A stretch of 64,000 nt of DNA from Anaerolineales bacterium (GTDB taxonomy: Bacteria > Chloroflexota > Anaerolineae > Anaerolineales > UBA4823), in assembly GCA_025057645.1 (NCBI GenBank), contig JANXBJ010000008.1, positions 1 to 64,000 on the forward strand, in the 5' to 3' direction. The notes beneath the pieces are model-generated. The model searched no databases. It was given only the letters and a program-made list of their open reading frames with translations, and was not told the DNA's origin. The position numbers and the translations under genes were made by a program. Below, piece after piece: positions 1 through 64,000 of the stretch. Numbering within the stretch: the first letter of the stretch is position 1; every line of letters starts with the position of its first letter.

Positions 1-174
1 AGCGATTGGCACGCCTTGAGACCATTGTCGCCGAACTCGCCGAGGCCCAAAAGCGCGCCGAGGAGCGATTGGCACGCCTCGAGACCACCGTCGCCGAACT
101 CGCCGAAGCCCAAAAGCGCGCCGAGGAGCGATTGGCACGCCTTGAGACCACCGTCGCCGAACTCGCCGAAGCCC
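1..174 (+). repeat. 63-bp in-frame tandem repeat coding for coiled coil
   Basis: Near-identical units begin at about positions 1, 64 and 127, with only a few silent or conservative differences (for example GAGACCATT against GAGACCACC). The third unit diverges after about position 178. The unit is a multiple of three and encodes exactly three heptads, so copy-number changes keep frame and coiled-coil register. More copies may lie left of the window. Confidence 0.9.
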
Positions 175-608
175 AAAAGCAAGTTATCTCACAGCTGGCG
201 AGACTAGAGAACCGTATCGGGGTCAGTGTTGAACGCGAAGCAGCCGATGCATTTGCATACACCCTGCGCCAAAAGGGCTATCAGCTCCTTGAAGGACCGC
301 TGAATGTCCCTCTTGATGGTGAAATTGACGTTTTGTATCGTATCGCTGACGCAACAGGGAATCAATTGACCGCCGTTTTAGAGTCGAAGTTACGCTTGAG
401 CTACAGCGCGGTGGAGAACTGGGCTCAGCGAATGCGCTCGGTGGAATTCCGTCAAAGGCTCAGTCAGGCCGGATACCCAGGGCCCTATTTGGTTTATGTC
501 TATGGGGTGAGCATTCAACCAAGCGCTTACGATGCGCTAAAGCGCTTTGGCATCGGCCTAATCACTGACCGAGGTGAGTGGATCGATCCCCCGGAGACCC
601 TCCCCTAA
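3..608 (+). CDS. Coiled-coil protein with PD-(D/E)XK-like C-terminal domain (5' end outside window)
   Basis: The reading frame is open to the left edge, so the start lies outside the window. The N-terminal part is a tandem 21-residue repeat ([21 protein letters not shown] type, three heptads, 63 nt per unit) that should form a long coiled coil. The C-terminal ~130 residues look like a PD-(D/E)XK nuclease fold: a helix with REAADAF, then GEIDV, then ESK on the next strand. Proteins with this coiled-coil plus nuclease-like arrangement (DUF3782-like) are common and mostly uncharacterised, and I do not know the substrate. The next gene begins 400 bases downstream, so it is not obviously in an operon with anything here. 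The family assignment rests on motif spacing only. Confidence 0.7.
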
Positions 609-1008
609 GCATAGCGCACCTTTCTTTGCCAAGGTCCTCCAAAGAGCCGACACACTCGATGAAGCCATCCACTTTCTTCTTTGCCAACCCTTGAGCTCGG
701 CCTTCCTCAAGTAGAAGTCCTGACGAACCCGAATGTCCTCCTGATCGGGAATCCAATCGGCTCTCCTCCCCCTTACAAGGTTCCCCAGGCATTTGTGAAA
801 CGGTTGCTACCCAATGCTTGCCTCCCAGAGTGCATGATCTGCGTATGGCGATCTTACGGGCAGTTCACCAGAGTTCAGCACTCCAAAACAAAGCTTGGCT
901 GTAATTTTCCTAGATAAGGGTGCAAAAGAATTGCCCTTATGCTAAAATGGAAGGGAACGAGGATCGTTTGTGGTTTGTCAGGTTTGGTGATCGTTAGGAG
1001 CGTTGGTG
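609..1008. other. Gap without a convincing gene
   Basis: This 400-base stretch separates the coiled-coil protein from the MEMO-family gene. Short open frames exist on both strands, but none has a good ribosome site or recognisable domain. One minus-strand frame near 640-770 reads protein-like (contains DWIPDQEDIRVRQDFYLRK) but is not continuous with a start, and may be a decayed gene. An AT-rich TAAAAT at 943-948 could be a -10 for the downstream gene, but no good -35 accompanies it. Confidence 0.4.
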
Positions 1009-1863
1009 ATGGACAAGAGGTTTTTGGACGTGCGTCCTTCCCCCTTGGCAGGTCGCTGGTATCCTGCTCATCCCCAAGTGCTAACGCAAAACATCGAAGA
1101 ATATCTTGCCGCCGCCTCACCCCCACCTTTTGAAGGGGAGGTCGTTGGGATTATCGCCCCTCACGCCGGACACCGATATTCAGGACCTGTTGCGGCTTAC
1201 GCATACGCTTTGCTGCAAGGCAAGTCCTTTGAGTTGGTTGCTATTCTTGCTCCCCAACACCGCCCTTACTTTGCCGCCTACGTGACAAGCGCGCATCAGG
1301 CCTACGAGACTCCCTTAGGAATCGTGCCCATCGACCAAAAAGCCCTAGCGGAGCTGGAAGGGCAGTTGAGAGCCTCGGCAGGTGAGTCGATCAAACGAGT
1401 AAGGCAGGACGAGGAGCACTCTCTAGAAATCCATCTGCCCTTCCTGCAAAAGGTGCTAGGACAGTTTCGTTTGTTACCCATCATGATCGGAATCGACGAT
1501 CCAAAAGGGTTGCAGGTGTTGGGAGTCGCTCTAGCTAAGGTGCTGCAAGGGCATAAAGCGCTAATCGTTGCCAGTACGGACCTCTCTCACTTTTATCCTC
1601 AATCTTTGGCAGAGAAGCTCGATCGGGAGATGCTGCAACGCATGGAAAGTTTCGATCCGCTCTACTTCCTCCGGGCCGAAGTGGAAGGGAAGGGCTTTGC
1701 TTGTGGACGGTCGGCTGTGGCAACCGCAATGTGGGCAGCTAGGGAACTAGGAGCAGACCAGATCAAAGTGTTACACTACGCCACCTCCGGAGATGTCACC
1801 GGAAATTATCATGAGGTTGTAGGATATGGTGCTGCAGTGATCTTGCGCAGACCTCAGTCTTGA
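1009..1863 (+). CDS. MEMO1-family protein (AmmeMemoRadiSam system protein B)
   Basis: A 284-residue protein of the MEMO family, a fold related to class III extradiol dioxygenases and LigB. Visible family motifs are HAGHRYSGPVAAYAY near the N-terminus, HSLEIHLPFLQ in the middle, ASTDLSHFYP, and CGRSAVATAM towards the end; the histidines correspond to the metal-site positions of the dioxygenase-like fold. The bacterial function is unproven; in many genomes it sits with an AMMECR1 protein and a radical SAM enzyme, neither of which is seen here. I chose the ATG at 1009 because AGGAG lies 8 bases before it; GTG and TTG codons just upstream fit worse. It is followed immediately by the CNNM gene, so the two are probably co-transcribed. 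Confidence 0.88.
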   Translation: MDKRFLDVRPSPLAGRWYPAHPQVLTQNIEEYLAAASPPPFEGEVVGIIAPHAGHRYSGPVAAYAYALLQGKSFELVAILAPQHRPYFAAYVTSAHQAYETPLGIVPIDQKALAELEGQLRASAGESIKRVRQDEEHSLEIHLPFLQKVLGQFRLLPIMIGIDDPKGLQVLGVALAKVLQGHKALIVASTDLSHFYPQSLAEKLDREMLQRMESFDPLYFLRAEVEGKGFACGRSAVATAMWAARELGADQIKVLHYATSGDVTGNYHEVVGYGAAVILRRPQS

Positions 1864-1877
1864 AAGGTTGGCTCTCA

Positions 1878-3179
1878 GTGGAGTTTTTGGTTTCCGATCT
1901 CCCTGAATTGTTCGTCGTTCTTTTCTTTATCTTCACAAACGCCTTCTTCGTCATCGCAGAATACGCTCTGGTCACTGTGCGAAAAACCCGCCTAGAAGAG
2001 CTAGCCCATCAAGGCGTAAGGGGAGCCCATTGGGCAAAACGCGCGCTCAGCGATCCGGTGCGGATGATAGCCACCGTCCAACTGGGGGTTACGCTCTCCG
2101 GCCTGGCTCTCGGCTGGATCGGTGAACCGGCGCTCGGGGACCTCCTTTCCACCTTGTTTAGCCACCTCTCCCCTAGGCTAGCGAGCAGTCTATCGGGAGG
2201 CCTAGCCTTTGGATTGATCACGTTTTTGCTCGTTGTATTTGGCGAATTAGTGCCTAAAGCCATCGCCCTGCAGTACGCCGAGCGTGCGGCGATCCTCTTA
2301 GCCGGCCCACTGGTTTTTTTGCAAAAGCTCTTTCAACCCTTCGTATGGATCCTAAATACTTGTTCAAATCTCATCCTTCGCTCGCTCGGAATCCGCTCCG
2401 GCGAGTCAAGAGGCACCGTGCTCTCAGTCGAAGAGTTGCGTATGATGGTCACGGCCAGCAAGGAGCAAGGGGTGTTTAAGGCAGAACAAGGGGAGATGTT
2501 GGAGGCAATTCTGGATATTGGGCAACAGTTGGTGCGCCAAGTGATGATCCCTCGCACGGAAATGATAGCCGTAGAGGCCGAAACCCCCTTGCCGGAAATC
2601 ATCCGCCTTGCCGGAGAGAGCGGGTATACCAAATTCCCGGTCTACGACGAAAGCTTGGATCAGATTCTCGGTATTGTCCACCTCAAGGACTTATTACCGG
2701 CCCTGCTTTCCCCGGAGGCTGGCCAATATTCCGCTCGCGCCTTTGCTAGAGAAGCGCTCTTTGTGCCCGAAACGCTGACCGTGAGGGACCTCTTAGAGCG
2801 ATTCCGCACTGCTCGGCAACACATCGCCATTGTAATGGACGAGTTCGGGGGCACAGGGGGATTAGTGACGCTAGAGGACCTTGTCGAGGAAATTGTGGGC
2901 GAAGTGCGTGACCCCTTCGATCGCGGCTCACCTTCTTTTGTCGTTCAAGCGGACGGGTCAATCCTGATCGACGGAATGACACTGATCGAGGAAGTCAACG
3001 AGCATCTAGGGCTAAATCTCTCGGATCCCTACTATGACACTATTGCGGGGTTCGTGTTGGGGAAACTGGGTAGAATTCCTCAGGTAAACGATGTAGTCGA
3101 GAGTGATGGAGTGCGCCTGCGCGTCGAGTCGATGGACGGCTTGCGCATTGCCCGCCTTGTGCTAGAGCGTCTTTCATAA
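1878..3179 (+). CDS. CNNM/CBS-pair/CorC-domain membrane protein (HlyC/CorC family)
   Basis: A roughly 433-residue integral membrane protein. The N-terminal ~200 residues form the CNNM transmembrane domain (hydrophobic segments starting FVVLFFIFTNAFFVIAEYAL). Then comes a CBS-domain pair with the typical RQVMIPRTEMIAVEAETPL start and YTKFPVYDESLDQILGIVHLKDLL, and a C-terminal CorC_HlyC domain (DGSILIDGMTLIEEVNEHLG). Members are implicated in magnesium or cobalt efflux or resistance, not haemolysis. A GAAAGG motif ten bases before the GTG at 1878 favours that start; a TTG at 1860 overlapping the stop of the MEMO gene is the alternative. The stop is followed after one base by the priA ATG, so MEMO-CNNM-priA looks like one transcript. 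Confidence 0.88.
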   Translation: MEFLVSDLPELFVVLFFIFTNAFFVIAEYALVTVRKTRLEELAHQGVRGAHWAKRALSDPVRMIATVQLGVTLSGLALGWIGEPALGDLLSTLFSHLSPRLASSLSGGLAFGLITFLLVVFGELVPKAIALQYAERAAILLAGPLVFLQKLFQPFVWILNTCSNLILRSLGIRSGESRGTVLSVEELRMMVTASKEQGVFKAEQGEMLEAILDIGQQLVRQVMIPRTEMIAVEAETPLPEIIRLAGESGYTKFPVYDESLDQILGIVHLKDLLPALLSPEAGQYSARAFAREALFVPETLTVRDLLERFRTARQHIAIVMDEFGGTGGLVTLEDLVEEIVGEVRDPFDRGSPSFVVQADGSILIDGMTLIEEVNEHLGLNLSDPYYDTIAGFVLGKLGRIPQVNDVVESDGVRLRVESMDGLRIARLVLERLS

Positions 3180-3180
3180 A

Positions 3181-5712
3181 ATGCCCCGTTTTTACCAAGT
3201 GGTGCCAAGCTTGCCTCAAGTTAAAGAGGCTTATGAATATCATCTGCCAGAAGAACTCGAGGAACAGGACTTAGAAGTTGGCAGCCTCGTCGTAGTGCCT
3301 TTTGGTCACCAATTGGCACAAGGGGTAGTTCTCCAAGGGGTTAAGACGCCTTCGATCCCAGCTACACGTCCTATTCATCGCATTCTCGACCCCCATTCGG
3401 TCCTCCCCGCAGCGCTTTTGAAGCTAGCGAGCCGTCTCGCAGAGGAGTATTTGACCCCCTTAGGAGAATGGATCGCCTTTCTGCTGCCCGAAGAGCATAA
3501 ACGACGCAGCGATTGGCTGTACCGCTGGAAGGGAGCAGTCGAACCGGGTGAATGGCCCTCTCTCCAAAGGCGCATCGTGGCTGCAATCCAAGCCAAGGGA
3601 GCACTGCGAGGATCACAGCTTGACCATCGCTTTCCCCGTATCGACTGGCGGAGAGCAATTCAACCTCTAGTGCGCAGAGGCATAATTCAAGTTGAGCCGC
3701 TTCTGCTCTCCCCGCGAGTTCGGCAGCGAAGAATCAAATTGGCTTCTCTGTCGATCCCTCCCTCCCAAGTAGAGAGCTTTATAGAGGTGCATGGTTCGAG
3801 ATGGGGGAGAGCCCGGGAGAGAAGGAGGAAAGTTTTAGAGTTCCTCGCTAAGGAAGGAAAACCGGTAGAAGTCGCTTGGGTTTACGCAGAGTGCGGCGCA
3901 GACTGGTCCGATCTCAAAAGACTCGCTGATTCAGGAGCGATTCGGCTAGATATAGGAGAGCAAAGAAGCAACCCTGAGACCACCCAATCTATAACCTCCT
4001 TTCCCTTGTTGGAGCTGACCCAAGACCAAAGCGCAGCCTGGGAGCCCATTCGGACAACTCTGCACCAAGCATGGCAAGGCAACCGCCCTAAACCGATCCT
4101 ACTCCATGGGGTGACCGGCTCGGGAAAAACCGAACTCTACCTCCGGGCCGTGGCTGAGACTCTTGCAGCAGGAAAGCAGGCTATTGTCTTGGTGCCCGAA
4201 ATCTCCCTTACCCCTCAAACCGTTGCCCGCTTCTCGGCCCGTTTTCGGGAAAAAGTGGGTGTTTACCATTCCCGCTTATCGCCAAGGGAGCGCTCCGACA
4301 TATGGCAGCGCTGTCGCAAGGGTTGTCTCTCGGTGATTGTAGGAGCGCGCAGCGCACTATTCTTACCTTTCGATCAGCCAGGGTTGGTGGTGGTGGACGA
4401 ATGTCACGATCCCTCATACTATCAAGACAGCCAACCCAACTATCACACAGTCCAGGCTGCGCTCACCTACATGGAGATCGCAGGAGGGGCCTGCCTTTTC
4501 GGGTCAGCAACGCCAGCTATTGAACAATCTTTTTGGGCACGCCAAGGCCTCTGGCAAGAGATCACGCTGAGCAAAAGAATTCTGCATCCAGCCGAGGGGA
4601 TATCTCCTGCCCGTTGGTCAGCCAGAGAGGCTGAGCTCAGCCTCACCCGCTCACCCGCCGATGAGCGCGGACTCTCCGCAGTCAAAATTGTGGATATGCG
4701 CGCAGAGCTGAAGGCGGGCAACCGCTCGATCTTCAGCCGAGTGTTAAGTGAGAAGTTACGGCAGGTGTTGGCAGCCGGGGAGCAAGCGATTTTGTTTCTC
4801 AACCGGCGCGGTTCTGCAACTTATGTCTTCTGTCGCAATTGTGGCTATGTGGTGCGCTGCCCGCAGTGCAAAATTCCTCTTGCAGTTCATGCGCTGGAAC
4901 AATTCTCCAAAGCGGCGCCGATGCTCTGCCATCGCTGTGGATATCGGCGGCTGACTCCTCAGCGATGCCCCAATTGCGGCAGCCCCCATATACGCCAAAT
5001 GGGAATCGGAACCCAGCGGGTGGAACAAGAGGTCAGACGGTTGTTCCCCGAGGCGCGAGTCTTGCGCTGGGATGCAGACACCACAAAGCACAAAGGCGCT
5101 CACGAACAAATCCTGCGCCAGTTCTCCCTTCATCAGGCAAATGTGCTCATCGGAACCCAGATGCTCTCCAAGGGCTTGGATTTGCCTTCCGTAACCCTAG
5201 TAGGAGTGATCTTAGCCGAGGTCGGGCTGAATTTGCCCGATTTCCGGGCCGCAGAGCGCACTTTCCAACTACTCACCCAGGTAGCAGGTCGCGCCGGGCG
5301 CAGCGCTCTAGGAGGAGAGGTGATTATCCAAACTTACGAACCTGAGCACTATGCAATTAAAGCAGCCGCTTCTCAAGACTATGAATGTTTCTACCAAAAG
5401 GAGATTCGGTTGCGCAAAGAAATCCAATATCCCCCTTTTGCAGAACTGGTGCGCCTCGAATACCGCCACTTACGAGATGAACAAGCCCAAACCGAAGCCA
5501 AACGCCAATATCAAGAGCTCCAGGCCCGTGTAGACCAAGAGAAAATCTCCAACTTGCGTTTGGCCGGGCCTCTGCCTTGTTATTTCTCCCCCCTAGCAGG
5601 ATGGTACCGATGGCAAATTTTACTCATTGGTGAGCAGCCACGGAACTTTTTGCACACCTTTTCACTCCGTAGGGGATGGCGAATTGAAATCAATCCACCA
5701 AGCTTGCTATAA
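3181..5712 (+). CDS. priA: Primosomal protein N' / replication restart helicase PriA
   Basis: An 843-residue superfamily 2 helicase that reloads the replisome at collapsed forks. Order of parts: an N-terminal DNA-binding region (about 1-250), a helicase core with Walker A HGVTGSGKTELYL near residue 310, and Walker B VVVDECHD near 405. A zinc-binding insert near 550-600 carries paired CxxC motifs (CRNCGYVVRCPQC, CHRCGYRR, CPNCGS). Helicase motifs GTQMLSKGLDLP and QVAGRAGR follow. The Walker B box reads DECH where PriA usually has DEEH, a change worth noting although the two acids needed for ATP hydrolysis remain. The ATG follows the CNNM stop by one base. The last codons overlap the -10 of the next promoter. 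Confidence 0.96.
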   Translation: MPRFYQVVPSLPQVKEAYEYHLPEELEEQDLEVGSLVVVPFGHQLAQGVVLQGVKTPSIPATRPIHRILDPHSVLPAALLKLASRLAEEYLTPLGEWIAFLLPEEHKRRSDWLYRWKGAVEPGEWPSLQRRIVAAIQAKGALRGSQLDHRFPRIDWRRAIQPLVRRGIIQVEPLLLSPRVRQRRIKLASLSIPPSQVESFIEVHGSRWGRARERRRKVLEFLAKEGKPVEVAWVYAECGADWSDLKRLADSGAIRLDIGEQRSNPETTQSITSFPLLELTQDQSAAWEPIRTTLHQAWQGNRPKPILLHGVTGSGKTELYLRAVAETLAAGKQAIVLVPEISLTPQTVARFSARFREKVGVYHSRLSPRERSDIWQRCRKGCLSVIVGARSALFLPFDQPGLVVVDECHDPSYYQDSQPNYHTVQAALTYMEIAGGACLFGSATPAIEQSFWARQGLWQEITLSKRILHPAEGISPARWSAREAELSLTRSPADERGLSAVKIVDMRAELKAGNRSIFSRVLSEKLRQVLAAGEQAILFLNRRGSATYVFCRNCGYVVRCPQCKIPLAVHALEQFSKAAPMLCHRCGYRRLTPQRCPNCGSPHIRQMGIGTQRVEQEVRRLFPEARVLRWDADTTKHKGAHEQILRQFSLHQANVLIGTQMLSKGLDLPSVTLVGVILAEVGLNLPDFRAAERTFQLLTQVAGRAGRSALGGEVIIQTYEPEHYAIKAAASQDYECFYQKEIRLRKEIQYPPFAELVRLEYRHLRDEQAQTEAKRQYQELQARVDQEKISNLRLAGPLPCYFSPLAGWYRWQILLIGEQPRNFLHTFSLRRGWRIEINPPSLL

Positions 5713-5713
5713 T
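5684..5713 (+). promoter_or_regulatory. Sigma-70-like promoter for the phosphoribosyltransferase gene
   Basis: TTGAAA at 5684-5689 and a perfect TATAAT at 5708-5713 are separated by 18 bases, inside the end of priA. The predicted start near 5720 gives a ~70-base leader before the ATG at 5790. Confidence 0.7.
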
Positions 5714-5789
5714 AAGGGTGAAATTTTATACGGTGCAATCCTCGCCACTCTTTCCAGCAGCGCTATCTTGAGTGTTTGGGAGAGGAAGT

Positions 5790-6311
5790 ATGGAGCGGAG
5801 AACAGAAATCCTCACTTGGCATGATGTCGATTTATTGATCGATCATCTTTTACCCCAATTTGAAGTCGAATTCGATGCAATCCTAATGATCACCCGCGGC
5901 GGCATTATTCCCGGAGGGCTACTAGCCGAGGCGATGGACATCACTCATGTGCTGACGGCTGCTGTGGATTTCCCGGCTCAAATCGCAATGGAGAAAGCTC
6001 GCCTATACGCCTGGCCGGAGTTTATCCAATTCCCCGAAGATCGTCTTTTGCGCGCCCGCAGAACACTGGTGGTCGACGACGTTTGGGGAGCCGGACGCAC
6101 GATCACCGCAGTGAAGAATCGCGTTTCCTCTGCGGGAGGAATTCCCTATACTTGTGTGCTGCATTTTAACCCCTATCGCAATCTGTTCGGGTCAGCTCGT
6201 CCAGATTACTACGCTGCAATCACTGACGCCCACATCCTCTACCCTTGGGAAATCGACCGCGGAGGACCCGACAGAGCGTTCCTCCAAGGGGTGATAAAGC
6301 CCTCGAACTGA
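5790..6311 (+). CDS. Phosphoribosyltransferase-fold protein (Gpt/xanthine-guanine type)
   Basis: A 173-residue type I phosphoribosyltransferase. The PRPP-binding loop is clear as RTLVVDDVWGAGRTITAVK (residues about 92-110), with a start-of-domain ITRGGIIPGG loop that resembles the flexible loop of xanthine/guanine phosphoribosyltransferases. The conserved PWEIDRGGPD near the C-terminus is typical of the same group (Gpt usually has a WEKPWE-type stretch). Substrate is inferred to be a purine base; it could instead be a regulatory homologue. AGAGGAAG precedes the ATG at 5790; a GTG at 5772 is a weaker alternative. It is transcribed from its own promoter and followed closely by the Crp-like regulator. 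Confidence 0.8.
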   Translation: MERRTEILTWHDVDLLIDHLLPQFEVEFDAILMITRGGIIPGGLLAEAMDITHVLTAAVDFPAQIAMEKARLYAWPEFIQFPEDRLLRARRTLVVDDVWGAGRTITAVKNRVSSAGGIPYTCVLHFNPYRNLFGSARPDYYAAITDAHILYPWEIDRGGPDRAFLQGVIKPSN

Positions 6312-6335
6312 AAGGGCAAACTCAAGGGTTGAACG

Positions 6336-7037
6336 ATGCGCCACGTATATAGTAGCCTCGAACAGAGACTGCAAGTGCTGAGCGAAAACCCGTATTTTTC
6401 CATGCTTCCTCTCTCTGCCCTAAGAAAGCTGGCAGCGGAAACTGAGCTGCGCTCCTATGAAAAAGACGAGGTGATCTTCTTGGAAGGAGAGGAATGCGCC
6501 GGCTTATTTATCCTGCACCGGGGGAGGGTAAAACTCTCCCGGTTCTCTCTCAGCGGGCGTGAGATCATTATCAGAGTCCTCAACCAAGGAGCAACCTTCA
6601 ATGAAGTGCCGGTCTTAGACAAAGGCCCTCACGCAGTCAACGCCATTGCCATAGAGGAATCTCAGCTTTGGGTTGTCTCGGCTTCCCCGATCCGAGAACT
6701 GTTGGTGCAATATCCACAGATGAGCGAGAAAATCATTCTTAATTTAGCTCAAAATTTGAGAATGTTTGTCGAATTGGTAAACAATCTCTCATTCTATCAG
6801 GTCATCCAGCGTTTGGCTCACTACCTTCTCCTCCTTCCCGCCGACCCTGCCAGTGGCAAGAAAGTAACCAAGGTGACTCAGATACAGCTCGCCGCTCAGT
6901 TGGGCACAGTTCGGGAAGTGCTAGCACGCGCCCTCAGAGACCTTGAACAAACGGGCGCAATTCGAGTTTCACGGGGAGAAATCGAGGTCTCCAATGAGGC
7001 CGCTCTGCGTTCGTGGATCAATCCGACAACAGAGTAG
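6336..7037 (+). CDS. Crp/Fnr-family transcription regulator
   Basis: A 233-residue Crp/Fnr protein: a cyclic-nucleotide-binding beta barrel (about 20-135, with EGEECAGLFILHRGRVKL), a dimerisation helix, and a winged helix-turn-helix (about 165-225). There is no N-terminal cysteine cluster, so it is not an oxygen-sensing FeS Fnr; a haem/NO-sensing (Dnr-like) or other small-molecule sensor is possible. The recognition helix reads TVREVLARALRDLEQ, giving the R-E-x-x-x-R arrangement that in E. coli CRP contacts TGTGA half-sites. It faces the nrfHA operon, whose promoter carries a TGTAA-N6-TCACA site at the class II position, which makes nrfHA a candidate target. Confidence 0.93.
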   Translation: MRHVYSSLEQRLQVLSENPYFSMLPLSALRKLAAETELRSYEKDEVIFLEGEECAGLFILHRGRVKLSRFSLSGREIIIRVLNQGATFNEVPVLDKGPHAVNAIAIEESQLWVVSASPIRELLVQYPQMSEKIILNLAQNLRMFVELVNNLSFYQVIQRLAHYLLLLPADPASGKKVTKVTQIQLAAQLGTVREVLARALRDLEQTGAIRVSRGEIEVSNEAALRSWINPTTE

Positions 7038-7081
7038 ACTTCCAACCGAGGAGCCCGCCCCTCTCCTTGAGAAGCCTAGAA

Positions 7082-7111
7082 ACCCTGCACGGCGGCCTCA
7101 CCGTGCAGGGT
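7082..7111. terminator. Stem-loop between the converging regulator and nrfA genes
   Basis: ACCCTGCACGG and CCGTGCAGGGT form an 11-bp perfect stem around an 8-base loop. There is no T-run on either side, so it may be a bidirectional transcript end or a 3' stabilising hairpin. Confidence 0.6.
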
Positions 7112-7172
7112 CAGTCACTAGGCTGGGCCAAATTCCGGGGGAGACCTACCCAACGTGCACGCCCAGAAGGGT

Positions 7173-8468
7173 CTATTTCCTGGCCTGAATCACCGCACTT
7201 GAAGCTTGAATTGCTTTCAACTGGGCTTGGCGAGCTAGGTCGGTCGCTTTCGCCAGAACGCGCAATGCCTCTTCGGGGTTGTGAAATCCCATACTGTTTT
7301 CCGCATTGATAAAGTCAACCCGCAGCTGAGCCTCGCGGTGCAACTGGCGAGCTTCGGCGAGCAACTCCGGATCGGCTTGGGGGTCCTGAGCGGCTTTTTC
7401 AATCGCCCCAATCGCTTCGACCAAAGCGTCCATGGCCACGTCCATCACCTCTCGCACTTGGTTCTGTATCTGTTTCACCCGATCTACCACATAGGCCACA
7501 TCGGTGTGGCAGGCACCGCAAGACTGTTCGGGGGTGAACAGAGGGCTTTTGACATCGTGGCTGGAAAACTTTGCTGCGCCATTGCGAACATAGGGCATAT
7601 GACAATCTGCACACGCCACGCCGGCGCGGTAATGGGTGCTGTTCGTAGCGTAGAGTTCATATTCCGGGTGTTGAATCTTGATCATCGGCGCCCCGGTGAT
7701 CTTATGATCCCAGTCCTTGAACCCGATCTGATTGTAGTAGTCGGCAACGTCGTCAGCGCTAAGTCCGAGATCCCAAGGGAAGGTCAGATATTTCCCCTCA
7801 CCCTTGAAATAGTATTCAACATGACAATTAGCGCAAACAACCGAGCGCATCTCTTGGCGGGTGAAAGTACGCCAATCCCTCCCCATCTCCTCGAGAGCTT
7901 CCTCCAGAGCCGGGTTAGTTACAATCAGCCGCATTGTATTAGCTTCATGGCAATTAGCACATCCAACCGGTTGATCGATTTTCTCGCCCAGCTTGGCAAA
8001 AGGGGTCTTGAAGAATTCCTCAGGTCCCATTTGATCCCACAGGCGGGGTGCATTGGCAGTCTTGCAGGAATAGCAGGTGCCGGGAGTTTTTTCATTGACC
8101 CGTTTTGTCTCCCGCACATCGGTCAGGCTGTTCATATGTCCTCGCTCCTCATTGTAGTCGATGCTGAAAGGCATACCGGCGAAGAGAGTGACGAGGCGAG
8201 GATCGCTTTCCAATTTCGAGTAAGGTTCGGAACCGCCAAAGGCTGTCCTTGCCTTATTGTCTTTGGTCAGAAGAAAGGTCGAATACTGATTGGGGAAATT
8301 CAACCCCCACTTCGAAGAGTCAGGTTCATACTGCGCAATTTCCACTAAGGGTTGGATACCCCTTTGCGGAGTCGGTTGATTACGCAGGTATATTAACACC
8401 CCAATCAACGCAGCCGCAAGCAAAAGGGTTGTGCCGGATAGGATCAGGATTGCGGGTGCTTTCTTCAT
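7173..8468 (-). CDS. nrfA: Ammonia-forming cytochrome c nitrite reductase, catalytic subunit NrfA
   Basis: A 431-residue pentahaem cytochrome that reduces nitrite to ammonium with six electrons outside the membrane. Five haem motifs are visible: the catalytic lysine-ligated CYSCK (residues about 132-136) and four CxxCH motifs (CANCH, CANCH, CADCH, CGACH), the canonical NrfA set. An N-terminal hydrophobic segment (PAILILSGTTLLLAAALIGVLIY) acts as signal or anchor. I chose the ATG at 8468 because GGAGG lies 7 bases upstream; an upstream extension in the same frame overlaps nrfH and lacks support. The start overlaps the nrfH stop (ATGA), so the two are translationally coupled. The C-terminal ~100 residues are the long helices used for dimerisation. 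Confidence 0.97.
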   Translation of the reverse strand: MKKAPAILILSGTTLLLAAALIGVLIYLRNQPTPQRGIQPLVEIAQYEPDSSKWGLNFPNQYSTFLLTKDNKARTAFGGSEPYSKLESDPRLVTLFAGMPFSIDYNEERGHMNSLTDVRETKRVNEKTPGTCYSCKTANAPRLWDQMGPEEFFKTPFAKLGEKIDQPVGCANCHEANTMRLIVTNPALEEALEEMGRDWRTFTRQEMRSVVCANCHVEYYFKGEGKYLTFPWDLGLSADDVADYYNQIGFKDWDHKITGAPMIKIQHPEYELYATNSTHYRAGVACADCHMPYVRNGAAKFSSHDVKSPLFTPEQSCGACHTDVAYVVDRVKQIQNQVREVMDVAMDALVEAIGAIEKAAQDPQADPELLAEARQLHREAQLRVDFINAENSMGFHNPEEALRVLAKATDLARQAQLKAIQASSAVIQARK

Positions 8469-8944
8469 CTGTAGGCCTCCATGTGCTGATAGGGTAGAAG
8501 GGAAAGCCCACGCTCCCCGTGGGCTACGGTGCGATGACACTCAAAACAGTATCGCTCTAGCGGTTGCGGACTTTCCACCATGGTCGCAACAGTGGTCTGA
8601 TGACAGCGGATGCAGTTCTCTTGAATCACTTTGCGCGAAGACTCTTTGGCACGGATTGCGGGCGGAATTTGCCCAGCTATATAGGCAGTTACATGACGGT
8701 AACCAGAAACCGCTTTGACCCAATACTTGGGAATGAGGGCATGAGGTGTATGACAATCGGCACAAGTTGCCCAAGGCCTGTGCCCGCCGTGATACCAACC
8801 CTCGTAGGCAGCGTCCATCACATGACAGTTATTGCAACTCGTGGGGTTATTGCCAAGGTAGGCGGTGAAATCGGTGACATAGAGCCCAACGCCTATCACC
8901 GCAAGCAGAGAGAAAAGGGGAAGGACTAGAATCCATTTGCTCAT
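8465..8944 (-). CDS. nrfH: Tetrahaem quinol dehydrogenase NrfH
   Basis: A 159-residue NapC/NirT-type membrane-anchored cytochrome that passes electrons from menaquinol to NrfA. One N-terminal membrane helix (ILVLPLFSLLAVIGVGLYV) is followed by four haem motifs: CNNCH, CADCH, CIRCH and CFECH. The CNNCHVMDAAYEGW region matches the first NrfH haem, where a methionine (HVM) is the usual proximal ligand. The stop codon overlaps the nrfA ATG. Upstream lie a perfect TATAAT and a Crp-like site (9013-9028), so the pair is probably induced under anaerobic or nitrite conditions. Confidence 0.96.
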   Translation of the reverse strand: MSKWILVLPLFSLLAVIGVGLYVTDFTAYLGNNPTSCNNCHVMDAAYEGWYHGGHRPWATCADCHTPHALIPKYWVKAVSGYRHVTAYIAGQIPPAIRAKESSRKVIQENCIRCHQTTVATMVESPQPLERYCFECHRTVAHGERGLSLLPYQHMEAYR

Positions 8945-8985
8945 TGTCTGCTCGCTTTTTGGAGTTCCTTTACTCTCTTTGGCTG

Positions 8986-8991
8986 ATTATA
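8986..8991 (-). promoter_or_regulatory. -10 element of the nrfHA promoter
   Basis: TATAAT on the minus strand. The predicted transcription start is near 8979, about 35 bases before the nrfH ATG. No good -35 is present; the Crp-like site occupies that place, as expected for an activator-dependent promoter. Confidence 0.6.
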
Positions 8992-9012
8992 GAAAAAGAG
9001 GCCTAAGAAGGG

Positions 9013-9028
9013 TGTAACTTAGGTCACA
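9013..9028 (-). promoter_or_regulatory. Crp/Fnr-type operator upstream of nrfHA
   Basis: TGTAACTTAGGTCACA on the plus strand (TGTGA-N6-TTACA on the minus strand), one mismatch from the CRP consensus TGTGA-N6-TCACA. Its centre, 9020.5, lies 41.5 bases upstream of the start predicted from the -10, the classical class II activator position. The Crp-like protein at 6336-7037 has the matching RExxxR recognition helix. Confidence 0.65.
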
Positions 9029-9119
9029 AAACTTCGATCAATTGTAGAGTTCAAACGAGGAAGCTATTGAGAAGAAGTATGCCGCAGGGAGTAGAGTTTG
9101 GCCCAAAGGAGGAAGATAG

Positions 9120-11714
9120 TTACTCGTGCTTAATGGCCTCAATAATGTTCACCCGAGCGGCTCGCTGCGCAGGCCCTATAGCGGCCATTTGAGCGACCAA
9201 AAAGGCAATCACCAACCCGATCAAGAAAGGCTGCCAATTGAACTTATACGAAAGATTGTAGCCGATCATCAGATTCATAGCGAGCACCATCACTTGGGCG
9301 ATCAGAAAGCCGAATAATAGCCCGTATATCCCTCCCATCGTACCATGAGCAAGGGCTTCGGCTAAGATCATCCGCATCACCTGCAGGCGGGTCATCCCGA
9401 TCGAACGCAGTGCCCCGATCTCGCGCTGTCTTTCGATGACATTCATGGTGAGGGTGTTGACCACCCCCAACGCCCCGATCAGGATGCCAATCAAGCCAAG
9501 CACATCGAAGAGGCGGAAGGCACTCTCTACCAAGTTCAACACGCTTTGCTTAAACTCGCGAGTGGATTGTAAGCTGATATGACGTCGCTTTTGATAACGA
9601 CTCTCGATTTCCGCTGCGACCTGATCGACCGAATAACCTGGGGCTACCTTTAGGGTGAACCGATCGGCACCGCTTTCACCGAAATAGGTTTGCAGGTCCT
9701 GATAGGAAGTGTACATCACTCCCCGCTGCCCGGTGAAATCCAGAACAACTCCGGCGATGGTGAAGGAATGCTTGCCGCGAGGAGTCAGGATGGTGATGCG
9801 ATCTCCTGTCTTGAGCCGATAGCGCTCGGCGGTCACGTTCGAGATAAAGACCGCATTGCCCCGCTTGAGACGCGCCCAGCTTGCTTCGGGGTCAGCTTGA
9901 GCATCGGTGAACTGCAAGTCTGCAATCTGACGAAAGGTATCTGGGTCGATAGCATAGAGGTAAAATTCGTTCTGCAGCGTATCTTTGGGCAACGACTCGG
10001 GTGCGACGCGCACCTCGAGCACACGCGTTGGGGTGACCACGGCCACCCCCGGAACGCTTCTAAGCTGGTTGCCGAAGGATTGGCGCATGGTTACAGCCGA
10101 GCGGACATAGAGATCACCCCCCAGTGCCGAATCGATCCAATCCCCCATGTCCTTCTTGAAGGAGGTGGCAACGGAGTTGATCGAGATAATCATTGTTAAG
10201 GATACCATGAGGGAGGCTACCGTGAGTGTGGTTCGGCCGACCGTGCGGCGCACGTTAGCCGAACCAAGGCGGCCTTCGCTACCGTAAGCCTTGGCGGCAA
10301 GGCGACGCGAGATTAACTCTAGGTATTGAATTGCGAGGGTTACGGTCAAAGTGGCGCCGAGGAAAATAGTCAAAACGGCAATGCTGCCAACGGGAAACAT
10401 CCAATGCTCTGGCCAGCTCATGCCGTAAATGACAAAATACCCAAAGGCAATAAGGCAAAAGCCCGTGATCCAGATCGCCTTAGCGGGTTTCGTATCCGAT
10501 TTTGCACGCACGCGCAGAGCCTCTAAAGGACTAATCCGTGAGGCACGGATGGCCGGTTGGAGTGCAGAGAGGAGAGCAACCCCGATTCCTACGGCAAGCG
10601 CCTCGAGGATGATGGGAACGGATAGACTAAACACCTCTTCGGAGGGAGTGATTACAGCATCCGTCATGCGGATCAATCCCCGCGCAAGGAGAATGCCCAG
10701 CGGAATCCCAGCCAAGGATCCGAAAAAGGCGACCACAAAAGCCTCTATCAGAACGGTCGAGAGGACTTGCTTGCGACTCATCCCGATGGCGCGCAGCATC
10801 CCGATCTCGCGAATGCGCTCGGAAACGGTCATTGAGAAGGTGTTATACACCAGAAAGGAGCCGACAAAAATAGCGATAATCGAAAAAAAGCTGAGTCCCA
10901 GTTGGTAAGTGGCTAACATTTGGCTGACGACCACGCCGCGCGAGTCGGGATAAACTACATCCCCGTTCTTCCCGATGCGCTGCTGCAGAGAGCGCTTGAG
11001 TTCTTCTAAAAGCGCGGGCTTGCTGCTGATCGTTTCTGAAGTGCGGATGGCAATTTCGTCAAGCTGCCCTTCAAGATGAAAAGACTCTTGAACCACCTTT
11101 AGCGGAGCAAAGCCGACGACGCCGTCATTAATCAGAGCAACTCCCTCGTTAGCCAGTAGGCCAGTGATCTTAAAGCGTGCAGTTCCCTGGGGCGTGAGTA
11201 GGATCAACCCATTGCCAAGGCGCAGCTTTTTCTCTTCTGCATATTTGCGGGGCAAAACGATCTCGTAGCGTCCTGCTTGGGGCATTCTTCCTTCTGCCAG
11301 CACATAGACTCGCACTTGCGGATCGAGGGCCGGATCAATGCCGTATAGCAAAAAGAAACTACCGACTGCCACGCCGTTGAGGTTAAGAGCAATCTGCCAA
11401 TCTCCGGCTTCATCGGCGGGCAAGGTGTTCACCCGCAGAGAAGGAGCAGCAACCGCTACACCTTTCACCGATTGCACGGTTGGGAGTAACCCCTGTTTGA
11501 GGTTTTCATCCTTTTGACTGCTGGGGATCACCAGCAGGCTTGCCTGCCCGGCTGCGCGATCGAACACGCTGCGCAGCGAGTCGATGGTGGTCTGGTTCGT
11601 CACTTCAATCGCCAGAACCACCGACACTCCAAGAAGCACTCCGATCGCAGTCAGGAAGGCGCGGAATTTGCGTTGCGAGAGGTTGCGCAGAGCGATAAAC
11701 CACAGCGCATGCAT
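9120..11714 (-). CDS. FtsX/MacB-like ABC transporter permease with two FtsX domains
   Basis: An 864-residue permease. An N-terminal helix (RKFRAFLTAIGVLLGVSVVLAI) and a large extracytoplasmic domain (about 45-260) precede a three-helix FtsX domain containing SERIREIGMLRAIGMSRKQV. The arrangement is then repeated: a central helix, a second extracytoplasmic domain, and a C-terminal FtsX domain with ERQREIGALRSIGMTRLQV. Such double permeases pair with LolD/MacB-type ATPases and work by mechanotransmission, exporting lipoproteins, peptides or lipids, or driving envelope proteins. The ATPase gene ends 13 bases before this start. The substrate cannot be read from the sequence. Confidence 0.93.
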   Translation of the reverse strand: MHALWFIALRNLSQRKFRAFLTAIGVLLGVSVVLAIEVTNQTTIDSLRSVFDRAAGQASLLVIPSSQKDENLKQGLLPTVQSVKGVAVAAPSLRVNTLPADEAGDWQIALNLNGVAVGSFFLLYGIDPALDPQVRVYVLAEGRMPQAGRYEIVLPRKYAEEKKLRLGNGLILLTPQGTARFKITGLLANEGVALINDGVVGFAPLKVVQESFHLEGQLDEIAIRTSETISSKPALLEELKRSLQQRIGKNGDVVYPDSRGVVVSQMLATYQLGLSFFSIIAIFVGSFLVYNTFSMTVSERIREIGMLRAIGMSRKQVLSTVLIEAFVVAFFGSLAGIPLGILLARGLIRMTDAVITPSEEVFSLSVPIILEALAVGIGVALLSALQPAIRASRISPLEALRVRAKSDTKPAKAIWITGFCLIAFGYFVIYGMSWPEHWMFPVGSIAVLTIFLGATLTVTLAIQYLELISRRLAAKAYGSEGRLGSANVRRTVGRTTLTVASLMVSLTMIISINSVATSFKKDMGDWIDSALGGDLYVRSAVTMRQSFGNQLRSVPGVAVVTPTRVLEVRVAPESLPKDTLQNEFYLYAIDPDTFRQIADLQFTDAQADPEASWARLKRGNAVFISNVTAERYRLKTGDRITILTPRGKHSFTIAGVVLDFTGQRGVMYTSYQDLQTYFGESGADRFTLKVAPGYSVDQVAAEIESRYQKRRHISLQSTREFKQSVLNLVESAFRLFDVLGLIGILIGALGVVNTLTMNVIERQREIGALRSIGMTRLQVMRMILAEALAHGTMGGIYGLLFGFLIAQVMVLAMNLMIGYNLSYKFNWQPFLIGLVIAFLVAQMAAIGPAQRAARVNIIEAIKHE

Positions 11715-11727
11715 CGCTTTTGCGCTC

Positions 11728-12489
11728 CTATGCCTCTAAAGCTGCCATGAAGTCCATGATCTGTTCAAAGGGGACCCGGCCATTTTGCCCCACAATTTCA
11801 TTAAGAATCTGCCCATCCTTCAGAAAAACAACTCGGTCGGCATACGAGGCCGCTTTAGGATCGTGAGTTACCATCACAACCGTGGTCCGAAATTCTTTAC
11901 AAACTTTCTTTAGGAGCTCGAGAATGGCCTTGCCGGAACGCGAGTCAAGGTTGCCGGTAGGCTCGTCGGCGAGCACGATTTCCGGCTGGTTGACAAAGGC
12001 ACGGGCGATTGCCACCCGCTGTTGTTGCCCTCCGGAGAGCTGATCGGGACGATGGGTTTCGCGGCCCTCCAGGCGAACCAAATGCAACAATTCGGTCACT
12101 TTTGCTTGGTACTGCGAAGGATGTTGCCCGTCAATCATCAGCGGTAGAGCTACGTTCTCGACCGCATTGAGCGTCGGCAAGAGATTGTAGAACTGGAAGA
12201 TAAAGCCGATCTTTTGACGGCGCAGGAGAGTGATCTGATCGTCACTCAGCTTGGATAACGCTTGCCCATTAAGGTAAACCTCGCCTTCGGTCGGGGTATC
12301 TAAACCACCAAGAAGGTGAAGTAGGGTGCTCTTCCCAGAACCCGAGGCCCCCATAATAGCGACAAACTCGCCGCGCCGCACGGCAAAGTTCACATCTCTC
12401 AGGGCCACTACATCGACTTCACCCATGCGATAAATTTTGGTCAAATGTTCGGTGCGCAATACTTCATTCTTGAGGGTTTCGACAGACAT
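11728..12489 (-). CDS. ABC transporter ATPase, LolD/MacB/FtsE type
   Basis: A 253-residue ATPase with all motifs: Walker [10 protein letters not shown] (about 50-58), Q-loop [18 protein letters not shown], signature LSGGQQQR, Walker [14 protein letters not shown] and switch histidine VTHDP. The EPTGNLDS sequence and FQFYNLLP are typical of the MacB/LolD group. AGGGAG precedes the ATG. It is the upstream gene of a two-gene operon with the double-FtsX permease. A ~265-base spacer separates it from the DoxX-like gene upstream, so it likely has its own promoter. Confidence 0.95.
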
Positions 12490-12754
12490 TTGTGCTCCCT
12501 AAAAACACCTATACGAATGCTCTGCGGGGAGAATTGTAGCAAAAGATTGTTAATTCGAGATATGAAGGGAGTTTCCGGGCATGCCGAACCGGCAAATACC
12601 CCCTACTCCATGCAGCTCTCGAGAGGCTACGCCACCTAACCCGCCACGCTCGTGCGAGCGGAGTAAAACATTCGCCCGAATTGAGAGCCACCGTGAGGCA
12701 GGCCTTTCTATCCATCGCCCCCTTACCAAAGGCAAACTTCAGGCAACTTCGGAT

Positions 12755-13222
12755 TCAGGAGGCTTCTGCCGAGAGGCGGCCCCCTCTGACGGTTGCGCCG
12801 ATCACAATTCCCGCAGAGACCAGGACCATATTCTTGAGAATATATTGACCCTCGAGCGTGGGCACGAAAGGCACGATCGTAAAACACTCATTGGGGAAGA
12901 GAAAGAGCGGTGTGATCGTGCCCAGCATCTGCAGCCAAAGGAGTAACAGGGTAGCTCTCAAGAAGAGGCCGCCGATCAATCCCAAGCCGATCAGAGACTC
13001 CCAAACGGCTAGGATCAACACAGCCGTCCTTGCCGGGAGAAGGCCAAACGATAAAGTGACGATTGTCTTTGAGGCCAAGCTCTCCGCCGGGCTCAAGCCA
13101 GGGAAGAACTTGAGCAGCCCAAACCACAGGAAAACTACTCCCACGCTGAGACGCAGGAGAAGGATACCGTTCTTTGCCATCCATTGAGTTAGGCGTCGAT
13201 CGATGCGGTCGAACAAGCTCAT
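12755..13222 (-). CDS. DoxX/DUF417-like four-helix membrane protein
   Basis: A 155-residue protein with four predicted membrane helices (ILLLRLSVGVVFLWFGLLKFF, TAVLILAVWESLIGLGLIGGL, LLLLWLQMLGTITPLFLF, ILKNMVLVSAGIVIGATV). The GVVFLWFGLLKFFPG start and the ESLIGLGLI segment fit the DoxX superfamily, often linked to redox or thiol stress but of unsettled function. The ATG at 13222 is preceded by AAGGAG at 6 bases. It begins 10 bases after the sbcC stop, so it is probably the last gene of the rnz-sbcD-sbcC transcript. It could also be called DUF417/YkgB-like. Confidence 0.78.
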   Translation of the reverse strand: MSLFDRIDRRLTQWMAKNGILLLRLSVGVVFLWFGLLKFFPGLSPAESLASKTIVTLSFGLLPARTAVLILAVWESLIGLGLIGGLFLRATLLLLWLQMLGTITPLFLFPNECFTIVPFVPTLEGQYILKNMVLVSAGIVIGATVRGGRLSAEAS

Positions 13223-13232
13223 TGCACACTCC

Positions 13233-15839
13233 TTATACAATCCTGACAACTGAACCTTGGGGTGTTTTTTCGACCTCTAGGCGCGTCGGGAAAGCTTCTT
13301 TCAGCTCGTCAAGATGGGTAATGATGAGGATTTTGGCGAATTGGCTGCGCACCTGGTGGATTGCCTCGATCAGGTACTGGCGACCCTGAGCATCTTGCGA
13401 ACCGAACCCCTCGTCGATCACCAAGGTCTGCAACCTGGCACCGGCGCGCCGGGCCAACAGTTCGGAGATCGCCAAGCGCAGAGCAAAATTAATCCGAAAG
13501 GCTTCCCCTCCGGAGAACAATTCGTAGTCCCGGATGCCACTGGCATCGCTAATCTGAATCTCGAGGGTCTCTCGCAAGTCCTGACGGCGAGCATCTTTAT
13601 AGGGCACCTGTGTGCTGAAGCGCAAGCTCATCTTGCCGTCGCTGAGACGGTAAAGAATCTGATTGGCGCGTTCCTCAATTTGAGGCAAAGCTTGCTCAAT
13701 GATCAAGGCCGGAACCCCGTCTTTCCCAAAGGCGCGTTCCAAGATCTTGTAGCGAGAGACCAGGGCCGCTTTCTCGCTGCGCTCCTGCTCAAGGTTTCGG
13801 GCTCGCTTCTTCAAATCTTCCAATACGTCAACGAGCTGACGAGCCACGCCCAGTTGGCGATTCCACTCCCTTTCTTCTTCTTCGAGCAACTTCAACTCTC
13901 TCTCAGCGGCCGGGAGATCGGGAGCTTGCCTCTCCGCTTGTTCCAGCAAGCTCCGAGCCGAGTGCCAGGCCTGAAGGAGGTCTTCTTGCTGTTTGCGCAA
14001 GCTCTGCATTTGCCTTTCCAAGTCTTGAACTTCACGGCTCAAGGGTGCGACAATTGCCCGAGCTTGGAGCAGAGTCTGATATTCCTCGATCACTGGGCGC
14101 AGTTCGCTCTCCGCCTGGCGCAGCTTTGCATGAGTCTCACGTTCGTACCCGAGGGCCTGAATCTGCGCCTCGATCTGTGCCATCTTCTGGCGCAGATGGG
14201 GAAGGAAAGCCTCGTCCTGGAGTTGTGTCCGAAGTCTCTCCAGACGCCCGGCACCGTCCTGTTGCCACTCGCGCTGAATTTCTTCCTCGGCACTCAACTT
14301 AGCCGCCCACTTCTCTTTTTCTCCTTCAAGCCGGCGCAGGGACTGCTCGATCCGGGTGCGCAACTGAGTCTGTTTCCGTAGCGCAGCCAGCTCTTCTTCC
14401 CACTGTGCGATCTGCGCCTGAACGGCAAGGTACTGCTCTTTGAGCGCTTTGCCCTCCCCTTCGAGGCTTTGGATCAACGATTGGCGGTCTTCAGGGGAGA
14501 GAGGTTGTCCGCACAACGGACAAGCCGCCTCCCCCGTCTGCTGCTGGAGGGCATCGATGCGGCTGCGAAGCTTTTTCATCTCTTCCATCCAGTGCTTGTT
14601 TTGCCCCTTGCGCTCGTGGATCTGTTCTTGAAGGAGCTGGAGCTTCTGCTCGGCTTGAAGACAAAGCGCAAGCTCTTCCTCTTTCTCCTTGAGCTTCTCT
14701 TGCACGGCGGCTATTTCTCTTTGAAAGGCGAGGAGGTTCTGTTGTGCCAGCTCGGCGCGCTTTTGGCTTTGCTCAAGATGGAGAACTTCTTGGGCAAGAC
14801 GGGCGCGTTCTGCGTTCAGCTCGGCGCGAAGGCTTTGCAATTTTTGCTCAAGGTCGGTCAAGATCACGAAAGCGCGTTCCAAGGCTTGAAGCTGGGATTG
14901 GAGGCTTTGGTATCTCCGATAGCCTTCTTCGATTTGGGAAGCCCGACCGAGGAGTTCCTGATAGACGGCAAGCTCCCTTTGGCGATCCTGAAGCTTTTGC
15001 GTTACCTCCTGAAAATCCGTCTCAAAAGCTTCCACCCGCTTGCGAAGTTCCTCCAAGCCTCGCTTTTGCTCCTCCAACACAGCAATCTGTTGCCGATAAG
15101 TCACAACCCGTTCAGCTTGTGCCCGGCGCTGCTCCTGAATTTCGGCTAACTTGGTTTCAATTTCCTTGAGACGAAGCCGCCGCGCCGGCTCTTCGCTCAG
15201 TTCTTGTTTGATTTCTGCCAGAGCCCCATCGATGAATTCGATCTGTGCCTCAATGCGCTTTCGTCGCTCTATGGCACGGGCTTTATATTCCTCCCAAACC
15301 TCTAGGCCGAGGATACTGCTCAGGATTTTTTTGCGGTTGGCAGGGGTCTGGGTGGTAAACTGATCAGCCTTGCCTTGCAAAAAGAAAGAGGCATTGGTGA
15401 ATGTCTCGTAATCCAAACGGAGCAGATGGTGAATTTGCACCTGAGTATCGCGCAGGGTGCGCTCGGTGAGGCTGCGCCAACGCACTCGGGAAAGCGTCTC
15501 TCGGTCCAACAGGTCGGGAACAGTCTCGGGCAAGGCAACCTGGAATTCGAGGCGAGTGGGGGCATTCCTTGGACGAATCCGTTGAACTCGGTAGAGGTTG
15601 TTCTCATACTCAAAAATTAACTCTACCTCGGCTGCTTTGACCTCTGGATGAGAGTGGATAATGGTGTCATCCGACTTACGTGCCACGCCAAAGAGTGCCC
15701 ACGTCATGGCATCAAAAATGCTTGATTTGCCGGCCCCGTTCGCCCCAGAAATACAAGCGATGTCGATCGAGGTAAAGTCGATCTCCACCGGCTGATAATA
15801 GGAAAGAAAACCGCGCAAGGACAAGAGCAGCGGAATCAT
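13233..15839 (-). CDS. sbcC: SMC-like DNA double-strand-break repair ATPase SbcC (Rad50-type)
   Basis: An 868-residue Rad50/SbcC protein that, with SbcD, processes DNA ends and hairpins. The ATPase head is split between the two ends: N-terminal Walker A SGANGAGKSS (about 33-42), and C-terminal signature FSGGEAFRINFALRLA followed by Walker B LQTLVIDEGFGSQD. Between them are two long coiled coils separated by the zinc hook AACPLCGQPLS near residue 437, where two molecules dimerise through CxxC. It is somewhat shorter than many SbcC proteins (about 1,000). The start overlaps the sbcD stop by four bases. Confidence 0.96.
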   Translation of the reverse strand: MIPLLLSLRGFLSYYQPVEIDFTSIDIACISGANGAGKSSIFDAMTWALFGVARKSDDTIIHSHPEVKAAEVELIFEYENNLYRVQRIRPRNAPTRLEFQVALPETVPDLLDRETLSRVRWRSLTERTLRDTQVQIHHLLRLDYETFTNASFFLQGKADQFTTQTPANRKKILSSILGLEVWEEYKARAIERRKRIEAQIEFIDGALAEIKQELSEEPARRLRLKEIETKLAEIQEQRRAQAERVVTYRQQIAVLEEQKRGLEELRKRVEAFETDFQEVTQKLQDRQRELAVYQELLGRASQIEEGYRRYQSLQSQLQALERAFVILTDLEQKLQSLRAELNAERARLAQEVLHLEQSQKRAELAQQNLLAFQREIAAVQEKLKEKEEELALCLQAEQKLQLLQEQIHERKGQNKHWMEEMKKLRSRIDALQQQTGEAACPLCGQPLSPEDRQSLIQSLEGEGKALKEQYLAVQAQIAQWEEELAALRKQTQLRTRIEQSLRRLEGEKEKWAAKLSAEEEIQREWQQDGAGRLERLRTQLQDEAFLPHLRQKMAQIEAQIQALGYERETHAKLRQAESELRPVIEEYQTLLQARAIVAPLSREVQDLERQMQSLRKQQEDLLQAWHSARSLLEQAERQAPDLPAAERELKLLEEEEREWNRQLGVARQLVDVLEDLKKRARNLEQERSEKAALVSRYKILERAFGKDGVPALIIEQALPQIEERANQILYRLSDGKMSLRFSTQVPYKDARRQDLRETLEIQISDASGIRDYELFSGGEAFRINFALRLAISELLARRAGARLQTLVIDEGFGSQDAQGRQYLIEAIHQVRSQFAKILIITHLDELKEAFPTRLEVEKTPQGSVVRIV

Positions 15840-17074
15840 CCCTCACCCTCCGGTTCTGCCGAAAAAACCTCTTCGGCTAAGGAAAGCAAGGCCTCAATCT
15901 CTTCAGGACGGTTGTGGGTTGCCTGAAGGTAAAGCTTGAGCAGGTCTTTAGGACCAAGATGGGTGATCGGAAGATGATCAGGCAGGCGCGCTCGACCGGG
16001 GTACAGGGGACGCCTGACAAGATGGAACTCAAAGGCTTCCGCCATCCACCGACGCAAAGCCGGCTCATCGATTCCCATTCCGTGATCTGCAGGATACTCG
16101 ACCACCAGACGGACAATTGCGTTGCGAAGCCGTTCAGGAGGGGGAAGGACGTCAAAGACTTTCTGCATTGCGGTAGCAGGGTCTTCAATCCGGCAATAGA
16201 GGTCGAAAAAGGGGCGGATTTTGGTTAGCTTGCGCCAACATACCTCGGTGTTGCCCCGTTCCACCGCAGCGATCACGAAAAATTTCTCATCTCTGGCCTC
16301 GCTAAAATCGACGCGCTCGATCGAACCCGGATAAACTATTGGGGGGTGGCTGCCTGCATTGAGGTCTTGAGCAAGGTGAATATGCCCTAGCGCAACGTAA
16401 TCGAGCCGAGCATCTCGCAGCAAATCGAGACTCAGCACAAGGTCATTCCCCAACATCCACGAGCGTTCGGCGCCATATCGAGCTCCTTGGACTGTGGCGT
16501 GAGCTGTAAGGACGGTCGGCAAAGTCGGGTCGAGCGTTTGCAACCATTCTTCCAGCAGCACGCGCAAACGCTGATCTACAGCCTCATCGATCTTCCTTAC
16601 TTCAGCGGGGCTGAGGCTGAGATGGGCGATTAATCTCGAACGCGAGAGCCAAGGCAAGGCGATCACTTGGAGCGGCACACCCCCAAGGTCCTCGGGGCGT
16701 AGCAGCATCGGTTGGTCCACCACGCGCACATAAGGCACTTCAAGAGTTTCAAAGGCCTCTAAGGCATGAGCGCGACCGAGCGCAGGACTCATGTCGTGAT
16801 TGCCCACGACTAAGAGAGTGGGAATCTGAGCGCGCGAGAGGCGCATGATCCGCCTTCCCCACTCGCGCTGGAAAGTGGGAGCAGGATTGCGATCCTTATA
16901 CGCATCCCCTGCAAACAAAACCAGCTCAACCCGCTCTTCGATGGCCGTCTCGACAATTTCGTCCAAGGAGTGGAGGAAGTCTAATACCCGCAGGGGCAGA
17001 TTGGTTTGCGGATCCTGTCGCCCGAAGTTCGCCAAGTCGATATGTGCATCGGCAAAATGTAGGATTTTGACCAT
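15836..17074 (-). CDS. sbcD: DNA double-strand-break repair nuclease SbcD (Mre11-type)
   Basis: A 412-residue metallophosphoesterase nuclease. The Mre11/SbcD motifs are in order: FADAHIDL at the N-terminus, LFAGDAYKDRNP, VVGNHDMS, TAHATVQGA, and YVALGHIHLAQD, together supplying the Mn-binding Asp, His and Asn residues. The C-terminal capping domain is followed by a region that would bind the SbcC coiled-coil base. It ends overlapping sbcC (ATGA) and starts 2 bases after the rnz stop, so rnz-sbcD-sbcC is one tight operon. Confidence 0.96.
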   Translation of the reverse strand: MVKILHFADAHIDLANFGRQDPQTNLPLRVLDFLHSLDEIVETAIEERVELVLFAGDAYKDRNPAPTFQREWGRRIMRLSRAQIPTLLVVGNHDMSPALGRAHALEAFETLEVPYVRVVDQPMLLRPEDLGGVPLQVIALPWLSRSRLIAHLSLSPAEVRKIDEAVDQRLRVLLEEWLQTLDPTLPTVLTAHATVQGARYGAERSWMLGNDLVLSLDLLRDARLDYVALGHIHLAQDLNAGSHPPIVYPGSIERVDFSEARDEKFFVIAAVERGNTEVCWRKLTKIRPFFDLYCRIEDPATAMQKVFDVLPPPERLRNAIVRLVVEYPADHGMGIDEPALRRWMAEAFEFHLVRRPLYPGRARLPDHLPITHLGPKDLLKLYLQATHNRPEEIEALLSLAEEVFSAEPEGEG

Positions 17075-17076
17075 GG

Positions 17077-18069
17077 CTATTCTTCTCCCGAAGGCTCAAG
17101 GTCAAAAGGGAGCGGATTCTTAAGCAAATTCTGGCGCTTAATGGGGATGCCATGGCGGATTTGAAACCAGTCAAAGTCCCGGGCAACCACGGTGTTGGGG
17201 AAGATCGCGCAGGCTTCTTGAAGCACATCCCGCTCGCGATAGCGTCGCGAAATATGGGTTAAGATCAGTTGCCCGGCGTTGATGGCTACGGCCAGTTGGG
17301 CCGCTTGCGCAGCCGTCAAGTGGGAGAACTGAGCCGCCATTTGCGCTTCCGCCTCTAGATATGTCGCCTCAATCACCAAGGCATCAACATCTTGACAAAC
17401 CTCGACCAGGTTGTCTGTGCGTCCGACATCTCCAATGTGAACGATACGAGTGCCGCGTCTTTCTTCCCCGAGCACTTGATCGGGATAAATGAGCCGTCCA
17501 TCGGGCAGAGTAACGCTCTTGCCTTGGACAAGCTCGCGACGCCAAGGACCGGGGGGGACTCCCAGGGCTTCCGCCTTCTCATTGAGGAAGGGACGACGAG
17601 GTTTTTCCTCGAATAAATAGCCAAAGCTATCGGCGCTGCGATGTTGGATCGGCACGGCGGTGATGGTAAAGCGCTCGGTCTCAAAAAACCTCCCTGCGGT
17701 AATTGGGATGAGGTGAAGCTCCATTGGAGGGCGATTGCCGCGCAACACAACCCCGAACAGCAAGTCATAGATGCGCTCAAGTGTAGTTTTGCCACCGTAG
17801 ATTTCTAGGCGTTCAATCGTCTCCCAGCGCATGAAGGTCGAGAGTAAGCCAGCCAAGCCGAGGATGTGGTCGAGATGACTGTGCGTGATCAGAATGCGAT
17901 TCAAACGCTTGAAACCCAGGCCGGAGATCAAGATTTGCCTTTGCGTACCTTCTCCGCAATCGATCAGAAAGCGGTGTTCCTCGTGGATCACCACCTGCGA
18001 GGACAATCCACGGTGAACAGAGGGAGCCGAAGCGGAGGTGCCGAGGAAGATAAGTTCAAACAAAGCCAA
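17077..18069 (-). CDS. rnz: Ribonuclease Z
   Basis: A 330-residue metallo-beta-lactamase-fold endonuclease that trims tRNA 3' ends. The signature HSHLDHILGL binds the two zinc ions; other marks are LGTSASAPS at the start, FLIDCGEGTQRQ, the AVPIQHR histidine, IHIGDVGRTDNL, and a late LTHISRRY histidine. It has the exosite-bearing bacterial length with a small insertion around PGPWRRELVQGKSV. It is the first gene of the rnz-sbcD-sbcC(-doxX) operon. Confidence 0.94.
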   Translation of the reverse strand: MALFELIFLGTSASAPSVHRGLSSQVVIHEEHRFLIDCGEGTQRQILISGLGFKRLNRILITHSHLDHILGLAGLLSTFMRWETIERLEIYGGKTTLERIYDLLFGVVLRGNRPPMELHLIPITAGRFFETERFTITAVPIQHRSADSFGYLFEEKPRRPFLNEKAEALGVPPGPWRRELVQGKSVTLPDGRLIYPDQVLGEERRGTRIVHIGDVGRTDNLVEVCQDVDALVIEATYLEAEAQMAAQFSHLTAAQAAQLAVAINAGQLILTHISRRYRERDVLQEACAIFPNTVVARDFDWFQIRHGIPIKRQNLLKNPLPFDLEPSGEE

Positions 18070-18195
18070 TCCCCTTGAGTTAGCCTGGCTTTTCCGAGCT
18101 TAGGGGAAAGCAGCCCAGAGACTAGCCATTAGATTGTCCCCTCACGGAAGATTATTGCACCTGTTGTAACCAACCTGAGTCCGGCAAGGTCTGCT

Positions 18196-19461
18196 TTACT
18201 CCCCATTTTCTGCCTTCCTGAAAAACAGGACGTGCTCCTGCTTGATCACGTTGTAAAGTCCGAAGATCAACTTAGGCAGATTCCTCGCCAGCCTGAAGCC
18301 GAGGCTGGTCATGGTTTCAATAGTGAACTCAACGGTTCTGACCTCCTCTCCTTGGTAGGTCGCATTTCCGATGACAATCACTGCGTATTTGCCGGGCTTG
18401 AGCACGCGGTGCATTTCCCGGAAAGACTCACGCATATCGGCGTTATACAATTCAATCCGTTCTTTTCCCTTCCCTCGCACCCCAATAAAGTTCGCCCGAA
18501 GTGCGCTAAGCTCATATCCCATATCTGCCAAGGAATGAGCATCGTTCTCAACATAATCGAGCGCGATCGAATAAGGAGGGGAGGTGATGATTCCATCCAC
18601 AGCACAATCGGGAAGATCAATTCGCCTTGAGTCCCCGATGCGAAGATCGACTTCTCCCAGCCTTAGATTCAGCTCAGCAGCCATCTCCCGATAGTCTCTC
18701 ACCGACTTGATCATCAGGTCTAAATTCTTTAAGAAAGCGTGTTCAAAATGACGCCTTCGCCTTTCCTTATCACTTAGGGCCACCAGTCTCGCTAAGGCAT
18801 AAAAATCCCGCACCCTCTCGTCAGGGATCTCAGTAAGGACTTTGTAGAAGTCCCGCTCTTGGTTAAAGATCGAAGGAGTCAGCCGATAGACGAGCGTGTT
18901 CTTGAGACGGGTAACTTCGTCAACCACATATACCGAAAGCGTTTTGACTTTTGCCTGCAGCACACAGAGGGGGGAAATATCGAGGCCGACACAGCGGATT
19001 CCCAAAAGTTGCGCCTCCAACGCCGTGGTTCCGCTCCCCAAAAACGGATCCAATACTGTGTCTCCTTCCTCCAGCCCAATGATGTTAAGCAGGGCCCGGA
19101 TCATCTGGGGATGAAACTTGCCTTTATAGGGGTAAATCCAGTGGGTAAGGTATTGGTTAACCGAGCGCATTCTGTTTCTTTGAAGAATGTGAAAATAATC
19201 GGTGAACGCCCCCCCGACCGTCTTGAAGTAGGCAGCCCTCCTCTTAATCCTTCTCTGAAGCTCGGTGGATTTGTTCTTCAGGACAAAGTCCCGCAGGCCC
19301 TCGGTTGTCTCAAACTCTGCTCCGAATGCGCTCAGTTCCAACTTTGCCAAGCACAACTCATAAATGAATTGCACATTGTCGAGCAAGGTGAGGTCAGCCT
19401 CTTTGGAGTAGTCCGGACCGTATGCCCAAAACTGACCGATTTCTTCTGTCTTCTCAAACAT
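18196..19461 (-). CDS. Orphan DNA methyltransferase (N4-cytosine/N6-adenine, TSPPY type)
   Basis: A 421-residue DNA methyltransferase. The SAM-binding motif VLDPFLGSGTTALEAQ (about 135-148) is preceded by HPQMIRALLNIIGL, the usual motif X helix. The catalytic motif ITSPPYS sits near 292-298, more typical of N4-cytosine enzymes. The ~150 residues between may include the target-recognition region. No restriction endonuclease or specificity subunit is next to it, so it looks like a solitary epigenetic enzyme, or a remnant of a restriction-modification system. On the minus strand a TATAAT (plus coordinates 19489-19494) lies ~28 bases before the ATG, without a clear -35. Confidence 0.9.
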   Translation of the reverse strand: MFEKTEEIGQFWAYGPDYSKEADLTLLDNVQFIYELCLAKLELSAFGAEFETTEGLRDFVLKNKSTELQRRIKRRAAYFKTVGGAFTDYFHILQRNRMRSVNQYLTHWIYPYKGKFHPQMIRALLNIIGLEEGDTVLDPFLGSGTTALEAQLLGIRCVGLDISPLCVLQAKVKTLSVYVVDEVTRLKNTLVYRLTPSIFNQERDFYKVLTEIPDERVRDFYALARLVALSDKERRRRHFEHAFLKNLDLMIKSVRDYREMAAELNLRLGEVDLRIGDSRRIDLPDCAVDGIITSPPYSIALDYVENDAHSLADMGYELSALRANFIGVRGKGKERIELYNADMRESFREMHRVLKPGKYAVIVIGNATYQGEEVRTVEFTIETMTSLGFRLARNLPKLIFGLYNVIKQEHVLFFRKAENGE

Positions 19462-19579
19462 ACTCTAACCAGAGTGCAGGTTTTCCCTATTATACTTGTT
19501 TAGCACCTTCTCTCCGAGGCCTCTCAGATCGGCAAAGCTCCCCCCTCAAAGTAAAACCGCAATCCTCTCCCCAACAGGA

Positions 19580-19608
19580 TTGACAACAACAGGTAGTTCC
19601 TCTATAAT
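19580..19608 (+). promoter_or_regulatory. Consensus sigma-70 promoter for the RHH/LuxR-like gene
   Basis: TTGACA at 19580-19585 and TATAAT at 19603-19608 match both consensus hexamers exactly with a 17-base spacer. The predicted start is near 19615, about 58 bases before the ATG at 19673. Confidence 0.85.
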
Positions 19609-19611
19609 AAG

Positions 19612-19627
19612 TAGAACATTTGTTCTA
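19612..19627. promoter_or_regulatory. LexA-box-like inverted repeat over the transcription start
   Basis: TAGAACATTTGTTCTA: 7-bp inverted arms around TT, directly after the -10. The core GAAC-N4-GTTC is that of the Gram-positive LexA (DinR) SOS box CGAAC-N4-GTTCG. A repressor bound here would block the strong promoter. Other factors could recognise the same repeat. Confidence 0.5.
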
Positions 19628-19672
19628 AACTAGGAGTGCTCTTGGAAGGGCATCCCCAACGGAGGTGGAGGG

Positions 19673-20185
19673 ATGAAGGCTCAGAAACGGCTGCGCCCCA
19701 GAGAGGGCGATCTCGATCCCCCGGAGATCGTGATTGACGATCCGGAAATCACCCACATGTTGGAAAAGATGGCGGAGCAAGAAGGGACTTCGGTGCAGCA
19801 AATCGCAACCCATTTGCTGCGCCATGCTCTTGCGGCGCACTACGCTGCACAAGAGCACCTGCACCGGATTTTTGCAGCAGTAGGATTAAACGGATACACA
19901 CTTGCGGCGCACTACGCTGCACAAGAGCACCTGCACCGGTGGGAGCGGCTTTCCCGAAGAGAGCAACAAGTGGTCGCCTTGCTATGTCTGGGATACACTT
20001 ACCGTGAGATTGCCAGCCGGCTGATCGTTTCCTACGAGACTGTGAAGACCCACGCTCGCAATGCCTTTCGCAAGCTTGAACTCCGAAGTGTGCACGAAAT
20101 GCGCCGAGCTCTCTCCGATTGCGATCTCAGTGGGTGGCAACTTGATTCAAGTGTTCAACGGGGAAACTCGGAACTGCCTCCATAG
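19673..20185 (+). CDS. Ribbon-helix-helix-like plus LuxR-type HTH protein with internal duplication
   Basis: A 170-residue putative DNA-binding protein. Residues ~20-50 (DDPEITHMLEKMAEQEGTSV then QQIATHLLRHAL) resemble a ribbon-helix-helix/CopG-type segment. Residues ~90-150 are a LuxR/GerE helix-turn-helix (LSRREQQVVALLCLGYTYRE, then IASRL and ETVKTHARNAFRKLEL). Between them LAAHYAAQEHLHR occurs twice, because a 39-base stretch is exactly duplicated in frame. No receiver or sensor domain is present. It is driven by an exact consensus promoter with a LexA-like repeat, so it may be a stress-induced regulator. The combination of the two DNA-binding types is unusual; the N-terminal assignment is tentative. 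Confidence 0.75.
   Translation: MKAQKRLRPREGDLDPPEIVIDDPEITHMLEKMAEQEGTSVQQIATHLLRHALAAHYAAQEHLHRIFAAVGLNGYTLAAHYAAQEHLHRWERLSRREQQVVALLCLGYTYREIASRLIVSYETVKTHARNAFRKLELRSVHEMRRALSDCDLSGWQLDSSVQRGNSELPP
19829..19939 (+). repeat. Exact 39-bp direct repeat, 72 bp apart, inside the LuxR-like gene
   Basis: Copies at 19829-19867 and 19901-19939 are identical base for base. The 72-base offset is a multiple of three, so the frame is kept and LAAHYAAQEHLHR appears twice. Absence of silent differences suggests a recent duplication. Confidence 0.95.
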
Positions 20186-20608
20186 CGTTGCGCCCCCTTC
20201 AAACCCGACTTGCGGCGAATCTGCTTCCCCACGCCAGCGCAGTTCTCAATTTGGGATAATCCTACGTCAGCCTGTATCGCTCGGCAGACAAAGATGTCTG
20301 CTTTGCGATAATCTGTGCTGCCAGCGCCCGCCCGAGTTTCACAGCATCGCAGGCGCAAACCAATGTAAAAGGTGAGAGACAGGAATTGCCCTCCGGTATC
20401 CCGGAACTACATCTGTCCTTACCCGCAAGGTGGGGGAGGGCTGCCCCCAAGGATAGAGGCTCAAGCTTTTCAAATTTCCCTCTTTGTGAGATAATATTTA
20501 TAACGCCCCTGTCTCAAAGCTGCCCATCACGCTCGGCACCCGCTGCAGTGACCTCTGGGCAAGTAAGCAGCAACCCGAAGCGAAACCCTATCTCGGAGAA
20601 GTGCGGAG
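20186..20608. other. Gap upstream of the V4R gene, no convincing gene
   Basis: This 423-base stretch has no open frame with a good ribosome site. AT-rich sequence at 20488-20503 (GATAATATTTATAAC) is the likely promoter region of the V4R gene, leaving a leader of about 100 bases. I looked for a riboswitch in that leader and could not match a known class. Confidence 0.35.
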
Positions 20609-21157
20609 ATGAACCCTGCCAACCCGGCGCGCAAGTATCCCTTTCGGTGGGAACTGCTCGGCAATTTGCGTCTTGGGCGACCCAACCTAGGTCCGATCAC
20701 CAGCCTCTATGCCTACCGTCTGATGGTATACACCTTTCGCGATGTGCTCGAGCAGACTCTCGGCACTGAGCAGGCGGATCGAATCTTCTATGACGCCGGT
20801 AGGTTGGCCGGAAAGCAGTTTTACCAAAATGCTCTCAAGCCGACAGGTAGCCTGAGTGAATTCATCCGGGAGCTGACTTCAGCCCTGCGCGAGTGGGGAA
20901 TGGGCATCCTGCGAATTGAAAAGCTAGACCTAGAAAACGGGGAGATCATCCTTACAGTTTCTGAAGACCTGGACTGCTCCGGGCTGCCAGAGCTGGACTA
21001 TGAGGTTTGTGTTTACGACGAAGGATTCATCTGCGGCCTCCTCGAAAGTTACACGGGTTCGCCCTTCAGGGTTGAGGAGATCGATTGTTGGTGTAGCGGC
21101 GATCGCACTTGTCGCTTTCGCGCCGAAGTGGTGTCCCTGCCTGCGTTTGCGGCGTAG
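20609..21157 (+). CDS. V4R-domain protein
   Basis: A 182-residue stand-alone V4R (4-vinyl reductase) domain protein. The domain, a small-molecule sensor found in XylR/DmpR-type regulators, PoxR and bacteriochlorophyll vinyl reductases, spans about 45-175. Supporting features are the RIFYDAGRLAGKQFY helix, YEVCVYDEGFICGLLESYTG, and the cysteine-rich end CWCSGDRTCRFRAEVV, which in V4R proteins binds zinc. There is no output domain, so it must act through a partner. The GGDEF protein starts 40 bases downstream on the same strand, suggesting that ligand-bound V4R protein influences c-di-GMP synthesis. That link is inferred from position only. Confidence 0.82.
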   Translation: MNPANPARKYPFRWELLGNLRLGRPNLGPITSLYAYRLMVYTFRDVLEQTLGTEQADRIFYDAGRLAGKQFYQNALKPTGSLSEFIRELTSALREWGMGILRIEKLDLENGEIILTVSEDLDCSGLPELDYEVCVYDEGFICGLLESYTGSPFRVEEIDCWCSGDRTCRFRAEVVSLPAFAA

Positions 21158-21197
21158 CGAGCTGTTAGTCGGGTAGGCTCCCTTTCGAGTCCGGCTC

Positions 21198-22733
21198 GTG
21201 GAACCCTCGTCCGCCTCACGAGAGATCAGTGTCGAGCAGGCTCTACGCCTGCTGGAACAGTTCCGTGCCCTTATCACCGAGTCTCAAGAACCCCCTTCAC
21301 AACCAAGCCTTGCGCAGGAGCTTCTTCCCTATGAACAGGCGGCGCACGCTCTTTTGCAAGTCCGCCGCCTGCTCTTCGCCTTGGCCCAGGGCGATCTCTC
21401 CTATGAGGTCAGAGAGAAAGGCGCCCTTGCGGGAGCGCTAAAGTCGCTCCAAGCCAACCTGCGCCACCTGACTTGGCAAACCCAACAGGTAGCTCGAGGA
21501 GACTTCACCCAACGTGTGGAATTTATGGGCGATTTCTCCGAGGCCTTCAACACGATGGTTACCCAGCTAGACGCCATGGCCAGAGAGCTCCAGATCCAAC
21601 GCGATGAACTGATGCGCCGCAACGAGAGCCTGATCCTTGAAATCGCCGAGCGGCAGCGTGCTGAGGCCGCCGAACGCAAGCAACGGGAACTGGCAGAAGC
21701 TTTGCAGCGGGCTGCCATGGCACTGAACGCCACGCTGAATTATGAGGAAGTTCTGGACATTATGCTGGAACGAGTGAATGAGGTAGTCGGATACGACTCG
21801 GCGATGATTATGGAAGTGGAGGGGATGAGCGCTCGGGTGCGCAGAGCGAAAAACTATCATCGCTACGGCGAAGAGGTGGAGAAGAAAGTCCTCTCTGCCT
21901 GCTTCGATATCCCCAGCACCCCGAACTTGTTCGCCATGTTTACCAGCTTGAGGCCTTTGGTGATCCCGGATGTCGACCGCTATCCGGCTCGGCGTCGAAG
22001 CCAGATCGTCAGCCCTGCGCGTTCGTGGATCGGCGCCCCGATTTACGCCCATGGCGACGTTTTAGCGTTCTTCTCTCTGGATAAGCTAGAAGCGGGGTAC
22101 TACCAAGAAGAGCACGCTCGCACCTTGGAAAGATTTGCTAGCCAAGCTGCCCTCGCCATGGTCAACGCACGCCTCTTCCGAGAAATCCAACGCCTAGCCA
22201 TAACCGACACCTTGACCGGCTTATACAATCGCCGTTATTTTCTCGAGCGCGCTTACCAGGAGTTTGCGCGCTCTTGTCGCTATCGGCATCCGCTCACCAT
22301 TGTCATCCTTGACCTTGATCACTTCAAGTCGATTAACGACACCTATGGCCATCCGATCGGAGACCTAGTTTTGCAAACAGCGGCTCGTTTGGTCAATCAG
22401 ACAGTGCGCAGAAGCGACTTGGCCGCCCGGTTCGGCGGTGAGGAAATGATTTTACTCCTACCTGAGACCCCTCCACAAGCTGGGGTAGTCCTAGCCGAAC
22501 GCCTGCGGGAAAGGATTGCCACAACACCGATTGCAGCTAACGAGCATATCCTCTCGATTACGGCCAGCTTTGGTGTCTGCGGAGCAGAGACGGCAGATTG
22601 CCACATGGAACCCCGCCGTGCTGTCGAAACCTTGATCGAACTCGCCGATCGAGCGCTCTATCAGGCCAAGCAAGCCGGGCGAAATCGCGTTTGTTCGATC
22701 CAATTTAGTTTTACCGCTCCCCCGCTTGCATAA
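21198..22733 (+). CDS. HAMP-like/GAF/GGDEF diguanylate cyclase
   Basis: A 511-residue cytoplasmic signalling protein. Order: an N-terminal helical region with a HAMP-like segment (QQVARGDFTQRVEFMGDFSE, about 90-130), a coiled coil, a GAF domain (about 175-325), then a GGDEF domain (about 335-500). The catalytic motif reads RFGGEEM, with the inhibitory I-site RRSD at the right spacing before it, so it should be an active diguanylate cyclase with product inhibition. There is no membrane segment despite the HAMP-like part. The start is a GTG at 21198. It lies 40 bases after the V4R gene and probably shares its transcript. Confidence 0.9.
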   Translation: MEPSSASREISVEQALRLLEQFRALITESQEPPSQPSLAQELLPYEQAAHALLQVRRLLFALAQGDLSYEVREKGALAGALKSLQANLRHLTWQTQQVARGDFTQRVEFMGDFSEAFNTMVTQLDAMARELQIQRDELMRRNESLILEIAERQRAEAAERKQRELAEALQRAAMALNATLNYEEVLDIMLERVNEVVGYDSAMIMEVEGMSARVRRAKNYHRYGEEVEKKVLSACFDIPSTPNLFAMFTSLRPLVIPDVDRYPARRRSQIVSPARSWIGAPIYAHGDVLAFFSLDKLEAGYYQEEHARTLERFASQAALAMVNARLFREIQRLAITDTLTGLYNRRYFLERAYQEFARSCRYRHPLTIVILDLDHFKSINDTYGHPIGDLVLQTAARLVNQTVRRSDLAARFGGEEMILLLPETPPQAGVVLAERLRERIATTPIAANEHILSITASFGVCGAETADCHMEPRRAVETLIELADRALYQAKQAGRNRVCSIQFSFTAPPLA

Positions 22734-22926
22734 CTCCCGAAATCCTGCGAGGAAACTCGGCCTGCTTTGACGGGAGGGTGAAGGGCTACGTGAGCGCCTT
22801 GTGCGTCGCTCCCTACTGAAAAAAGCCCCGGTGAATGATGCAGCACGCTCTAGGGCGAGCGCAGTGGTAAAATTCGCTCGAAAGGAGCGAAGCTGCCTGC
22901 CCAAATCTCACGAGGAGAGACTATTT

Positions 22927-24240
22927 ATGTCAAATTCCCATGCTGAATTCCTGGCCCAAATGAAGCGCATCCCTGAGATGCTTGCCCCAAGCCTGGCCGA
23001 AGACTGGCCAAAATTACCTGTGGTCAAAGCCGAAGGAGTATACCTTTACACTGCTGACGGCAAGCGCTATTTGGATTTCACCTCCGGAATCGCCGTCACC
23101 AATCTCGGGCACGGACATCCGCGGGTGCTAGAAGCAGCCCGACGGCAAATGGAAGAAATGGTGCATAGCGCCGTAGGAGTAACGATCCACAAATCGCTTC
23201 TCGACCTGTGCGAGGCCTTACCCAAAGTGCTGCCCGGGGAGCTGGATATGTTCTTTTTCGGCAACAGCGGCGCTGAAGCTGTGGAGGGTGCGATCAAGCT
23301 GGCGCGCTACGTGACCCGACGGCCGGGCATCGTTGCTTTCGAGGGAGGCTTTCACGGTCGCACTTACGGAGCAGCCTCGGTAACCACTATCAAGTCAAAA
23401 TACCGCAATCATTATGAACCTTTTGTCCCCAGCATTTACTTTGTTCCTTTTCCCTATGCCTACCGTTGTCCGCTTGGCTCCACCCCCGAGAAGGCGCTGG
23501 AATGGACTCTGCTGAGCATTCAACGTCTGTTTGAGCACCAGATTCCCCCTTCGCAGGTGGCTGCCTTTCTGGTCGAGCCGATCCAAGGGGAAGGTGGGTA
23601 CATCGTCCCTCCGCGGGATTTCCTACCCGCGCTGCGCAAAATTTGCGACGAACACGGCATTCTCCTGATTCTCGACGAAGTGCAGACCGGGTTTGGCCGA
23701 ACCGGCGAAATGTTCGCCTGTCAACATGTCGGTGTGATCCCGGATATCTTGGCGATCGCCAAGGGGATCGCTAACGGTTTTCCCTTGAGCGCCACGGTGG
23801 CAAACCGCAAACTGATGAGCCAATGGCTACCCGGCTCCCACGGGACCACTTACGGAGGCAATCCCATTGCTTGTGCGGCGGCCCTGGCAACCCTGCAGGT
23901 CATTCAGGAGGAAAACCTGCTGGAAAACGCTCGCAAGATGGGCCAACGCTTTCTGGATGGCTTGAGTGTGCTGAAGAAAAAATACCCGGTTATCGGGGAA
24001 GTGCGTGGGCTAGGTCTTATGGTCGCCATGGAGTTCATCCATCCCGAGAGCGACAAAAAACCCAACCCAGAAATGGCCTTTAGGTTATTGAATGCCATGT
24101 TGGAGCAAGGGCTTGTAGCCTACATGGGCGGAGTTCACGGTCAAGTGGTGCGCTACATTCCGCCGCTGATCGTGACCGCTGAACAGATTGACGAAGCCCT
24201 AGCCATCACCGAGAGAGGTCTAGCTCAGGTTGCGGCCTGA
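22927..24240 (+). CDS. Class III PLP-dependent aminotransferase (4-aminobutyrate/acetylornithine type)
   Basis: A 437-residue PLP enzyme of aminotransferase class III. The Schiff-base lysine is K279 in AIAKGIANGFPLSA; other marks are FFGNSGAEAVEGAIKLAR (phosphate cup), FEGGFHGRTYGA, the acidic LILDEVQTGFGRTG and HGTTYGGNP. Closest functional guesses are 4-aminobutyrate or other omega-amino-acid transaminases; ornithine aminotransferase cannot be excluded. GAGGAG upstream supports the ATG at 22927; an in-frame extension to 22801 lacks support. It stands alone between the GGDEF and RNase H genes, so the pathway is not visible. Confidence 0.9.
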   Translation: MSNSHAEFLAQMKRIPEMLAPSLAEDWPKLPVVKAEGVYLYTADGKRYLDFTSGIAVTNLGHGHPRVLEAARRQMEEMVHSAVGVTIHKSLLDLCEALPKVLPGELDMFFFGNSGAEAVEGAIKLARYVTRRPGIVAFEGGFHGRTYGAASVTTIKSKYRNHYEPFVPSIYFVPFPYAYRCPLGSTPEKALEWTLLSIQRLFEHQIPPSQVAAFLVEPIQGEGGYIVPPRDFLPALRKICDEHGILLILDEVQTGFGRTGEMFACQHVGVIPDILAIAKGIANGFPLSATVANRKLMSQWLPGSHGTTYGGNPIACAAALATLQVIQEENLLENARKMGQRFLDGLSVLKKKYPVIGEVRGLGLMVAMEFIHPESDKKPNPEMAFRLLNAMLEQGLVAYMGGVHGQVVRYIPPLIVTAEQIDEALAITERGLAQVAA

Positions 24241-24365
24241 TCAAGATCGCTGTTCCTTGCAGAACGTGGACGCTTCGTCCGTTACCGTGCGCAGGTAAAC
24301 CCAAGAGCAAAGTCGGACTCCAGGCGAGGGAAACCTCCGCTACGGAGGGAGAGCAAGCCTAGGGA

Positions 24366-24394
24366 TTGACAGAGAATTCAATTTACGATAGGAT
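24366..24394 (+). promoter_or_regulatory. Promoter of the RNase H gene
   Basis: TTGACA at 24366-24371 and TAGGAT at 24389-24394, 17 bases apart. Start predicted near 24401, so the coding start should be downstream at 24420 and not the TTG or ATG codons inside the promoter. Confidence 0.65.
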
Positions 24395-24399
24395 GCCCC

Positions 24400-24425
24400 T
24401 TACACTATGGGCTTACACTATGGGC
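24400..24425 (+). repeat. 13-bp tandem duplication at the RNase H start
   Basis: TTACACTATGGGC occurs twice back to back. Each copy contains an ATG (24407 and 24420), but in different frames because 13 is not a multiple of three; only the second is in frame with rnhA. Confidence 0.9.
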
Positions 24426-25190
24426 AAGCGCCAAAAATTGCTCTACCTTGTCCTCAGAGGACGCAAACCCGGAGTCTATCTTGCATGGGAAGGTTTGGAG
24501 GGCGCCAAACTTCAAGTTGACGGTTTTGCCAATGCCCTTTATAGAGGGTTTTACACCACCGAAGAAGCCGTTCATTGGCTCAAAGCGCAAACCGAGCGTC
24601 CCCTTCCTGAATCGCTGCAGGAATGGCTAGCGAAGCAAGAAGAAGCCCTTGCGAGCAGCTCTTCCCCCTCCTTGCGCTCGAAGATCGAAAATCACCTCCG
24701 GAGCGGCGGAACGGTGATCTTCACCGATGGTTGCGCCTTGGGCAACCCCGGCCCGGGCGGCTATGCTGCGGTGATCCTGAGGGACTCCGCTCGAGAGGAG
24801 CTCAGCGGCGGTTTTCGGTCGACCACCAACAATCGCATGGAACTATATGCTTGTATTGCAGCCCTGGAACACCTGCAACCCCCGGCACAAGTTCTTTTGA
24901 TCACCGACTCCGCCTACGTTTTTCGAGCAACCACCGAGGGATGGCTGCAGAACTGGGCGACCAACGGTTGGAAACGACGCGATGGAAAGACAATCCAAAA
25001 TTTGGACTTATGGCAACGATTTCATCGTCTATGCCAAGTCTTTTCGGTGGAATTCCATTGGATCAAAGGTCATAATGCCACCGCCGAGAACGAACGTTGT
25101 GATCACCTCGCTCTCTCTTCGGCTCAGCAGTCCGAACTACCCGAAGACCCGGGCTACTCTCAACGCAACTGGCTAGTCCTTCCTGCGTAG
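24420..25190 (+). CDS. rnhA: Ribonuclease H1 with N-terminal viroplasmin-like domain
   Basis: A 256-residue RNase H type 1 that cleaves RNA in RNA-DNA hybrids. Residues ~5-50 are the small viroplasmin/HBD domain that binds hybrids (LLYLVLRGRKPGVYLAWEGL, QVDGFANALYRGFYTTEEA). A serine-rich linker follows. The catalytic domain (~95-240) has the four acids: FTDGCALGNPGPGG (D), NNRMELYACI (E), LLITDSAYV (D) and ENERCDHLA (D), plus HWIKGHN. The promoter at 24366-24394 favours the start at 24420. It is followed by the lipoprotein gene on the same strand, likely separately translated. Confidence 0.92.
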   Translation: MGKRQKLLYLVLRGRKPGVYLAWEGLEGAKLQVDGFANALYRGFYTTEEAVHWLKAQTERPLPESLQEWLAKQEEALASSSSPSLRSKIENHLRSGGTVIFTDGCALGNPGPGGYAAVILRDSAREELSGGFRSTTNNRMELYACIAALEHLQPPAQVLLITDSAYVFRATTEGWLQNWATNGWKRRDGKTIQNLDLWQRFHRLCQVFSVEFHWIKGHNATAENERCDHLALSSAQQSELPEDPGYSQRNWLVLPA

Positions 25191-25262
25191 ACACGAGAAA
25201 GCAAATTTGTCCCTCAAGGAGGATTCTCCGTTGGTGTTTTGACGGCGAAGGAGAAAGACAAG

Positions 25263-25982
25263 ATGAAATCCGCAAAGGTCCTTCACTTACTTTTGACCGT
25301 TGGGCTACTTTCGATTGCATCCCTCTCCTGTGCCTACATCGAGCGATTGCTCAATCCAGAAGAGGGTGGCGCAGGTGAACAAGTACAACCGACGCTCCCG
25401 GGCGCTCCCTCGGACCTCTCTCAGCCTCAGGAAACCACTCCCCCGAGCGAGCAGGGCCAGCCTCCACCGCAAGGAGAACCGAGTGCCGCCGGCCTAGTTC
25501 GCCAGTGGGCAAGTGAAGCGGTCGCCAGCTCTGCTTACGGCGAAGAGGGCTATGGCTGGTCAGCTATTCAGGCTACGGGAGAACCGAACACCCCGGATTG
25601 CGGAGACTTTTCCACCGCATGGGCATCCGCTCAATCGAACACTGTGGATTGGCTTCTTCTCTTCTACCCTCAGCCGGTGTATGCAGTCGAGGTCAACATC
25701 CACATATCCTACAATCCCGATCAAGTTACCTCGGTAGAACTGGTCGACCTTCAGGGTCAGTTTATCCCAGTTTACACAGCAGAGCCGCGCGAACTTCAAA
25801 CCTGCCCGTATGTTCTTAGCATTCCCACCGCTTCAAGCGGTGTGTTGGCACAAGGGGTGCGCATCACCGTCGATCAATCCATCCTGCTGCTCGGTTGGAC
25901 CGAAATCGATGCGGTAGAGATGGTCGGCACTCCCGGGGAGGGCACGCCAACCCGCCCGGCACTGCCTCCACCAACCCAGTAG
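25263..25982 (+). CDS. Lipoprotein with discoidin-like (F5/8 type C-like) domain
   Basis: A 239-residue secreted lipoprotein. The signal peptide LLLTVGLLSIASLSC ends in a lipobox cysteine. A proline/glutamine-rich linker (about 35-85) leads to a compact domain (about 85-225) with VASSAYGEEGYGWSAIQATG, a cysteine pair in CGDFSTAWAS and QTCPYVLSI, and WTEIDAVEMVG at the end. This resembles galactose-binding/discoidin-like modules that occur on cell-surface proteins of Chloroflexota. AAGGAG nine bases upstream supports the ATG at 25263. The next gene, a secreted C39-like peptidase, begins 10 bases after the stop and is probably in the same operon. Confidence 0.72.
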   Translation: MKSAKVLHLLLTVGLLSIASLSCAYIERLLNPEEGGAGEQVQPTLPGAPSDLSQPQETTPPSEQGQPPPQGEPSAAGLVRQWASEAVASSAYGEEGYGWSAIQATGEPNTPDCGDFSTAWASAQSNTVDWLLLFYPQPVYAVEVNIHISYNPDQVTSVELVDLQGQFIPVYTAEPRELQTCPYVLSIPTASSGVLAQGVRITVDQSILLLGWTEIDAVEMVGTPGEGTPTRPALPPPTQ

Positions 25983-25991
25983 CCCTAGGTA

Positions 25992-27305
25992 ATGCAAACC
26001 CAACGCCTGCTAAAATTCAGCGTCAGCCTATTCACTCTGTTGGTCCTGGGGGGAGTTCTCTACCAACTCCCCCCAATTCACGACCGCATAGCTTGGCGGG
26101 TGCACGAAGCCACCGTTCTCCTCAAGGGGATACTCGCTCCTCCCGAGAAAATCGCCTTCGTCCCGGCTCAACAGCAAATCGAAGCCATCGTCAGCGCCAC
26201 CTTGCGAGCTGCTCTCACTCCGACTCCCTCACCCACTCCTACACCCACCCCGCCGATTCCAGATACGCCTCAGCCTACAGCAACCCCCACCCTGACCCCC
26301 ACCCCCTTGCCGCAGAGAGTCGCCCTAAGCGGCGTGCGCTACATGGATCAACACGGGCTGTGGAACTATTGCGCTCCGGCAAACCTGGCTATGGCGCTGT
26401 CCTTCTGGGGGTGGCCGGGAGACCGGTTGGACGCCGGCAAGTGGCTCAAGCCCTACAGCAAAGACAAAAATGTGATGCCTTACGAGATGGCTGCCTTTGT
26501 GAACGAGACCACCGACTTGAAAGCCATTGTCCGCGTCGGCGGAAACCTCGACTTGGTCAAGGCTCTGGTCGCCAACGGTTTCCCAGTGCTCGCCGAGAAG
26601 GGAACGTGGATCCGGGATATCAGCGGTGTGGTCAGTTGGATGGGGCATTATTCGGTTATCACCGGCTACGACGAGCTCGCACAGCAATTGATCACTCAGG
26701 ATTCCTACTTTTCTCCGGACTATCCCGTCCATTACGACCAATTCGTCCGGGAATGGCGATCGTTCAACTACACCTACATCTTGATTTATCCCCCGGAGCG
26801 GGAAAGCGAAATCCAAACTCTGCTCGGACCCGATTGGGATCAAACCACTAATTCCCTAAACGCCGCCCAATTGGCCTCCAACGAGATCTTCGCCCTCGAA
26901 GGGGTAGATCAATTCTTCGCTTGGTTCAACCGCGGCACTAACTTGAAAGATTTACAGGACTACGGCGGCGCCGCGCTAGCCTATGATGAGGCGTTCGCCC
27001 TCTATAACACCCTGCCGGAAGACCGCTCGGTGCGTCCCTATCGCATTTTGTGGTATCAAACGGGGCCCTATTTTGCCTATTTCTACGTGGGTCGTTACTA
27101 CGATGTGTTGAATTTAGCCACCACGGCCATCAATGCAGCCTTGGATGAACCGGCGATCGAGGAAAGCTTTTACTGGCGCGGCATGGCAAAGAAAGCACTC
27201 GGTGATACTTCTGGAGCAATCGCCGACTTTAAACTCGCCTTGAAATACCACCCCGAATTTGAACCGGCGTTATATCAATTGAACGAACTGGGAGTCAGTC
27301 CATAA
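25992..27305 (+). CDS. Membrane-anchored C39-like cysteine peptidase with TPR-like repeats
   Basis: A 437-residue protein. An N-terminal membrane anchor (FSVSLFTLLVLGGVLYQL) is followed by a Pro/Thr-rich linker (TPTPSPTPTPTPP, about 75-105). A C39_2-type papain-like domain comes next, with catalytic Cys in NYCAPANLAMAL (about C127) and His in GHYSVITGYD (about H219). The C-terminal ~150 residues are helical with TPR-like motifs (YGGAALAYDEAFALY, GDTSGAIADFKLALKYHPEF). The domain lies outside the membrane. Substrate unknown; C39-like proteins next to transporters process bacteriocins, but no transporter is adjacent. The neighbouring lipoprotein may be a partner. Confidence 0.82.
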   Translation: MQTQRLLKFSVSLFTLLVLGGVLYQLPPIHDRIAWRVHEATVLLKGILAPPEKIAFVPAQQQIEAIVSATLRAALTPTPSPTPTPTPPIPDTPQPTATPTLTPTPLPQRVALSGVRYMDQHGLWNYCAPANLAMALSFWGWPGDRLDAGKWLKPYSKDKNVMPYEMAAFVNETTDLKAIVRVGGNLDLVKALVANGFPVLAEKGTWIRDISGVVSWMGHYSVITGYDELAQQLITQDSYFSPDYPVHYDQFVREWRSFNYTYILIYPPERESEIQTLLGPDWDQTTNSLNAAQLASNEIFALEGVDQFFAWFNRGTNLKDLQDYGGAALAYDEAFALYNTLPEDRSVRPYRILWYQTGPYFAYFYVGRYYDVLNLATTAINAALDEPAIEESFYWRGMAKKALGDTSGAIADFKLALKYHPEFEPALYQLNELGVSP

Positions 27306-27484
27306 GTTTCCGTTTTTTATCAATCGAGTACCATTAGCATCACAAGCGGGCTAACGACTAGCAATTCAACGGCAGCGGAGCGCAGCGAGGCGAAGCTTGT
27401 CGGCCGGCCCATAACAAGAGTTTAATCCCATAAAAGCAGTCGAGTCCTTATCTCACTTCTTGTGTTAGGCTTTTTTCGGAAGGC

Positions 27485-27961
27485 TTACGGTCTAGTAAGT
27501 ATCTTGGCATAGTCTATCGTACCTCCATCGCCTGGCTTGCCGCTGTCCTGCCACCAATGTTGAATATAGTTGTGTCCACGTAGCGTTTGGCCCGATGGAC
27601 AACTGGCTTTTGCCTTGGCCATGCCATCTGCGATAGAGGTTTTATTGTACTGCATCATCCAAGGATTATTCTGAACCTCGTATCTGACATAAGTGTTCCA
27701 CTGAATGGCGGAGTTGCAACTACAATAAGTGGTCCATACGTTTAGCCCAAATTGATCCATAGAGCGGGATGGATTTGTGTAATCGCTGTAACTGGCGTTC
27801 CAATTCCGGCCGCCCTGATCTGTTATATAGTTATTGTAATAGACAGTCGTTAGGCCGTAGTAATTCTTAGACGCTGCATAAACTGTTGTCGCGAACAGAA
27901 ACAAAGTCAATAGTACCACTGTAAGTCCAACAACTAACTGCTTTGTCCAAAGGGTTTTCAT
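27485..27961 (-). CDS. Small secreted protein, unknown family
   Basis: A 158-residue protein with a clear signal peptide (QLVVGLTVVLLTLFLFATTVYA, cleavage near residue 29). The mature part is unusually rich in Tyr, Trp and Asn (KNYYGLTTVYYNNYITDQGG), has three cysteines, two in a CSC, and ends TIDYAKILTRP. No family was recognised. It is the last gene of a three-gene minus-strand cluster with the secreted 299-residue protein and the LuxR-type HTH protein, 10 bases after the previous stop. Base composition is visibly more AT-rich than in surrounding genes, suggesting acquisition. A bacteriocin-like or cell-wall role is only speculation. Confidence 0.6.
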   Translation of the reverse strand: MKTLWTKQLVVGLTVVLLTLFLFATTVYAASKNYYGLTTVYYNNYITDQGGRNWNASYSDYTNPSRSMDQFGLNVWTTYCSCNSAIQWNTYVRYEVQNNPWMMQYNKTSIADGMAKAKASCPSGQTLRGHNYIQHWWQDSGKPGDGGTIDYAKILTRP

Positions 27962-27971
27962 AGCACATCTC

Positions 27972-28871
27972 TCATCTAAAATAGGCTAAGATATCTGCTG
28001 GTGGCACATCGATTTTCTCAACGTTGAGAAGAGTAATCCGGCTCGCAAGCATAGTTTCGCCGCTTGGATAAATATGGAACTCTTCAACTTTCACGAGCAG
28101 GCCTGTATCCAAAGAAAAATAGTATTTTCCCATCATGCCGGAAAGGATTGTGGAGGATTTTCCCAGAGTTATCGGCTCTTTGAACATCTCTCTCGCCGTA
28201 AAGAGGATCACTTTCTTCCCATTCAGTTCCATCTCTGCTTGCTCGAGATCAAGGATCTCCTTGTAAGTTTCGGCAAAGGAGACAAAATCGTCAAAAGTAG
28301 GGCGATATGCTTCTTTCTCCTGTGAAGATGCTTCTGGTATTGAAAGATTAGTCCACTGGCCATCTTGAAAAACTGTCGTTTGAGAGGTGACGGGGTTGCC
28401 GGTGTCGTCAACTACCACAGCCTTGAGCGCGTATCCATCAGAATCCAACAGCACCCATAAATCATTGATTGATTTTGTCGGAATTGGCGAACCGTCAGGT
28501 AGTGTGGCTGACATGGTGAAAAAGAATTCTATTTGAGACTGGATGTGCAGCCACCCGGGTGTCAAGTACGATTGATTAGCTTTTGTGGTGATTTCCTTGG
28601 CAAAGGCAATGATGTCCTCGTTCGTCTTTTTCTGATCTAACCCAACAAAGACGGAATTTGGAAATTGTTCTGGTTGGGTAGTACTAGATTCAACCTGGTC
28701 TGAGGTCTCTTGCTGCCCGGTGTCAAGGTTGGCGGTAGTTGAAACCTGGTCTAGTTTAAGGACTTCTCTAAGTGTGATTCCCTGTGCCGAGACCCGCTGA
28801 TACAGAATCCCTCCCACTAATACCAAAGGGAGGCCTATAGCCAGAAGAAATGGCACGTGCCTGCTTTTCAT
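27972..28871 (-). CDS. Secreted protein with RseB/LolA-like features, unknown function
   Basis: A 299-residue protein with an N-terminal signal/anchor (FLLAIGLPLVLVGGILYQRVSA), a Gln/Thr-rich low-complexity segment (about 45-70), then a beta-rich domain. Paired phrases such as DSDGYALKAVVVDDTGNPV, VFQDGQWTNLS and YYFSLDTGLLVKVEEFHIYP recall the half-barrel fold of RseB/LolA, but I cannot confirm this. It lies between a LuxR-type regulator and a small secreted protein, and the three genes are separated by only 10-15 bases. The cluster is AT-richer than its surroundings. Confidence 0.6.
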   Translation of the reverse strand: MKSRHVPFLLAIGLPLVLVGGILYQRVSAQGITLREVLKLDQVSTTANLDTGQQETSDQVESSTTQPEQFPNSVFVGLDQKKTNEDIIAFAKEITTKANQSYLTPGWLHIQSQIEFFFTMSATLPDGSPIPTKSINDLWVLLDSDGYALKAVVVDDTGNPVTSQTTVFQDGQWTNLSIPEASSQEKEAYRPTFDDFVSFAETYKEILDLEQAEMELNGKKVILFTAREMFKEPITLGKSSTILSGMMGKYYFSLDTGLLVKVEEFHIYPSGETMLASRITLLNVEKIDVPPADILAYFR

Positions 28872-28886
28872 TGTTGTTTCCTCCTC

Positions 28887-29198
28887 TCAACTAACAGAGT
28901 CGCCTCTGGAATGATAGACACCTAAATTGTTGGTTGCATTATAGGGCATGTGTTGGTCGTTGTCATCACAGCTTCCCGTAAATTTTTCAGGGTTAGTCGC
29001 GAGGATAGAAATGTAGTATAGGACGGCTTGCACCCTGTTTGAAACACCCAATTTTGAGAAAATATGCTTCAAATGAGCCTCAACTGTGTTTTCGGTAGTC
29101 CCCAACGCCTCTGCAATTTCAGAATTTCGCTTTCCTTCAGCCAATAACGCCAACACTTCGCATTCACGCTGCGTGAGTGAAAACCCCTCTTTATTCAC
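28887..29198 (-). CDS. Stand-alone LuxR/GerE-type HTH regulator
   Basis: A 103-residue protein that is mostly a LuxR C-terminal HTH (LTQRECEVLALLAEGKRNSE, then IAEALGTTENTVEAHLKHIF), without receiver or autoinducer domain. A short Asn/Asp-rich tail follows. The start is a GTG at 29198 preceded by AGGAGG at 8 bases. It is the first gene of the cluster with two secreted proteins and probably regulates them. It could be a fragment of a longer response regulator, but the strong ribosome site at the GTG argues against this. Confidence 0.82.
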   Translation of the reverse strand: MNKEGFSLTQRECEVLALLAEGKRNSEIAEALGTTENTVEAHLKHIFSKLGVSNRVQAVLYYISILATNPEKFTGSCDDNDQHMPYNATNNLGVYHSRGDSVS

Positions 29199-29651
29199 AA
29201 ATATTTCCTCCTATGTTGTGCATGGAACAAAGAGCCTGACCATTAGCCTCTTCTGCTTCACCGTCTAAGTCTTTCGGGATAATGGATCAGCATGGAATTT
29301 ATAGCCATCGAGCCTACCACGTTCACAAATTACGCGACGATAGTTACCTCGGCTAAAAATTTCTTCCTTTTGTCCTAGTGTGATATCTTCTAACTTGCGC
29401 TCCTTAACAGCTCTTGGAGCCTCCCTATGTAAACATCCATCCTTACTTCGATGAGAAAGCCTTTATGATGCAATGCCCGAAGCACATCACGGCTCTCGTC
29501 GTGTACTACGATGAGATTTCAGCCGCTATACAGTTATCTGCTCCTTTGTTGTGATTAATACCAGGCTCGTTTGTTTGCCCAACCTGGGATATGCCGATCA
29601 CAGATCGGCGGCACAAACTGTACCGACCAGAGGTGGGTAGACAGGGCATTT
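29199..29651. other. Gap between the LuxR-type cluster and mazG
   Basis: About 450 AT-richer bases. A minus-strand reading frame of 42 codons (29390-29518; contains VVHDESRDVLRALHHKG) is open but has no start or partner and could be a decayed gene. The promoter of the three-gene cluster should lie here; CTATAAAT on the minus strand (around plus 29300-29310) is a possible -10 without a good -35. Confidence 0.35.
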
Positions 29652-31112
29652 TTACTCTAATTGTTTCGCCTCGTCCCAAAGGGCATCCATTTCGGCTAGG
29701 GTGAGGTCGGCTAAGTTCCTCCCCTGTTCCTGAACCCGCTGTTCGATGTAGGCAAAACGTTGGCGGAAGCGTTGGTTGGCTTGCCGCAGCGCGCTCTCAG
29801 CATCAATTTTCAGCCAGCGCGCCAGATTGACCAACGAAAAAAGAATGTCCCCAAACTCTGTGGATTGATCTTTCGCCCCTTTTGCGGCGAGCAGCTCGTG
29901 TAACTCCTCGGCCACCTTCTGCAACACGCCCTCGATTTGTGGCCAATCAAACCCTACCCGGGCCGCACGGCGTTGCAGCTCTTGAGCTTGACTGAGCGCA
30001 GGCAAAGCCCGCGGAACACCGTCCAGAAGGCCTTTTGGCTCTTCGCTGTTTTTTCTGCGCTCCTCGGCCTTGAGTTTCTCCCAATTGCGCAACACTTCGG
30101 AGCTATCGCGCACGGCGAGGTCGCCAAAAACATGCGGATGGCGGTTAACTAGTTTGCGGTGAATCCCTGTCAAGACCTCTTTCATCCCAAAGTCCCCCTC
30201 CTCGCTGGCAATTTGGGCATGGAGGACTACCTGCAGCAACAGATCGCCAAGCTCTTCTTGCATGGCGAGAGCATTTTCTTGATCGATGGCCTCGACCAAC
30301 TCATACGCTTCTTCAAGTAAAAACGGTTTGAGCGTTTGGTGATTTTGCTCGCGATCCCAGGGGCAACCTTCGGGCGAGCGCAAGTGTGCCACCACCTCCT
30401 GAAAGGGCTCAAATGCAGTTTCGCGGGGCAAGCTCGGCACGTATAGGGAGGTCATCCAGTCAATCCAAGGGCTGCGGTCGATCTCGTAGAGACTTAGCTG
30501 CTCTACCTTCACCGCTGCAGTGCCTGCCTGATGCACCAAGCGCACCGGGTGATCGTGTGGGTAGACCTCCATCAGGGTTAACTTTACATCCGCGGCTACC
30601 TGGCGAGAATAGAGCTGAGCAATGAGGAGGGGCAAATGAGGAGGGAATTGAGGGACGTGAGAGGCAGCGATCTCCAGAGCGTCTGAGATGAGTAGGTTGG
30701 GCAACGGATCGATCTCCAAGGCGCTCAGGACCGGTTCGATGAAGCTGATGCCTTCCAGCACTCGCACGCTCAACCCCTCTTCGCGGGCTGCACGAAGAAT
30801 AGCCGGGGTTGTGGCCTCCGCAACAAAAGGGTGACCGGGGACAGCATAAACCACCCCCTGGGGACGCTGAGCGAGCCGCAGGACCTCATCGACAATCTGC
30901 CGATAGACTGCCTCGAAGGAGTCAGCACGATTGTAAAGATAGTCGAAAGAGAAAACTCGAAGGTGAGCCGGCAATGCTCCTACTGCGGGATGGCGCTGGG
31001 TGCGGACGTAAATCTCCTCTATATCCCCTAACAATTCCCACACTTGGCGGGTCAGCAAGCGAGGATCGCCGGGTCCCAACCCTAGGATGGTAATCGAGGG
31101 AAAATGCATCAT
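29652..31112 (-). CDS. mazG: Nucleoside triphosphate pyrophosphohydrolase MazG with tetrapyrrole-methylase-like N-domain (YabN type)
   Basis: A 486-residue fusion. Residues ~1-225 are a SAM-dependent tetrapyrrole methylase-like domain (ITILGLGPGDPRLLTRQVWE, VYAVPGHPFVAE), as in Bacillus YabN. Residues ~245-486 contain two MazG folds: SPEGCPWDREQNHQTLKPF, EEAYELVEAI, EELGDLLLQVV and the NRHPHVFGD segment, then a second weaker EELHE/GDILFSLVNLARW unit. MazG hydrolyses non-canonical NTPs and affects (p)ppGpp. I place the start at 31112 (ATG-ATG); an in-frame extension upstream to 31361 has no ribosome site. TTATAAC ends 7 bases before the ATG, so the message may be leaderless. Confidence 0.92.
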   Translation of the reverse strand: MMHFPSITILGLGPGDPRLLTRQVWELLGDIEEIYVRTQRHPAVGALPAHLRVFSFDYLYNRADSFEAVYRQIVDEVLRLAQRPQGVVYAVPGHPFVAEATTPAILRAAREEGLSVRVLEGISFIEPVLSALEIDPLPNLLISDALEIAASHVPQFPPHLPLLIAQLYSRQVAADVKLTLMEVYPHDHPVRLVHQAGTAAVKVEQLSLYEIDRSPWIDWMTSLYVPSLPRETAFEPFQEVVAHLRSPEGCPWDREQNHQTLKPFLLEEAYELVEAIDQENALAMQEELGDLLLQVVLHAQIASEEGDFGMKEVLTGIHRKLVNRHPHVFGDLAVRDSSEVLRNWEKLKAEERRKNSEEPKGLLDGVPRALPALSQAQELQRRAARVGFDWPQIEGVLQKVAEELHELLAAKGAKDQSTEFGDILFSLVNLARWLKIDAESALRQANQRFRQRFAYIEQRVQEQGRNLADLTLAEMDALWDEAKQLE

Positions 31113-31326
31113 GCCCGCAGTTATAACACAAAAAACGGGAGTCTGCACCGGGTCAGCACTCAGCGTGTGTCGCAATCCCGGAGGATGTCTGCGCCTCTCA
31201 TCGGAGCTTGCCACTCGACCCGGTGAGGGTGCGCAGCTCGGCCTCGGCTTAGACCGAAGCCCGGCGCAATTTGGCCTCAACCTGCACCGAACTACAACCG
31301 GAGAGACTCCGGAAAGAGCAACACGA

Positions 31327-31350
31327 AGCCGGCCCTTGAACGGGCCGGCT
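31327..31350 (-). terminator. Hairpin downstream of the amino-acid permease gene
   Basis: AGCCGGCCC and GGGCCGGCT form a 9-bp perfect GC stem with a 6-base loop, 38 bases after the permease stop. No U-run follows on the minus strand. Confidence 0.55.
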
Positions 31351-31387
31351 GCTCCTTCCACACAACTTTACGGCCCCAAAGCGGTCT

Positions 31388-33016
31388 CTAGTCGGGCGGA
31401 ATCTCTTTGAAAGCGTAATCCACATCGATGCCTCGTGCCTTCTGAGCACGCTTGACAATCAAATACCACAGAGCAGCGAAGAGGATGATCCCGAAGACTA
31501 CGCTATACGCTAGCGGGCTGGTCAACCCCAAGGCGGGGACCAAAAGGTAGCTGAGCACCATGCCGAAGCCAAAGATCGCTCCCAGTGTGCCTAGAATGGT
31601 TACCCACGGGATGTTGCCCAGTTTATACTTTGCCCCCGGCGAGGCCTCGTAAATCTCCTTGGCTCTGAAGGGGAAGAGTGCTCCGGCTAAGGCGCTCGAG
31701 GCGAAGACATATCCGCAGGCAAAGGTGACCCCTAGGGTCAACGATGCCCAGCCACCATAGAGATTATAAAGCAAGATCACCGGAATGCTCGCCAAGAAAT
31801 AGGCAACGTGGGCATTCACCGGGGTGTGGAAGCGCTCGTGCACTTCGGAAAACCAAGCCGGCAGCAAGCGGTCGAGGGACATGGCGACCATAATGCGAGT
31901 GACCCCGATGTAACAGTTGTTGACAATTTGGAAAGAGTTGAGAATATAACCGATGCCAATCAGGATCACCACAATTGGGCTCCCGGTAAGAGCCACGGCG
32001 AGGATGTTCGGCCAGAGCCAGAAACCGCTAATCTTTGCCTCCTCTACCCCGGACCAGTAGCCAGCTCCGGCAATGTATAAGAACTCCTTACCACCTACGC
32101 GCTCGAGAGCCACACCAAGGATAGCTAACAGGATGCCGGTCATAATCAAGGAGCCGACCAAAATAAAGACTTGGCTCTTGAAGGAGCGCGCGTCCTTGAT
32201 CTCGCCGTTCTGCTCGGCTGAATAGGTTGCCCATTGCAAGCTCGTCCAAGCGATGGCTGCGATCATTAGAGTATTGAAGAAGCTAAAAGGAGGATTTAGG
32301 TCGATGCCGGCTGCAAGAGTGGCTTCTTTGGCAGTCTGATAAAAGTTCGGCGATCCACCCGAGGCAACCGCAAAGGCGTTTAGGCGCTCAACAAACTCCG
32401 AGGTAGGCGTGGTGAACAACACCACGAGCATAGTCGCAAAAGCGACCAAAATGCCGTAGAACATTACATACTGGAAGCGCACATAGTTTTTGAAGCCACT
32501 GATTAGCAGCAACATGGAAGCCAGGGCGTTGAGGATGCTGACAATAACAATCCCCCAGGGGGTTGTAAACCAAACGCCGATCTGAGACAGAGTGGGGTTC
32601 GAGAGTGTAGCGCCTAGGCCCAAGAAAAGGGGAGCAAAGCCAAGATAAGAAAGCAACCAGCCCGAAAGGGCAACCCACTGCAGAATCCAGATCACAAACC
32701 CGGACATCAGGATGGTAAACCCCCAGAACCCACCAAAGACGCGGCTTTGGAAGACGTAGTCACCGCCCGAACGGGGCATGGCCGTCGAAAGCCACACGTA
32801 GGTGAAAGCAATGGGAAGCTCGAAGAGCATAGCCAGGATGATGCCCCAGAACAGATTGCCTCCTGGCAAAGCTCCCGGACCCCACAGATAGGTCCATGGG
32901 AAGATGAGGCCCATGGTTAGGATGTTGTAAATGAAAGCTGAGTAGGGAGACATCACCCGCACTAACCCCGAAGCTTTGCGGGTGAAGACCTCCGGCCTTG
33001 CTACCGCTGTCGTCAT
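31388..33016 (-). CDS. APC-superfamily amino acid/amine permease
   Basis: A 542-residue polytopic protein with about 12 hydrophobic segments. The first region, MSPYSAFIYNILTMGLIFPWTYLWGPG split by a conserved glycine, and AFTYVWLSTAMPRSGGDYVF match APC-superfamily permeases (the PRSGGDYVF motif is diagnostic). Substrate cannot be read; amino acids, polyamines or amines are all possible. AAAGGAGG lies upstream of the ATG. It follows the phosphoesterase gene by ~138 bases on the same strand, downstream of the DeoR-type regulator, which may control it. Confidence 0.9.
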   Translation of the reverse strand: MTTAVARPEVFTRKASGLVRVMSPYSAFIYNILTMGLIFPWTYLWGPGALPGGNLFWGIILAMLFELPIAFTYVWLSTAMPRSGGDYVFQSRVFGGFWGFTILMSGFVIWILQWVALSGWLLSYLGFAPLFLGLGATLSNPTLSQIGVWFTTPWGIVIVSILNALASMLLLISGFKNYVRFQYVMFYGILVAFATMLVVLFTTPTSEFVERLNAFAVASGGSPNFYQTAKEATLAAGIDLNPPFSFFNTLMIAAIAWTSLQWATYSAEQNGEIKDARSFKSQVFILVGSLIMTGILLAILGVALERVGGKEFLYIAGAGYWSGVEEAKISGFWLWPNILAVALTGSPIVVILIGIGYILNSFQIVNNCYIGVTRIMVAMSLDRLLPAWFSEVHERFHTPVNAHVAYFLASIPVILLYNLYGGWASLTLGVTFACGYVFASSALAGALFPFRAKEIYEASPGAKYKLGNIPWVTILGTLGAIFGFGMVLSYLLVPALGLTSPLAYSVVFGIILFAALWYLIVKRAQKARGIDVDYAFKEIPPD

Positions 33017-33153
33017 CGCTGCCTCCTTTCAACACACATTGGGTTTAGGACATCACCAGTAATCGGAACCACTACCAGAGACACCTTTACAATCATCGAG
33101 AAAAAGCGTCTTTTATCGAGTTCCTCCTTTGCCTCACCTCCTCTCCTTTCAGA

Positions 33154-34149
33154 CTACCCACTGGTCATCTGATAGCTCTCCACTTTCCCTTGGGAGAGGT
33201 TAATCAAGCAACCGCGCAGGATTCCTTCCCCATACTCGCTGCCCGGGTTGACGCAAGTGGTGCGCCCGATGCGGATCACCCCTTGGGCTTCGTGAATATG
33301 CCCATGCAACCCTAAGGCAGGCTGATACTTTTCTATGGCCTGACGCACCGAGACGCTGCCGGCGCCGTGCATGACAATCTGGCCGGCCTTGACAATCGGG
33401 GTCGGTGGATCGGTACTCCAATCCAGCATTGGGCAGGTATCTAAGGTGGAGTCCTTAGGGGGATCATGGAAATTGAAGATGGCTTTGCTCAGATCGGGCA
33501 CTTTCTGCACCATCTCCTCGATATAGACTGCCAGTTGTTCCTCACTGACCTCGCGCGGCGTGTTCCACGGGGTTGGGGTGCTGTAGCCAACGCTGATCAT
33601 GCAATGATCCTCGTCAATGAAAACCGCTTCTCCTTCACAAGCCACAAAAGCTTCTGTTCCTTCTCGTTTCAAGACACTTAACACCTCCGGGTCGTCATCG
33701 TTGCCTCCGGTGACAAAGCAGCGAATCCCGCTGCCCTTCAGACGCGTTTCCGCCAAATCGATCCAATTTTCGAGCCGTTCCCGGGCTAATTGATGAAACA
33801 GTTGATCCACTGCAGCTTGATCGTTTTGCAACGCATTAAACTCTTCTTCGTCCATCACCTTGTAATAGAAGCCCAGTAAACCGATGCGGTCGATCAGGTT
33901 CTTTAGTTCCTCTTCGCCTTCGACGTGATGGACCGTCCCTTGCAACGTAGCGCGATACCGGGCGTTCCCCTCCCGGATGATCGGGATCAGCAGCTTTCCG
34001 GTAATATCTCCGCCCATCACTAAGACATTGGCCTCGTAAAACTTGCCGGCGTTGAGAAACTTGCGATAAGTGCGCTCCGAGCCGTGGATGTCGGTGGCGA
34101 AGAACAGGCGAGTGAACTTCTTTGGACTTTTTTTGAACAGAAATGACAT
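33154..34149 (-). CDS. Calcineurin-like metallophosphoesterase
   Basis: A 331-residue metallophosphoesterase. Motifs in order are FATDIHGSERTY, VMGGDITGK, VTGGNDDDPE (replacing GNHD), FNFHDPP, MHGAGS and LHGHIHEAQG, with NPGSEY near the end, which together give the two-metal site. The variant third motif (GGNDD instead of GNHD) and ~100-residue insert set it apart from the common YfcE type. Phosphodiesterase substrate unknown. It is encoded between a DeoR-type regulator (61 bases upstream) and an amino-acid permease, so a role in a nutrient pathway is likely. Confidence 0.85.
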   Translation of the reverse strand: MSFLFKKSPKKFTRLFFATDIHGSERTYRKFLNAGKFYEANVLVMGGDITGKLLIPIIREGNARYRATLQGTVHHVEGEEELKNLIDRIGLLGFYYKVMDEEEFNALQNDQAAVDQLFHQLARERLENWIDLAETRLKGSGIRCFVTGGNDDDPEVLSVLKREGTEAFVACEGEAVFIDEDHCMISVGYSTPTPWNTPREVSEEQLAVYIEEMVQKVPDLSKAIFNFHDPPKDSTLDTCPMLDWSTDPPTPIVKAGQIVMHGAGSVSVRQAIEKYQPALGLHGHIHEAQGVIRIGRTTCVNPGSEYGEGILRGCLINLSQGKVESYQMTSG

Positions 34150-34210
34150 AGAAAGCCTCCGACAGCAATCGCCATTAGCAAGTTAAGACCGACCGGTAAA
34201 CAACAATCGC

Positions 34211-34996
34211 CTAGCGTTTGACGTTGGCGATCACCACTTCGATTGGCAGATTGTCCAGCATTTCTCGGGTGTGGCGATCTAATCCATCGTCGGTGATCAG
34301 GCGATGGATTTGATCCAGGCGCGCAACCTCAAAATTCGAGACCACACCCCATTTGGAATGGTCTACCAACAACGTACGAACCCCTCGTGTCCGCTCTAAC
34401 ATTTTGCGGATGAGTTCAGCCTCCATGCTGCTTGGGACGGTGCAACCATGGCGCAAGCTGACTCCATCCACGCTGACAAAGGTCTTATTGGCATAGACTT
34501 GGTCAAGGATTTCAAGGGCAAAACGCCCGGCCACCGAGTTCGAGGTCGGCTGAAAGTTCCCCCCCAATAGGATCAACTCGTACCCCACTTCTCCGACCTC
34601 TAAGGCAGCTTGGAGGTTGTTGGTAAAGACGGTGATATTGGCATCGCGAGGGATTTGCTTGATCATTTCAGTGGTGGTCGTCCCGCTGTTGATAAACACA
34701 ATATCCCCTTCTTCAAGGAAGGAGACGGCGCTTAATCCAATAGCCCGTTTTTCTTCGACGTTGCGGGCAGCGCGCTGCATGTACTGTGGCTCCGTACGCA
34801 TGCGCCGGCTAAGAATTGCTCCCCCGTGAGTGCGCTCAAGCACCCCCTGTTTTTCTAGCCACTCCAAATCGCGACGAACTGTCGCCTCGGAGACGCTTAA
34901 CAAGCGGCTCAACTCGGACGAAGATACGATGCGCTGCAGAGCCAAGTACTCTTGAATGCGTTCGCGCCGTTGAGCCGGAATCAGGTTTTTGCTCAC
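34211..34996 (-). CDS. DeoR-family transcription regulator
   Basis: A 261-residue repressor. Residues ~6-57 are the DeoR winged helix (RRERIQEYLALQRIVSSSEL, VSEATVRRDLEWLEKQG, then RTHGGAIL). The rest is the sugar-phosphate-isomerase-like sensor domain (NSGTTTTEMIKQIP, FTNNLQAALEV, VDGVSLRHG), which binds a phosphorylated metabolite. The start is a GTG at 34996. It is expressed from a near-consensus promoter (35053-35081) flanked by two palindromes with GAGCA half-sites, suggesting autoregulation. The phosphoesterase and permease genes follow on the same strand. Confidence 0.92.
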   Translation of the reverse strand: MSKNLIPAQRRERIQEYLALQRIVSSSELSRLLSVSEATVRRDLEWLEKQGVLERTHGGAILSRRMRTEPQYMQRAARNVEEKRAIGLSAVSFLEEGDIVFINSGTTTTEMIKQIPRDANITVFTNNLQAALEVGEVGYELILLGGNFQPTSNSVAGRFALEILDQVYANKTFVSVDGVSLRHGCTVPSSMEAELIRKMLERTRGVRTLLVDHSKWGVVSNFEVARLDQIHRLITDDGLDRHTREMLDNLPIEVVIANVKR

Positions 34997-35035
34997 CTAT
35001 GGAAACCTACCGGTGGAAGATGCAGTGAGAGAAAA

Positions 35036-35049
35036 GAGCAAATTTGCTC
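35036..35049. promoter_or_regulatory. Perfect 14-bp palindrome, likely DeoR-type operator
   Basis: GAGCAAATTTGCTC, fully self-complementary, overlaps the predicted transcription start of the DeoR gene (about 35046), an ideal repressor position. Confidence 0.65.
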
Positions 35050-35052
35050 ATC

Positions 35053-35081
35053 ATTATATAGTATTTTGATGGATTTTGCAA
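35053..35081 (-). promoter_or_regulatory. Promoter of the DeoR-family gene
   Basis: On the minus strand TTGCAA (plus 35076-35081) and TATAAT (plus 35053-35058) are separated by exactly 17 bases, in an AT-rich spacer. Leader of about 50 bases before the GTG at 34996. Confidence 0.75.
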
Positions 35082-35101
35082 GTTTTTGTTCAAATCAACA
35101 A

Positions 35102-35127
35102 TGAGCAATTTTGCGCAAAACTGCTCA
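35102..35127. promoter_or_regulatory. 26-bp inverted repeat, second likely DeoR-type operator
   Basis: Two 13-base arms, TGAGCAATTTTGC and the complement of TGAGCAGTTTTGC, meet at the centre and differ by one base. The arms share the TGAGCA start with the palindrome at 35036-35049. It lies about 68 bases upstream of the predicted start, allowing DNA looping between the two sites. Confidence 0.6.
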
Positions 35128-35171
35128 CAACAACGGGGACGTCCCAGGGATCGAGCTGAGGAGCTCCCCCC

Positions 35172-35744
35172 TTACCCTACCTGAGTTTCGGCTATCTCAT
35201 AAGGGCGTTTACAGCATTCACAGATGATCTCTTGCGTTTGGACTAGCGATCGTCTAAGCTGGATGGTGTGAGGAGGAGTGCAACGGCAATGAGCAATCAC
35301 CTGCGGATCGCCGGGTGTGCTTCGAGCCATCAGTCCTTCGACCAAAATCACCGCCCGAACGATCCCTCCATACTGTACCAGCAATCCTTCCAACCGAGCC
35401 AATGTCGTCTCCCAGCGGCGCTGTCCCTCGGGTGCCAGGATCCATTCCACCTGCTGGGTTTTAGGGTTGCGATAAGAGGTTACCCCGAAAGCACGCGGAG
35501 GTTGCCGATAGAAAGGCGAGAAGCGTCCTATGCACTCCATAATCTCCAAAAGCAAGTTGACTACAATCTTCTCCGCAGCAACACATGTGTCGCTCAAATC
35601 CACTTGGTGAAAAACGGAGGAGAGGTCGGGCAAGCTCGCATTGACCTCGTATAGGCGACACATTTCCGACCAAGTCCTTGCCAATAAGTCTCGCATTCGT
35701 TCAACGGGGTCTACGACTTCTTGAGAGTGATCGCTCCCATTCAT
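35172..35744 (-). CDS. Conserved cysteine-rich protein of unknown function downstream of hdrCB
   Basis: A 190-residue soluble protein not recognised as a known family. The N-terminal ~150 residues are mainly helical. The C-terminal end carries five cysteines: CRC near 156-158, then CECC about 20 residues later in IICECCKRPYEI, a probable zinc-binding knuckle or Fe-S site. It starts 68 bases after the hdrCB stop on the same strand and is the last gene of the Hdr/Met cluster, before the convergent-free gap that holds the DeoR promoter. Position suggests an accessory or assembly factor of the complex, but the sequence gives no function. Confidence 0.6.
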   Translation of the reverse strand: MNGSDHSQEVVDPVERMRDLLARTWSEMCRLYEVNASLPDLSSVFHQVDLSDTCVAAEKIVVNLLLEIMECIGRFSPFYRQPPRAFGVTSYRNPKTQQVEWILAPEGQRRWETTLARLEGLLVQYGGIVRAVILVEGLMARSTPGDPQVIAHCRCTPPHTIQLRRSLVQTQEIICECCKRPYEIAETQVG

Positions 35745-35812
35745 CTCTGCTCTCCGGCTTGCCTGAAGCAGAGCAGCGAAGATGACTCCCTAGGCGCAAA
35801 AACTCTTCACCT

Positions 35813-37231
35813 TTAGAGGAGGTTCTTAGAGCGGAGCAGCGAGAAGGGATCTGTCAGATTCCGCTCCAAACCGATCTGGGAAAGTGGGATGGCGAGGGCA
35901 ATTCCCAGCAACTGCGTAAAGTACAACACCGGCAAGGGGGTTTCCAGCGCCATCTGGAATTGGCGGGCATCCAAGTTCGTATGACAGAGTGGGCAAGCAA
36001 CGGCGAGAACATCGGCGCCAGCCTTTTGAGCTTCGATCAGCAGTTTTGAGCTTAAGCTCCGAACAATCTGCGGACGTGTCAGGGAGTGAGCTGCGCCACA
36101 ACACGTGGTTTTATAGGACCAATCCACTACTTCTGCACCCCCCGCAGCGAGCAAGGTTTCCATTTCCGTCGGATTTTCCACGTGGACCGCCCCTGTGACA
36201 TGCGGCGGGCGGGTGATCAGGCAACCGTAGTAACAGGCCACACGCAAACCCTTTAGGGGTCGCTGGGTGCGTCGAGCCACTTCTCTCTCCCCTGCGTGCA
36301 CAGAAATGGCTTCCAACAGGGTCGTTATGCGCACGGAATCCCGGAAGGAATACTCCATTGCCTCTTCAATGGCGCGACGTCGCTGAGGAGAATGACGCAT
36401 CTCGTAGCGCGCAGCCTGATGGCGGCTATAACACGCAGCACAAGGCATGGTGACCTCGCTGAAACCGCTTTGCTCAAAGAGCCGGAGATTTTGCATAGGA
36501 AGCTTGAAGGCTGTCTCTGGGTCAGCGCGATGAGCTGCGCTGCTCCCACAACAGACCCATCCCTCAGGCTCAACGAGTTCCAACCCCAAAGCCTTGCACA
36601 CGGCGCGCGCTGAATCATCGAACTCTTTAGCGCTAGAATGGAGAGAGCAGCCGGGGTAATAGGCAATGGCTTGGGCAGCTCCTCCCCGGGGACGCGGCTT
36701 GCGCGGCGGCCGCACTATTCTGGGGAAAAAGCTCACTTTCCTTTTGCGCAGCATGCGAGCATATAAATCGAATTCATCGAACAAACTGCGCAAATTAGCC
36801 AGTTTCATTTCGATCATCAGGCCCGGCTCATACAGCCGCCCCCAGAGGCGTATTTGACGCAAAAAGGCGCGATTGAAGATCGCCACTTCAGGCGCTTTGG
36901 GCTCGATACCTTGAGCAAGCGCCTCACGGGTCAAGAATTCCATGATCGCGCTGATATCTAATCCTTGGGGACAGCGGGTCGAGCACGTCTGACAAGCGGC
37001 ACATAGCCAGGGCGTCAGGCTGTGGAGGGCAATCTCTTCCTCTCCCAATTGCAAGGCACGCAAGATCTGATTCGGCTGCCAGTCAAAAAACTCCCCCATC
37101 GGACAACCGCTGGTGCACTTGATGCACTGATAACATAGATAGACATTCTGCCCCAGCTCCCGCTCAACCCGGCGGGCAAGATGGGGGCGAATTTCAGCAA
37201 TTGGTGCACCGGTTGGCTTTTCAGCTTCCAT
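35813..37231 (-). CDS. hdrCB: Fused heterodisulfide reductase subunits HdrC-HdrB
   Basis: A 472-residue fusion. The N-terminal HdrC part has two [4Fe-4S] motifs: CYQCIKCTSGCP (C33, C36, C39, C43) and CAACQTCSTRCP (C77, C80, C83, C87). The C-terminal HdrB part (about 185-450) has two CCG domains: PGC, CCGSS and CAAC in the first; YGC, CCGAA and CPLC in the second, so both non-cubane [4Fe-4S] ligand sets look complete. In HdrABC enzymes this subunit reduces a disulfide or, in the MetF complex, relays electrons. GGAG six bases before the ATG at 37231 supports the start. The MetF stop lies 23 bases upstream; it belongs to the same operon. Confidence 0.93.
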   Translation of the reverse strand: MEAEKPTGAPIAEIRPHLARRVERELGQNVYLCYQCIKCTSGCPMGEFFDWQPNQILRALQLGEEEIALHSLTPWLCAACQTCSTRCPQGLDISAIMEFLTREALAQGIEPKAPEVAIFNRAFLRQIRLWGRLYEPGLMIEMKLANLRSLFDEFDLYARMLRKRKVSFFPRIVRPPRKPRPRGGAAQAIAYYPGCSLHSSAKEFDDSARAVCKALGLELVEPEGWVCCGSSAAHRADPETAFKLPMQNLRLFEQSGFSEVTMPCAACYSRHQAARYEMRHSPQRRRAIEEAMEYSFRDSVRITTLLEAISVHAGEREVARRTQRPLKGLRVACYYGCLITRPPHVTGAVHVENPTEMETLLAAGGAEVVDWSYKTTCCGAAHSLTRPQIVRSLSSKLLIEAQKAGADVLAVACPLCHTNLDARQFQMALETPLPVLYFTQLLGIALAIPLSQIGLERNLTDPFSLLRSKNLL

Positions 37232-37254
37232 CCCATACTCCGTTCTATTCTTGT

Positions 37255-38280
37255 TTAGGCCGGAAGCGGCTCAACAACCGGACGGGGGTATAAACCGGCC
37301 CCCTTAACGATCGGCTCAACCGCTTCTTCCCATTCGATCGCCATAATATGCACCCCTGCCACACCTTCGATCTGCATGATCCTTTGGATAAGTTCGACAC
37401 AGATTTCGATACCTTTTTGCTTCCAAGCTTCCGAGCGAGCTTTTTTCTCTTCTTTCGTCAATTCGTCCTTGCTTTTTCCTGCCCAGGGTTTTCCAGCCTC
37501 CTCTAACTTTTGGATCAACTCGTCCGGGATCAGGATCCCCGGAACGTTCTCCTTCATATACTTCGCCATTGCTGGGCTTTTCAGGGGTCCAACTCCGGCC
37601 AAAATATAAGCCTGCTGGTGCAAACCCAAGGAACGCACCTTTTCCATGAAGAGCTCAAACGCGGCCACATCGAAAACCAACTGGGTTTGGATAAAATTCG
37701 CTCCGGCCTTGATTTTTTTTGCCAGGCGATAGGGGCGGAATTCCACCGGATCAGCAAAGGGCGACTCGGCCGCACCAATAAAAAAGCGGGGTTCCGTGCC
37801 TCTCAAGGGCTCGCCGCATTGAAAGGTGCGTTCGTCCCGCAGGGTTTTGACCATCTGAATCAACTGCACCGAATCGAGATCGAACACATTCTTCGCTTCA
37901 GGGTGATTGCCAAAAGTCTGATGATCGCCGGTCAGACAGAGCACATTGCGTATTCCTAAGGCGTAAGCACCCAGCAGATCGCTTTGAATCGCCAAGCGGT
38001 TGCGGTCGCGACAGGTGACTTGAATGACGGGCTCCAGTCCTTCCCGCGCCAAAATTGCTCCAGCGCCGATGCTAGACATGCGCACGATGGCTGTCTGATT
38101 GTCGGTGATATTGACTGCGTCACAAAAGCCGCGCAGCAAGGCAGCCTTTCTGCGGATCACTTCTGCATCTGCGCTCTGGGGGGGACCCAGCTCGGCGGTC
38201 ACTGCGAAGTGACCTGCCCTCAACACCCTCTCCAAATTTGAACCACTAAGATAACCATCAGAGGATGTCAATTGCGCCAT
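37255..38280 (-). CDS. metF: 5,10-methylenetetrahydrofolate reductase MetF
   Basis: A 341-residue MetF-family flavoprotein that interconverts methylene- and methyl-tetrahydrofolate. Typical sequences are TAELGPPQSADAEV at the start, DAVNITDNQTAIVRMSS, VLCLTGDHQTFGNHPEAK, NFIQTQLVFDVAAFELFMEK, and ILAGVGPLKSPAMAKYM. A charged insert (ELTKEEKKARSEAWKQKG) near 280 is not usual in E. coli MetF. In acetogens the enzyme lacks direct NADH specificity and depends on MetV and Hdr-like partners. The start is one base after the metV stop, so the two are tightly coupled. Confidence 0.95.
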   Translation of the reverse strand: MAQLTSSDGYLSGSNLERVLRAGHFAVTAELGPPQSADAEVIRRKAALLRGFCDAVNITDNQTAIVRMSSIGAGAILAREGLEPVIQVTCRDRNRLAIQSDLLGAYALGIRNVLCLTGDHQTFGNHPEAKNVFDLDSVQLIQMVKTLRDERTFQCGEPLRGTEPRFFIGAAESPFADPVEFRPYRLAKKIKAGANFIQTQLVFDVAAFELFMEKVRSLGLHQQAYILAGVGPLKSPAMAKYMKENVPGILIPDELIQKLEEAGKPWAGKSKDELTKEEKKARSEAWKQKGIEICVELIQRIMQIEGVAGVHIMAIEWEEAVEPIVKGAGLYPRPVVEPLPA

Positions 38281-38281
38281 G

Positions 38282-38962
38282 TCATTCCTCCTCGATCAAG
38301 CGCAAATCCGGACGGACGATCTTGCGCGGCCCACCATCCCGCGAGGCACGCCAATTCTTGGGCGGGCGAATTTCGTACAACATTTCTACCTTCCCAAGCG
38401 CTTTGAGGCGGTCGTAGATCAATTGCCACCCACAGGGAATGTCCGCATTCACTTCGCAATGGCCGTCCTGCGAACCCCCGCAGGGACCGTTTAGCAGTGA
38501 CTTAGAACAGCGGGCGATCGGACAAATTCCGGCAGTCAGGCCCAAGATACAATCGCCACAGGCGGCGCAACGCTCCACCCACACCCCCTGTTCTGCCGGC
38601 ATTCCCAGAAAAGAAGTGTTCAAACCGGGCACCACCCAGGTCCGAGGGAAACGCTCAGCGATAGCCTGTACGCCAACCCCACAACCCAGCGAAAGGACCA
38701 CCTCGGCTTTGCCCACTTGCTCGGCAACGGCATCGAGATATTCCCACTCACACTGGCGTTGCACTGTGACCTCGGTGATCTCTTTGGGATCACCGTTGAG
38801 TTTGAATGCCATGCGCAAAGAAGCAGCCAAAATCGCCGCCTCCCGTGCCCCGCCGGCGAAACAAACGGTTACGCAGGTGCCACAGCCAACTACTAAGACC
38901 TTATGTGCCGGCGCAATCGAGCGCTTGATTTCTTCAAAAGGTTTTTGTTCGGCGATAATCAT
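38282..38962 (-). CDS. metV: MetV-type zinc-binding subunit of methylenetetrahydrofolate reductase
   Basis: A 226-residue protein of the MetF C-terminal/MetV family (methylene-tetrahydrofolate reductase C terminal domain). A Cys-rich stretch, GCGTCVTVCFAGG near the start and CAACGDCILGLTAGICPIAR with CSKSLLNGPCGG towards the end, is the zinc/Fe-S region by which MetV attaches to MetF. In Moorella MetV is an essential partner of MetF. It lies between the downstream mvhD (stop to start 54 bases) and metF (1 base). Confidence 0.93.
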   Translation of the reverse strand: MIIAEQKPFEEIKRSIAPAHKVLVVGCGTCVTVCFAGGAREAAILAASLRMAFKLNGDPKEITEVTVQRQCEWEYLDAVAEQVGKAEVVLSLGCGVGVQAIAERFPRTWVVPGLNTSFLGMPAEQGVWVERCAACGDCILGLTAGICPIARCSKSLLNGPCGGSQDGHCEVNADIPCGWQLIYDRLKALGKVEMLYEIRPPKNWRASRDGGPRKIVRPDLRLIEEE

Positions 38963-39016
38963 TTCCTACCTCCAAGGTCGAAAAGAGCAGTACCACGTAG
39001 GGATGACACAAGGGAG

Positions 39017-39466
39017 TCACTCGCTTTCGTCACCCTTCTCTTCGGAAACGACTTTGGGATCGATACGCAAGGGGTTAGGCCCCAATTCCTTTACAATGCT
39101 GCACATCTCCTCAACGGCAGAGACGAACCGGCTCGCCATCGAGGAAGAGATGTGGAACATTTTGATCCGCTCCGGCTGCAGACCGATTGCTTGCAAAATG
39201 TGCTTCACCCGCTCAACGCGCCGCACAGCGTTATAGTTCCCCTCCAAAAAATGACAATCTCCCGGCAGACAGCCCGCCACCATAACTGCATCTGCTCCTT
39301 CTTCAAAAGCTTGCAGGGCATAAAGCACATCCATCTTCCCTGTGCAGGGGATTTGGATAATTTTGACCTGAGGCGGATACTGCAAACGCAGCCCCCCGGC
39401 TAAGTCTGCCGCCGCATAGGCGCAGTACTGACAACAGAAGGCAAGGATCTGATAATCCCCATTCAT
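39017..39466 (-). CDS. mvhD: MvhD-type [2Fe-2S] subunit (second copy)
   Basis: A 149-residue MvhD (F420-non-reducing hydrogenase iron-sulfur) protein that transfers electrons to HdrA. The characteristic cysteines are in CCQYCAYAAADLAGG, PCTGKMD and GCLPGDCHFLEGN. The ATG at 39466 overlaps the stop of the giant HdrA gene by ATGA, so the pair is translationally coupled; a start three codons earlier (39475) is the alternative. A longer frame extending to 39715 overlaps hdrA and is spurious. The pairing of one MvhD with each HdrA in this operon suggests two HdrA-MvhD modules. Confidence 0.93.
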   Translation of the reverse strand: MNGDYQILAFCCQYCAYAAADLAGGLRLQYPPQVKIIQIPCTGKMDVLYALQAFEEGADAVMVAGCLPGDCHFLEGNYNAVRRVERVKHILQAIGLQPERIKMFHISSSMASRFVSAVEEMCSIVKELGPNPLRIDPKVVSEEKGDESE

Positions 39467-42400
39467 ACCGGGCATACCTCTCGCCGACCGATGGGCTTGA
39501 ACAGAGCCGAAACTTTTGCCAAAATTTGCTGGTCGGTGAAATTCATTAACTGAATTGCTCGGGCAGGACACTCTGCTACACAGGTCCCACAACCCTGACA
39601 AATCGCTGCTTCGATATAAGCAGCCCCTTGAATCCCTCCGACGCCTTGCAAGTCCGGTTTGACCTGTGGAACATTGAACGGACAGATGCGCACACAGGTC
39701 AGGCAGGCTGCGCACTGAGTTGGGTCAACCACTGCTACCTTTCCTCCAGCAAGGATGGATTCCCGGCTCAGCACCCGCCCGGCGTGTGCCGCCGCCGCTT
39801 GCGCCTGAACGATGCTCTCATCTGCCAGTTTCGGGTAGTGCGCCATTCCGGCAATGTAAATTCCCTCCGTAGAAACATCCACCGGGCGCAGTTTGACGTG
39901 CGCTTCCTGAAAGAATCCCTCGCTGCTAAGCGGCACTTTGAACAGTTTTGCGACCTCGGCTGCGGTCTCGGAGGGCACGACCGGCATCGAGAGCACTAAC
40001 GCATCGAAGCTCAGATGCATTGTCCGACCGAGGGCAGGGTCTTTTGCTTCCACAACTAGCCGGCTGCTTCCGTTTCTGTAGAGAACCTGCGGAGGTTGAG
40101 CGGCAGTATATCGCACAAAGAGGACTCCCCTCTGCCTTGCCTGAGTATAGAGCCGCTCCTTAAAGCCGTAGGTGCGAATATCGCGATAGAAGAGCACAAC
40201 CTGCAACTCAGGGTTCATCTCTTTCAGTGCAATGGCATTCTTTAGCGCTACTGTGCAACAAATCCGACTGCAATATTGTGCAGCCGGCCCGACGCACAAA
40301 ATCATGGCAAGGGAGTCCCACTCCAGGATCTCTTGGGGATCACGGGCGATCTTTTCCTCCAAGTCCAACTGGGTCAAAACAGAAGCATGTGCGCCCAAAC
40401 CGTACTCCGACCCCCGATACTCCTGCCCGCCCGTGGCCAGAATTGTCACCCCATGGCGGATCTCTTCGCAGTTACCATCCCTCTTTTCCACGCGGCTCAG
40501 GAAATTGCCGCTGAATCCTTCGAAGTCTACTACACGGCTTTGAGTGTGGAGAACGATGCGGGGCTGGTTCTCAACTTGCTGAATCAAGTACCCTAGCAGT
40601 TCCTGAGGCGACTCCCGCCTCCCTTTGCAGTCTGGAGGAAGCGAGGTGAAGACGCGTCGCAGATTGCCTCCTAGCTCGGCCTCCTTCTCGACAAGGTGAA
40701 CCTCGAAGCCCTGTTCGGCCAAATTCAAGGCCGCCGTCATCCCACTTACCCCGCCGCCAACCACTAAAGCGCAATGCTCAACCGGCACCGAGACCGTCTT
40801 TTGGGGAGTGAGGTGCACAGCTTTGGCTACAGCCATACGCACCAACTGGCAAGCTTTCCGAGTGGCAACTTCCCGATCGTGGGAGTGAACCCAGGAGCAC
40901 TGGTTACGGATGTTGGCCATTTCAAAGAGATAGGGGTTCAGCCCTGCAGCGCGCAATGCGTCCTGAAAGAGAGGCTGATGGGTCAGGGGCGTGCAAGAGG
41001 CAACTACCACACGGTTCAAGTGTAAGCACTGAATTTGCTCGATTATGTGACGGATGCTATCTTGTGAGCAGGTGTAAAGGTTGTGCTCTGCATGGATGAC
41101 GTAGGGCAGGCCACGAGCGTATTCCGTAACCGCCGGCACATCCAAATACCCCCCGATGTTCGAGCCGCAATGGCAGACGAAGACCCCAATGCGTGGTTGC
41201 TCTCCGCTCACCTCCCGTTCAGGGGGAAATTCGGGCGTCCGAGTCAACTGGAAGCGGGCCTGGCTCAGTTGTGCTGCTGCGCAAGCCGCTGCGCTGCTGG
41301 CTTCGACCACCGACTCCGGAATATCTTTGGGTTCGCGGAAGGGCCCGACAGCGTAGATACCGGGTCGGCTGGTTTGCACCGGGTTGAATTTGACCGTATG
41401 GCAGAAACCATACTCATCGAGTTCGATTCCTAAGCGCCGCCCCAGCTCACGCACTTCTTCGGAGATTTCCATGCCCACCGAGAGCACCACCAAGTCAAAC
41501 TCCTGTGCCCGCAAGGTGCCCTCTTCGTCTTGATAGGTGACCCATAAATTGCGGGTCAGTGGGTCTTCCTTGAGCGAGCTAATCCGGCAGCGGATGTATC
41601 GGACACCGTAGTTCTTCTCGGCGCGCTCAAAATAAGTCCAGTAGCCCTTGGAAAAGGCACGCATGTCCATCATGAACACTTGGACCTCGATTTGAGGGTG
41701 ATGCTCTTTGGTCATGATGGCTTCCTTGGTGGCATACATACAACACACAGCCGAGCAGTAATCGTGACTCTGATCGCGCGAGCCGACACACTGTAGAAAA
41801 GCGATTCGCCGGGGTGCTTTTCCGTCCGACGGTCGTTGAATATGGCCAAAAGTCGGGCCTGAAGCAGAGAGATAGCGCTCATACTGCAGGGAGGTGATCA
41901 CGTTAGGATACCTTCCGAAGCCGTATTCTTCGGAAAGCTCAGCGCGGTAAATCTCATAGCCGGGTGCTAGGATAATCGCCCCCACTTGAACTTCTTCTCG
42001 CCGAGGCGGCAGGTCGTGATCGATCGCCTTTGCCCCACAGGCAAACACGCAACTCATACACTCCGAGCAAACCCCGCACGCCAGACATCGGGCAGCTTCT
42101 GCCTGCGCGCTTGCGTCATCGTACCCCCGTTCGACCTCCTCAAAACTTGCTCGGCGCCTTTCGAGAGGCAACTCCGGCACCGGCACCCGCCCTTGACGGC
42201 GGATTTCTCCACAAGCGATACGTTGCTCAATTTCCTGCCGGCTCAGGCGGACAACGGGTAGCTCTGGCTTGGGCGGTTTCTCCAATGTCTCGCCCCGAAG
42301 ATAGCGGATGATCGAATCGGCAGCCCGATGACCACTGGCAACCGCTTCGATCACAAACGCGGTGCCCGAAACACTATCCCCGGCGGCGAAGACCCCGGGC

Positions 42401-44046
42401 CGTGTGGCTGCCATCGTGTTGGGGTTAATAGCAATGGTCTGCTTGGAGGTTATTCCCACACCGGCATCGGCAGGGATAAACGCCAGACCGGCTCGCTGTC
42501 CTACCGAGAAGATGACCGTGTCACACGGGATCACGAAATTGGAAGCAGACACCTTTTCAACATGCAAACGTCCGATTTCGTCAAAGTGAAATGAGGCCAC
42601 CCGCATACATTCCACCCCACAGGCGCGCCCGTCTTCGTCAGCGAGAATCCGTTCAAAGGTCACGTCGTTGTAAATTTGCACCCCCTCTTCGAGCGCAGCC
42701 TGCACTTCCCAAGGATGGGCCGGCATTGCCAGACGCGATTCAAGGCAAGCCATGGCTACTCGGGCTCCTAAGCGAACCGCCGTGCGCGCACAGTCAACCG
42801 CAACATTACCCCCACCAAGGACGAGCACATTTTCGCCCAGCTGCAGTTTACCTTCCTCAGGCGGTTTTCCATCTCCCCTGCGGGCAACGTAGCGTCCAAG
42901 CCGGACATCGCGTAGAAAGTGGGTGTTGACCAACACGCCATCCAAATTAGCGCCCGGGATTGGCAAGCGGATGCCTTCGTGGGCGCCGACAGCGATTAGG
43001 ACTGCGTCAAATCCCTCGGCGAAAAGGTCATCCAAGTTGTTGACCTGCGTGTTCAGGCGCAGCTCAACCCCTAGGTCCAGAATATCCTGGATCTCCCGCT
43101 CAATAATCCAGGTTGGCAAGCGATATTCTGGGACGCCTAAGCGTAACATCCCTCCGGCAACAGGCATAGCTTCAAAGACTGTGACCCCGTAGCCGGCCCT
43201 TACTAGGTCCTGGGCAGCGGTCAGGCCACACGGCCCGGCACCGATGATTGCCACCCGCTGCGGATAAAGCCGGGGGGCCGGTTCCACGGGCCGGCGGGGT
43301 TCGGCATACACCTTGTCGGTGACAAAGCGCTTGAGGGCGCGAATATTGACCGGCTCATCGACTAAGCCGCGATTACAGGCTGTTTCACAGCGGTGATTGC
43401 AAATACGCCCACAGATCCCCGGGAAGGGGTTGTCCATTTTGATCACCCGCAGGGCGTCGTGATATCGGCCCTCACGAATCAAGGCAATGTATCCTTGGGC
43501 GCGTTGACCAGCCGGGCAAGCATCGCGACAGGCAGAGATACCCCGTTTTTCGATAGCATAGGCATTAGGAACGGCCTGGGGATAGAGCTTATAGATAGCG
43601 TGCTTCTTGACCAGACCTTCGTTAAAGCGGTCTGGGATCAGAACCGGGCAGACCTTCTCACAATCTCCACAAGCCACACATTTGTTCAAATCCACATAGC
43701 GCGGCTGATGTTCAAGGGTGACAGTAAAATTTCCCGCTTCGCCGCGCAAATCGACCACCCGCGTCAAAGTCATTACTTCGATGTTAGGATGCCGTCCTGT
43801 CTCAACCAACTTGGGCGAGATGGTGCACATTGCGCAATCGTTGGTGGGAAAAGTTTTGTCCAACTGCGCCATCTTCCCCCCAATGGCGCTCTTGGCTTCG
43901 ATTAAGTACACCTTAAACCCCTGGTCGGCCAGATCGAGGGCGGCTTGCATCCCGGCGATTCCCCCTCCGACCACCATCACAGCTCCTACTTGGGCGATGC
44001 TCGCTCTCGCCGTCCGGCGCTCTTCCTCCTTTGGCATATTCACCAT
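39463..44046 (-). CDS. hdrA: Giant HdrA with internal GltD-like NAD(P)H:flavin module
   Basis: About 1,527 residues. Order: an HdrA-like flavin fold (GGGIAGMQ, about 27-34) with a CAMC pair, a [4Fe-4S] motif CVACGDCEKVCP (123-133), then an inserted GltD/NfnB-like module (about 170-585). That insert has Cys clusters CRDACP and CGRICNHRCETAC, FAD motif GAGPCGL (269-275) and the nucleotide-binding GGGNVAVDCART (411-422). A cluster of Cys follows (CLACGVCSECMSCVFAC, 654-670), the HdrA-like part resumes to about 940, and a complete canonical HdrA (RIGVFVCHCGSNIGG from 952) with its own GGGVSGM flavin site (1097-1103) and two C-terminal ferredoxin motifs (1445 and 1483) closes the protein. GAGGA eight bases before the ATG at 44046 decides the start over the GTG at 44061. 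Domain roles are inferred. Confidence 0.92.
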   Translation of the reverse strand: MVNMPKEEERRTARASIAQVGAVMVVGGGIAGMQAALDLADQGFKVYLIEAKSAIGGKMAQLDKTFPTNDCAMCTISPKLVETGRHPNIEVMTLTRVVDLRGEAGNFTVTLEHQPRYVDLNKCVACGDCEKVCPVLIPDRFNEGLVKKHAIYKLYPQAVPNAYAIEKRGISACRDACPAGQRAQGYIALIREGRYHDALRVIKMDNPFPGICGRICNHRCETACNRGLVDEPVNIRALKRFVTDKVYAEPRRPVEPAPRLYPQRVAIIGAGPCGLTAAQDLVRAGYGVTVFEAMPVAGGMLRLGVPEYRLPTWIIEREIQDILDLGVELRLNTQVNNLDDLFAEGFDAVLIAVGAHEGIRLPIPGANLDGVLVNTHFLRDVRLGRYVARRGDGKPPEEGKLQLGENVLVLGGGNVAVDCARTAVRLGARVAMACLESRLAMPAHPWEVQAALEEGVQIYNDVTFERILADEDGRACGVECMRVASFHFDEIGRLHVEKVSASNFVIPCDTVIFSVGQRAGLAFIPADAGVGITSKQTIAINPNTMAATRPGVFAAGDSVSGTAFVIEAVASGHRAADSIIRYLRGETLEKPPKPELPVVRLSRQEIEQRIACGEIRRQGRVPVPELPLERRRASFEEVERGYDDASAQAEAARCLACGVCSECMSCVFACGAKAIDHDLPPRREEVQVGAIILAPGYEIYRAELSEEYGFGRYPNVITSLQYERYLSASGPTFGHIQRPSDGKAPRRIAFLQCVGSRDQSHDYCSAVCCMYATKEAIMTKEHHPQIEVQVFMMDMRAFSKGYWTYFERAEKNYGVRYIRCRISSLKEDPLTRNLWVTYQDEEGTLRAQEFDLVVLSVGMEISEEVRELGRRLGIELDEYGFCHTVKFNPVQTSRPGIYAVGPFREPKDIPESVVEASSAAACAAAQLSQARFQLTRTPEFPPEREVSGEQPRIGVFVCHCGSNIGGYLDVPAVTEYARGLPYVIHAEHNLYTCSQDSIRHIIEQIQCLHLNRVVVASCTPLTHQPLFQDALRAAGLNPYLFEMANIRNQCSWVHSHDREVATRKACQLVRMAVAKAVHLTPQKTVSVPVEHCALVVGGGVSGMTAALNLAEQGFEVHLVEKEAELGGNLRRVFTSLPPDCKGRRESPQELLGYLIQQVENQPRIVLHTQSRVVDFEGFSGNFLSRVEKRDGNCEEIRHGVTILATGGQEYRGSEYGLGAHASVLTQLDLEEKIARDPQEILEWDSLAMILCVGPAAQYCSRICCTVALKNAIALKEMNPELQVVLFYRDIRTYGFKERLYTQARQRGVLFVRYTAAQPPQVLYRNGSSRLVVEAKDPALGRTMHLSFDALVLSMPVVPSETAAEVAKLFKVPLSSEGFFQEAHVKLRPVDVSTEGIYIAGMAHYPKLADESIVQAQAAAAHAGRVLSRESILAGGKVAVVDPTQCAACLTCVRICPFNVPQVKPDLQGVGGIQGAAYIEAAICQGCGTCVAECPARAIQLMNFTDQQILAKVSALFKPIGRREVCPV

Positions 44047-44061
44047 AGCACCATTCCTCAC

Positions 44062-44622
44062 TCAACCACTTTTCTTAGATCGCCTACCTCGAAAGTCAAC
44101 CTCTTCACTGTCCTCCTTTTCAGTTTCGGTGTCAGGTCGACCTGCCCTGACCTCACTGAGCCTAATTGGGTTTGGTCCCATTCGGCGAATCCTCTCCGTC
44201 ATAGTTTGAGCAGCGATAGCAAAGGCGCCCCCTTGACTGCCCGACATAAAAAACATCTCCAACCGCTCGCCGCCCAAACCGATCTCATCCAAAATCTTCT
44301 TGGCGCGCTTAACCCTTGCCCAGCCACGTTCGTTGCCACGCACATGATGGCAATTGCCGATCGGGCAAGCCACTAGGTAGACCCCATCCGCCCCTTGCTC
44401 AAAGGCCTCCAGAATATAGCGAATGTCGGTCTTGCCGGTGCAGGGCAGGCGCACGAATTTGACATTCGCAGGGTACTGGATATGGAGAATCCCTGCCGTA
44501 TCTGCAGCCATGTAACCGCAGTAAATGCAGTAAAAAGCGGTGATCTGAGGCTCAAAGTCCTCCGCCATAGCCCTTTCAACCAAAGCAATCGGTTGGACTA
44601 GTGGATAGGTTCGCTCAACCAT
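44062..44622 (-). CDS. mvhD: MvhD-type [2Fe-2S] subunit (first copy)
   Basis: A 186-residue MvhD homologue with the family cysteines in YCIYCGYMAADTAGI, PCTGKTD and ACPIGNCHHVRGN. It is longer than the second copy because of an N-terminal lead of about 30 residues and a charged C-terminal tail (DTETEKEDSEEVDFRGRRS). GAGG upstream of the ATG at 44622 supports it although it overlaps the end of hdrA1 by 25 bases; a start at 44568 is possible. It should hand electrons to the HdrA proteins beside it. Confidence 0.9.
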   Translation of the reverse strand: MVERTYPLVQPIALVERAMAEDFEPQITAFYCIYCGYMAADTAGILHIQYPANVKFVRLPCTGKTDIRYILEAFEQGADGVYLVACPIGNCHHVRGNERGWARVKRAKKILDEIGLGGERLEMFFMSGSQGGAFAIAAQTMTERIRRMGPNPIRLSEVRAGRPDTETEKEDSEEVDFRGRRSKKSG

Positions 44623-47600
44623 GCCCCAAGTCCTCGAATCGGTCGGAGCATCATCTGCTCGTCAGTGTAGTGAGTCAATTGAATCGCATTAGCGGGACAT
44701 TCACCGGTGCATGTGCCGCAGCCTTGACATTGAGCGGGATCGATGAAGGCCGCCCCACCTAAACCGCCCACCCCCGCGCGCATGCGTTGATGACGGGAGG
44801 GCAAGTTGGCATAGCTGCTTTCGTCACCGTGCTCGCTGTGCATCTCAAGCCACTCGGTGGGTTGGATCACCTGCGGAATGCCAAAGGGACAGATGCGCGT
44901 ACAGGTCAGACAGCCGACACACTTTTGCGGATCGACATATGCCACTACGCCGCCAAGGTAGAGAGACTTTTGGGTTAGTAAAGTCAGCGCTCGCCCGGCG
45001 GCCGCCAGAGCATGGGTGATGCTCTCTTCGAGGAACTTCGGATAGGCAGCCATGCCGGCTAGAAAAATCCCTTCGCGCATGAAGTCCATTGGGCGCAATT
45101 TCAGTTGTGCTTCCTCGAAAAAGCCCTCACTGGAGAGCGGCAGGCGCAATCTGCGCGCTAGGGCTGCGCTTCCATCGGCGGGCACCACCGAAACGCTCAG
45201 CGGGACTACATCGGCGCAAATTTCCAACCAGCGGTCGAGGGCTAAATCGCGCACACGCACGATCGGTCTTCCCCGCTGCTCATCATAAAAGACCTGTGGG
45301 GGAAGTTCATCCAACCAGCGCACGAACAACACCCCGCGCTGACGGGCTTCGGTGTAGTATCGCTCGCGAAAACCGTAGGTGACGATGTTGCGATACAAAA
45401 CGGTCACCTGACACCCGGGATTGAACAACCGCAAGCGGATAGCGTTTTTCATAGTGTTAGTGCAACAAACCCGCGAACAATACTTCGCCATCCCCTCCGT
45501 GCCCACACATTGAATCATCACCACGTTTTTCCACACCGCAACTTTTTGCGGTTCGTGGATGATCATCTCTTCCAATTGCCGTTGGGTGATAACACCGGGC
45601 AGGCGCAACCAAGGGTGTTCATGGGCTTCCCGCCCTCCGGTGGCGATAATGGTTACGCCATGGCGCACTTCGGTTGAGATCGTCCTTCCATCTGGCAAAG
45701 AGGTGTGCAAGGTCGAACGAAAGTCCCCGACGTGGCCGCGATGGCGAGCCACTTCCGTGCGTGTGTACACTTGAATGCGGGTATGGGCAAGCACCCGGTT
45801 CACCAAGTCGCGCAGCAACCTTTGCGGGTTATACCCTTCTGCGACATAATACAAATTGAGCAAACTCCCTCCCAGCATCTCGGCGCGCTCAACTAAATGG
45901 ACCTCATAGCCGCTATCCGCAATGGCCAAAGCAGCGGTCATGCCGGCAACGCCCCCACCGATGACCAGGGCGGCCGGGTAACATACATGTCTTTCCTTGA
46001 GCACCGGTTTGGCCAAGCTCACCCGCGCCACTGCCATGCGCAACATCTCGCGCGCCTTGCGGTTGGCCAGGTCGGTTTGGGAAAGGTGGACGCCACTGCA
46101 TTGCTGTTGTAGGTTGACCACCTCTAACAAATAGGGATTCAACCCGGCCGCTCGGACGGTTTTTTGGAACAGCGAGTCGTGGGTGCGGTTGCTACAAGCC
46201 CCGATCACAATGCGGTTCAATCGCTGTTCTTGGATGGTGGTTTGAATCTGCCGCAACCCGTGGGGGAAACAGGCCAGGTCGAGCAATTGAGCAATTTCCA
46301 CTCCCTCCCAACTGGCGGCTTGGTGGGTGATCGCCTTGAGATCTAAAGTCTTGCATAACGTGCCGGCGCAAGTGCAAGTGAAAACCCCTACGCGCACGGG
46401 CTCGCTTGAAATATCTCGTTCCGGCGGAAAATCTTCACTAGAAAGGAACGGCGCTTCGTGCGAGAAGCGATAAACGTTCAAGCGATCATTCAACAACCGC
46501 ATTACCTCCGCAGCTGCGCCGCTGGCATCCAGAATAGTCTCGGCGATCTCCTTCGGAGAGGAAAACGCCCCGCAAACAAATACCCCCGGGCGAGACGTCT
46601 GCAGGGGCACGAATTTATCGGTCTGGCAAAAGCCGAACTCATTTTGCTCGATACCCAGGATCGAGGTCAGTTCTCTCGCAGCCGCAGAGGGCTGTAAGCC
46701 GGTGGCTAAAACCACCATCTCAAACCGCTCGCTGACCTTCTTGCCGTTGGGAGTGGCATAGTGAACGATGAGGTCTTTGGTTTGCGGGTCCTCGTATATG
46801 CCCGACAGACGGCAATGAACGTAACGAATGCCGTACTCATTGCGCGCTCGGGCAAAATAGCGACTGTACTCCTTGTTAAACGCCCGCTCGTCCATGTTGA
46901 AGACCGTGCACTCTACTTCCTTCCCTAGCCGCTGCTTGGCGAGGATAGCCTCTTTGGTCGCAAACATGCAACAGATCGAGGAGCAGTAGGGGGTCTCCTG
47001 ATCCCTAGAACCAACGCACTGTAACCACAGTATAGAACGCGGCTTTTTATGGTCGGATGGCCTTTGGATAATTCCCTCGGTGGGCCCTGAGCGGCTGGCC
47101 AGGCGTTCGTACTGCATGGCCTCCAGCACGTTCACGTAGCGTCCGAAGCCCAGTTCCTCCAAACCCTTGGGATTGAAGACCTGAAATCCGAGCGCAAGGA
47201 TAATTGCGCCGACCTCGACCGTCAACAGACGAGGTTGGTCGCGAAGGTTAATCGCCCCGGTTGGACATACTTCTGCGCACTTTCCACAGCCTTCACAGTA
47301 GGGGCCATAATCGATCACATAGGCATCGGGAGTAGCTCGTGCAGCCACCTTGTAAGCTGCTTTGCGCAGCGTCAAGCCGCGCTGGTAGGAGTCGGGCAAC
47401 TCAACCGGACAAACTTGCGCACAGTAGCCGCAATTAATGCACCGAGACACCTCAACATATCGCGGTTCTTGGCGCAGCGATACGGTAAAGTCCCCTGCCT
47501 GTCCGGCTACATCGGTCACCCGGGTCAAGGTCAAGATTTCGATATTGGGGTGCTGGTTGTGCTGGATATAGGCAGGGGAAATGGAGGGGCGCGTACAACC

Positions 47601-47831
47601 ATAGCCGTGATCGGCGGTCCCGCGGCACAAAACACAATCATGCTGTGGGAACATAAACCCCAGTTGGGCTACTCGCCCGCCCAAACAGGGGGTTTGTTCG
47701 ACAAGATAGACCTTGAGTCCTACCTCAGCTAAATCAAGGGCAGCGCGCATTCCCCCAATTCCACCCCCAATCACCATCGCTGAAGCGGGTCTAAGACGGA
47801 TCGGTTGAGAAAAAGACTCTTGAACTGCCAT
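44598..47831 (-). CDS. hdrA: Heterodisulfide reductase subunit HdrA (long, duplicated type)
   Basis: A 1,077-residue electron-bifurcating flavoprotein subunit. The N-terminal half has flavin site GGGIGGM (22-28), and [4Fe-4S] motifs CINCGYCAQVCP (131-141) and CEGCGKCAEVCP (179-189). The C-terminal half is a full canonical HdrA from about residue 479 (RVGVFTCTCAGT), with flavin site GGGVAGM (625-631) and ferredoxin motifs CVGCLTCTRICP (971) and CQGCGTCTGECP (1035), separated by an extra ~30 residues (LEMHSEHGDESSYANL). It begins the operon after a ~165-base leader; a TAA in frame upstream fixes the start at 47831. The GGAG ribosome site is only two bases from the ATG, an odd spacing. Confidence 0.92.
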   Translation of the reverse strand: MAVQESFSQPIRLRPASAMVIGGGIGGMRAALDLAEVGLKVYLVEQTPCLGGRVAQLGFMFPQHDCVLCRGTADHGYGCTRPSISPAYIQHNQHPNIEILTLTRVTDVAGQAGDFTVSLRQEPRYVEVSRCINCGYCAQVCPVELPDSYQRGLTLRKAAYKVAARATPDAYVIDYGPYCEGCGKCAEVCPTGAINLRDQPRLLTVEVGAIILALGFQVFNPKGLEELGFGRYVNVLEAMQYERLASRSGPTEGIIQRPSDHKKPRSILWLQCVGSRDQETPYCSSICCMFATKEAILAKQRLGKEVECTVFNMDERAFNKEYSRYFARARNEYGIRYVHCRLSGIYEDPQTKDLIVHYATPNGKKVSERFEMVVLATGLQPSAAARELTSILGIEQNEFGFCQTDKFVPLQTSRPGVFVCGAFSSPKEIAETILDASGAAAEVMRLLNDRLNVYRFSHEAPFLSSEDFPPERDISSEPVRVGVFTCTCAGTLCKTLDLKAITHQAASWEGVEIAQLLDLACFPHGLRQIQTTIQEQRLNRIVIGACSNRTHDSLFQKTVRAAGLNPYLLEVVNLQQQCSGVHLSQTDLANRKAREMLRMAVARVSLAKPVLKERHVCYPAALVIGGGVAGMTAALAIADSGYEVHLVERAEMLGGSLLNLYYVAEGYNPQRLLRDLVNRVLAHTRIQVYTRTEVARHRGHVGDFRSTLHTSLPDGRTISTEVRHGVTIIATGGREAHEHPWLRLPGVITQRQLEEMIIHEPQKVAVWKNVVMIQCVGTEGMAKYCSRVCCTNTMKNAIRLRLFNPGCQVTVLYRNIVTYGFRERYYTEARQRGVLFVRWLDELPPQVFYDEQRGRPIVRVRDLALDRWLEICADVVPLSVSVVPADGSAALARRLRLPLSSEGFFEEAQLKLRPMDFMREGIFLAGMAAYPKFLEESITHALAAAGRALTLLTQKSLYLGGVVAYVDPQKCVGCLTCTRICPFGIPQVIQPTEWLEMHSEHGDESSYANLPSRHQRMRAGVGGLGGAAFIDPAQCQGCGTCTGECPANAIQLTHYTDEQMMLRPIRGLGAWLSEPIH

Positions 47832-47996
47832 CGCTCCAGTGACGGTAGGTTACAACCTGCCTGTGAAACCTACCTATAAACAAAACCTCTCCTCCCTGAT
47901 TGGTTCTAATCGGGCGATGGCAGTAAATTGAGCTACGAAACCCTCTCCACCAATCAGGGATGACCTGAATTGGTGCGATGACGGGTCGCTGAAGCT
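47832..47996 (-). promoter_or_regulatory. Structured leader of the Hdr/Met operon
   Basis: Between the predicted transcription start and the hdrA1 ATG lie two inverted repeats: CCCTGATTGGT (47894-47904) with ACCAATCAGGG (47949-47959), and GGTAGGTT (47844-47851) with AACCTACC (47867-47874). The inner repeat surrounds a third AACCT half-site. It could be a regulator-binding region, an attenuator or an unrecognised riboswitch; I could not match it to a known class, including the THF, SAM-I and cobalamin classes. Confidence 0.5.
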
Positions 47997-48002
47997 GATT
48001 CC

Positions 48003-48031
48003 ATTGTAGCAAGCCTTCTCGCCTCTGTCAA
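48003..48031 (-). promoter_or_regulatory. Promoter of the Hdr/Met operon
   Basis: On the minus strand TTGACA (plus 48026-48031) and TACAAT (plus 48003-48008) are separated by exactly 17 bases. Transcription should start near 47996. The remaining bases up to the ferritin gene (48032-48377) hold no gene; AT-rich sequence at 48315-48350 should contain the ferritin promoter, but I see no clear -35/-10 pair and no good Fur box. Confidence 0.75.
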
Positions 48032-48377
48032 CTAAACTGGCAGAGATCATTGTCACAAAGATGCGCAAGGCAAATATGAGTTTTATCGTAAACTTTATGA
48101 CATATAGGCTGCGTTTAGGAGCGAAGTGCGATTTTTGCTCGAGGTCGAGCTTGATCCTTCACCCGTGGCGGAGGACAAAGGTTTGGGAGTAAAAGTGGAG
48201 GTGAGTCTCCGCCTATCCTGCTCGCCTGAGAGCGGGAAACCCCCACCTACCAAAGTCAGGAACTGTTAGAAATCTATCAAAACGCGTCTTTCGCGCTCCT
48301 TTTTCGGCCTCCTCGTGATAGAATAATTTTATAGATTAAAAACCTAGTTTATCCTGTTAATTCAAGGAGGACAGACC

Positions 48378-48890
48378 ATGCTCCCCAAAGCCATGCAAGA
48401 TGCAATGAACGAACAGATCAAGAACGAGCTGTATTCAGCTTATCTCTACCTCTCGATGGCCGCCCATTACGAGAGCAAAAACTTAAGCGGTTTTGCCAAT
48501 TGGCTGCGCGTCCAAGCCCAAGAGGAGCTCGGTCACGCCATGAGATTCTATAACTTCATCCTCGAGCGCGGCGGCACTGTGACCCTCAAAGCCATTGATC
48601 AGCCACCCTCGAGTTGGGATTCTAACCTCGAAGCTTTCCAACAAGTCTTAGCGCACGAGCAGAAGGTTACTAAGAACATTCACGACCTCTACGCTCTGGC
48701 AGTGCAGGAGAAAGACTATCCCAGCCAGGTGATGCTGCAGTGGTTTGTTGACGAGCAAGTTGAGGAAGAAAAGAGTGCCACAGAGATTATCGAGAAGCTA
48801 AAGCTCATCGGAGATCACGGCGGCGCACTGCTCATGCTTGACCACGAACTAGGCCAACGTAAACCCGAAGAAGAAGAGGAGGAAGAGTAA
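48378..48890 (+). CDS. ftnA: Bacterial non-haem ferritin
   Basis: A 170-residue four-helix ferritin that stores iron. Ferroxidase-site residues are visible in MNEQIKNELYSAYLYLSMA, QAQEELGHAMRFYNF (the E-x-x-H), LAHEQKVTKNI and FVDEQVEEEKSATEI. The C-terminus ends in a run of glutamates (KPEEEEEEE), an unusual acidic tail. AAGGAGG precedes the ATG. It is monocistronic and followed by a strong hairpin. It lies divergent from the Hdr/Met operon, so iron-rich enzyme synthesis and iron storage share an intergenic region. Confidence 0.95.
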   Translation: MLPKAMQDAMNEQIKNELYSAYLYLSMAAHYESKNLSGFANWLRVQAQEELGHAMRFYNFILERGGTVTLKAIDQPPSSWDSNLEAFQQVLAHEQKVTKNIHDLYALAVQEKDYPSQVMLQWFVDEQVEEEKSATEIIEKLKLIGDHGGALLMLDHELGQRKPEEEEEEE

Positions 48891-48907
48891 GAAGAACAAA
48901 CTAGCTA

Positions 48908-48930
48908 CTCCCCGCCCTCTAGGCGGGGAG
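48908..48930 (+). terminator. Hairpin after the ferritin gene
   Basis: CTCCCCGCC and GGCGGGGAG form a perfect 9-bp GC stem with a 5-base loop, 17 bases after the stop. No T-run follows. The rest of the ~300-base gap to the Nudix gene (48931-49196) shows no gene. Confidence 0.6.
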
Positions 48931-49196
48931 CAGGGGCGCTGCCCTGCGCCGGTGGGGCGAGCCCGCCGAAACTCTGCCAAAAGGTGAGGGCAGCGGGAGG
49001 ACCACGTCCTCCCCCGCCCACTCTCTTGCTAAGAACATGCGAGACTCGGTTGAGCGAAAGCAGGTTAGAATCCGTTTGCTTTTGATCGTCACTTGACACT
49101 CCGAAGCCTCTGCGGACCTTGATTCCGGGCTAGCACCCCCAAGCCGCAGAGGCTTCCCGCAGTCTTCACACTTTCCAAAGGGAGCAGGCACCTACT

Positions 49197-49658
49197 ATGA
49201 AACTCGCCACGCTCTGTTACCTGCGCAAAGAGGGCAAAACCCTGATGATCCATCGCATCAAAAAACAAAACGACATCCATGCAGGCAAATGGAACGGCTT
49301 AGGGGGCAAATTCGAGCCCGGCGAAACCCCCGAAGAGTGCGTCCGCCGTGAGGTGTATGAAGAGGCCGGCATCAGAGTCAAACGCCTCCAACTCAAGGGC
49401 TTTCTGACCTTCCCTAAATTCGCCAAGGATGAGGATTGGTATGCCTTCGTCTTCGTTTGCGAGGAGTTCGAAGGCGAGATCGCCGACTCTCTCGAAGGCA
49501 ACCTCGCCTGGATTGAGAACGACAAATTGCTCGAACTCCCCCTGTGGGAAGGAGACCGCCTGTTTCTGCCCCTCCTAGATCAGCCCGGATTCTTTACGGG
49601 AAAACTGGTCTATCAAGACGGGAAACTGGTTGAGCACGAGCTTACTCAATATTCCTAG
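49197..49658 (+). CDS. Nudix hydrolase (MutT/8-oxo-dGTPase-like)
   Basis: A 153-residue Nudix protein. The Nudix box GGKFEPGETPEECVRREVYEEAGI fits G-x5-E-x7-R-E-U-x-E-E-x-G-U across residues ~39-61. The start KLATLCYLRKEGKTLMIHR and the GKWNGLGGKFEPGE context resemble 8-oxo-dGTP diphosphatases. GGGAGCAGG lies upstream of the ATG. It stands alone and converges with panB, whose stop lies 33 bases away. Confidence 0.92.
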   Translation: MKLATLCYLRKEGKTLMIHRIKKQNDIHAGKWNGLGGKFEPGETPEECVRREVYEEAGIRVKRLQLKGFLTFPKFAKDEDWYAFVFVCEEFEGEIADSLEGNLAWIENDKLLELPLWEGDRLFLPLLDQPGFFTGKLVYQDGKLVEHELTQYS

Positions 49659-49691
49659 CCGCCTAAAAACCTCTCCTCTTTGCTGCTGAGT

Positions 49692-50549
49692 TTACTCCTC
49701 CAGCATCTTCAGCAGCTCTTCGTATTCCTGGTCGGGCATGCCGAACCAGTTTTCGGGCGCTGGGAAAGCCTTTGACTTCACCTCGCTGACATATTGGCGC
49801 AAGCCGTTTAGGATCACCTCCCCCGCGTTCTCGAATACTTTAGCCATCCGAGGCTTGAATTTAGGATAGAGACCGAACATATCATGAAAGATCAGCAGTT
49901 GGCCGTGCGCATGAGGACCAGAGCCAAGGGAGAAGATTAGCGTATTCTTTGCCCGTTCCTTGATCAGTTTACACAGACGATCGGGTACCATTTCCAACAA
50001 GATCGCAAAGGCTCCCGCTTCCTCCAGCGCCTTGGCGTCTTCTATGATCTTCTTTGCCAGAGCTGCCGTTTTCCCTTGCAATCGAAAGCCACCCAAAGCG
50101 GAAACCGACTGGGGGGTCAAGCCGAGATGTCCGATGGCGGGGATACCGGCGTCTACAATGGCGCGAATGCGCGGTGCCATCGCTTTCCCGCCTTCGAGCT
50201 TGATCGCGTCACAGCCTGCTTCGGCCATGAAACGACCGGCGTTTTTGACTGCGATCTCATCGCTGGGCTGGTAGGACATGTAGGGCATATCCCCCACCAC
50301 AAAGGCCGTGGGTGCACCGCGGCGCACAGCGGCTGCGTGGCGGATCATGTCGTCCATGGTGACCGGCAGGGTGGTGTCGTAGCCCAACACGGTCATGCCA
50401 AGGCTATCCCCGACTAAAATCATCTCCACTCCGGCTTGCTCCTGCAAATAGGCGGTAGGATAGTCGTAACAGGTCAACCAACTAATCGGCTCTCCTTCTT
50501 GGGCTTTCTGAAAAAGATAGGGTAAAGTGATCTTCTTACGCTCGGTCAT
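49692..50549 (-). CDS. panB: 3-methyl-2-oxobutanoate hydroxymethyltransferase PanB
   Basis: A 285-residue enzyme that makes ketopantoate from 2-oxoisovalerate and methylene-tetrahydrofolate, the first step to pantothenate. It has the Mg-binding MILVGDSLGMTVLGYDTTLPVT, the KLEGG segment, HLGLTPQSVSALGGFRLQGK, AILLEMVPDRLCKLI and SLGSGPHAHGQLLIFHDMFG. It begins 23 bases after the homoserine dehydrogenase stop and is likely co-transcribed. It uses the same C1-folate substrate as MetF, but no regulatory tie is visible. Confidence 0.94.
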   Translation of the reverse strand: MTERKKITLPYLFQKAQEGEPISWLTCYDYPTAYLQEQAGVEMILVGDSLGMTVLGYDTTLPVTMDDMIRHAAAVRRGAPTAFVVGDMPYMSYQPSDEIAVKNAGRFMAEAGCDAIKLEGGKAMAPRIRAIVDAGIPAIGHLGLTPQSVSALGGFRLQGKTAALAKKIIEDAKALEEAGAFAILLEMVPDRLCKLIKERAKNTLIFSLGSGPHAHGQLLIFHDMFGLYPKFKPRMAKVFENAGEVILNGLRQYVSEVKSKAFPAPENWFGMPDQEYEELLKMLEE

Positions 50550-50572
50550 TTTGAGTCCTTTTAGAGGAAAAT

Positions 50573-51604
50573 CTAACTTGACTCGCGGCGGTAAATTGAG
50601 AGCAAATCCGCCAACAATGCATATCCGGTCTGTAGGCGGCCGGCGCCTGCGCCGATCAACGTGACTTCGCCCAGATAGCGGGTTGTGTAGGTGATGGCGT
50701 TGGTCGCCCCCATGACCTGAGCGAGGGGATGCGAGAGGGGGAGCATGCGTGGCTTCACACTTGCCCTAATTGTACCTTCAACCGCCTCGATCGTGCCAAT
50801 TAACTTCCAACGTTGACCTGCTCTTTGGGCATCTCGAATGTCAGCGGAGGTTAGGTGGGTAATGCCCTGTCGATCTACCTCCCCCATGGCGATCGAGTGG
50901 CCCATCAAGACGTTCGAGAGGATCACGACTTTGCCGGCGGCATCATATCCCTCGACATCTCCCGTTGGGTCGGCCTCGGCATACCCCAAACGCTGTGCCT
51001 CTGCCAAGGCTTCTGCGTATTCCATCCCCTCTTCCATTTTAGTCAAAATAAAGTTGGTAGTGCCGTTCAAGATGCCTTGAATGCGTTGGATTCCAGCCGC
51101 TTTGAGCCAATTCATCCCCAAAAAGATCGCCGGCGTGCCGCTCATGACCGTCCCTTCAAAGCCGATGCGCACCCCATTTTGCTCGGCCAAGGATTGCAAC
51201 TCAGGATAATGCAGGGCAATTGGCCCTTTGTTGGTGGTGACAACATGCTTACGGGAGGACACAGCCTTGCGGATGTAACCGGTTGCCGGTTCGCCACTCT
51301 GCAGATTAGTATAACTGGCCTCGACCAGCACGTCGTAATCGACTTGCTCGAGCATATCCTCCACCGATAGGCCTTTCTTCTCTGCTGCAACGCGATTCAG
51401 GTCGCCTTGAGCCGCTGCGGCGAGCAAGTCGGGCAGGGAAAGCCCTCTTGGGTCTGCCAAGCTGCCCAGGCGCAGATCATTGACTCCGACCACCGAAAAA
51501 TTGAGGCCATACTGCCTAAGGGACTGCTCTTGCTCGATCAGGATCGTCAGCAAACCTTGTCCGACATTCCCCAAGCCGATCATCAACAGACGAACTGATT
51601 GCAT
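50573..51604 (-). CDS. hom: Homoserine dehydrogenase
   Basis: A 343-residue NAD(P)-dependent enzyme that reduces aspartate semialdehyde to homoserine. The Rossmann start LLMIGLGNVGQGLL, TNKGPIALHYPELQ, GTTNFILTKMEEGMEYAEAL and ADPTGDVEGYDAAGK (catalytic Lys and Glu region) are all present. There is no C-terminal ACT domain, so it lacks that feedback module. GGAGG five bases before the ATG at 51604 decides the start over an in-frame extension to 51754. A TATAAT lies on the minus strand at plus 51666-51671 without a clear -35. panB follows in the same operon. Confidence 0.93.
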   Translation of the reverse strand: MQSVRLLMIGLGNVGQGLLTILIEQEQSLRQYGLNFSVVGVNDLRLGSLADPRGLSLPDLLAAAAQGDLNRVAAEKKGLSVEDMLEQVDYDVLVEASYTNLQSGEPATGYIRKAVSSRKHVVTTNKGPIALHYPELQSLAEQNGVRIGFEGTVMSGTPAIFLGMNWLKAAGIQRIQGILNGTTNFILTKMEEGMEYAEALAEAQRLGYAEADPTGDVEGYDAAGKVVILSNVLMGHSIAMGEVDRQGITHLTSADIRDAQRAGQRWKLIGTIEAVEGTIRASVKPRMLPLSHPLAQVMGATNAITYTTRYLGEVTLIGAGAGRLQTGYALLADLLSIYRRESS

Positions 51605-52016
51605 ACGGACCTCCAAACCGGCTCGATTTAGAGAAGCACGCTGAGCGAGCTTCCCCTCTTGTCTGATTATAATTGGTAATAGGGGCAGCATCTCGATTCC
51701 GATCGGAGCAGACCTTCTAGCGGAAACCGTGCTGCATCTCTCAAGTCCAGCCACTCCTCTTCTGAGCCACTCGTTGTTCTTCCAAATCCTGCGCTATAAT
51801 CTGAATGAAGGAAAAGCCGGACTGAGGGCGAGAGCAACACCAACCTGCACCCATCCAATACCGGAGGCACGGGTTGTTCTCCCAACCGTGGTGTGTCCCA
51901 AGAGTAGATGCGGGGAATTGTGGCAATGGCCCAATCAAGAGCAGCGAACGAAGAACAGCGCATTCACCGGGTCAAACAACTAACCAATCTCAAAAAGTGA
52001 GGAAAGGGCAACAGAC
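51605..52016. other. Gap between hom and the lyase gene
   Basis: About 410 bases with divergent promoters. Minus-strand TATAAT at 51666-51671 serves hom; plus-strand TATAAT at 51795-51800 with TTGTTC 15 bases upstream may serve the lyase gene, leaving a leader of ~210 bases. A short open frame (51908-52000) lies in that leader. No other gene is seen. Confidence 0.4.
51908..52000 (+). CDS. Possible 30-residue leader peptide upstream of the lyase gene
   Basis: Frame MRGIVAMAQSRAANEEQRI and on to QLTNLKK, then TGA 16 bases before the lyase ATG. Basic and hydrophilic, with no clear ribosome site (an inner ATG at 51926 follows GGGGA at ten bases). It may be a coupling or leader ORF, or chance. 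Confidence 0.2.
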   Translation: MRGIVAMAQSRAANEEQRIHRVKQLTNLKK

Positions 52017-53471
52017 ATGTCAGAGGAGTTTCGTTTTGAGCGCGATTCTCTAGGCGAATTAGCTGTGCCGGCCCGAGCACTATACGGCATCCAAACCCAA
52101 CGGGCGGTGCTGAACTTTCCTATCAGCGGCCGTCGTCCCTATCGGGCGTTTGTTTGGTCGATGGCGCTGATCAAAGCCTGTGCTGCGGAGGTCAACCATT
52201 CCTTGGGCTTGCTCGATGAGGCACGCGCCCAGGCGATCCAGCAAGCCGCTCAGGAAGTGATGGAGGGGAAATGGGAGGAGCACTTCGTGGTCGATCCGTT
52301 TCAGGCAGGGGCGGGCACCAGCCACAATATGAACGTCAACGAGGTAATTGCCAACCGCGCCACGCAACTGCTCGGTGGAGCGTTGGGCGAGTATCGCGTG
52401 CACCCCAATGATCACGTCAATATGGCGCAATCCACCAACGATACCATTCCGACCGCCATTCGGCTGGGCTGCCTCTGGCGCTTGGAGGAGTTACTTCAAA
52501 CTGTCTCGGCACTGGCCGAAGCCTTTTGGCAGAAGGCGCAGGAGTTCGATGATGTGCTCAAGTCCGGCCGCACTCACCTTCAGGATGCCGTGCCGATCCG
52601 CCTTGGGCAAGAGTTCGGAGCTTACGCCCGGGCCATCGAGCGCGACGGAGAGCGCATCCGCCGCGCTGCACAGGGGCTTTATCGCTTGGGCATCGGGGGC
52701 ACGGCTGTAGGCAGCGGTTTGAACGCTCATCCACAGTATCGCTTTCGCATCGTGGAGTGTTTGCGCCAACGCACGGGTTGGGAGCTGGTCGCTTCGGATA
52801 ATCTCTTCGAGTCGATGCAATCGATGGCCGATTTTGCCGACTTTTCGGGGGCTTTGCGCACTCTAGCCATAACCATGACCCGAATAGCCAACGACCTGCG
52901 CCTGCTGGCTTCAGGCCCCGCCACGGGTTTAGATGAGATCCGTCTGCCGGCCGTGCAACCCGGTTCGAGCATCATGCCCGGCAAAGTCAACCCGGTGATA
53001 GCGGAGATGCTCAATATGGCGATGTACTATGTGCAGGGCTTGGATCACACTGTAGCTCTTGCGGCCCAAGCGGGACAGTTGGAGTTGAATGTGATGATGC
53101 CGATCATCGGACATTGTCTCTTCGAGAGCATGCATTTGCTAATCACCTCCCTAAAAACCTTTACCGAGAAATGCGTCGTGGGCATTCAAGCGAACCGGGC
53201 AAAAGCCTCTGCTTGGTTAGAGAAGAATGCTATCCTAGTCACGGCGCTCAATCCGCTGATCGGGTATGCGGCTGCTGCGGCGCTGGCCAAAGAAGCCATG
53301 GCAAACGACCTCCCGGTGCGCGAGCTCGCCCTGCAGAAAGCCAAGCGGGGGGAACTCCGCCACCGAGAAAGCGGCAAGCCTGTCGGAGAAGCGGAGATCG
53401 AAGCCGCCCTCCAAGATATTCGACGCATGACCGAAGGAGGGATTTTTGAGGGAAGCAGTGGCGGAGGGTAG
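52017..53471 (+). CDS. Aspartate ammonia-lyase / class II fumarase family protein
   Basis: A 484-residue member of the aspartase/fumarase superfamily. The signature GSSIMPGKVNPV carries the catalytic serine loop; TSHNMNVNEVIANRA, HPNDHVNMAQSTNDT and SGRTHLQDAVP are the other conserved regions. TQRAVLNFPISG and QAGAGTS favour aspartase, while IMPGKVNP is also seen in fumarases; I cannot decide between aspartate deamination and fumarate hydration. GGAAAGGG lies upstream of the ATG. The next gene starts 35 bases later. Confidence 0.88.
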   Translation: MSEEFRFERDSLGELAVPARALYGIQTQRAVLNFPISGRRPYRAFVWSMALIKACAAEVNHSLGLLDEARAQAIQQAAQEVMEGKWEEHFVVDPFQAGAGTSHNMNVNEVIANRATQLLGGALGEYRVHPNDHVNMAQSTNDTIPTAIRLGCLWRLEELLQTVSALAEAFWQKAQEFDDVLKSGRTHLQDAVPIRLGQEFGAYARAIERDGERIRRAAQGLYRLGIGGTAVGSGLNAHPQYRFRIVECLRQRTGWELVASDNLFESMQSMADFADFSGALRTLAITMTRIANDLRLLASGPATGLDEIRLPAVQPGSSIMPGKVNPVIAEMLNMAMYYVQGLDHTVALAAQAGQLELNVMMPIIGHCLFESMHLLITSLKTFTEKCVVGIQANRAKASAWLEKNAILVTALNPLIGYAAAAALAKEAMANDLPVRELALQKAKRGELRHRESGKPVGEAEIEAALQDIRRMTEGGIFEGSSGGG

Positions 53472-53490
53472 CAGTCCCTCCTTTCCTCTC

Positions 53491-53499
53491 TGGTATAAT
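53491..53499 (+). promoter_or_regulatory. Extended -10 promoter giving a probably leaderless sortase mRNA
   Basis: TGGTATAAT matches the extended -10 TGnTATAAT exactly. The GTG-ATG start pair begins 7 bases after it, where transcription should begin, so the message would have little or no leader. Confidence 0.65.
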
Positions 53500-53506
53500 C
53501 TCTACC

Positions 53507-54421
53507 GTGATGCGCAGGAAGAGCCCTGAAGACCTCACCGAAGAAGAATTGCGCTGGTTGCTGGTAGAGAAACGGCGCACGGCGCGGTTAGAGCGCCTCG
53601 AACGCTATCGACGCACCGGTCGGGTGATCACCGTCTTGCCCGACGAAAGCGCCAGGATAGCGCAACCGCTCCGCACCAGCGTCGAAGAGATCATGCTGGA
53701 TGAGGAGGAATTGCCGGCTCATGCTAACCGGCGGCGCAAGGTTCTAGACGGTTTTCTCCTCTTCGTTGAAATCGTAGCCGTTGTCGGCTTTCTCTTTGTG
53801 GTGTTCAACGGCTTGAGCTTGATTCGCGAACTCAACCGAGAAGTGGCTGCGGCACTTGAACAGCCCACCCTGACCCCAACTCCCTTGCTGATGGCGGTTG
53901 TTCTGCCCTCCGGGCATACGCCTCCCAATTCTCCGGGAGGTGCCCGCCCAAACGAGGCAGAGATTCCCGAACACCTTCGCCCTTTGGTGCAATCGTTTGC
54001 CAGCTTACCTCTCCCCACACCCAGCCCTCAACAGGCGATCCGCATCCAAATCCCGGCTATCAAGGTGGATGCCCCGATCGTACAGGGGGATGGTTGGGAA
54101 CAGCTCAAAAAAGGTGTCGGGCAAAGCCTTGGCACCCCTAACCCCGGTGAGAAAGGTAATGTGGTCCTTTCCGCCCACAACGATATTTTCGGTGAGATCT
54201 TCCGCGACTTAGATAAGTTGCAAAAGGGTGACGAGGTGATCTTATACACCAGCCAACGCGCCTTCACCTACGAAGTCGTCTCCACTAAAATTGTCGAGCC
54301 GACCGCCGTAGAGGTGATGGCTCAGACCGCTGAGCCGATCGTCACCCTGATCTCCTGCTATCCATACATGGTCGATAATCAACGCATTGTCGTTGTAGCA
54401 CGCCTGAAGGATCGCCAGTAA
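53507..54421 (+). CDS. Class D/E-type sortase
   Basis: A ~303-residue sortase (start GTG at 53507 or ATG at 53510). Residues ~1-75 are charged and cytoplasmic; a membrane helix follows (FLLFVEIVAVVGFLFVVFNG), then a Pro/Thr-rich linker, then the catalytic domain (~175-303). Active residues, counted from the ATG, are H223 in SAHNDIFGE, C283 in LISCYPYMVDNQ and R292 in the following RIVVVARL, the sortase His/Cys/Arg triad. It would anchor surface proteins to the cell envelope. No substrate with an LPxTG-like tail is seen in the window. The next gene is a small membrane protein. Confidence 0.9.
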   Translation: MMRRKSPEDLTEEELRWLLVEKRRTARLERLERYRRTGRVITVLPDESARIAQPLRTSVEEIMLDEEELPAHANRRRKVLDGFLLFVEIVAVVGFLFVVFNGLSLIRELNREVAAALEQPTLTPTPLLMAVVLPSGHTPPNSPGGARPNEAEIPEHLRPLVQSFASLPLPTPSPQQAIRIQIPAIKVDAPIVQGDGWEQLKKGVGQSLGTPNPGEKGNVVLSAHNDIFGEIFRDLDKLQKGDEVILYTSQRAFTYEVVSTKIVEPTAVEVMAQTAEPIVTLISCYPYMVDNQRIVVVARLKDRQ

Positions 54422-54446
54422 GGCGACTTAGCCTAGGAGTGTTCAT

Positions 54447-54677
54447 ATGAGCAAGAAAACCAAACGTTCCTCACGCAGTTCTCCCGTTCGTTCAAGTCCA
54501 CCTATCCCGGTTGCAGAGACAGTTCAAACTTCCCCGGTTTCGCCGCTCAGTGCCCGCCGCAGCGAGAGGGGCTTTAACCCCGACTATTCCGATGTGATCA
54601 AGGACCTAAAGCGGATCGGCACCTTGGCGGGTGCATTTTTTCTGATCATGATCGTCTTATCCTTCTTTCTCAAGTAG
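54447..54677 (+). CDS. Small single-pass membrane protein after the sortase
   Basis: A 76-residue protein with a Ser/Pro/Arg-rich N-terminal ~45 residues and one C-terminal helix (IGTLAGAFFLIMIVLSFFLK). It has no cleavable signal, so it is probably tail-anchored with the basic part inside. AGGAG lies seven bases before the ATG, 25 bases after the sortase stop, so it is co-transcribed. No family recognised. Confidence 0.7.
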   Translation: MSKKTKRSSRSSPVRSSPPIPVAETVQTSPVSPLSARRSERGFNPDYSDVIKDLKRIGTLAGAFFLIMIVLSFFLK

Positions 54678-54885
54678 CCAAGCCGGGGAATGCATTGAAC
54701 CGCCTTGGATGCCTTGAAGCCACAATTCTCCGAGAGCGTTCTTCCTTGGTTTCAAGATCGGGAGGGAAGCAAGACCTCGCTGCTCTCCCGGAGAAGGCCG
54801 GAGCTAGGCTTTGAGCCTTTTTTCTAAACCACAAGGGAGAGGACAACAGCTTCGCCTCTTCTCTTGCACCAAGAGGTAACCGAGC

Positions 54886-55734
54886 GTGCACACCCTGAGA
54901 CAACCATTCTCCCCGCTCATCCTCTCCCTGCTTATCCTCTGGGTGTTGACGATGATCGCCCTGCCCATTGTCGGCTGGACATTGGGTGAGGATGCCTTGC
55001 GCCGAGGGATGTCTATCGGGGTTCTCGTCCAATGTGCAGCCGTCCTTGGAGCGCTACAGGCTCAATGGGGATGGAGACGAACGCTCCGCACCTCTTTCTG
55101 GGTCATCGCAGGCGCCTTCCTTGCCGAGTGGTTAGGCTCCACTACGGGTTTCCCTTTCGGAAAATATTCCTACACCCCTTTGCTCCAACCCCAGTTGGCC
55201 GGCGTGCCTTTGCTGATTCCCCTGGCTTGGATGATGATGCTGCCCCCTGCTTGGGCGATTGCCCAAATGATCCTTGGTGAGCAGGTATCCCTGAACAGTT
55301 GGAAGGGAATCTCGCTCTCGGCGCTTGCTTTTACGGCGTGGGACTTATTTCTCGACCCCCAAATGACCGCTTGGGGATTCTGGGTGTGGGAAGCCCCGGG
55401 AAGCTACTTTGGGATTCCTTTGGTGAATTTTCTGGGATGGCTGTTGGTTGCGGCTGTGCTCACCGCAGTGGCGCATCCGAATGAGTTACCTCTTTTGCCT
55501 TTGGTCTCCCTCTATATTCTCACCTGGTTGTTCCAGACTATTGGATTGGGAATTTTCTGGGCGCAACCGCTGCCAGCTCTTTGCGGTTTTCTCGGCATGG
55601 GAATCTTTGTCTTCCTCGCTCTCCGGGCGCGGCGCACTAGGCAGCAGGCTATAGCGCTGCACTCTGCGCCCGGAGCAAGAGAAAAGTTGAATGAACTCCA
55701 GCAACCCTACGTCCATAAGGAACTAGAGAATTAG
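54886..55734 (+). CDS. cruF: Carotenoid 1,2-hydratase-like membrane protein CruF
   Basis: A 282-residue membrane protein with seven or so helices of the CruF/DUF422 carotenoid biosynthesis family. The marks are EWLGSTTGFPFGKYSYTP, WDLFLDPQMTAWGFWVWEAP and the PLVNFLGWLL segment. CruF-type enzymes hydrate the psi end of carotenoids (1',2'-hydratase). The start is a GTG at 54886, with AAGAGG nine bases upstream. The plsY-like gene starts 3 bases after the stop, and a CruG-like glycosyltransferase follows, the arrangement known for cyanobacterial carotenoid glycoside formation. Confidence 0.85.
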   Translation: MHTLRQPFSPLILSLLILWVLTMIALPIVGWTLGEDALRRGMSIGVLVQCAAVLGALQAQWGWRRTLRTSFWVIAGAFLAEWLGSTTGFPFGKYSYTPLLQPQLAGVPLLIPLAWMMMLPPAWAIAQMILGEQVSLNSWKGISLSALAFTAWDLFLDPQMTAWGFWVWEAPGSYFGIPLVNFLGWLLVAAVLTAVAHPNELPLLPLVSLYILTWLFQTIGLGIFWAQPLPALCGFLGMGIFVFLALRARRTRQQAIALHSAPGAREKLNELQQPYVHKELEN

Positions 55735-55737
55735 GGC

Positions 55738-56346
55738 ATGATTGAAGCTATCCTCTGGACCGGACTTTCCTTTTTGAGTGGCGCCTTGCCCTTTGCGGTT
55801 TGGCTTGGGCGGTTGAAAGGGGTGGACGTGCGTGCTGTGGGAGACCGCAACCCGGGGGCAATTAACGCCTTTCGGGCCGGCGGCAAATGGATCGGATTAG
55901 CCGTGATGCTTTTGGATGTCTCTAAGGCGGCTGCACCGATCGGCTTGGCCTACTACGAGTTTGGGTGGCGGGGGCTGAGGATCATCCCCATCGCCATCGC
56001 CCCGATGCTCGGACATGCCTTTTCGCCTTTTTTAGGTTTTCGGGGGGGCAAAGCCATCGCCACGGCCATGGGAGTGTGGATTGGCCTCACCTTGTGGAAA
56101 GTCCCCCTGGTGGGAGTGATCAGCATCACAATTTTCTATCTTCTCCTGCGCAATTCGGGATGGGCGATTCTCTTGACCCTGATCACGGTAGGAGTTTACC
56201 TTGCAGTCTTCCTGCCGCAACCGACTTTCCTTGCCGTTCTCGCCCTGCAAAGTGCGCTGCTCCTATGGAAGCATCGCCGAGAGCTGCGCCAGCCTCCTTG
56301 GAGCAAATCTACTCACAAGTCTATCCCCTTAGAGCCCGGTCTCTAA
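55738..56346 (+). CDS. PlsY-like membrane acyltransferase
   Basis: A 202-residue protein of about five membrane helices related to the acyl-phosphate:glycerol-3-phosphate acyltransferase PlsY. Motif 1 reads GDRNPGAINAFRAGG (PlsY usually G-S-G-N-x-G-A-T-N), motif 2 GHAFSPFLGFRGGKAIATA is well kept, and SGALPFAVWLGRLKGVD at the start is typical. The change in motif 1 and its position between cruF and a cruG-like gene suggest a paralogue acting on another hydroxyl, such as a carotenoid glycoside, but phospholipid synthesis is not excluded. It starts 3 bases after the cruF stop. Confidence 0.83.
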   Translation: MIEAILWTGLSFLSGALPFAVWLGRLKGVDVRAVGDRNPGAINAFRAGGKWIGLAVMLLDVSKAAAPIGLAYYEFGWRGLRIIPIAIAPMLGHAFSPFLGFRGGKAIATAMGVWIGLTLWKVPLVGVISITIFYLLLRNSGWAILLTLITVGVYLAVFLPQPTFLAVLALQSALLLWKHRRELRQPPWSKSTHKSIPLEPGL

Positions 56347-56393
56347 CCCAAAAAGCCTCCCCGTCTCTGGGAGGGATCGATCGCCCCTAGACA

Positions 56394-57539
56394 ATGTCGG
56401 ACTGGTTGATTCTCTCCTACTTTCCCCTGGTGATTATCGCCATTGTGGCAATCCTCAATGCCTTTACCTTTCCACGCTTGCATTCGAAGCGGCCTCCGGA
56501 AACCGCCCCCTTTGTCTCGGTCTTGATTCCCATGCGCAACGAGGCTCAACGGGTCGGGGAAACGGTGCGCAGTTTGCTCGCCCAAGACTATCCCTGCTTT
56601 GAAGTCATCCTCCTCGACGACCAATCCGAGGATGGATCTGCGGAAATTGCCCGGTCGGTTGCATGTGGCGACCAGCGGATCAGAGTGATTGGCGGTCAAC
56701 CGCTGCCTGAAGGATGGTTGGGTAAAAATTGGGCTTGTCACCAAGCCGCCCAGCACGCTCAGGGCGCGTATTTGCTTTTCAGCGACGCCGACGTGCGCTG
56801 GCATCCCCAGGCGCTCTCGGCGTTGATCAGCGAAGCTCTGCGCACAAAGGCGGATCTGTTGACCTGCTGGCCAACCCAGGAGACACTCTCCTGGGGAGAG
56901 CGGCTGACCGTGCCCCTAATGGCCTTCACCATTCTGGCCTATCTGCCGGTCTTGGCCGTGCATCACCTTCCTTTTCGGGTTTTTGCTGCTGCTATGGGGC
57001 AATGTTTGCTCTTTCGGCGAGAAGCCTACGAGCAAATCGGCGGTCATGTCGCAGTAAGAGGCCGGGTAGTAGAGGATATGGCGTTCGCCTACGCGATTAA
57101 GGGAGCTAAGCTGCGCCTGCGCGCCTGCGACGCCAACGGGCTATTGCGCACGCGTATGTATTCCAATTGGCGGGAAGCGCGCAACGGCTTTGCGAAGAAC
57201 ATTCTTGCCGGGCACGCCAACTCAATCTGGTTTTTGCTGTTTTCAACAGGGTTTCATTGGTGGATGTTTGTGATTCCTTGGATTATAGCGCTGACCCGCT
57301 CTTCTTGGGAATACGCTCTCTTCGGGTCAGTAGGGGTGCTGACCCGAATGCTGACCGCAGTGATCAGCCGCCAACGCGCCCGAGATGCGCTTCTTTTACC
57401 CGTTTCGGTTGTGCTGATGACCATCATTGCAGTCCAATCGATTTGGCAGCACTGGCGGGGTAGGAGCGTCTGGAAGGGCCGGGCGATCGCAAGCCAGCCC
57501 CGACATTCCGGGCAGGCAGAGCGCAGCCACCGGGGGTGA
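56394..57539 (+). CDS. cruG: GT2-family glycosyltransferase (CruG-like)
   Basis: A 381-residue membrane-bound glycosyltransferase. An N-terminal helix precedes a GT-A domain with VSVLIPMRNEAQRVGETVRS, EVILLDDQSEDGS, the metal-binding FSDADVRWHP, CWPTQETLSWGERL and VVEDMAFAYAIK. Two or three helices follow (IWFLLFSTGFHWWMFVIPWII). This matches the CruG-type glycosyltransferases that add sugar to hydroxylated carotenoids. The gene follows the plsY-like gene by 47 bases. The substrate is inferred from the cruF context. Confidence 0.8.
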   Translation: MSDWLILSYFPLVIIAIVAILNAFTFPRLHSKRPPETAPFVSVLIPMRNEAQRVGETVRSLLAQDYPCFEVILLDDQSEDGSAEIARSVACGDQRIRVIGGQPLPEGWLGKNWACHQAAQHAQGAYLLFSDADVRWHPQALSALISEALRTKADLLTCWPTQETLSWGERLTVPLMAFTILAYLPVLAVHHLPFRVFAAAMGQCLLFRREAYEQIGGHVAVRGRVVEDMAFAYAIKGAKLRLRACDANGLLRTRMYSNWREARNGFAKNILAGHANSIWFLLFSTGFHWWMFVIPWIIALTRSSWEYALFGSVGVLTRMLTAVISRQRARDALLLPVSVVLMTIIAVQSIWQHWRGRSVWKGRAIASQPRHSGQAERSHRG

Positions 57540-57810
57540 GCAGAGCCTCAAACACGCCATCCTCACCGGGCTTTGCCGCTTGCTTGACCCGGGATTTCCA
57601 CTGGGAAGAGCCAACCGCAGCCGAGATGGGCAACATCACCGCTGAGTGGACGGCGACCTACCTATTGCAAAGAGTTGCTCAAGTGCAACCCTTTCTGCGC
57701 AAAAAGGCGCCGATGCCCCAGACCATTAGACTGATTAGAGCAAAATCTTCCATCGTATTTTACTCCCCTCAGATGACATGCCCCCCGAACCTCCAAACCG
57801 AGGTGGGCAC

Positions 57811-59139
57811 TCAGCAGTTATGTTTCCAATCTTCCATCATCATCTGCGCTGCTCGCCGCCCAATCTCCACGGCAAAATTGGTGCCCCGATCCCAAGGATA
57901 CACTTGGCTCATGCTGGCAAAATATAACCCTGGCAAAGGAGTCCGGATCGAGGGAATATTGCGCGAGTGATTGACAAACGGCACCGGCTGGGCGTAGGGT
58001 GTACGGAATAACCAGCTCTTATTCACCCATTGGGGCGTAAACCGCGCATTAATGCGCCTCAAGGCGGGAAGAAACCGTGCAACCAGTTCCTCATGACTCA
58101 GTTGAAAGTATTCGTGATCGGTCTCGAGGTAATCCCCGCAATACACTAGATGCTCTCCGCCAAAGTAGCGCGCCGGGACGAAATTGGTATGTTCAACCAA
58201 GGCCAAAAAAGGGAAACCGGCAGCCTTGGGAAGGTTATGCCAGTAATACCCCTCAGGGGAAAGAGGATGCTTAAGGGAGAAGATGAGCATCACGGCGCCC
58301 ATGCTCCTGAGTTCCAGTAAGCCGCGCAGATAATCGAGAGGGAGCTCGGGGACAAGGCGTGCCAACACTGTGGGAGACTGGGTGACCAGAACTTGGTCGA
58401 AGTGTTCTTCCCCAATTACACTCTGTACGGATAATCCCCCTTCCCCTGCCGGCTTGATCTTTTCGACCGCGCAAGAAAGGCGCAAGTCCAACCCCATTGC
58501 CTTTAAGTGATTTGCAAAGCGGTCGGCAAAAGCTTGAAAGCCGCCCTCAAAGGTGCCTAACCGGGTGGTGCGAGCCTTAATCCGCGCCCAGAACCAAGCC
58601 ATATTCACCAAGGGAGCGTAGCGTTCGCCGAACTTACCGATCATCAGCGGCTGCCAGAGAAGCTCATACACCCGATCCCCTGCCCACCGGCGCATCCACG
58701 CTTCTACGGTTGTCTTCTCGAGGGCTTGCCAGTTATTGGTCAAGCGCAGAAACAGCCCTACCAAGCCAAAGCGCACTTTATCGACCCCCCACCCTAGCCC
58801 GGGGAAAAGCGCCATCTGTAAAACCGAGTCAAAGGGGTAGAACTTTCCCCGGTAGTAAACAACAGTATAGGGACGGAAAAAGCGCACCTGCTTGCGCCAA
58901 CCCAATTCGTCAATTAGTTGCAGGATGTGGCGGTCGGTGGCAAACCAATGGTGGTAGTATTTCTCCATCGACCACTCCCAGTGTGGCTCCTTGAAGCCGC
59001 TTGCTAACCCTCCCACAGTATCCAGTGCCTCATATAACGTGACCGAGCATCCTGCCTTGAGCAGGTCATATGCAGCGGCCAACCCACCGAAACCCGCTCC
59101 GATCACGGCCACACGAGGCCTCATAGGCAGCTCGCTCAT
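57811..59139 (-). CDS. FAD-dependent oxidoreductase (protoporphyrinogen oxidase/CrtI-like superfamily)
   Basis: A 442-residue flavoprotein with the dinucleotide motif VAVIGAGFGGLAAAYDLLKAG and the following TLYEALDTVGG. Later parts include GTFEGGFQAFADRFANHL and the C-terminal PGLYFASMSQVYPWDRGTNFA, typical of the amine-oxidase/HemY/CrtI group. It overlaps the upstream flippase-like gene (ATGA) and converges with the cruF-cruG cluster. A role in carotenoid or polyprenyl-sugar chemistry is inferred from position; UDP-galactopyranose-mutase-like or other activity cannot be excluded. Confidence 0.83.
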   Translation of the reverse strand: MSELPMRPRVAVIGAGFGGLAAAYDLLKAGCSVTLYEALDTVGGLASGFKEPHWEWSMEKYYHHWFATDRHILQLIDELGWRKQVRFFRPYTVVYYRGKFYPFDSVLQMALFPGLGWGVDKVRFGLVGLFLRLTNNWQALEKTTVEAWMRRWAGDRVYELLWQPLMIGKFGERYAPLVNMAWFWARIKARTTRLGTFEGGFQAFADRFANHLKAMGLDLRLSCAVEKIKPAGEGGLSVQSVIGEEHFDQVLVTQSPTVLARLVPELPLDYLRGLLELRSMGAVMLIFSLKHPLSPEGYYWHNLPKAAGFPFLALVEHTNFVPARYFGGEHLVYCGDYLETDHEYFQLSHEELVARFLPALRRINARFTPQWVNKSWLFRTPYAQPVPFVNHSRNIPSIRTPLPGLYFASMSQVYPWDRGTNFAVEIGRRAAQMMMEDWKHNC

Positions 59140-60146
59140 TGCGCCTCCTTCAAGGCGGCTTCCCAGCGCACCCCTTCACGCCAGAGATAATAAGCTCCCA
59201 GCGCTGTAATCGGCAACCACAGAGCGATATGCAGCACAATCGTATAGCTGGAAGCAACAGCGGTGCTGACTCCGTAGGCCTCCAACACGGCGATTCCAGG
59301 CTTATCAAAGGTGCCAATGTATCCCGGCGCTGAGGGCAGCGTGGTTGCCAAGTTAACAATCCCGTTCATCAGCATTAGGGCAAAAAAGCTCACCTCGAAT
59401 GGGAAAGCGTGCATTACAAACCAGTATTTGCCCGTCTCAAACAACCAGATCACCACCGAGGTGAGGAAAATCATCCATACATCCGCAGGAGAACGCAAGC
59501 ACTCCAGGCCACTAAGAAAGCGCTCACTCAGCGAAAGGGTTTTGTCACGCCAGCGGGATGGGATCAAGCGTTGAGCCAACCATTCCACCAAAGTCTGAGT
59601 TCGCCGCGGAAACATGGCAGCAACCAAGAAGACCACCAAGGCGCCGAAGAAAAGCACCACCCCCCCCAAGGCAATCTGGCGGATGCTCCCCGTCCCAGCT
59701 ACTCCAGCCCCGGCGGTCAGGCGGCTCAGTTCGGGCAGGTTGACAAAGACAAAAGCCAACATCACCAGCCCGTCGAAGATGCGCTCGACGATAATCGTAG
59801 CCAGCGAAGCAGAAACCGAAATTCCCTCGCGCCGTTTCAACACCACTGCTCGGAGCACCTCTCCGGCGCGGGCGGGATAGATGTTGTTGCCCATATATCC
59901 GATAGCGACAATGGGGAACATGGCGCGCGTCGGAACCGGCTTGATGCGCCGCAAAAGATAGTGCCAGCGCCAGGCACGCGCCCAGACGCCGAGGAAATAG
60001 ACCCCCACGCCGGGGACCAACCAAACATACTCGGCTCGGCGCAGGGATGCCCAGAAGAGTTCAATCTCGGGAAGTAAGTCTTTGAGCACCCAGCCAAGAA
60101 AAAAAAGGCTGACCAGAACGCCCAGCCAGAAACGCCAGCTTTTCAT
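59136..60146 (-). CDS. Flippase-like membrane protein (UPF0104/AglD-type)
   Basis: A 336-residue membrane protein with about eight helices of the lysylphosphatidylglycerol-synthase transmembrane/UPF0104 family. GVYFLGVWARAWRWHYLLR, IGYMGNNIYPARAGEVLRAVVL and LPSAPGYIGTFDKPGIAVL are the conserved parts. Family members flip or position lipid-linked sugars. It lies between a PlsC-like acyltransferase (21 bases upstream) and the FAD oxidoreductase (4-base overlap), so the three probably form one operon for an envelope lipid or glycan. Confidence 0.85.
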   Translation of the reverse strand: MKSWRFWLGVLVSLFFLGWVLKDLLPEIELFWASLRRAEYVWLVPGVGVYFLGVWARAWRWHYLLRRIKPVPTRAMFPIVAIGYMGNNIYPARAGEVLRAVVLKRREGISVSASLATIIVERIFDGLVMLAFVFVNLPELSRLTAGAGVAGTGSIRQIALGGVVLFFGALVVFLVAAMFPRRTQTLVEWLAQRLIPSRWRDKTLSLSERFLSGLECLRSPADVWMIFLTSVVIWLFETGKYWFVMHAFPFEVSFFALMLMNGIVNLATTLPSAPGYIGTFDKPGIAVLEAYGVSTAVASSYTIVLHIALWLPITALGAYYLWREGVRWEAALKEAQ

Positions 60147-60167
60147 CGATTGGATTCTATCACGCCT

Positions 60168-60833
60168 TCAGGAAGACACCCCTGCCAGAATTTCCTTCAA
60201 GCGAGGGTGATCGGCATAGACACCGCGATACTCTGGGGGCAAAAGCGCTGCAATGCGACACAAGATTTCCTCTGTGTTACGCTGCAGCATCTCTTCGCGA
60301 CGCTCGCGCTCCACCGGTGGCAGTTGGACTGGATCGCCGAAGACAACCCGGATTTTAGGACGGCGCAGGGTCAAAATCTTAAAAATCGCTCCTTCTGTGC
60401 CGCTGATTGCAACCGGGATGACCGGCACTCCGGTCTTATCTGCCAAATAGGCCACCCCCGGTTTACCGGGCAACAGCCCCTTCGTGGGGCTACGGGTGCC
60501 TTCGGGAGCAATTCCGAGCAGTCCCCCCTGCTCAAGGAAACGAATGGCGTCCTTGAGAGCGCGGAAATCGGCTTCCTCGCGATTCAGCCAGATTCCCTTC
60601 AAAACTCTAACCAGCCACGGGATTAGAGGGTATTTCTTATACTTATCGGCGACCAAAGCGGTCAAGTCATCCCGTTCAATAAGCATGAACAACAAGGGCG
60701 GGTCCAAACGGCTAAGATGATTGGAAGCCAAAATGCATCCCCCACTCAGGGGGACTTTTTCCAATCCAACGACCTCCACGCAAGTCAACCAGTGAAAGAG
60801 CAAGCGGAAGAGGAAACGAAGTTGACGTTGCAT
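60168..60833 (-). CDS. plsC: 1-acyl-sn-glycerol-3-phosphate acyltransferase-like (PlsC)
   Basis: A 221-residue membrane-associated acyltransferase. The catalytic motif NHLSRLDPPLLF (NHxxxxD) and EGTRSPTKGLLPGKPG are clear, with a hydrophobic N-terminus (LRFLFRLLFHWL) and VPVIPVAISGTEGAI. GGAAG precedes the ATG at 60833; an upstream in-frame extension is not needed. It starts an operon with the flippase-like and FAD genes, so it may acylate an unusual lipid rather than, or besides, phosphatidic acid. Confidence 0.9.
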   Translation of the reverse strand: MQRQLRFLFRLLFHWLTCVEVVGLEKVPLSGGCILASNHLSRLDPPLLFMLIERDDLTALVADKYKKYPLIPWLVRVLKGIWLNREEADFRALKDAIRFLEQGGLLGIAPEGTRSPTKGLLPGKPGVAYLADKTGVPVIPVAISGTEGAIFKILTLRRPKIRVVFGDPVQLPPVERERREEMLQRNTEEILCRIAALLPPEYRGVYADHPRLKEILAGVSS

Positions 60834-60942
60834 GCTTTCTTCCCTTTTGACTTTCTCCGGCATTGCACCCCACGCTTGGCGGGATAACACAACACCTCTT
60901 CCCCTCCCTAATCGGGGCGTCTCCTCAGATCAGCAATTTTGG

Positions 60943-60983
60943 ACCAACCCTCCCGTGGAGCCGGATTTCACGAGAGGGTTGGT
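60943..60983 (-). terminator. Long hairpin after the molybdenum hydroxylase operon
   Basis: ACCAACCCTC and GAGGGTTGGT form a 10-bp stem extended by CGTG/CACG with one bulge. It sits 25 bases after the FAD/2Fe-2S stop on the minus strand, before plsC. There is no U-run. Confidence 0.6.
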
Positions 60984-61007
60984 AAGTTCGCAGTCGTTAA
61001 GCAAGCT

Positions 61008-62459
61008 CTAGGCTTCTGTTTGTATAAGCCGGGCAGCCTTCTCAATGGCCCGCACGATCGAATAATATCCGGTGCAGCGGCACAGATTGCCACTAATTGC
61101 CCACTGGATATCCTCGCGGCTAGGCTGCGACTTTTCCTCCAAAAGCTTAGCTGCAGACATAATAAAGCCCGGCGTGCAATAGCCGCACTGCACTGCGCCC
61201 TCCTCGATAAAGGTGCGTTGCACAGGGTGCAGTTGTTCACCCTGGGCCAGCCCTTCGATGGTAACAATTTGGGCGCCATGAGCGCGCGGCGCCGGCACAA
61301 GGCAGGACATCACCGCCATGCCGTCTAAAAAGACCGTGCAAGCTCCACATTCGCCTTCGGCACAGCCTTCTTTCGTGCCTGTCAGGCCAATATCCTCGCG
61401 AAGAAAGCGCAGCAAGGTCTTGTGAGAAGCACCGCGCACACGATATTCTATGCCGTTTACAGTGGTAACAATTTCGTCTTGACGTTGATGCTCTACTGAG
61501 GCATCCAAGGCGGGAGCATAGCCTCGGTAGTCCCTGCCCCATAGCAGCACGGGATCGGAAGGAACCGCTTGGGTTTCAACGCCCTGAGCGATTTGACGCA
61601 GGGCACGGGCGACAACCACCCGTACCATCTCGTAGCGATAGTCAGCAGAACTGCGCACGTCGTCAATTGGATGCGCAGAGAGTTGAGCCAAGCGACTTGC
61701 TTCTTCGATCACCTCTTCACTGAGGGTCCTTCCGACCAAGGCTTGCTCAGCTTGGGTGGCATGGACGATAATTGGGGTTACCGCCCCGAGCGTGATGGCG
61801 GCTTGCGTAATCCTTCGCTCGGGCAGCGGTTTCGAGTCCTCTGCTTCGAAGGTCACTAACACCGCTGCACTGACCACTGAGATTGCCTGGGCCTTGCGCA
61901 AGCCCAGCTTGAGAAAGGTGCCGCGCTGATTGGCTTGCATTGCCGGGAAAGAGATATCCACCAGCATCTCATCCGGGCGCATCACCGTCTGACGCACGCC
62001 GGTGTAAAACTCACTTAAGGGCACGACACGTTCGCCCTGAGCAGAGAGCAAAGTCACCTTAGCATTCAAAGCCATCAAAGGCGGAATGGTGTCGTTGGCG
62101 GGAGAAGCCGTGATTAGGTTGCCCGCCACAGTGCCACGATTACGAATTTGCGGTGCGCCCACTTCCCACGCAGCCACGACCAGAGGGAAAGCACGTTCGC
62201 GTAAAAGCTTCGAAGCGACACAGTGGTTGTGGGTCACCATCGGCCCGAGATGAATCACCTCATCCTCATCCAGGAGGATTTGGTCCAAGTTCGGCACGCG
62301 GGTAATATCGATCAGGGTCTCAATGCCGCGTCGCACTTGGCGTTCGATCTCGAGGATTAGGTCGGTCGCCCCGGCAATAATGCGGGCTTTTTCTTTCTCT
62401 CTGGCGAGAATTTGGATCGCTTCTTCTAAAGAGGTTACACTATGATAATGGTGCCACAT
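61008..62459 (-). CDS. Fused FAD-binding and 2Fe-2S subunit of a xanthine dehydrogenase-family enzyme
   Basis: A 483-residue fusion. Residues ~1-280 are the FAD domain of CoxM/XdhB type (ARIIAGATDLILEIERQ, GAPQIRNRGTVAGNLITASP). Residues ~325-483 are the CoxS/XdhA 2Fe-2S domain with both clusters: CAEGECGAC and CGYC/CRC. Most organisms have separate genes, and where fused the Fe-S part is usually first; here FAD precedes Fe-S. GGAG before the ATG at 62459 supports this start over a GTG at 62468 that overlaps the xdhC stop. It belongs to the operon with xdhC and the molybdenum subunit. Confidence 0.93.
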   Translation of the reverse strand: MWHHYHSVTSLEEAIQILAREKEKARIIAGATDLILEIERQVRRGIETLIDITRVPNLDQILLDEDEVIHLGPMVTHNHCVASKLLRERAFPLVVAAWEVGAPQIRNRGTVAGNLITASPANDTIPPLMALNAKVTLLSAQGERVVPLSEFYTGVRQTVMRPDEMLVDISFPAMQANQRGTFLKLGLRKAQAISVVSAAVLVTFEAEDSKPLPERRITQAAITLGAVTPIIVHATQAEQALVGRTLSEEVIEEASRLAQLSAHPIDDVRSSADYRYEMVRVVVARALRQIAQGVETQAVPSDPVLLWGRDYRGYAPALDASVEHQRQDEIVTTVNGIEYRVRGASHKTLLRFLREDIGLTGTKEGCAEGECGACTVFLDGMAVMSCLVPAPRAHGAQIVTIEGLAQGEQLHPVQRTFIEEGAVQCGYCTPGFIMSAAKLLEEKSQPSREDIQWAISGNLCRCTGYYSIVRAIEKAARLIQTEA

Positions 62460-62464
62460 TGTTC

Positions 62465-63286
62465 TCACTCCGCTTCAACAGATTTATCGGTTACCTTTAA
62501 GGCCATTCTTCTACCATCGCCGCCGTTACGCAACATTATAATCTCGGCGAGGATGCTCACGGCGATCTCTTCGGGGGTCTCAGCGTTTAGCTCTAGTCCC
62601 ATCGGAGAGATCACCCGGTCTAGGGCTTCCTCCTTGACGCCCCGCTCCAAAAGCTTTTTGCGCGTGGTTGCCCAACGGCGCCTTGAACCGATCACCCCGA
62701 TATACGCAGCCGGGCTTTCCAGTAAGGCCGGCAATCCTTCCACGTCTAGATCTGCGCCGCGCGTGGTCAGCACCAAGTAGTGCCATGGCGTGATTTCCAT
62801 GCGTTGCGGCAGTTCCGGCAACGGACAAAGGTGGTACTCGTCGGCATCGGGAATGAACTCCGGATTGCAAAACTCAGGGCGGTCATCCCAAACGGCGACG
62901 CGAAAACCCAACCAACGGGCAAGGGAAGCCACTGCCTTACCGACGTGACCTGCGCCTACCACGACCAGGACAGGCTTGGGGCTGATCGGTTCGACATAAA
63001 TTTCCACCTGCCCTCCACACACGCCGGGGTCGCCGCGGCTCGGGTCGGTCATGCTGTAAGAGAGGTAGCGCGGTTGCCCTTCCCGAATAGCTTGCTTGGC
63101 TTCTTCAATAACGCGCCGCTCCATCTCCCCGCCCCCCACCGTCCCTAGGATGCTCCCATCGGGGTAAACCAGCATCTTACTGCTTGCCCGGCGGGGAGTT
63201 GACCCCTGGCTGCGCACCACAGTACAGAGCGCAGCGGCGCGATTCTGGCGCTCTACTTCGGCGACCGCTTGGTAGATGCTACTCAT
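62465..63286 (-). CDS. xdhC: XdhC/CoxI-family molybdenum hydroxylase maturation factor
   Basis: A 273-residue protein that inserts sulfurated molybdenum cofactor into hydroxylases. It has the XdhC N-domain (VVRSQGSTPRRASSKMLVYP, GTVGGGEMERRVI, DPGVCGGQVEIYVEP) and a Rossmann C-domain (VLVVVGAGHVGKAVASLA, YIGVIGSRRRWATTRKKL). The Cys in VCGGQ is conserved. The first bases overlap the end of the molybdenum-subunit gene, and its stop lies just before the FAD/2Fe-2S gene, so all three are coupled. Confidence 0.92.
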   Translation of the reverse strand: MSSIYQAVAEVERQNRAAALCTVVRSQGSTPRRASSKMLVYPDGSILGTVGGGEMERRVIEEAKQAIREGQPRYLSYSMTDPSRGDPGVCGGQVEIYVEPISPKPVLVVVGAGHVGKAVASLARWLGFRVAVWDDRPEFCNPEFIPDADEYHLCPLPELPQRMEITPWHYLVLTTRGADLDVEGLPALLESPAAYIGVIGSRRRWATTRKKLLERGVKEEALDRVISPMGLELNAETPEEIAVSILAEIIMLRNGGDGRRMALKVTDKSVEAE

Positions 63287-64000
63287 TTTGCCTCCTCTGT
63301 GTTTGCGCTTGCAACGCTCGCCAAACCTTTTCCGGCGTAATGGGATTGGAATCGATGTTCACCCCACAGGCATCCAAGACTGCATTCCCCACTGCCGGGG
63401 CCACCCCATCCATCGGGATCTCGGCCACAGCCTTCACCCCAAACGGATGGGAGGGTTCAAAGGTCTCAACAAAGATGGTCTCCAGTTCGGGCATCTCGTG
63501 GGCTTGGAAAATATGGTAGTTTCGCAAGTCCCGCTCTCGGGCTCGCCCTTGAGCGTCATAACGCATCTCTTCACAGACCGCATATCCTAGGGCTTGGGTC
63601 ATTCCACCTTCAACTTGACCCGAAGCCGTGAGGGGATTGACGATCACGCCGCTATCCACAGCCATCACCAACTTATCGACCGTCACTTGGCCGGTTTCGG
63701 TATCCACGGTCACTTCGGCGAACTGCGCCGCAAACGGTGGTGGGGAGACCGGGGAATAGTAGGAGGCCACCCCCATAATTTGTTCTTGGTCCTCGTGGTG
63801 CAAGGCATTGAGAGCGATTTCTCGGAGGGTGAGACTGCGTCCATCCGGCGCAAAAACCCTCCCCTCGCGCAGCACAAGCGAGTCAGGAGAAATTTCACCC
63901 TTGCCGTCGGCTTGCTGGTTGAGCATCCGAGCCGCACGAATGCGGATGCGCTCGGCCACTTGCTGGGCGGCCTTGACCACCGCAGCACCGGAGATATACG
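63279..64000 (-). CDS. Molybdenum-binding (CoxL/XdhA-large) subunit, C-terminal part (cut by right edge)
   Basis: The frame is open to the right edge, so about 240 C-terminal residues are seen. The end of the xanthine dehydrogenase/aldehyde oxidase large subunit is recognisable: VEGGMTQALGYAVCEEM, LRNYHIFQAHEMPE and KAVAEIPMDGVAPAVGNAV with the catalytic Glu in the AEIPMDG loop, and the terminal ITPEKVWRALQ. The substrate (xanthine, nicotinate, another N-heterocycle, or CO) cannot be read without the N-terminal part. It overlaps xdhC by 8 bases. Confidence 0.93.
   Translation of the reverse strand, partial: YISGAAVVKAAQQVAERIRIRAARMLNQQADGKGEISPDSLVLREGRVFAPDGRSLTLREIALNALHHEDQEQIMGVASYYSPVSPPPFAAQFAEVTVDTETGQVTVDKLVMAVDSGVIVNPLTASGQVEGGMTQALGYAVCEEMRYDAQGRARERDLRNYHIFQAHEMPELETIFVETFEPSHPFGVKAVAEIPMDGVAPAVGNAVLDACGVNIDSNPITPEKVWRALQAQTQRRQNE

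Follow-up and report, generated by a model that had tools for sequence, protein, structure and literature searches.

The genes of SOS mutagenesis are usually pictured as direct targets of LexA, and a green non-sulfur bacterium reportedly uses a GAAC-N4-GTTC operator, as found in work on Dehalococcoides from 2002. The available text of PMC3323433 gives the same motif as the LexA (SOS) operator of the Gram-positive type. According to the accessible portions of two further papers (PMC11791011, PMC4104785), the PolB2 mutasome operon iRadA-PPB2-PolB2 is found in archaea and in bacteria, is marked by MGRT, QxxLF-like motifs and an altered DxD motif, and has lexA nearby in some bacteria; in the main text of PMC11791011, as far as it was accessible, neither LuxR nor HTH is mentioned. 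In Myxococcus xanthus, a transcription factor induced by DNA damage, DdiA, has been described as activating dnaE2, the gene of an error-prone polymerase (PMC12288472, available part).

The locus analysed here lies in a window of 64,000 nucleotides (the whole stretch of DNA under analysis, from the Anaerolineales genome G000), where a gene for a LuxR-type regulator is preceded by a promoter and a LexA-type box:

19580..19585, + strand: -35 hexamer TTGACA, read from the sequence
19603..19608, + strand: -10 hexamer TATAAT, after a 17-bp spacer, read from the sequence
19612..19627, + strand: LexA-type operator TAGAACATTTGTTCTA, spanning the expected transcription start (sequence, 16-mer scan, comparison with lexA and homologues)
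19673..20185, + strand: LuxR-type regulator of 170 aa (ORF, Pfam GerE 2.4e-13, family alignment)
19946..20098, + strand: GerE/LuxR helix-turn-helix, aa 92-142 (Pfam GerE)

The promoter is an exact TTGACA-17-TATAAT, as an earlier note made from the sequence had stated, with both hexamers and the 17-bp spacer exact at 19580-19608. The same note had the box overlapping the promoter hexamers, which had to be corrected: TAGAACATTTGTTCTA (core at 19614-19625; regulator ATG at 19673) starts 4 bp past the -10 and lies over the expected start site, clear of both hexamers. The GAAC-N4-GTTC core alone occurs once in the window, where shuffled sequence gives an expectation of 0.87, and its genome-wide count (35 places, fewer than with a reversed-pattern control) was rejected as evidence. 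The extended 16-mer box was the sole match of at least 18/20 in the window (the + strand was scanned; the motif is palindromic except at its centre), with a score of 20/20 for the operator, and it recurs at the equivalent position in nearly all homologues. The observation of promoter, box and repeat (the last described below) was confirmed as real and far above chance.

In the window genome, lexA was identified on contig C22 (TIGR00498 above cut-off) and recA on contig C11, and the promoters of both carry the same motif next to a TTGACA, in the form of TTGACATAGAACGATTGTTCGT with the exact core at lexA and of TTGACAAACAGAACGTTTGTGCTA with one core mismatch at recA. Upstream of lexA in 26 genomes of the order, the best 16-mer scored at least 17/20 in 25 and 16 in the remaining one. 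Since the box accompanies lexA both in genomes with the regulator family (15/15) and in genomes without it (10/11), the site can be attributed to LexA. Homologues of the regulator (E<=1e-12) were detected in 36 of the 151 genomes of the order, and a box of at least 18/20 was found upstream in all 30 homologue loci read, the window locus included, against a background of three matches of at least 18/20 in 88,937 other positions of 29 homologue loci. A second collection comprised 80 loci, 75 titled Chloroflexota (2 of them without upstream sequence) and 5 LuxR loci of other phyla, many of the loci coming from species already represented in the first set; here 72 of the 73 readable Chloroflexota loci scored at least 17 and one scored 16, and the 5 non-Chloroflexota loci reached at most 13/20. 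Among the cultured members listed in the second collection, Anaerolinea thermolimosa has the linked arrangement of regulator and mutasome operon (described below), and Bellilinea caldifistulae has a regulator and promoter that look like those of G013, where the two are unlinked. Four LuxR-type genes elsewhere in the window genome had box scores of no more than 16 on the strand scanned. The retention of the box with the gene across the order and in the second collection marks the gene as a predicted member of the LexA (SOS) regulon, and the suggestion that a LuxR-type regulator is under SOS control is well supported by the boxes at lexA and recA and by their conservation at homologues. The condition that the earlier note had set for refuting it, absence of the motif from the recA and lexA promoters, does not apply.

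Several other boxes were noted. In G011 and G424 (g24; L331 and L332), extra LuxR-type genes match the family in the HTH part only; a box with the full score of 20/20 lies some 160-200 bp upstream of the region that matches. In G000, two GAAC-N4-GTTC boxes lie in and just after a TTGACA/TATAAT promoter (L026:2615-2665; C1, 78120-78157), and the SLT transglycosylase-domain gene behind them is likely a further SOS gene of this genome. An ORF of 91 aa that has no match in Pfam is directly preceded by ATAGAACAAAAGTTCTA (L031:2266-2555; C25, 3265) and is a possible SOS gene, and GAACATCTGTTC is located at the start of an MraZ-domain ORF ahead of an rsmH-like gene (L029:2619; C11, 76118), where it may reflect a link between cell division and damage, or chance.

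Regarding the protein, the LuxR HTH reported in the product was recovered by Pfam (GerE, E 2.4e-13, aa 92-142), and the GerE domain was present in 59/59 family members tested. The ribbon-helix-helix-like N-terminus that had also been proposed gave no Pfam match in the window protein or in the family and remains a resemblance; the family model, a monomer, has two helices and no strand in this part, and no ribbon-helix-helix entry appeared among the 50 Foldseek rows listed. Family members are mostly about 130-150 aa long and consist of a short helical N-terminal part, the GerE HTH and a tail with the consensus WDFSxW. The AlphaFold model of the family (mean pLDDT 89.6) shows helices followed by the HTH, and Foldseek returned NarL/FixJ-type HTH domains, with an rmsd of 0.9 to the NarL DNA-binding domain; a model of the window protein added nothing beyond the family model. 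A receiver domain had no Pfam match in the window protein or in the family tables listed, and the N-terminal part is too short for one. When the window protein was the sole query, a scan of contigs yielded no relative; the family alignment as query did find relatives. In a phylum sample of 301 genomes, 12 had a member at E<=1e-22, 11 of them from the same order (the window's included) and one from the same class. By sequence comparison, the regulator family is common in the Anaerolineales, order-wide and equipped with a predicted SOS box.

The neighbourhood of the regulator was compared in 66 deduplicated loci, where a joint group of ~180-aa and ~90-aa proteins was found in 46 and a B-family DNA polymerase in 45. 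The ~90-aa neighbour begins with MGRT, QxxLF-like motifs are found at the C-terminus of many ~180-aa neighbours, and in the polymerase the usual YxDTD is replaced by YVDGL or a variant of it. Judged by these motifs, the usual partner of the regulator is the known iRadA-PPB2-PolB2 operon, and these mutasome genes lie downstream of the regulator in about two thirds of the loci. Twenty-nine of 57 regulator copies are placed upstream of PolB2 on the same strand at less than 5 kb, 28 of them at 0.9-1.6 kb and one at 4.9 kb. Across 151 genomes, PolB2 was detected in 70 (E<=1e-30) and the regulator family in 47 (E<=1e-22), with both in 40, the regulator only in 7, PolB2 only in 30 and neither in 74 (Fisher p 1.2e-10, uncorrected for kinship).

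The DNA upstream of PolB2 was read in 39 loci, PolB2-only genomes being sampled. Among them were 22 loci in which no regulator was found; L246, being too short, was not included, and G118 was counted as linked rather than regulator-less, because a distant regulator was found there. A LexA box of at least 17/20 was present at the iRadA start in 20 of these 22 no-regulator operons, the two exceptions being G043, which begins at a contig edge, and G135, which is without a box. By contrast, none of seven operons with an unlinked regulator (G054, G065, G082, G090, G014, G013 and G005) had a box near iRadA (Fisher p 2e-5 for 20/22 against 0/7, uncorrected for kinship); G121, with little upstream sequence, and G149, where no iRadA was found, were left out of this comparison, and G082 has a single 17/20 match about 3 kb from iRadA. 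In family f5, the box is found at iRadA in four loci with distant regulators, and in genus g35 a second box lies between the regulator and iRadA.

Two kinds of block, resembling GGTTAACC and CCCC..GGGGATTG, occur with constant spacing upstream of iRadA in the unlinked operons, and also in many regulator-iRadA gaps of linked operons. They belong to a 48-bp element with the consensus tcgggTtaaCCC.t.tTtCacCC.t.a.atcCCCcg..GGGGgaT.gT. A 48-bp weight matrix was learned from 38 linked gaps only (L099, L106 and L122 of 41 were left out because the start was unreadable or the gap short), and the unlinked, regulator-less and f5 groups were scanned in fixed stretches of at most 450 bp, with shuffle levels of 8.0 (99%) and 13.2 (99.9%). 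The element was detected in seven of eight unlinked operons at scores of 14.3-42.5, the eighth, G121, scoring -1.9. Three of the 22 no-regulator operons exceeded 13.2, namely G135 (genome 82% complete, LexA box also absent) and the f5 members G058 and G115. The f5 members G004 and G032 scored 9.1 and 0.1, and outside f5 and G135 the element was found in 0/17 regulator-less operons, with scores of at most 5.0. Scores in f5 loci with a distant regulator ranged from 4.5 to 15.4, and among four further linked operons G118 alone rose above 8.0 (10.7), G124, G074 and the C4 cassette of G106 remaining below the 99% shuffle level. The pattern search for the element was repeated for four genomes: in three genus mates of the window genome the iRadA promoter is the genome's only exact match, even though the PolB2 of G082 is just 43-45% identical to those of G054 and G065 and the flanking genes were not shared, and the wide search for further targets was mostly at chance level among the matches listed. 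G106 has two PolB2 cassettes (L333 on C4, L225 on C5), one behind a boxed regulator and one boxed directly at iRadA, and a clear 48-bp element is seen in neither.

Alignment of 40 sites on the iRadA ATG revealed a -10 of the form TAxxxT (T 82%, A 95%, T 93%) at -12 to -7. The element lies upstream of this fixed -10 and stops about 31 bp short of the ATG. Such a -10 beside the ATG suggests a leaderless transcript, and it places the element at the position of a weak -35 whose role an activator would take over. Other genes, too, have the element in front of them: in G125 (L335:2173-2717) a TIR-domain gene with a similar -10 takes the place of the mutasome behind the regulator and a strong element, and in G149 an element with a similar -10 stands before a small-protein gene 4 kb from the regulator.

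The comparison thus reveals a LexA operator on the regulator, an element at iRadA, and an exchange of box and element at iRadA according to the position of the regulator, and this exchange suggests a relay. We regard as probable a two-step SOS relay in which LexA represses the regulator and the regulator acts on the mutasome promoter, the window copy being an orphan. LexA bound at TAGAACATTTGTTCTA, an operator recognised by comparison, would block the strong promoter until DNA damage occurs. In relatives, the factor made on damage would then act on the 48-bp element, most likely as an activator, its binding and direction of action both being predicted. At this element, in the -35 place of the putatively leaderless iRadA-PPB2-PolB2 promoter, the factor would switch on the translesion mutasome. 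In the window genome, the regulator would have survived with its operator and HTH intact, though with a newly gained insert and an altered tail. We favour activation, since without it the unlinked operons would either have no damage control left or be shut down by damage. Where regulator and operon are linked, transcription running on from the LexA-controlled promoter could be sufficient for mutasome expression, and some linked elements, with T-rich runs after them, could be terminators. We lean only slightly towards the wider proposal that in many lineages LexA would control just a small LuxR-type factor, and that this dedicated relay would open the PolB2 promoter through the factor's own 48-bp operator even when unlinked, could be rewired, as with the TIR gene of G125, and would outlive the loss of the cassette.

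The window copy itself shows the following features in its middle and tail:

19829..19867, + strand: 39-bp repeat, first copy (sequence comparison)
19868..19900, + strand: 33-bp filler separating the copies (alignment, sequence comparison)
19901..19939, + strand: 39-bp repeat, second copy (sequence comparison)
20120..20137, + strand: tail CDLSGW, against the family consensus WDFSxW (family alignment)

An exact in-frame 39-bp repeat at an offset of 72 had been reported and is indeed present, with copies at 19829-19867 and 19901-19939. Its description as a fresh 39-bp duplication holds for the exact repeat and not for a plain tandem form, because the 33 bases at 19868-19900 separate the copies; this filler bears no likeness to either flank when compared by eye. 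One copy plus the filler make up a 24-aa insert that is absent from the other 29 aligned homologues, and in the tail other residues stand in place of the conserved W and F (CDLSGW). The repeat may be an assembly artefact. The window regulator is 55-56% identical to those of its genus mates, which share 89-91% among themselves, whereas for three neighbour genes the values are 72-92% between the window and the mates and 79-94% among the mates. With G090 as outgroup, the window protein had 20-21 changes of its own and a mate 7-8 (chi-square 5.1-7.0); with more distant outgroups the excess in the window was mostly weaker and in a few absent. The exact repeat, absent from the genus mates, and the faster change of the protein support the recent remodelling that the earlier note had supposed, so that its overall interpretation is supported in part, as to SOS control and remodelling, the ribbon-helix-helix part, for which there was no Pfam match, remaining a resemblance.

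The window regulator retains V4R, GGDEF and aminotransferase genes as neighbours. The arrangement at 19673-24240 of the window differs from that in three genus mates, where the regulator flanks the other end of the V4R-GGDEF-aminotransferase block, and a local rearrangement has therefore happened.

In the window genome, which is 95.75% complete, no PolB2 was found at E<=1e-30 and no iRadA at E<=0.01. The regulator seems to be a fast-evolving orphan whose partner mutasome has seemingly been lost, and its recent remodelling fits an orphan regulator after cassette loss. Alternatively, the copy may have been recruited to a new target rather than be decaying, the insert forming part of the change, a possibility that we hold tentatively and at less than even chance. 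The operator (20/20), the consensus promoter, the HTH and the reading frame are all intact, and the TIR-domain gene behind the regulator and element in G125 indicates that targets can change; however, no convincing element was found in the examined part of G000, where the pattern matches, all with three mismatches, were near the control level (6 against 3) and the best matrix score over 167 kb of loci was 13.1, and the tail no longer has its conserved W and F. A matrix match in the window at 35488 (- strand) lies inside an ORF and was taken as chance.

As to the mutasome promoter, an SOS box on the regulator together with an element at the iRadA promoter would equally fit an SOS-induced regulator that represses this promoter, a delayed shut-off limiting mutagenesis, and the -35 place covered by the element is one where a repressor could also act. 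Nevertheless, we consider repression unlikely, since the seven unlinked operons without a LexA box would go off when needed, nearly all operons with no regulator found (20/22) look LexA-controlled, and the absence of TTGACA from the -35 place of these promoters fits an activator better. The element might also be no operator but a terminator of transcription or a leader RNA behind the regulator gene, in line with the right-hand inverted repeat that some of the linked loci show ahead of a T-rich stretch. This appears quite improbable given that the unlinked operons carry the element, mostly without a T run and without a regulator gene upstream, that it precedes unrelated genes in G125 and G149, that its end lies some 31 bp short of the ATG and upstream of the fixed -10, and that pairing of the right-hand arms was no better than with shuffled partners (153 against 146.5); pairing of the left-hand arms was better (111 against 96.1). 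Finally, although the 16-bp box is found at nearly every regulator copy, its presence at lexA in 10/11 genomes with no regulator found and at iRadA in 20/22 operons of regulator-less genomes makes it very improbable that it is the regulator's own autoregulatory site and not that of LexA.

Under the preferred two-step relay with activation, an intermediate regulator with its own operator is predicted to gate a B-family translesion polymerase of archaeal origin, in an order with few genetic studies. Outside f5 and g35, either the LexA box or the regulator's element is predicted at iRadA, depending on the position of the regulator. If true, damage-induced mutation would come under a two-tier control that can be tested, and there would be a starting point for explaining how the PolB2 mutasomes of bacteria are turned on. 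No description of the regulator or of the relay was found in literature on LexA/SOS in Chloroflexota, PolB2, LuxR activators and translesion cascades, in a coverage that lay largely outside subscription journals and included some papers in part.

Compared with known systems, the regulator has the C-terminal GerE HTH in common with NarL/FixJ-type regulators, but differs from them in that no receiver or ligand domain was found and in its short helical N-terminus and conserved WDFSxW tail. With the LexA regulon as presented in the available text of PMC3323433, the locus shares the operator core, which lexA and the window gene have in full and recA has with one mismatch; here, however, the predicted controlled gene encodes a LuxR-type transcription factor, and that text names no such member. 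The neighbouring operon agrees with the PolB2 mutasome of PMC11791011 and PMC4104785, as far as their accessible parts describe it, in the same three genes, their order, the MGRT start of PPB2 and the altered DxD motif of PolB2, whereas here a LexA-boxed LuxR-type gene stands at its head or is its partner in trans, and the operon has an element of its own. The nearest analogue is DdiA (PMC12288472, available part), with which the proposed relay would have in common a damage-induced factor acting on an error-prone polymerase gene; DdiA belongs to the XRE family and is LexA-independent, whereas the regulator described here is of the LuxR type and LexA-boxed.
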